A DNA stretch of 12,762 nt, taken from Promethearchaeota archaeon. GTDB taxonomy: Archaea > Asgardarchaeota > Lokiarchaeia > Sigynarchaeales > MK-D1. The stretch is taken from contig JAEOTN010000321.1 of NCBI GenBank assembly GCA_016839865.1, positions 1-12,762 on the forward strand. The letters are read 5' to 3'. Under the pieces are notes generated by a model. It had not been told where the DNA came from and did not search any database. It saw only the letters and a list, made by a program, of their open reading frames with translations. Shown piece by piece: positions 1 to 12,762 of the stretch (position 1 is the stretch's first letter; every line of letters begins with the position of its first letter). The translations under genes were made by a program, and so were the position numbers.

Positions 1-429
1 AACAACATAAGCCTGGATATAGACAGAAGACATATATTACGATCTATTTTTGAGGGCGTCGCATTTAATAGCAAATGGTTACTTGACGGAATGGAGGGCG
101 CACTTAAATTCCGATTAGATCCACTAGTTTTTATTGGTGGAGGTGCAACCTCGTCAGTTTGGGCTCAAATATTTGCAAATATTTTAAATCGACAAGTGAA
201 ACGGGCGAAATTGCCACAGGAATCAAATAGCTTAGGAGCAGCATTCATCGCGTTAGTCGCATTAGGATATATGAAATGGGAAGATGTTCCTAATATCGTG
301 GAATATGCTGAAGTTTACACACCTCAAAAAGAATATCTAGATCATTATAACGCGATGTTTAAGGAATTTAAAGGCATTTATGAAAGGAACTACAAAATGT
401 ATCGAAGATTAAACAAGTTCAATCATTAA
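1..429 (+). CDS. FGGY-family carbohydrate kinase, C-terminal fragment (5' end outside window)
   Basis: The frame is open from base 1 to the stop at 427-429 and gives 142 residues, the C-terminal end of a kinase of about 500. The family phosphorylates sugars such as xylulose, gluconate or glycerol with ATP in the cytoplasm. The segment shows the FGGY_C pattern: a helix reading HILRSIFEGVAFNSKWLL (about residues 11-28), the glycine-rich stretch FIGGGATSSVWAQIFANIL (about 44-62), which is the adenosine-binding turn in this family, then the helix with ESNSLGAAFIALVALGY (about 74-90). The overall look is closest to xylulokinase-like members, but the substrate cannot be told without the N-terminal half. 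It converges on the MazG-like gene with one base between the two stop codons. The start and promoter lie outside the window. Confidence 0.88.
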   Translation, partial: NNISLDIDRRHILRSIFEGVAFNSKWLLDGMEGALKFRLDPLVFIGGGATSSVWAQIFANILNRQVKRAKLPQESNSLGAAFIALVALGYMKWEDVPNIVEYAEVYTPQKEYLDHYNAMFKEFKGIYERNYKMYRRLNKFNH

Positions 430-430
430 T

Positions 431-769
431 TCATTTTTCTTTTTTTGAATCAAACCGATGTTTATCCCGCTTTTGATATTTTTTCATAGATTGAGCAATT
501 GCATCATCCAATGAGATGTTGTAAGAATTTGCTATGCAAGTAATAGCAAAGAGTAAATCTCCCAATTCAGTGTCAATGGAGTTCACGGTTTCATCCGATT
601 TTTTCTTCTTAATTGACGTTAGATGCATGATCTCCCTAGATAACTCTCCTAACTCCTCCATTACTGCTGCTAACATCCCTAACGGGGACCAATACCCCCC
701 ATTTTGTTGGATCCAATCATCCACTGCTGTTTGAATTTCTTCAAGCGTTCGTGTCATTATTATTACCAT
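431..769 (-). CDS. MazG-like nucleotide pyrophosphohydrolase
   Basis: A protein of 112 residues, all-alpha, of the MazG/dUTPase-like superfamily. These enzymes hydrolyse (d)NTPs to NMP and pyrophosphate with Mg2+ and clean the nucleotide pool. The metal-binding signature EExxE...ExxD is present: E38, E39 and E42 in VMEELGELSREI, then E68 and D71 in TELGDLLFAI, with the usual spacing of about 25 residues. The length fits a single-domain MazG-like protein rather than the two-domain E. coli MazG. A second ATG at 755-757 (M5, MTRTLEEI) is an equally good start, and neither has a clear ribosome binding site. The gene begins only 10 bases after the NrdD-like stop codon, so the two are probably co-transcribed. 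Its natural substrate is unknown. Confidence 0.85.
   Translation of the reverse strand: MVIIMTRTLEEIQTAVDDWIQQNGGYWSPLGMLAAVMEELGELSREIMHLTSIKKKKSDETVNSIDTELGDLLFAITCIANSYNISLDDAIAQSMKKYQKRDKHRFDSKKEK
434..446 (+). terminator. T-rich termination tract after the kinase gene
   Basis: Two T runs (five and seven) separated by one C lie 5-17 bases after the kinase stop codon. Archaeal RNA polymerase terminates at such U tracts without needing a hairpin. The same bases encode the lysine-rich C-terminus of the convergent MazG-like gene, so the site is embedded in coding sequence. Inferred from base composition only. Confidence 0.45.
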
Positions 770-779
770 CTATTAGTTG

Positions 780-2858
780 TTATAGTGTAAGGCGTTTTCG
801 CTCCTCATATTCTTGTTTCTTTCCAGGATTCCATAGTTCCAAAGGTGCATAATAATTTGTAATCTTAGAGATACGCTTAATTATATGGTCTTTTGGTTCG
901 ACTGGTGGATTTTTATTGAAGTATCCACATTTTGGACAAGAATAGAAATCAAAATTATACGTAAAGGTGTTTGCACCTTGATCAAGCAAGGATAATGTTT
1001 GAGATTTTAAAACATCGATTTTCTCATTTTGGGGTGAATTTGTTAACCAAATTGGCAAGGCTGTATTATTCTGGATAATTTTTGAAGTTTGTGCATGTAT
1101 TTCGGCTCTCTTCAATAACGGAATCTCTCGAGCGTAAGTTCCGTGAGCCGAAGGTGTGTAGTAAACTGCTTCAGTATCTAAGTTACCATTAATAATTGGT
1201 TTTGAATGACTTGGGTAATGAGTTAGGTCTAACAAAGCAAATCGATGAGTAGCAAATTCTGCGGGTTCTTCCCAAACTGTAAAGAACTTGTTGTAAGTTG
1301 TTGTATATTGCTGAGCTCGCTCCTTGAGAAATTGTAAAACTTTCATACCAAACTCCATTGAACTGTTATCTTCGTGGAGATGGGAATTTGTATGCTTTTT
1401 CACCATTTCATCTAAACCTACATACCCGAAGAGTAATGCTTGTCTATCTAAATCTAAAAGTAACTGGCTATCAATTGGTTCATTTAGCAAAGGAAGACGA
1501 TCATTTTTGAGGAGGGTTTCGATGATCTTGTGTTTAACTAATAAGATTTCACGAGATAAATCCATTCGTTCTCCAAGTAATTCTAATGCTTTATCGTCGT
1601 CTCCGTTTGCCTCATAAGCAATTCTTGGAAGATTAATGGATATACTTTGTAATCCACCTAAATTCACATAATTCTTACCCCAATTAAATAAATCAGGTTT
1701 TTCGATGTTATGCAAATATTCAGTTTTATTATCATTTGAAAAAATGGATCCAAGAAATCCTTCCTTGAGCCAAGTATTTTCACTGTTAATGAATACCGGA
1801 GTACCCATTGAGGCTGTTTCAGTAAACAAATTGAACGAAATATCTCGATTCTTTAAATCTTTGGGAGAAATCAGAACTTTATGCTTTGGAAATGCAAATA
1901 ATCGATTACGAGCATCACCTTGAGTGAACACTTTTGATAAAGCATTAAAGAAAAACAAGTTCTCTTTTTCATAATCCTTGTATTTCCCTTGAATATCTCC
2001 TCTTGGACCGACGGCTTCTACATTTTTTAATGATTCAGGAACATGGGGACTACAAATAATCGATGAAATTGGTACGTAAGAACCACGTGAGAGATATTGC
2101 TGATTCAATTCAAACAAAAAGGTTTGAGCTAATTGGGTAATTTCTGACAATGAAAGTTTGCTTAAATAAGGAGCAAGAAATGTGTTGAAGTATAAATAGT
2201 TCTGTTCACCAGAAAACTCCGAATTCACAAATGCTAACCATTTACATGCTTGTAAAACTGCGACCATTGCATTTTTTGCTGGTCCAGACATAGTGAAGCT
2301 TAAATATCCGGTGGGAGGAATACCATATTTTAGTATCATTCTTAAATCCCATGATTGGGAAAAAGGCCTCATGTCAAAATAACGCAATGAATGGATATGG
2401 ATATCTCCAGATAGATGACCACGTGCTTGCTCATTAGAAAGTAATTTTAATAGTGCATATTCCGATGCAATTTGTCCTGCAGCCCACCTATGAATATTCT
2501 CTGGGGCATTATATTCTACTGAACGGGGATTATACGTCGATTGTAGGAGAATTTCGTAGTCAGCAATTGGCATACCAATACGTGTATATTTTTTTCGTGC
2601 GGATTCATAGTGTAACTCGCTTAATGCTGAACACACTAGTTCTCGGATGTGAGGTCCGGATAAGAAACGTATACCAGATGCGATAATACGCCTAACTACC
2701 AGTTCAGTTACTTTTTTTGCATCAACAGGGGGTAATTCAGCTTCTTTTACAATGGATGCTAGGATGCTTTTTGGATTGAACTTTTGCACATCACCCGTAC
2801 TCATGAATACTTCTGGGAGGAGTTTGTGGACATAATCGGAATTTTCTCTATCTGACAT
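780..2858 (-). CDS. NrdD-like anaerobic ribonucleotide reductase homologue lacking the radical residues (probable pseudoenzyme)
   Basis: A protein of 692 residues, full length for archaeal class III ribonucleoside-triphosphate reductase, which makes dNTPs with a glycyl radical. An N-terminal ATP-cone (about 15-95) senses ATP/dATP. The barrel follows, with GDIHIHSLRYF (151-161), MSGPAKNAMVA (190-200), EAVGPRGDIQGKYKDYE (281-297), SISINLPRIAYEA (405-417) and the C-terminal end ELWNPGKKQEYEERKR (674-689). The chemistry-bearing residues are missing. N668 (codon 855-857) sits in ITNYYAPLELWN where active enzymes read TGYYRP. S167 replaces the Cys of the usual RPFCQxWDL. No Cys lies between 269 and 641, the span that should hold the thiyl-radical Cys. 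CPKCGY (641-646) is intact, but the second CxxC that completes the zinc site is gone. No nrdG activase gene is nearby. The fold assignment is firm. Lack of activity is inferred from alignment by eye. Confidence 0.88.
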   Translation of the reverse strand: MSDRENSDYVHKLLPEVFMSTGDVQKFNPKSILASIVKEAELPPVDAKKVTELVVRRIIASGIRFLSGPHIRELVCSALSELHYESARKKYTRIGMPIADYEILLQSTYNPRSVEYNAPENIHRWAAGQIASEYALLKLLSNEQARGHLSGDIHIHSLRYFDMRPFSQSWDLRMILKYGIPPTGYLSFTMSGPAKNAMVAVLQACKWLAFVNSEFSGEQNYLYFNTFLAPYLSKLSLSEITQLAQTFLFELNQQYLSRGSYVPISSIICSPHVPESLKNVEAVGPRGDIQGKYKDYEKENLFFFNALSKVFTQGDARNRLFAFPKHKVLISPKDLKNRDISFNLFTETASMGTPVFINSENTWLKEGFLGSIFSNDNKTEYLHNIEKPDLFNWGKNYVNLGGLQSISINLPRIAYEANGDDDKALELLGERMDLSREILLVKHKIIETLLKNDRLPLLNEPIDSQLLLDLDRQALLFGYVGLDEMVKKHTNSHLHEDNSSMEFGMKVLQFLKERAQQYTTTYNKFFTVWEEPAEFATHRFALLDLTHYPSHSKPIINGNLDTEAVYYTPSAHGTYAREIPLLKRAEIHAQTSKIIQNNTALPIWLTNSPQNEKIDVLKSQTLSLLDQGANTFTYNFDFYSCPKCGYFNKNPPVEPKDHIIKRISKITNYYAPLELWNPGKKQEYEERKRLTL

Positions 2859-2922
2859 GATATCACTTAGCTCTTTGTCTTCTTTGTTTGTTATCTGCGA
2901 AAAGGAAAAAACGTCGGTGATT

Positions 2923-2931
2923 TTAAAAGAA
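2923..2931 (-). promoter_or_regulatory. Probable TATA box for the NrdD-like/MazG-like pair
   Basis: Read on the minus strand the site is TTTTAAAAT-like, the only strong TATA-like element in the 165-base gap between this gene and hisS. It would place transcription start about 40 bases before the ATG at 2858. No strong Shine-Dalgarno sequence precedes the start. Confidence 0.4.
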
Positions 2932-2999
2932 ATGCAGTTTCTAACCGTCTCCTAATAGCAATACTACTCTTTCACATAATCGATATTAAATCTTATGTC

Positions 3000-3010
3000 A
3001 AAGAAGAAAT
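3000..3010 (-). terminator. Pyrimidine-rich terminator after hisS
   Basis: The minus strand reads ATTTCTTCTTT about 14 bases after the hisS stop codon. It is a plausible U-rich archaeal termination tract that would separate the hisS train from the NrdD-like gene. Weak evidence on its own. Confidence 0.3.
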
Positions 3011-3023
3011 AATCGATTAATAT

Positions 3024-4355
3024 CTATACAGTATCAAGAATTTTCTTAACGGAATTGACAATATCTATCAATTTCACTTGGGATTGGGTTCCGTCTCCCA
3101 TATTCTTTAAAGTTATTACCTTTGCATCCAATTCCCGTTGTCCTACGATCAAACAGACTGGTATTCCTTGGGAACTAGCTAGACCAAGTGAGTCTCGAAT
3201 GTTGCGGTCTAAGGAAAAATCACAATTTATGCCTGTATTTCGAAGTTTTGTGATAATAGGGATTAATAAGTCCGCAGATAGTTTCACTGGGACGAGTAAT
3301 ACATCAACAGATGATTGTTTTTGGGTTAATGTAGGATATTTTTCAGGATTTTGCAAGATTTCAGTTAGAATTACATCTACACCAACGGAAATGCCTACAG
3401 CTGGATATTTCTTTCCTCTTCCGATGAAGTTTCCAATGATTTTATCATATCTGCCACCGGCAGCAATGGAACTAGTAATTAGGGATTTCTTAAAAAATGC
3501 TTCAAATACTGGTCCTGTATAAATCTCTAACCCTCGAGCTAGTTCTGGCCGAAATTTCACTTTACTGGCAATTTTCATATCCTTACAATAGGATAAAATG
3601 GTTTTTACTTCATTTAATCCTTCTAAAGCGAGAGGATTCTTGAGAGTTTTCTCGTAAAACTCAATCTTCTTCTGGTTAGAGCCTTTCACATCCAATTTTT
3701 TAAAAATTTCCTCACTAGTTGTAATCCCAATCCCTTTCTCGATTAACTCTTCTTGAACCCCCTTCTCCCCAATCTTCTTCAGCTTATCAATACTTAGAAT
3801 GATTTTAGAAGCAAGAGACTCACTAGTTATTCCGAATTCGCTTAAAATTCCAAACAATAGTTTTCTGCTATTCAGCTCAATAAAAATATCAAATCCTAAT
3901 TTGGATGCAGCGCCTAATACGATAGCAATGCATTCCGCATCATAAATTAAAGAACCAGAACCTACTAAATCTGCATCCAATTGGAAAAATTCGCGATATC
4001 TGCCAACTTTAATGGGACCATCACGGAATACTTTTCCAAATTCATATCGTTTAAACGGTAACTTGAGGCTAGGGTTCATCCCTACGTATCTGCTAAAAGG
4101 AACAGTTAAATCATAACGTAGTGCTAATTCACGATCTCCATTATCTCGAAACACATACATTTCTTTGAGAATTTCAGCACCACCAGCATATTTCGATGCT
4201 AAAATCTCTTGAAATTCGATCATGGGGGTTTCTATTGGATTATATCCATATAGTTCAAACTCCTCGGAAAATGCACGAACTATAGCATTTTGAATTAGTT
4301 TCTCTTTAACATCCAAGTCCCGAGTTCCTTTTAAATTCCGAAGATTTTGGGCCAT
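3024..4355 (-). CDS. hisS: Histidyl-tRNA synthetase (HisRS)
   Basis: A class II aminoacyl-tRNA synthetase that joins histidine to tRNA-His in the cytoplasm, 443 residues from the start chosen here. It has LKGTRDL near the N-terminus (8-14), motif 2 region KRYEFGKVFRDGPIKVGRYR (102-121) with the catalytic Arg, the HisRS-specific LARGLEIYTG (272-281), motif 3 region AAGGRYDKIIG (298-308) with GISVGVDVI (321-329), and a C-terminal anticodon-binding domain (about 350-443). The frame is open to 4433, but the extra 26 residues do not resemble HisRS and would overlap the preceding gene. ATG 4353-4355, preceded closely by GGTAGGA, is therefore preferred. It is the last gene of the train starting at PAN, 29 bases after the small membrane-protein gene. 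Both catalytic and tRNA-binding domains are present, so this is not a HisZ-type paralogue. Confidence 0.95.
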   Translation of the reverse strand: MAQNLRNLKGTRDLDVKEKLIQNAIVRAFSEEFELYGYNPIETPMIEFQEILASKYAGGAEILKEMYVFRDNGDRELALRYDLTVPFSRYVGMNPSLKLPFKRYEFGKVFRDGPIKVGRYREFFQLDADLVGSGSLIYDAECIAIVLGAASKLGFDIFIELNSRKLLFGILSEFGITSESLASKIILSIDKLKKIGEKGVQEELIEKGIGITTSEEIFKKLDVKGSNQKKIEFYEKTLKNPLALEGLNEVKTILSYCKDMKIASKVKFRPELARGLEIYTGPVFEAFFKKSLITSSIAAGGRYDKIIGNFIGRGKKYPAVGISVGVDVILTEILQNPEKYPTLTQKQSSVDVLLVPVKLSADLLIPIITKLRNTGINCDFSLDRNIRDSLGLASSQGIPVCLIVGQRELDAKVITLKNMGDGTQSQVKLIDIVNSVKKILDTV

Positions 4356-4384
4356 TCCTACCACATAATAGAATTGAGTATTTC

Positions 4385-4732
4385 TTATAGTTCGTATAAT
4401 GAAAGAACTGCCATTACAAATACGACTATACAACCTACCATTGCTAAGGAAATGAAATAGCTTATAAACAATTTAGGCTTTCGATCCGGATTCGTCTGTA
4501 TTTGATAACTCAAACCAAAGCTCAATCCAGCCCCAATTATTGCCACGAGACCAATTGCTAGTGTTTTGTTTGAAAGTGCTTGTAATAGTTTTCCGGTGGA
4601 TGCAAGACTGTTAATTACCACATAGAGTAAATCTACAATTAGTACTCCTATAAAAAACCAGGATTGGAATTGTATGATTTTTATGAATCGATCAGATTCT
4701 TTTTCTACGGGTTTTGGGCTTTTTGTTGCCAT
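4385..4732 (-). CDS. Small three-helix membrane protein of unknown function
   Basis: A protein of 115 residues that I do not recognise. A charged cytosolic-looking N-terminus (1-20, rich in Lys, Glu and Asp) is followed by three hydrophobic segments at about 24-43, 57-77 and 88-112. The loop between segments two and three (QTNPDRKPK, 78-86) is basic. There are no cysteine pairs, active-site motifs or signal peptide cleavage site. Its ATG lies 13 bases after the NAC stop codon and is preceded by AAGGAACC, a reasonable ribosome binding site, so it is probably translated from the NAC transcript. The hisS start follows 29 bases later. Its place between NAC and HisRS suggests a housekeeping membrane role, perhaps linked to protein export, but that is guesswork from position. 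Confidence 0.75.
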   Translation of the reverse strand: MATKSPKPVEKESDRFIKIIQFQSWFFIGVLIVDLLYVVINSLASTGKLLQALSNKTLAIGLVAIIGAGLSFGLSYQIQTNPDRKPKLFISYFISLAMVGCIVVFVMAVLSLYEL

Positions 4733-4745
4733 GGTGGTTCCTTTT

Positions 4746-5240
4746 TTATTGTGATTTTAAATACAGAATCGCACGAGCAAGGTCTCCGTCAGATTCCTTG
4801 AGTGCATTTTCAGCTTCTTCTTCTGTAACTCCGGCTTGAGTAGCGACAATTGCAATATCTTCCGTACGAATTCCTCCAACACTAGACATGTCTTCTTCAA
4901 TTTCTTCCTCGTATTCTTCTATTTCTCCGGATTCGTCGTATTCAGCATATTCTCCATCATATGAGGACAACTCATGTTCTACAGGGTCTCCTAATACTTG
5001 ATGTACAGTCATCCCTTGTTGTATAAGTTGCATTACTTGAGGATTTTCAATTACAATTTCTTTATCAGGGCATTGGATAATAACCCTGGTTGCATTGATT
5101 TCATTCATGTTTTCGATTCCCTGCTTCTGAAGCTGACGTCGCATCGCACGAGAACCTGCTGCAGCAGATTTTGTTGAGGGTTTTACCTTCTGCATTTTTT
5201 CCTTTTTCTTTTCCAGTAAGGCTTTAGGTAATTTTGGCAT
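4746..5240 (-). CDS. nac: Nascent polypeptide-associated complex protein (archaeal alpha-NAC)
   Basis: Archaeal NAC is a homodimer that binds the ribosome near the exit tunnel and contacts emerging chains. The 164 residues divide into a basic tail (1-30, nine lysines), the NAC beta-barrel (about 30-88, with GSRAMRRQLQKQGI, RVIIQCPDKEIVIENPQV and MTVHQVLGDP), a strongly acidic linker (about 88-118, dominated by Glu, Asp and Tyr), and a UBA domain (124-163, IRTEDIAIVATQAGVTEEEA and DGDLARAILYL). Archaeal NACs are usually about 110-120 residues, so both the tail and the linker are longer than common. The basic tail may be the ribosome contact, as lysine/arginine-rich tails are in eukaryotic NAC. 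The gene has its own likely TATA box and is followed at 13 bases by the membrane-protein gene. Confidence 0.95.
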   Translation of the reverse strand: MPKLPKALLEKKKEKMQKVKPSTKSAAAGSRAMRRQLQKQGIENMNEINATRVIIQCPDKEIVIENPQVMQLIQQGMTVHQVLGDPVEHELSSYDGEYAEYDESGEIEEYEEEIEEDMSSVGGIRTEDIAIVATQAGVTEEEAENALKESDGDLARAILYLKSQ

Positions 5241-5283
5241 GAATGATCAGTTCGATATATTTCTCAGCGTAGTGTATGCAAAG

Positions 5284-5295
5284 AAAATATAAAGT
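5284..5295 (-). promoter_or_regulatory. TATA box for nac
   Basis: On the minus strand the sequence is ACTTTATATTTT, a good archaeal TATA element. It lies in the 78-base gap between the PUA gene and nac. Transcription would start about 24 bases before the nac ATG. This suggests nac, the membrane protein and hisS can be transcribed separately from the genes upstream. Confidence 0.5.
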
Positions 5296-5318
5296 CCCAT
5301 TAAATTGTTTTGGTAGAT

Positions 5319-5834
5319 TTATCTGATCTTTGGGATTCCTTTACGTACCGCTACTGCCATACCAATAGACAAACCCGCATATGAAGGAGGAATGTTAAGT
5401 TTTCCTACAGCAAGAAGTTCATCTTGTTCATTTACAACCAATACCTCAGAACCAATACGTAGATCTGGATGAATTTCCACGACGTGTTGGGAAAATACGG
5501 ATTTACCTTGCCGAATAAACTCTTCGACTTCGGATAATATTATAACTCGATGGTTAGGAGAGGAAATATGTGAATGAAGTAGTTGACCACCAAGGATGGA
5601 AAGAGTAAACATGCCCGTGGTTGGTTTATAAGATAGTACCCGTTCTTCATTTAGATAAATATATTTTATATTTCCTGTATTACGTGAAAATTCAATTTTA
5701 ATGTTCTCTGCAGTCAGAAACTCCTCGAAGACATCTGTTTCAAATTGAAATCTAAGAATTGAATAGATTTTTTCCAGTATTCGGGATTTCGATTTATTGA
5801 TGTCCAAGTTAAGGCGATTTTTAGGAAGAGGCAT
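5319..5834 (-). CDS. TGT-C2/PUA domain RNA-binding protein
   Basis: A protein of 171 residues matching the C-terminal part of archaeal archaeosine tRNA-guanine transglycosylase but standing alone. A C2-like domain occupies about 20-92 (YLNEERVLSYKPTTGMFTLS, 60-79) and a PUA domain about 95-168. The PUA stretch reads DLRIGSEVLVVNEQDELLAV (124-143), followed by GKLNIPP and GMAVAVRKG (158-166). PUA domains bind structured RNA, often tRNA acceptor arms. No catalytic TGT residues are present, so it is an RNA-binding accessory, not a transglycosylase. Such a PUA gene beside nac is, from memory, a recurring archaeal arrangement. It starts at ATG 5834 behind GGAATATAA and lies 11 bases after the cupin stop codon, so it is probably co-transcribed with it. 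The RNA target is unknown. Confidence 0.82.
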   Translation of the reverse strand: MPLPKNRLNLDINKSKSRILEKIYSILRFQFETDVFEEFLTAENIKIEFSRNTGNIKYIYLNEERVLSYKPTTGMFTLSILGGQLLHSHISSPNHRVIILSEVEEFIRQGKSVFSQHVVEIHPDLRIGSEVLVVNEQDELLAVGKLNIPPSYAGLSIGMAVAVRKGIPKIR

Positions 5835-5845
5835 TTATATTCCAT

Positions 5846-6205
5846 TCATTTTTTTGGTTCATATTCGGGTCGATATGGATAAAACACTTCAATTAATTGA
5901 GTATCTTCTAAAACTTCCGCACCATGCTTCTCTTCAGCTTCAAATATATAACTATCTCCAGGAGTTGCGATAAATTCATTTTCTGGTTGTTCTGATAAGA
6001 AGTGAATTTTCCCCGAGAGGATGTACCCAATTTGCACATTAGGATGGTTATGCAAAGGAATTTTTGCGTCTTTTTCCAATCGGAAGATGCATAGCATGGT
6101 TTGTTCATTATATGCAAGAGTTTGCCTAAAAACACCAGGTAAGGCTTTAAAAGGAGATATATCTTTAAGATTTACGGGATTGTGCGTTTTTATTTTTTCA
6201 TCCAT
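5846..6205 (-). CDS. Single-domain cupin protein
   Basis: A small cupin of 119 residues forming one beta-barrel. Motif 1 is PLHNHPNVQIGYILSGKIHF (50-69), with metal ligands H52 and H54. The usual glutamate ligand is replaced by Q58. Motif 2 is PGDSYIFEAEEKHGAEV (82-98), with H94 as the third histidine. A three-His or three-His/Gln metal site is therefore plausible. Stand-alone cupins include dioxygenases, isomerases, dimethylsulfoniopropionate lyases and ligand sensors, and the sequence does not tell which. The gene lies 32 bases after the pan stop codon and 11 bases before the PUA gene. A T-rich minus-strand stretch at 6226-6236 could be the pan terminator, a TATA element for a nearly leaderless cupin transcript, or both. 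Confidence 0.8.
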   Translation of the reverse strand: MDEKIKTHNPVNLKDISPFKALPGVFRQTLAYNEQTMLCIFRLEKDAKIPLHNHPNVQIGYILSGKIHFLSEQPENEFIATPGDSYIFEAEEKHGAEVLEDTQLIEVFYPYRPEYEPKK

Positions 6206-6225
6206 ACAATGTGTTAACCGTGGAT

Positions 6226-6236
6226 ATAAAAAAAGA
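6226..6236 (-). terminator. U-tract between pan and the cupin gene
   Basis: The minus strand reads CTTTTTTTATA directly after the pan stop codon. A run of seven T is a typical archaeal termination signal. The same bases resemble a TATA box placed about 25 bases before the cupin ATG, so the two readings compete. Confidence 0.35.
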
Positions 6237-6237
6237 A

Positions 6238-7446
6238 TTAGGAATACAAATTCCGAGGAACTTTTTTCTTGGAAAGAACTTTTTCCAATGCTTGTTCAAA
6301 ATCACTCTGTGAAATTATTTTCTTCTTCTCACGAATTGCAATCATTCCAGCTTCGATACAAATCGCGTTTATCTCAGCACCTGTGGCATTATCGGTTTTT
6401 TGCACAAGGAACTTAAAATTTACATCTTTATCTAATTTCAAGTTTTTTGAATGAATCTTAAAGATCTGAAGACGGTCTTCTTCAAGAGGAATCGGGAATT
6501 TTATAATTCGGTCGAATCGTCCCGGTCGTAATAATGCAGGATCCAAAATGTCAAAGCGATTTGTCGCTGCGATAATTCTTACATCTCCACGATCATCAAA
6601 TCCATCTAATTCTGAAAGCAATTGCATAAGAGTTCGTTGTACTTCACGGTCTCCCGAAGTCGCTACTTGTAATCTTTGGCTCCCAATTGCATCTAATTCA
6701 TCAATAAAGATTATTGAGGGTGATTTTTTCCTGGCTAGTTGGAATATCTCTCTTACTAATCGAGCTCCTTCCCCAATGAATTTTTGAACTAGCTCAGAAC
6801 CGATGATACGAATAAACCGTGCTTTAGTTGCATTAGCTACAGCTTTGGCAGTAAGAGTTTTTCCAGTTCCGGGTTCACCATATAATAATACTCCTTTGGG
6901 AGGTTTTACACCGACGCTTTCAAATAGCTCCGGATATAGTAAGGGAAGCTCGACAGTCTCCTTGACTTCTTGGAGCTGTTCTTCTAATCCACCAATATCA
7001 TCATAAGTTATTTCTGGGATTTGGTCCGCTAACTCCATACCCTGCACAAGAGGGTCAGTACTTTCGGGCATTACTTCCATAACTGCAAAATTCCGTTGAT
7101 TAAGTGCTACCCGCATTCCAGGTTCCATATCTTTGGTTCCAATCTTCCGGGATACATTTACAACAAATAATGGTCCTGTTGAACTCTTCACAACTACACG
7201 ATTATCCTCTAGTATGTCGGTAATGGTTGCTCCAATTAAAGGAGGTTGCCTTAATCGATCTAGTTCATTACGTAAGGTGTGTAATTCTTTATCTAACCGT
7301 AATCGCTCAGTTTCGAGGAGTTGTTTTTCTGTTTCTAAAGATCGTAATCTGCGCTCTAAATGTCGAGTATATGTGATCAAGTAATTATCGTTCGCTCGTT
7401 TCTCCTCATCCTCAGGTTCGTCACGGTTTTTCTTTAAAGTACTCAT
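6238..7446 (-). CDS. pan: Proteasome-activating nucleotidase (PAN)
   Basis: A hexameric AAA+ ATPase that unfolds proteins and feeds them into the 20S proteasome, 402 residues, normal for the family. An N-terminal coiled coil (about 25-66) is followed by an OB domain (about 68-128). The AAA+ module carries Walker A GEPGTGKT (190-197), the aromatic-hydrophobic-Gly pore loop F223-I224-G225, Walker B IIFIDE (245-250), sensor-1 N296 in AATNR, and arginine fingers R307 and R310 in RPGRFDR. The last three residues, Leu-Tyr-Ser, form an HbYX motif, which docks between 20S alpha subunits and opens the gate, so it should be functional. It is the first gene of the minus-strand train and is divergent from aMBF1. 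No proteasome subunit gene lies in the window. Confidence 0.96.
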   Translation of the reverse strand: MSTLKKNRDEPEDEEKRANDNYLITYTRHLERRLRSLETEKQLLETERLRLDKELHTLRNELDRLRQPPLIGATITDILEDNRVVVKSSTGPLFVVNVSRKIGTKDMEPGMRVALNQRNFAVMEVMPESTDPLVQGMELADQIPEITYDDIGGLEEQLQEVKETVELPLLYPELFESVGVKPPKGVLLYGEPGTGKTLTAKAVANATKARFIRIIGSELVQKFIGEGARLVREIFQLARKKSPSIIFIDELDAIGSQRLQVATSGDREVQRTLMQLLSELDGFDDRGDVRIIAATNRFDILDPALLRPGRFDRIIKFPIPLEEDRLQIFKIHSKNLKLDKDVNFKFLVQKTDNATGAEINAICIEAGMIAIREKKKIISQSDFEQALEKVLSKKKVPRNLYS

Positions 7447-7483
7447 TTTTCTAACTTCAGATGTTTGTTTTAGTAGAGGACCA

Positions 7484-7513
7484 ATTACTCTTGTACCTAT
7501 TACCCTTGTAGTT
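7484..7513. repeat. Imperfect 15-base direct repeat upstream of pan
   Basis: Two adjacent copies, ATTACTCTTGTACCT (7484-7498) and ATTACCCTTGTAGTT (7499-7513), share 12 of 15 bases. They sit 38-67 bases before the pan ATG. A TATA-like stretch for pan at about 7521-7535 (minus) would put transcription start inside the repeats, so they could be a regulator site. Function not shown. Confidence 0.35.
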
Positions 7514-7625
7514 TCCAGACTTTTAATCTTAAGTTTTGCAAGATTTTTGGAATATTTTTAATAACGTTTAGTCTCTAAAATGAAAAAGAAAGAATGCCTA
7601 TTTATTTTTTGGTTGTTATCCTAAA

Positions 7626-7659
7626 ACAAAATCGAGACATCTTCATGTTGGGATTTTGT
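7626..7659. promoter_or_regulatory. Inverted repeat upstream of aMBF1
   Basis: Perfect 8-base arms, ACAAAATC (7626-7633) and GATTTTGT (7652-7659), are separated by 18 bases. They lie just upstream of the aMBF1 TATA-like elements. This could be an operator for a dimeric regulator acting on the divergent pan/MBF1 promoters. Chance is not excluded in AT-rich sequence. Confidence 0.3.
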
Positions 7660-7673
7660 CCTTTCCACAAATT

Positions 7674-7717
7674 ACTTAAAAAATCCAATCCTTATTTAAA
7701 TCACCCGGAGTAGGAGA
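7674..7717 (+). promoter_or_regulatory. Promoter and ribosome binding site for aMBF1-hflX
   Basis: Two TATA-like elements are visible: ACTTAAAAAAT (7674-7684) and TTATTTAAAT (7692-7701). The first would give a leader of about 20 bases that contains the purine-rich AGGAGA (7712-7717), well spaced from the ATG at 7726. The second would give an almost leaderless transcript. The first is favoured because a binding site is present. Confidence 0.45.
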
Positions 7718-7725
7718 GATATCTT

Positions 7726-8286
7726 ATGCCTTATACTTGTGAATTATGCGGTGAACCCACCGATCAAAAGATTATGCGAACAATTGAGGGTGTAAAAATG
7801 CTCGTGTGTCGTAATTGCATGATGATGGGAGAGAAACCCAAGTCTGAAATACGACCATCACAGGTACAGAAAAAACCCCCCCAATATTATCTAGATAAAC
7901 CACAATATACACCACGACCTAAGACAACGCAATCGCCACCCCAAAGAAGTAAACCCACTTTAAAAAAGCCAAAAAATGCACCAATTGATAGACTTAAATT
8001 GGTAGAAAATTATCGAAATGTCTTGAAAAAAATACGTAGAGACAATGATATGGATCAGGGAGAATTTTCCAATTCAGTTGGAATTACTCATACAAGTTAT
8101 CGACATATAGAATCAGGTAAATTAGAACTGACCATTCAAGAAGCAAGACGCATCGAGAAAAAATATGAAGTGGAGCTAACGGAATTCGTTTCAGATTACG
8201 AAGAAGACGTATATGATCAGTATCTGCACCAAGAGAAATCCTCTGGTTCGACCCTCGGAGATGTTTACCTTAAAAAGAAAAAATAA
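7726..8286 (+). CDS. Archaeal multiprotein bridging factor 1 (aMBF1)
   Basis: A protein of 186 residues with an N-terminal zinc ribbon (C5, C8, C28 and C31 as two CxxC pairs), a long Pro/Lys-rich disordered linker (about 36-88), and a Cro-type helix-turn-helix (about 93-155, with RDNDMDQGEFSNSVGITHTS and HIESGKLELTIQEARRIEKK). It ends in TLGDVYLKKKK, typical of archaeal MBF1. In eukaryotes MBF1/EDF1 was first described as a transcription coactivator and later as a factor on collided ribosomes. From memory, aMBF1 associates with the small ribosomal subunit. The linker is longer than in many family members. The gene's last 26 bases overlap the preferred hflX start, which couples the two. Confidence 0.93.
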   Translation: MPYTCELCGEPTDQKIMRTIEGVKMLVCRNCMMMGEKPKSEIRPSQVQKKPPQYYLDKPQYTPRPKTTQSPPQRSKPTLKKPKNAPIDRLKLVENYRNVLKKIRRDNDMDQGEFSNSVGITHTSYRHIESGKLELTIQEARRIEKKYEVELTEFVSDYEEDVYDQYLHQEKSSGSTLGDVYLKKKK

Positions 8287-9493
8287 AATTGCAATTGTGA
8301 TTCAAGGTATCCACAAGTCTATACCAGCTTACGATAAGGACGAATTCGAGGGACTAGCAAAGGCTGCTGGATATACAATTATCCATTTTTACTCTCAGAA
8401 CTTAAAGAAAATAAACTCAAAATATCTTCTTGGTACTGGCAAACTCAAAGAAATTGCGGATAATCAAATCACTGATCTTTCAAACTATATCGATAGTTTC
8501 GCCACAAAAATCGAAAAACGTCGAGAAGAAGATCTCGTTTACTTGTTTATGAATCGTTTAAAGCCCAACCATATACGAAACATCTCTGGTGCTCTACGAA
8601 CTAAAGTAATTGACAGAGATTTACTAATTTTAGAGATATTTGAAGCTCATGCAAATACCCGTGAGTCAAAAATCCAAATAAAACTCGCACGTATGTACCT
8701 CGAAGCCTCCCGAAAGCAAAAGGAGGTATCAGCAAAGCTAGTTACGGAAAGACAAGGAAGAGATTTCATGGGGAAAGGATTTGGTGCGTTTGAAGCCTAT
8801 AAAAGATCAATTCGAGAACAACGAAAAAACCTATTAATTGAGTTGGACACGATCCGAAAACAGCGACATTTGCGCAGAAAGTCACGTAGCGATATGTATG
8901 CAGCATCTATTGTCGGATATACAAACGCTGGAAAAACAACTTTACTTAATACAGCAAAAGGATTGGATCTTGAAACCAAAGACAGTCCATTTACCACTGT
9001 TACTACAACTACACGTAGTATTCAAGTAAATGATGAAAAAATGTTGTTATCTGACACTGTAGGATTTGTGTATGATATACCTCATGAAATCATTGATGCT
9101 TTTCTTTCTACATTAGAAGAAGTTGCGTATGCGAATTGCATTATTTTGACTTTAGATATTTCTGATACAATTGGTAGAATTTTTCAAAAACTTCAGACCA
9201 CCTTTGAAGTGCTGGTTACGATTGGAGCGCTTAATATTCCTATTCTATATTTTTTAAATAAAATTGATAAAATTGAGCCAGATGATTTTGCAGTTAAGCG
9301 AACCCAACTGCTGAAAATATTGCCTGAAAATTCTGTAATCCATTTTGGTTCTGCTCTAGAAAAAGAGACTGTAAAAAAACTTGGTAAAAAACTATATGAT
9401 ATAAGAAAATCTCTCATCTCATCAACCAAAATACTTACTCAAGAAAACTTGATGGACATAGTAGATAAGATAAAGGTCGTTAACAAATCCTAA
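8261..9493 (+). CDS. hflX: HflX-type ribosome-associated GTPase
   Basis: A translational GTPase of 410 residues. HflX binds large ribosomal subunits and in bacteria splits stalled 70S ribosomes. An N-terminal nucleotide-binding-like domain (about 5-130, with SKYLLGTGKLKEIADNQI) leads into a helical linker holding FMGKGFGAFEAYKRSI (169-184), the archaeal variant of the bacterial GPGETQLE segment. The G domain has G1 GYTNAGKTTLLN (219-230), G2 around PFTTVTTTTRS (243-253), G3 DTVGF (265-269), G4 NKID (333-336) and G5 GSA (363-365). The frame is open from 8213, but ATG 8261 puts the conserved KIAIVIQGI near the N-terminus and is chosen. It overlaps aMBF1 by 26 bases. Its stop codon overlaps that of the convergent patatin gene. 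Confidence 0.93.
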   Translation: MFTLKRKNKIAIVIQGIHKSIPAYDKDEFEGLAKAAGYTIIHFYSQNLKKINSKYLLGTGKLKEIADNQITDLSNYIDSFATKIEKRREEDLVYLFMNRLKPNHIRNISGALRTKVIDRDLLILEIFEAHANTRESKIQIKLARMYLEASRKQKEVSAKLVTERQGRDFMGKGFGAFEAYKRSIREQRKNLLIELDTIRKQRHLRRKSRSDMYAASIVGYTNAGKTTLLNTAKGLDLETKDSPFTTVTTTTRSIQVNDEKMLLSDTVGFVYDIPHEIIDAFLSTLEEVAYANCIILTLDISDTIGRIFQKLQTTFEVLVTIGALNIPILYFLNKIDKIEPDDFAVKRTQLLKILPENSVIHFGSALEKETVKKLGKKLYDIRKSLISSTKILTQENLMDIVDKIKVVNKS

Positions 9494-10341
9494 GTATGGG
9501 TATGAATAGGTCGTACTTTAGGAATTACATCTTTTGCTGTTAGCATCCCAGCATCCAGCCATTCTCTAGCTTGATTGTATCCGCGTTCAATTAATTCTGG
9601 GGTTTTCGAAAAATCGTGGGATCCCACTTCTAATGGGCAAATACTCGGTATTATTCGGAGATCAACAGAAGGTTGATATATATTCAAATCCAACTCGACT
9701 CTTTTATGAACTAAATAATCCGAACTAGTCATTGCCATCTCAATTACAGACTTTGGAGCTTCCTTTCTAGCACATGTATATCCTGCAGTTAAAACGATCA
9801 CTCGCTCTGCTCCATTTTCAACTGCAATTGAAATTGGTGTGTTATTTAAAACTCCACCATCCACCAATGTATGTCTTCCTATCTCAACAGGAGGGAAAAC
9901 CATTGGAATGGCTGCGGATGCTAAAATCGCAGGAACAGCTGGACCGCTAGAAAACACAACCTCTTCCCCTGTATTAATATCCATTGTAACAACAAATATT
10001 GGAATTTGTGTATCTTCCAAATTTTGAATAGGAATATTATCTTGTATCAATTTACGCAGTGCATCCGGTTTGATAAGGTGATTTTTTTTTATTAGACCTA
10101 TTACCGAATATAGGAGGTTTTTAGGAAACACATTGGTTTTATTTGTCTCTAACCATACATTTTCTAGTTGTAGAACTCCTTCCAAAGTGGGTTTAGAAGC
10201 ATAATATGTGCCATTTAAAGATCCTACTGAAGCTCCAACAGCCAAATCCGCTTTAACTCCATCTTCTACCAATGCTTTTAACATGCCTACCTCTATGGCC
10301 CCAAGAGATCCTCCACCCGGAAATATGAAAGCAGTTCTCAA
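9490..10341 (-). CDS. Patatin-like phospholipase / esterase
   Basis: A serine hydrolase with a Ser-Asp dyad, 283 residues, of the bacterial-type RssA/YchK-like group. It has the oxyanion-hole turn GGGSLGAIEVG (9-19), the nucleophile elbow GASVG with S38, the helix SGPAVPAILASAAIPMVFPP (132-151), and catalytic D161 in DGG (161-163). The conserved sites look intact. There is no signal peptide, so the protein is probably cytoplasmic or peripheral on the membrane. It would deacylate lipids or other esters. Because archaeal membranes are ether-linked, its substrate is unclear. The start is TTG (10339-10341), which places the glycine turn near the N-terminus as usual and is preceded by GTGGAG at good spacing. 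It converges on hflX with overlapping stop codons and lies 137 bases after a membrane-protein gene. Confidence 0.92.
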   Translation of the reverse strand: MRTAFIFPGGGSLGAIEVGMLKALVEDGVKADLAVGASVGSLNGTYYASKPTLEGVLQLENVWLETNKTNVFPKNLLYSVIGLIKKNHLIKPDALRKLIQDNIPIQNLEDTQIPIFVVTMDINTGEEVVFSSGPAVPAILASAAIPMVFPPVEIGRHTLVDGGVLNNTPISIAVENGAERVIVLTAGYTCARKEAPKSVIEMAMTSSDYLVHKRVELDLNIYQPSVDLRIIPSICPLEVGSHDFSKTPELIERGYNQAREWLDAGMLTAKDVIPKVRPIHTHT

Positions 10342-10382
10342 GTATTCTCCACTCTATTGAGTCTAACTTACCAAATTTATCC

Positions 10383-10395
10383 AATTTTTAAAAAA
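10383..10395 (-). promoter_or_regulatory. TATA-like element for the patatin gene
   Basis: The minus strand reads TTTTTAAAAATTG, a plausible TATA box. It would start transcription about 22 bases before the TTG start codon, leaving room for the GTGGAG binding site. It suggests the lipase has its own promoter. Confidence 0.4.
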
Positions 10396-10462
10396 TTCTC
10401 ATTGCAAAAAGTATGATGGTTTGCATTATCGGTTTTAGGAAATAGGTACATATTGATAATTT

Positions 10463-10472
10463 AGAAAAAAAC
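10463..10472 (-). terminator. U-tract after the four-helix membrane-protein gene
   Basis: The minus strand carries a run of seven T (CTGTTTTTTTCT context) about 8 bases after the stop codon at 10479. It is a likely archaeal U-tract terminator separating this gene from the patatin gene. Confidence 0.45.
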
Positions 10473-10478
10473 AGAATT

Positions 10479-10946
10479 TTATGTGTGAATTTTTGCATAT
10501 TGACGGGCAATTCTTTTCACATTGATTTTTCGTTTAATAGGTGGAACTTTTTGTTGTTGTCGGATGACTATATAGAGCAAATAATAAGCTCCTGCTTCTA
10601 TTCCTATTACTATTAAGGTCATCCAAAAGTACGATACAGCAAATCCCATCAATGCTCCAATAATTGAGAGTATAGTTAAGAATATTGTAGCTGCCCTTCC
10701 ATCTCGTTTAACTTCTAAGTTTAAATGGTCTAAGATGGAGGTTTCTAATCCAAAATACAAGCGATTAGCAATTAATGCGGTGAAGAAAGCCCATCCCACC
10801 ATGACTGCTCTTGGAATGTCAAACAAGGCAATGAAAGGATAATATATGATTGCAAATGCAATCGTGCCTGACATCATGTGCCCTATAGCTATGAAATCCA
10901 ACAGTGCGATGGCTTTCGTATCTGATACGGATGATGATGCGGACAT
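10479..10946 (-). CDS. Four-helix integral membrane protein of unknown function
   Basis: A protein of 155 residues that I do not recognise. A short polar N-terminus (1-12, MSASSSVSDTK) is followed by hydrophobic segments at about 16-41, 47-66, 86-106 and 108-128. The loop after the second segment is polar and charged (ETSILDHLNLEVKRDGR, 68-84). The C-terminal tail (about 129-155) is strongly basic (KRK, KR, RQYAK), so by the positive-inside rule it is probably cytoplasmic. Acidic and histidine residues near the first helix (D17, H23) could matter but fit no known motif. The ATG is preceded by one of the clearest ribosome binding sites in the window. The gene reads divergently from the PadR-fusion gene across a long non-coding stretch. 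Confidence 0.78.
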   Translation of the reverse strand: MSASSSVSDTKAIALLDFIAIGHMMSGTIAFAIIYYPFIALFDIPRAVMVGWAFFTALIANRLYFGLETSILDHLNLEVKRDGRAATIFLTILSIIGALMGFAVSYFWMTLIVIGIEAGAYYLLYIVIRQQQKVPPIKRKINVKRIARQYAKIHT

Positions 10947-10951
10947 GAGTT

Positions 10952-10961
10952 ATTCCTCCTT
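10952..10961 (-). promoter_or_regulatory. Strong Shine-Dalgarno site for the four-helix membrane protein
   Basis: The minus strand reads AAGGAGGAAT five bases before the ATG at 10944-10946. It is a near-perfect match to the 16S rRNA tail. It is much stronger than the sites of most neighbours, which supports the chosen start and suggests efficient translation. Confidence 0.7.
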
Positions 10962-11192
10962 GTATAGTAGGAAATGGATAGATATTTGATTGTTGGGCTC
11001 CAGCAGTTAGTAAGTTCGCATGATGGAGCAATTTATGGCTAATTTTTTCTAGGTATCTTAGCGACGGTAAAGGAGATTCGGTTTATTTTTCCGCCCAAAT
11101 CAGTGGGAAACGTTACCATTTTTGGAAGGAATAGTTCGTTTTTGTATCTACTGAGTGTTTTTCTCAGCATATCTCCCTTCTAGGTAGTAAGT

Positions 11193-11220
11193 GAGCTATG
11201 TATATTTTTTGATATAGCTC
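11193..11220. repeat. Inverted repeat GAGCTAT/ATAGCTC
   Basis: Perfect 7-base arms flank a 14-base T-rich loop. As RNA it would form a modest hairpin, and as DNA it could bind a dimer. It is not next to an obvious start codon on either side. Confidence 0.35.
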
Positions 11221-11354
11221 TATCCATTTCAAATAATATAGTAAGAGTGGCAATATAAATCCATCCTCATGATTATTCATGTTTTCTCCCAAAATAGTGT
11301 AAAATTAGAAGAGTTATAGTTTAATTGAATGAATATCTCTTTGTTTAACTGTTT

Positions 11355-11398
11355 ATTGATATAAATCAATGTAATTAAGAACTTAATTAATTCTTAAT
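11355..11398. promoter_or_regulatory. Two adjacent palindromes upstream of the PadR-fusion gene
   Basis: The first is ATTGAT-4 bases-ATCAAT (11355-11370). The second is ATTAAGAA-9 bases-TTCTTAAT (11374-11398), with perfect 8-base arms. The second leads into a TATA-like TTAATAAAAG (11394-11403). Together they look like operator sites around the promoter, though AT-rich sequence makes chance palindromes more likely. Confidence 0.4.
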
Positions 11399-11420
11399 AA
11401 AAGCTAGTTGTATTTTACTT

Positions 11421-11438
11421 TTGATAGTTAGCTATCAA
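11421..11438. promoter_or_regulatory. Palindromic candidate operator TTGATAG-N4-CTATCAA
   Basis: Perfect 7-base arms around TTAG lie 39 bases before the GTG start of the PadR-fusion gene. With a TATA box at about 11394-11403, transcription would begin inside this palindrome, the right place for repression. PadR-family proteins often repress their own genes, so autoregulation is a reasonable inference. Confidence 0.45.
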
Positions 11439-11476
11439 GAATTAACAATTTAAGTATTGCATAACTCTAGGATCAA

Positions 11477-12367
11477 GTGCCAACTGAAGAAAAATCCCGA
11501 AGACAGAAAAAAGAGAAAGAGCTCAAACATTTAAACTGGCTTCAACAAAGGATAGTAGATTTATTGTGGTGCCAAAAACGGCTATATGGGAAAGAAATCG
11601 CAAACATCTTAGCATATGAACATCAAGATTCAGAGCATATCCGCTCAGGTCAGTTATATCCTGCACTTAGAAAGCTCGAACGAGGGGGATTTGTTGAATC
11701 CGAAGAGAAGAAAATTGAAAACATAAAGCATGTGATTTATTCTATCTCAGAGAAAGGGGAGTTAGAAATCGGCAAAGAATTCGCTGGTTTTTTTAAACTG
11801 ATGGATGCTACAATTGGAAAAAAAATATCTCATATATTAGATGCTTTACATGAAAACCTCGATTTTTCTGATAAGTTCTGTGTGGATTTATCTAATAGAT
11901 TTTTAGATCCGGTTACGCTTAAATTGGCCGAATTTGTAAAGCCTGATGGCAGATATATACTTCGTAAAGATAGCTATTTTGACGTAAACCTATCGGAATT
12001 TCTACAAAAGCGAATTATGACGTTTAATCACCAACACAATATTTCTATCAAAGATAAAGAAGACATTACCAAGAAAAATGTTGATGTAGCCATAGTAGCG
12101 TTTACTCTTCACGAAATTGATACAGAATGGATTCTGCCGAAGATGAAAGAAATACTCCGTGATGATGGACATGGAGTGATCATAGATATGATTAGTCTGG
12201 ATGGTCACATCATCGAAAAAGTAGTAGCTGATTTTCTTCCTAATCATCCTCAAATAGGAATTAATGTAAAAGAAATTAAGAATCAATTGGGGGATTTAGG
12301 TTTTGAAATCACATATGAAAACATTGAGGATGGAATTATTACTCTAATCTTCAAACCAGTGGTCTAA
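11477..12367 (+). CDS. PadR-type winged-helix regulator fused to a degenerate methyltransferase-like domain
   Basis: A protein of 296 residues with a GTG start. GTG is used because an in-frame TAG lies three codons upstream; TAGGAT is a weak binding site. Residues about 18-105 form a PadR winged helix: LQQRIVDLLWCQKRLYGKEI (22-41), SGQLYPALRKLERGGFVES (57-75) and a wing ending in VIYSISEKGELEI. From about 128 the protein resembles a class I SAM methyltransferase: FCVDLSNRFLDPVTLKLAEF (134-153), VDVAIVAFTLHEI (202-214), MKEILRDDGHGVIIDMI (223-239) and a terminal beta hairpin. The SAM-binding motif I, normally VDLGCGxG, is VDLSNRF here, so its glycines are missing. The C-terminal half may bind a ligand or an altered cofactor rather than methylate. 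The usual PadR dimerisation helix is replaced by this domain. Confidence 0.78.
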   Translation: MPTEEKSRRQKKEKELKHLNWLQQRIVDLLWCQKRLYGKEIANILAYEHQDSEHIRSGQLYPALRKLERGGFVESEEKKIENIKHVIYSISEKGELEIGKEFAGFFKLMDATIGKKISHILDALHENLDFSDKFCVDLSNRFLDPVTLKLAEFVKPDGRYILRKDSYFDVNLSEFLQKRIMTFNHQHNISIKDKEDITKKNVDVAIVAFTLHEIDTEWILPKMKEILRDDGHGVIIDMISLDGHIIEKVVADFLPNHPQIGINVKEIKNQLGDLGFEITYENIEDGIITLIFKPVV

Positions 12368-12417
12368 AACTCGAAATAACGAGGAAAAAAAGAGTATTTA
12401 AACCACTGATTAACTAA

Positions 12418-12423
12418 TTTTTT
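12418..12423 (+). terminator. T6 tract after the PadR-fusion gene
   Basis: A run of six T lies about 50 bases after the stop codon at 12365-12367 and before the DUF2769 promoter. It is a plausible archaeal terminator, but short. Confidence 0.3.
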
Positions 12424-12433
12424 CAAAGAAGGA

Positions 12434-12443
12434 CATTTAAATT
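12434..12443 (+). promoter_or_regulatory. TATA box for the DUF2769 gene
   Basis: CATTTAAATT is a good archaeal TATA element. It would start transcription at about 12462-12468, giving a leader of about 55 bases before the ATG at 12522. The following inverted repeat (12464-12489) starts right at that predicted point. Confidence 0.4.
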
Positions 12444-12463
12444 TCTGTGAGGGAAATCCATGA

Positions 12464-12489
12464 TACTGTAGTGGATTTTCTATACAGTA
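12464..12489. promoter_or_regulatory. Inverted repeat TACTGTA/TACAGTA at the DUF2769 leader
   Basis: Perfect 7-base arms (12464-12470 and 12483-12489) flank 12 bases. A further ACTGT follows at 12495-12499. The repeat falls at the predicted transcription start, so it could be an operator or a leader hairpin. Confidence 0.4.
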
Positions 12490-12521
12490 AAACACTGTTA
12501 AAAATTTTAAAGGTTAAAAGT

Positions 12522-12762
12522 ATGGCTAAAATAGTAGAAAATAACGAAGCGAATATGGCAATCTGCAAGCAATTTTGTGGACCATGCAAAATGTTTAAAC
12601 CTAACGAGTTACAAAAATTCGAACCACATGCACTATTTTGTGCTCGTGGTGCATCAGTGAAGCCGAAAGACCAAATAAAGAAGTCTACATGCAATTGTTT
12701 TGACTGCCCAATTATGGAAAAGCATGAGCTGAAAGATGGTTACTTCTGTTTGCATGGTATCA
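12522..12762 (+). CDS. DUF2769-like cysteine-rich protein, N-terminal part (runs off the window)
   Basis: Eighty codons from ATG 12522 remain open to the window end. Eight cysteines lie at 15, 19, 22, 40, 57, 59, 62 and 76. The order Cx3CxxC, LFCARG (38-43), CxCxxC and YFC...G (75-79) is the pattern I recognise as DUF2769, a small archaeal family common in methanogens and other anaerobes. The cysteines probably bind zinc or an iron-sulfur cluster, but no function is established. The leader has AAAGGTTAAAAG before the ATG, a weak ribosome binding site. The gene follows the PadR-fusion gene by 154 bases on the same strand and has its own TATA box, so it is perhaps a separate unit or a regulatory target. 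The C-terminus is unknown because the window ends. Confidence 0.7.
   Translation, partial: MAKIVENNEANMAICKQFCGPCKMFKPNELQKFEPHALFCARGASVKPKDQIKKSTCNCFDCPIMEKHELKDGYFCLHGI

Follow-up and report, generated by a model that had tools for sequence, protein, structure and literature searches.

The gene at 780..2858 of the archaeal DNA analysed here (a stretch of 12,762 nucleotides, hereafter the window) belongs to a real and conserved pseudoenzyme clade, found in Lokiarchaeia (Asgard archaea), of the class III ribonucleotide reductase NrdD, an oxygen-sensitive enzyme that supplies DNA precursors. We named these proteins type B, and their residues indicate that they are almost certainly without reductase catalysis. 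The reading we prefer, with a probability of about 0.5, is that type B retains the allosteric frame of NrdD without its chemistry and would act on a partner as a (deoxy)nucleotide-responsive switch. The loss of catalytic residues, the clade, the locus, the selection, and the failure to find an active NrdD or NrdG2 in the carrier genomes are all read from sequence. The features discussed below are the following:

431..769, minus strand: MazG-like nucleotide pyrophosphohydrolase, 10 bases downstream of the type B gene; mazG also adjoins the active nrdD in genome G012
780..2858, minus strand: NrdD homologue, predicted to be catalytically dead, named type B, 692 aa (open reading frame, Pfam, alignment)
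783..968, minus strand: C-terminal glycyl-radical-domain-like region, residues 631-692, with one CxxC pair, kept in the model fold
855-857, minus strand: Asn668 (codon AAT), replacing the radical glycine (P. copri Gly711) in the alignment
1065..1070, minus strand: Asn597-Asn598, Gly-Gly in active relatives, fixed in the type B clade (alignment)
1734..1763, minus strand: place of the thiyl-radical loop, where SQCCR of active relatives is lost and 2 of the 3 CCR columns are deleted
2067..2150, minus strand: effector-site helix, kept (Q242, Q245, E250), with loop 2 changed (Tyr261; Gln in active relatives) (alignment)
2358-2360, minus strand: Ser167 (codon TCC), replacing the second active-site Cys (P. 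copri Cys171) in the alignment
2514..2525, minus strand: residues 112-115, the NxN substrate flap of active relatives, with neither Asn kept in any of the 16 clusters
2535..2819, minus strand: ATP-cone region, residues 14-108, the slowest-diverging part of the type B clade (alignment)
4385..7446, minus strand: flanking genes for a small conserved protein, NAC, a PUA protein, a cupin-like protein (named by eye) and a proteasomal-type ATPase

The window protein has the NrdD fold and a family match: Pfam NRDD covers residues 117-689 (6.8e-92), and NCBIfam TIGR02487, scored for the window protein only, gave 296.6 bits, below the cut-off of 326.35. Its full set of cysteines is 76, 205, 269, 641 and 644. 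Active relatives share Cys76 and Cys269, neither of which is at a catalytic position, and Cys205 falls on no catalytic position in the alignment. A preliminary description of this DNA had reported an intact 692-codon frame, an asparagine at the glycyl-radical site, a serine in place of an active-site cysteine, no cysteine between residues 269 and 641, and a single remaining zinc CxxC pair. All of these observations stand: the frame has no internal stop, the AAT at 855-857 aligns with P. copri Gly711 and the TCC at 2358-2360 with Cys171, residues 270-640 hold no cysteine, and 641/644 is the only CxxC pair in the window protein. Both zinc CxxC pairs are gone from two other type B members, L001:8001-10079 and P0003.

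The losses were placed in an alignment of 108 sequences, comprising 45 active-type Asgard NrdDs (30 loci and 15 proteins, some closely related, with the intein-bearing P0023 left out), the type B clade (16 clusters and three loci), other dead groups and 3 bacterial NrdDs; residues of P. copri NrdD were linked to the Asgard sequences by profile alignment. The cited portion of the P. copri study gives the radical Gly711, the thiyl Cys416, Cys171, the NxN flap and the loop-2 Gln309 (PMC11226230), and Cys416 falls in the motif SQCCR of active Asgard NrdDs. The radical-glycine column is G in 45 of 45 active-type sequences and D (8), N (7) or K (1) in the 16 type B clusters; the second-cysteine column, on the first strand, is likewise C in all 45 and S (9), A (6) or G (1) in type B. 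The CCR motif is present in 45/45 active-type and 3/3 bacterial sequences and in 0/16 type B clusters, in which deletions have removed two of the three CCR columns. Both flap asparagines are N in 45/45 and never N in the 16 clusters, and the loop-2 glutamine (Q in 45/45) is H in 9 and Y in 7. Taken together, 16/16 type B clusters differ at the glycine and at both cysteine sites, and 0/45 active-type relatives do. One member, P0015, has a cysteine two residues after the serine of the second-cysteine site. We also considered whether conserved catalytic Cys and Gly residues lie elsewhere in these proteins: none of the 16 clusters has either Cys or the Gly at the aligned positions. A shift of these residues by misalignment was rejected, as Cys76 and Cys269 are non-catalytic in active relatives and the CCR motif is lost in 16/16.

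Across the whole protein, 280 positions are fixed in active-type NrdDs (at least 97% of the 45), of which 145 are kept (at least 90% of the type B clade) and 67 lost (at most 10%) in type B; among those also found in 3/3 bacteria, 64 are kept and 17 lost. Flap Asn114 and loop 2 are among the lost positions, as are both cysteine sites and a strand that shows the pattern H-G-I-H-G. The radical glycine is not among the bacteria-shared lost positions because two of the three bacterial frames (L003:1440-3602 and L005:1087-3132) stop ahead of it. In L005, the frame after NrdD holds a weak NrdD match.

That the window protein might represent an undescribed NrdD pseudoenzyme family, as first proposed from the window alone, is supported by 16 clusters that share the Gly and Cys losses and form one clade, by low dN/dS in three pairs, and by the failure to find active NrdD or NrdG2 in the three genomes found to carry type B. 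Of the 774 matches from a protein search over 7,995 scored candidates, the best 120 were taken; type B makes up the first 16 clusters among these 120, the window's own included, at 47-100% identity, and further distant members are possible beyond them. The clade has full support in a quick tree and in a careful tree holding 12 of the 16 members, and taxon names, where recorded, are Lokiarchaeota, Promethearchaeota or archaeon MAGs. Among 83 genomes of G001's class, type B was found in three, G001, G002 and G009. No description of dead NrdDs or of wHTH-NrdD fusions was found in the literature searched, which consisted of open-licence papers.

Gene order indicates that the type B gene occupies the ancestral nrdD-mazG locus. 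The nrdD region of G012, whose nrdD is active-type (RPFCQ, SQCCR and VTGYY present), matches nine window genes: those for an HTH protein, the proteasomal-type ATPase, the PUA protein, NAC, the small protein (a weak match, 9e-5), the cupin-like protein, nrdD, mazG and a sugar kinase. The genes of 4385..7446 also flank the G012 nrdD in a nearly identical order; the window has HisS in addition, the cupin-like gene sits at a different place, and in G012 mazG and the kinase are separated by one gene. Because this order is shared, the type B gene is the descendant of nrdD where nrdD itself stood, and did not arise as a paralogue at another site. The mazG gene also adjoins the type B gene in L001 and L002, and does not in G009. 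Further along the window, the HTH-protein frame (7726-8286) and the HflX frame (8213-9493) overlap by 74 bases in different frames, and HflX perhaps starts further in than its frame as given.

We then considered the reductases of the carriers. A search with NRDD in the order's 79 genomes found no active NrdD in G001, G002 or G009, and NrdG2 (TIGR02495, E <= 1e-20) was found in 0 of these 3 genomes; genome completeness is not given, and both absences are therefore provisional. Across the order, NrdG2 matched in 46/79 genomes (43 above cut-off) and was present in 38 of 53 genomes with a strong NRDD match versus 5 of 22 without (Fisher p 2e-4), where the 53 were set by match score rather than residue check and 4 partial or intermediate genomes were left out. 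Matches to the class I/II reductase model PF02867 were rare (8/79 genomes, 7 above cut-off), and this model mostly misses RTPR here, giving weak matches at RTPR genes in two genomes. With TIGR02505, RTPR was found in 68/79 genomes (59 above cut-off), including G001 and G002; in G009 the gene is incomplete, lies at the end of a contig and scores below the cut-off. The absence of any reductase from the carriers, as the lack of a PF02867 match might have implied, was accordingly rejected, and the preliminary description's proposal to look for a true reductase in the same genome led to class II RTPR in the sister genomes G001, G002 and G009. Inteins or long insertions were observed in the NrdD and RTPR of several Lokiarchaeia (P0023 among them), with open frames of ~1,050-1,690 aa.

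Five further genomes of the order (G004-G008) have RTPR, with neither active NrdD nor type B found, so RTPR can do without type B. The RTPR of carriers also has its own N-terminal cone-like region, and there is therefore no obvious need for a sensor in trans. In the carriers (L111, L112, L117), this cone reads DVGL where 22/23 other sampled RTPRs read ETGL, has Lys-Asp versus Arg-Glu or Arg-Asp in 23/23, and carries a 3-residue insertion relative to the 23. As the three carrier RTPRs fall in one clade, the change counts as a single event. Its use as evidence for a sensor in trans was set aside as just an idea, given one event and a mild Arg-to-Lys replacement.

The allosteric parts of the protein fared differently from the catalytic ones. 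Effector-helix residues are kept in type B (Q242 in 15/16, Q245 in 15/16, E250 in 16/16); the mapping of this site is approximate, since P. copri Glu290 lands on no Glu in the alignment, and it therefore rests on Asn298 and loop 2. The cone region is aligned and conserved at the type B N-terminus, with parts modelled at low confidence. Its divergence relative to the core was 0.50 in type B versus 0.81 in active-type NrdDs (core identity 40-65%, 102 non-independent pairs each), and 0.37 in type C, another dead group described below (112 pairs, core identity 40-65%). Basic residues R72, R88, K89 and R93, putative triphosphate contacts, are kept in 16/16. The earlier claim that the ATP-cone is retained thus stands as regards conservation, as this is the best-conserved region, and falls short in two respects: position 31, basic in 43/45 active-type relatives, is basic in only 2/16 type B clusters, and the Pfam ATP-cone model has no match in the window protein at E <= 0.001. 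Given position 31, the type B cone may bind no nucleotide in the way that other reductases do.

In P. copri NrdD, according to the cited portion of that study, when dATP occupies the cone, the flap and the C-terminal domain become looser and substrate is left unbound (PMC11226230). Type B keeps the frame of this switch without the chemistry, which makes a nucleotide-responsive switch on a partner the most likely function. We infer nucleotide binding, a dimer, a partner and an output. Under this model, the type B gene descends in place from a functional class III nrdD, in a lineage that apparently lost active NrdD and its activase and probably draws its dNTPs from RTPR, the B12-dependent class II enzyme. 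Radical chemistry and substrate handling would be gone, with the ATP-cone region, barrel, dimer-interface effector helix and C-terminal domain retained, and the first candidate partners would be the pyrophosphohydrolase MazG, encoded by the adjoining gene, or RTPR. Several results count against a switch: cone position 31, the separation of mazG from the type B gene in G009, the cone of RTPR itself, the RTPR-bearing genomes G004-G008, and the number of newly fixed positions (12 versus 15, see below).

A structural or scaffold protein, in which the fold is kept for protein-protein contact without nucleotide sensing, is a rather unlikely alternative. In its favour, the cone sequence is kept and the basic residue at position 31 is mostly gone, and one of the two zinc CxxC pairs has been lost from the window protein and both from P0003. 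However, a scaffold needs none of Q242, Q245 and E250, which are kept in 15, 15 and 16 of the 16 clusters.

Less likely still is that the remodelled barrel acquired a new chemistry that needs no radical, or binds nucleotides as a carrier. In favour of this are positions newly fixed in type B, such as Gly597-Gly598 to Asn-Asn and Gly213 to Ser. However, 12 such positions were counted in type B versus 15 in a control split among active-type NrdDs, and as proof of a new site they are therefore unsupported; scans of the window protein with Pfam and NCBIfam also revealed no other enzyme family.

Selection bears on whether the gene is a decaying relic of a reductase. The dN/dS of the window gene was 0.036 against L001 (protein identity 86%) and 0.076 against L002 (75%), and that of L001 against L002 was 0.060; with dS above 2 in these three type B pairs, near saturation, the ratios are rough, and three pairs with L061 gave no dN/dS value. 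For comparison, identities of the window to L001 and L002 were 80 and 77% for HisS and 71 and 61% for MazG. The dN/dS check suggested at the outset gave 0.036-0.076 in three pairs, far below 1, and a pseudogene was rejected on the full-length frames and low dN/dS. A relic would agree with carriers in which neither active NrdD nor NrdG2 was detected, but it is very improbable for proteins that are full-length in 16 clusters down to 47% identity and have such ratios in three pairs. That type B still reduces ribonucleotides, a second protein contributing the residues it lacks, is scarcely credible: a detached glycyl-radical domain is known in pyruvate formate-lyase and offers a precedent, but type B has also lost the thiyl loop, the substrate flap and both cysteines, and the carriers gave no NrdG2 match.

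Type B is accompanied by other dead NrdDs, and the trees point to two or more independent origins within a single archaeal order. Type C proteins (L045-L060) are 600-residue NrdD paralogues without the CCR motif or the whole C-terminal domain; they lie at a separate conserved locus, and 13 of the 16 genomes also have an active-type NrdD by match score. In G024 (L042:4228-6102) and G023 (L043:623-2497), a dead NrdD lies at the nrdD-mazG locus, with the strand cysteine kept and the thiyl motif and C-terminal domain absent; NrdG2 was not found in G023 or G024. One origin for type B, type C and the G023/G024 pair was rejected (p-AU 3.96e-5) in a tree with 12 of 16 type B members and 10 of 16 type C loci. 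Type C and the G023/G024 pair group weakly (support 92/77), so two or three origins are both possible.

Type D proteins (L010:7410-9740, L011:7948-10275 and L062-L081), which were too divergent for either tree, combine a winged-helix domain, an ATP-cone and a degenerate NrdD barrel in one protein. The type D profile matches 68/79 genomes of the order at E <= 1e-20, with the best match spanning only the N-terminal half in eight of the 68 (G001-G005, G007, G008 and G077). Among four proteins scanned (L067, L010, L044, L062), DUF7347 was above cut-off in 4, NRDD in 3, ATP-cone in 2 and HTH_20 in 1, and the best PDB matches of a model of one member (pLDDT 80.5) were 34 NrdD chains. In 20 of 22 sampled loci, type D directly adjoins a pyrB-like gene, and an S7-like gene lies in the same stretch in 19 of 22 (both named by eye). 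Type D looks like a dNTP-sensing transcription factor. The G077 protein L044:4149-6464, with wHTH, cone, a full-length NrdD match, four zinc-type cysteines and no CCR motif, is possibly an intermediate towards type D.

A joint account of these proteins can be offered tentatively, and we consider it rather unlikely: the NrdD frame of Lokiarchaeia would repeatedly have given rise to dNTP-sensing regulators (types B, C, D and G023/G024), and control of RTPR activity would have moved to type B in trans. It would, no less tentatively, have type B and G023/G024 arising in place at the nrdD locus, type C as a truncated paralogue beside a working NrdD, and type D as a wHTH-cone-barrel transcription factor. 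An equally speculative part of it is that the dead NrdD, in the lineage that has type B, took over the control of RTPR's overall activity from RTPR's own motif-changed cone.

More generally, type B illustrates that a radical enzyme at the heart of DNA synthesis can lose its chemistry yet stay under strong selection. Many dead NrdDs, type D often among them, are named anaerobic ribonucleoside-triphosphate reductase in public records, and counting them as such would therefore misrepresent Asgard DNA-precursor synthesis; some genomes that are apparently class III users may rely on B12-dependent RTPR.

Compared with the class III NrdDs of P. copri, T. maritima, T4 and S. thermophilus, type B is without the radical Gly, the thiyl Cys loop, the second Cys and the NxN flap, and the three carrier genomes gave no NrdG2 match. 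RTPR, which in carriers has an N-terminal cone-like region, is a different reductase family at other loci. The ATP-cone also serves as a sensor outside catalysis in NrdR, a repressor of reductase genes, as described in the cited portion of PMC9110341. NrdR consists of a zinc ribbon and a cone in 140-220 residues, with no reductase barrel, whereas type B has no DNA-binding domain match in Pfam; type D is a closer analogue of NrdR than type B. The R1 homologues of betaherpesviruses, which are class I, are likewise dead reductase homologues, and type B resembles them in its reductase fold, catalytic loss and selection. For HCMV UL45 and MCMV M45, the cited portion of the source describes the loss of most catalytic residues and the taking on of other roles (PMC5469499). 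These homologues are viral and derive from the cellular large subunit R1, whereas type B is class III, cellular and archaeal.
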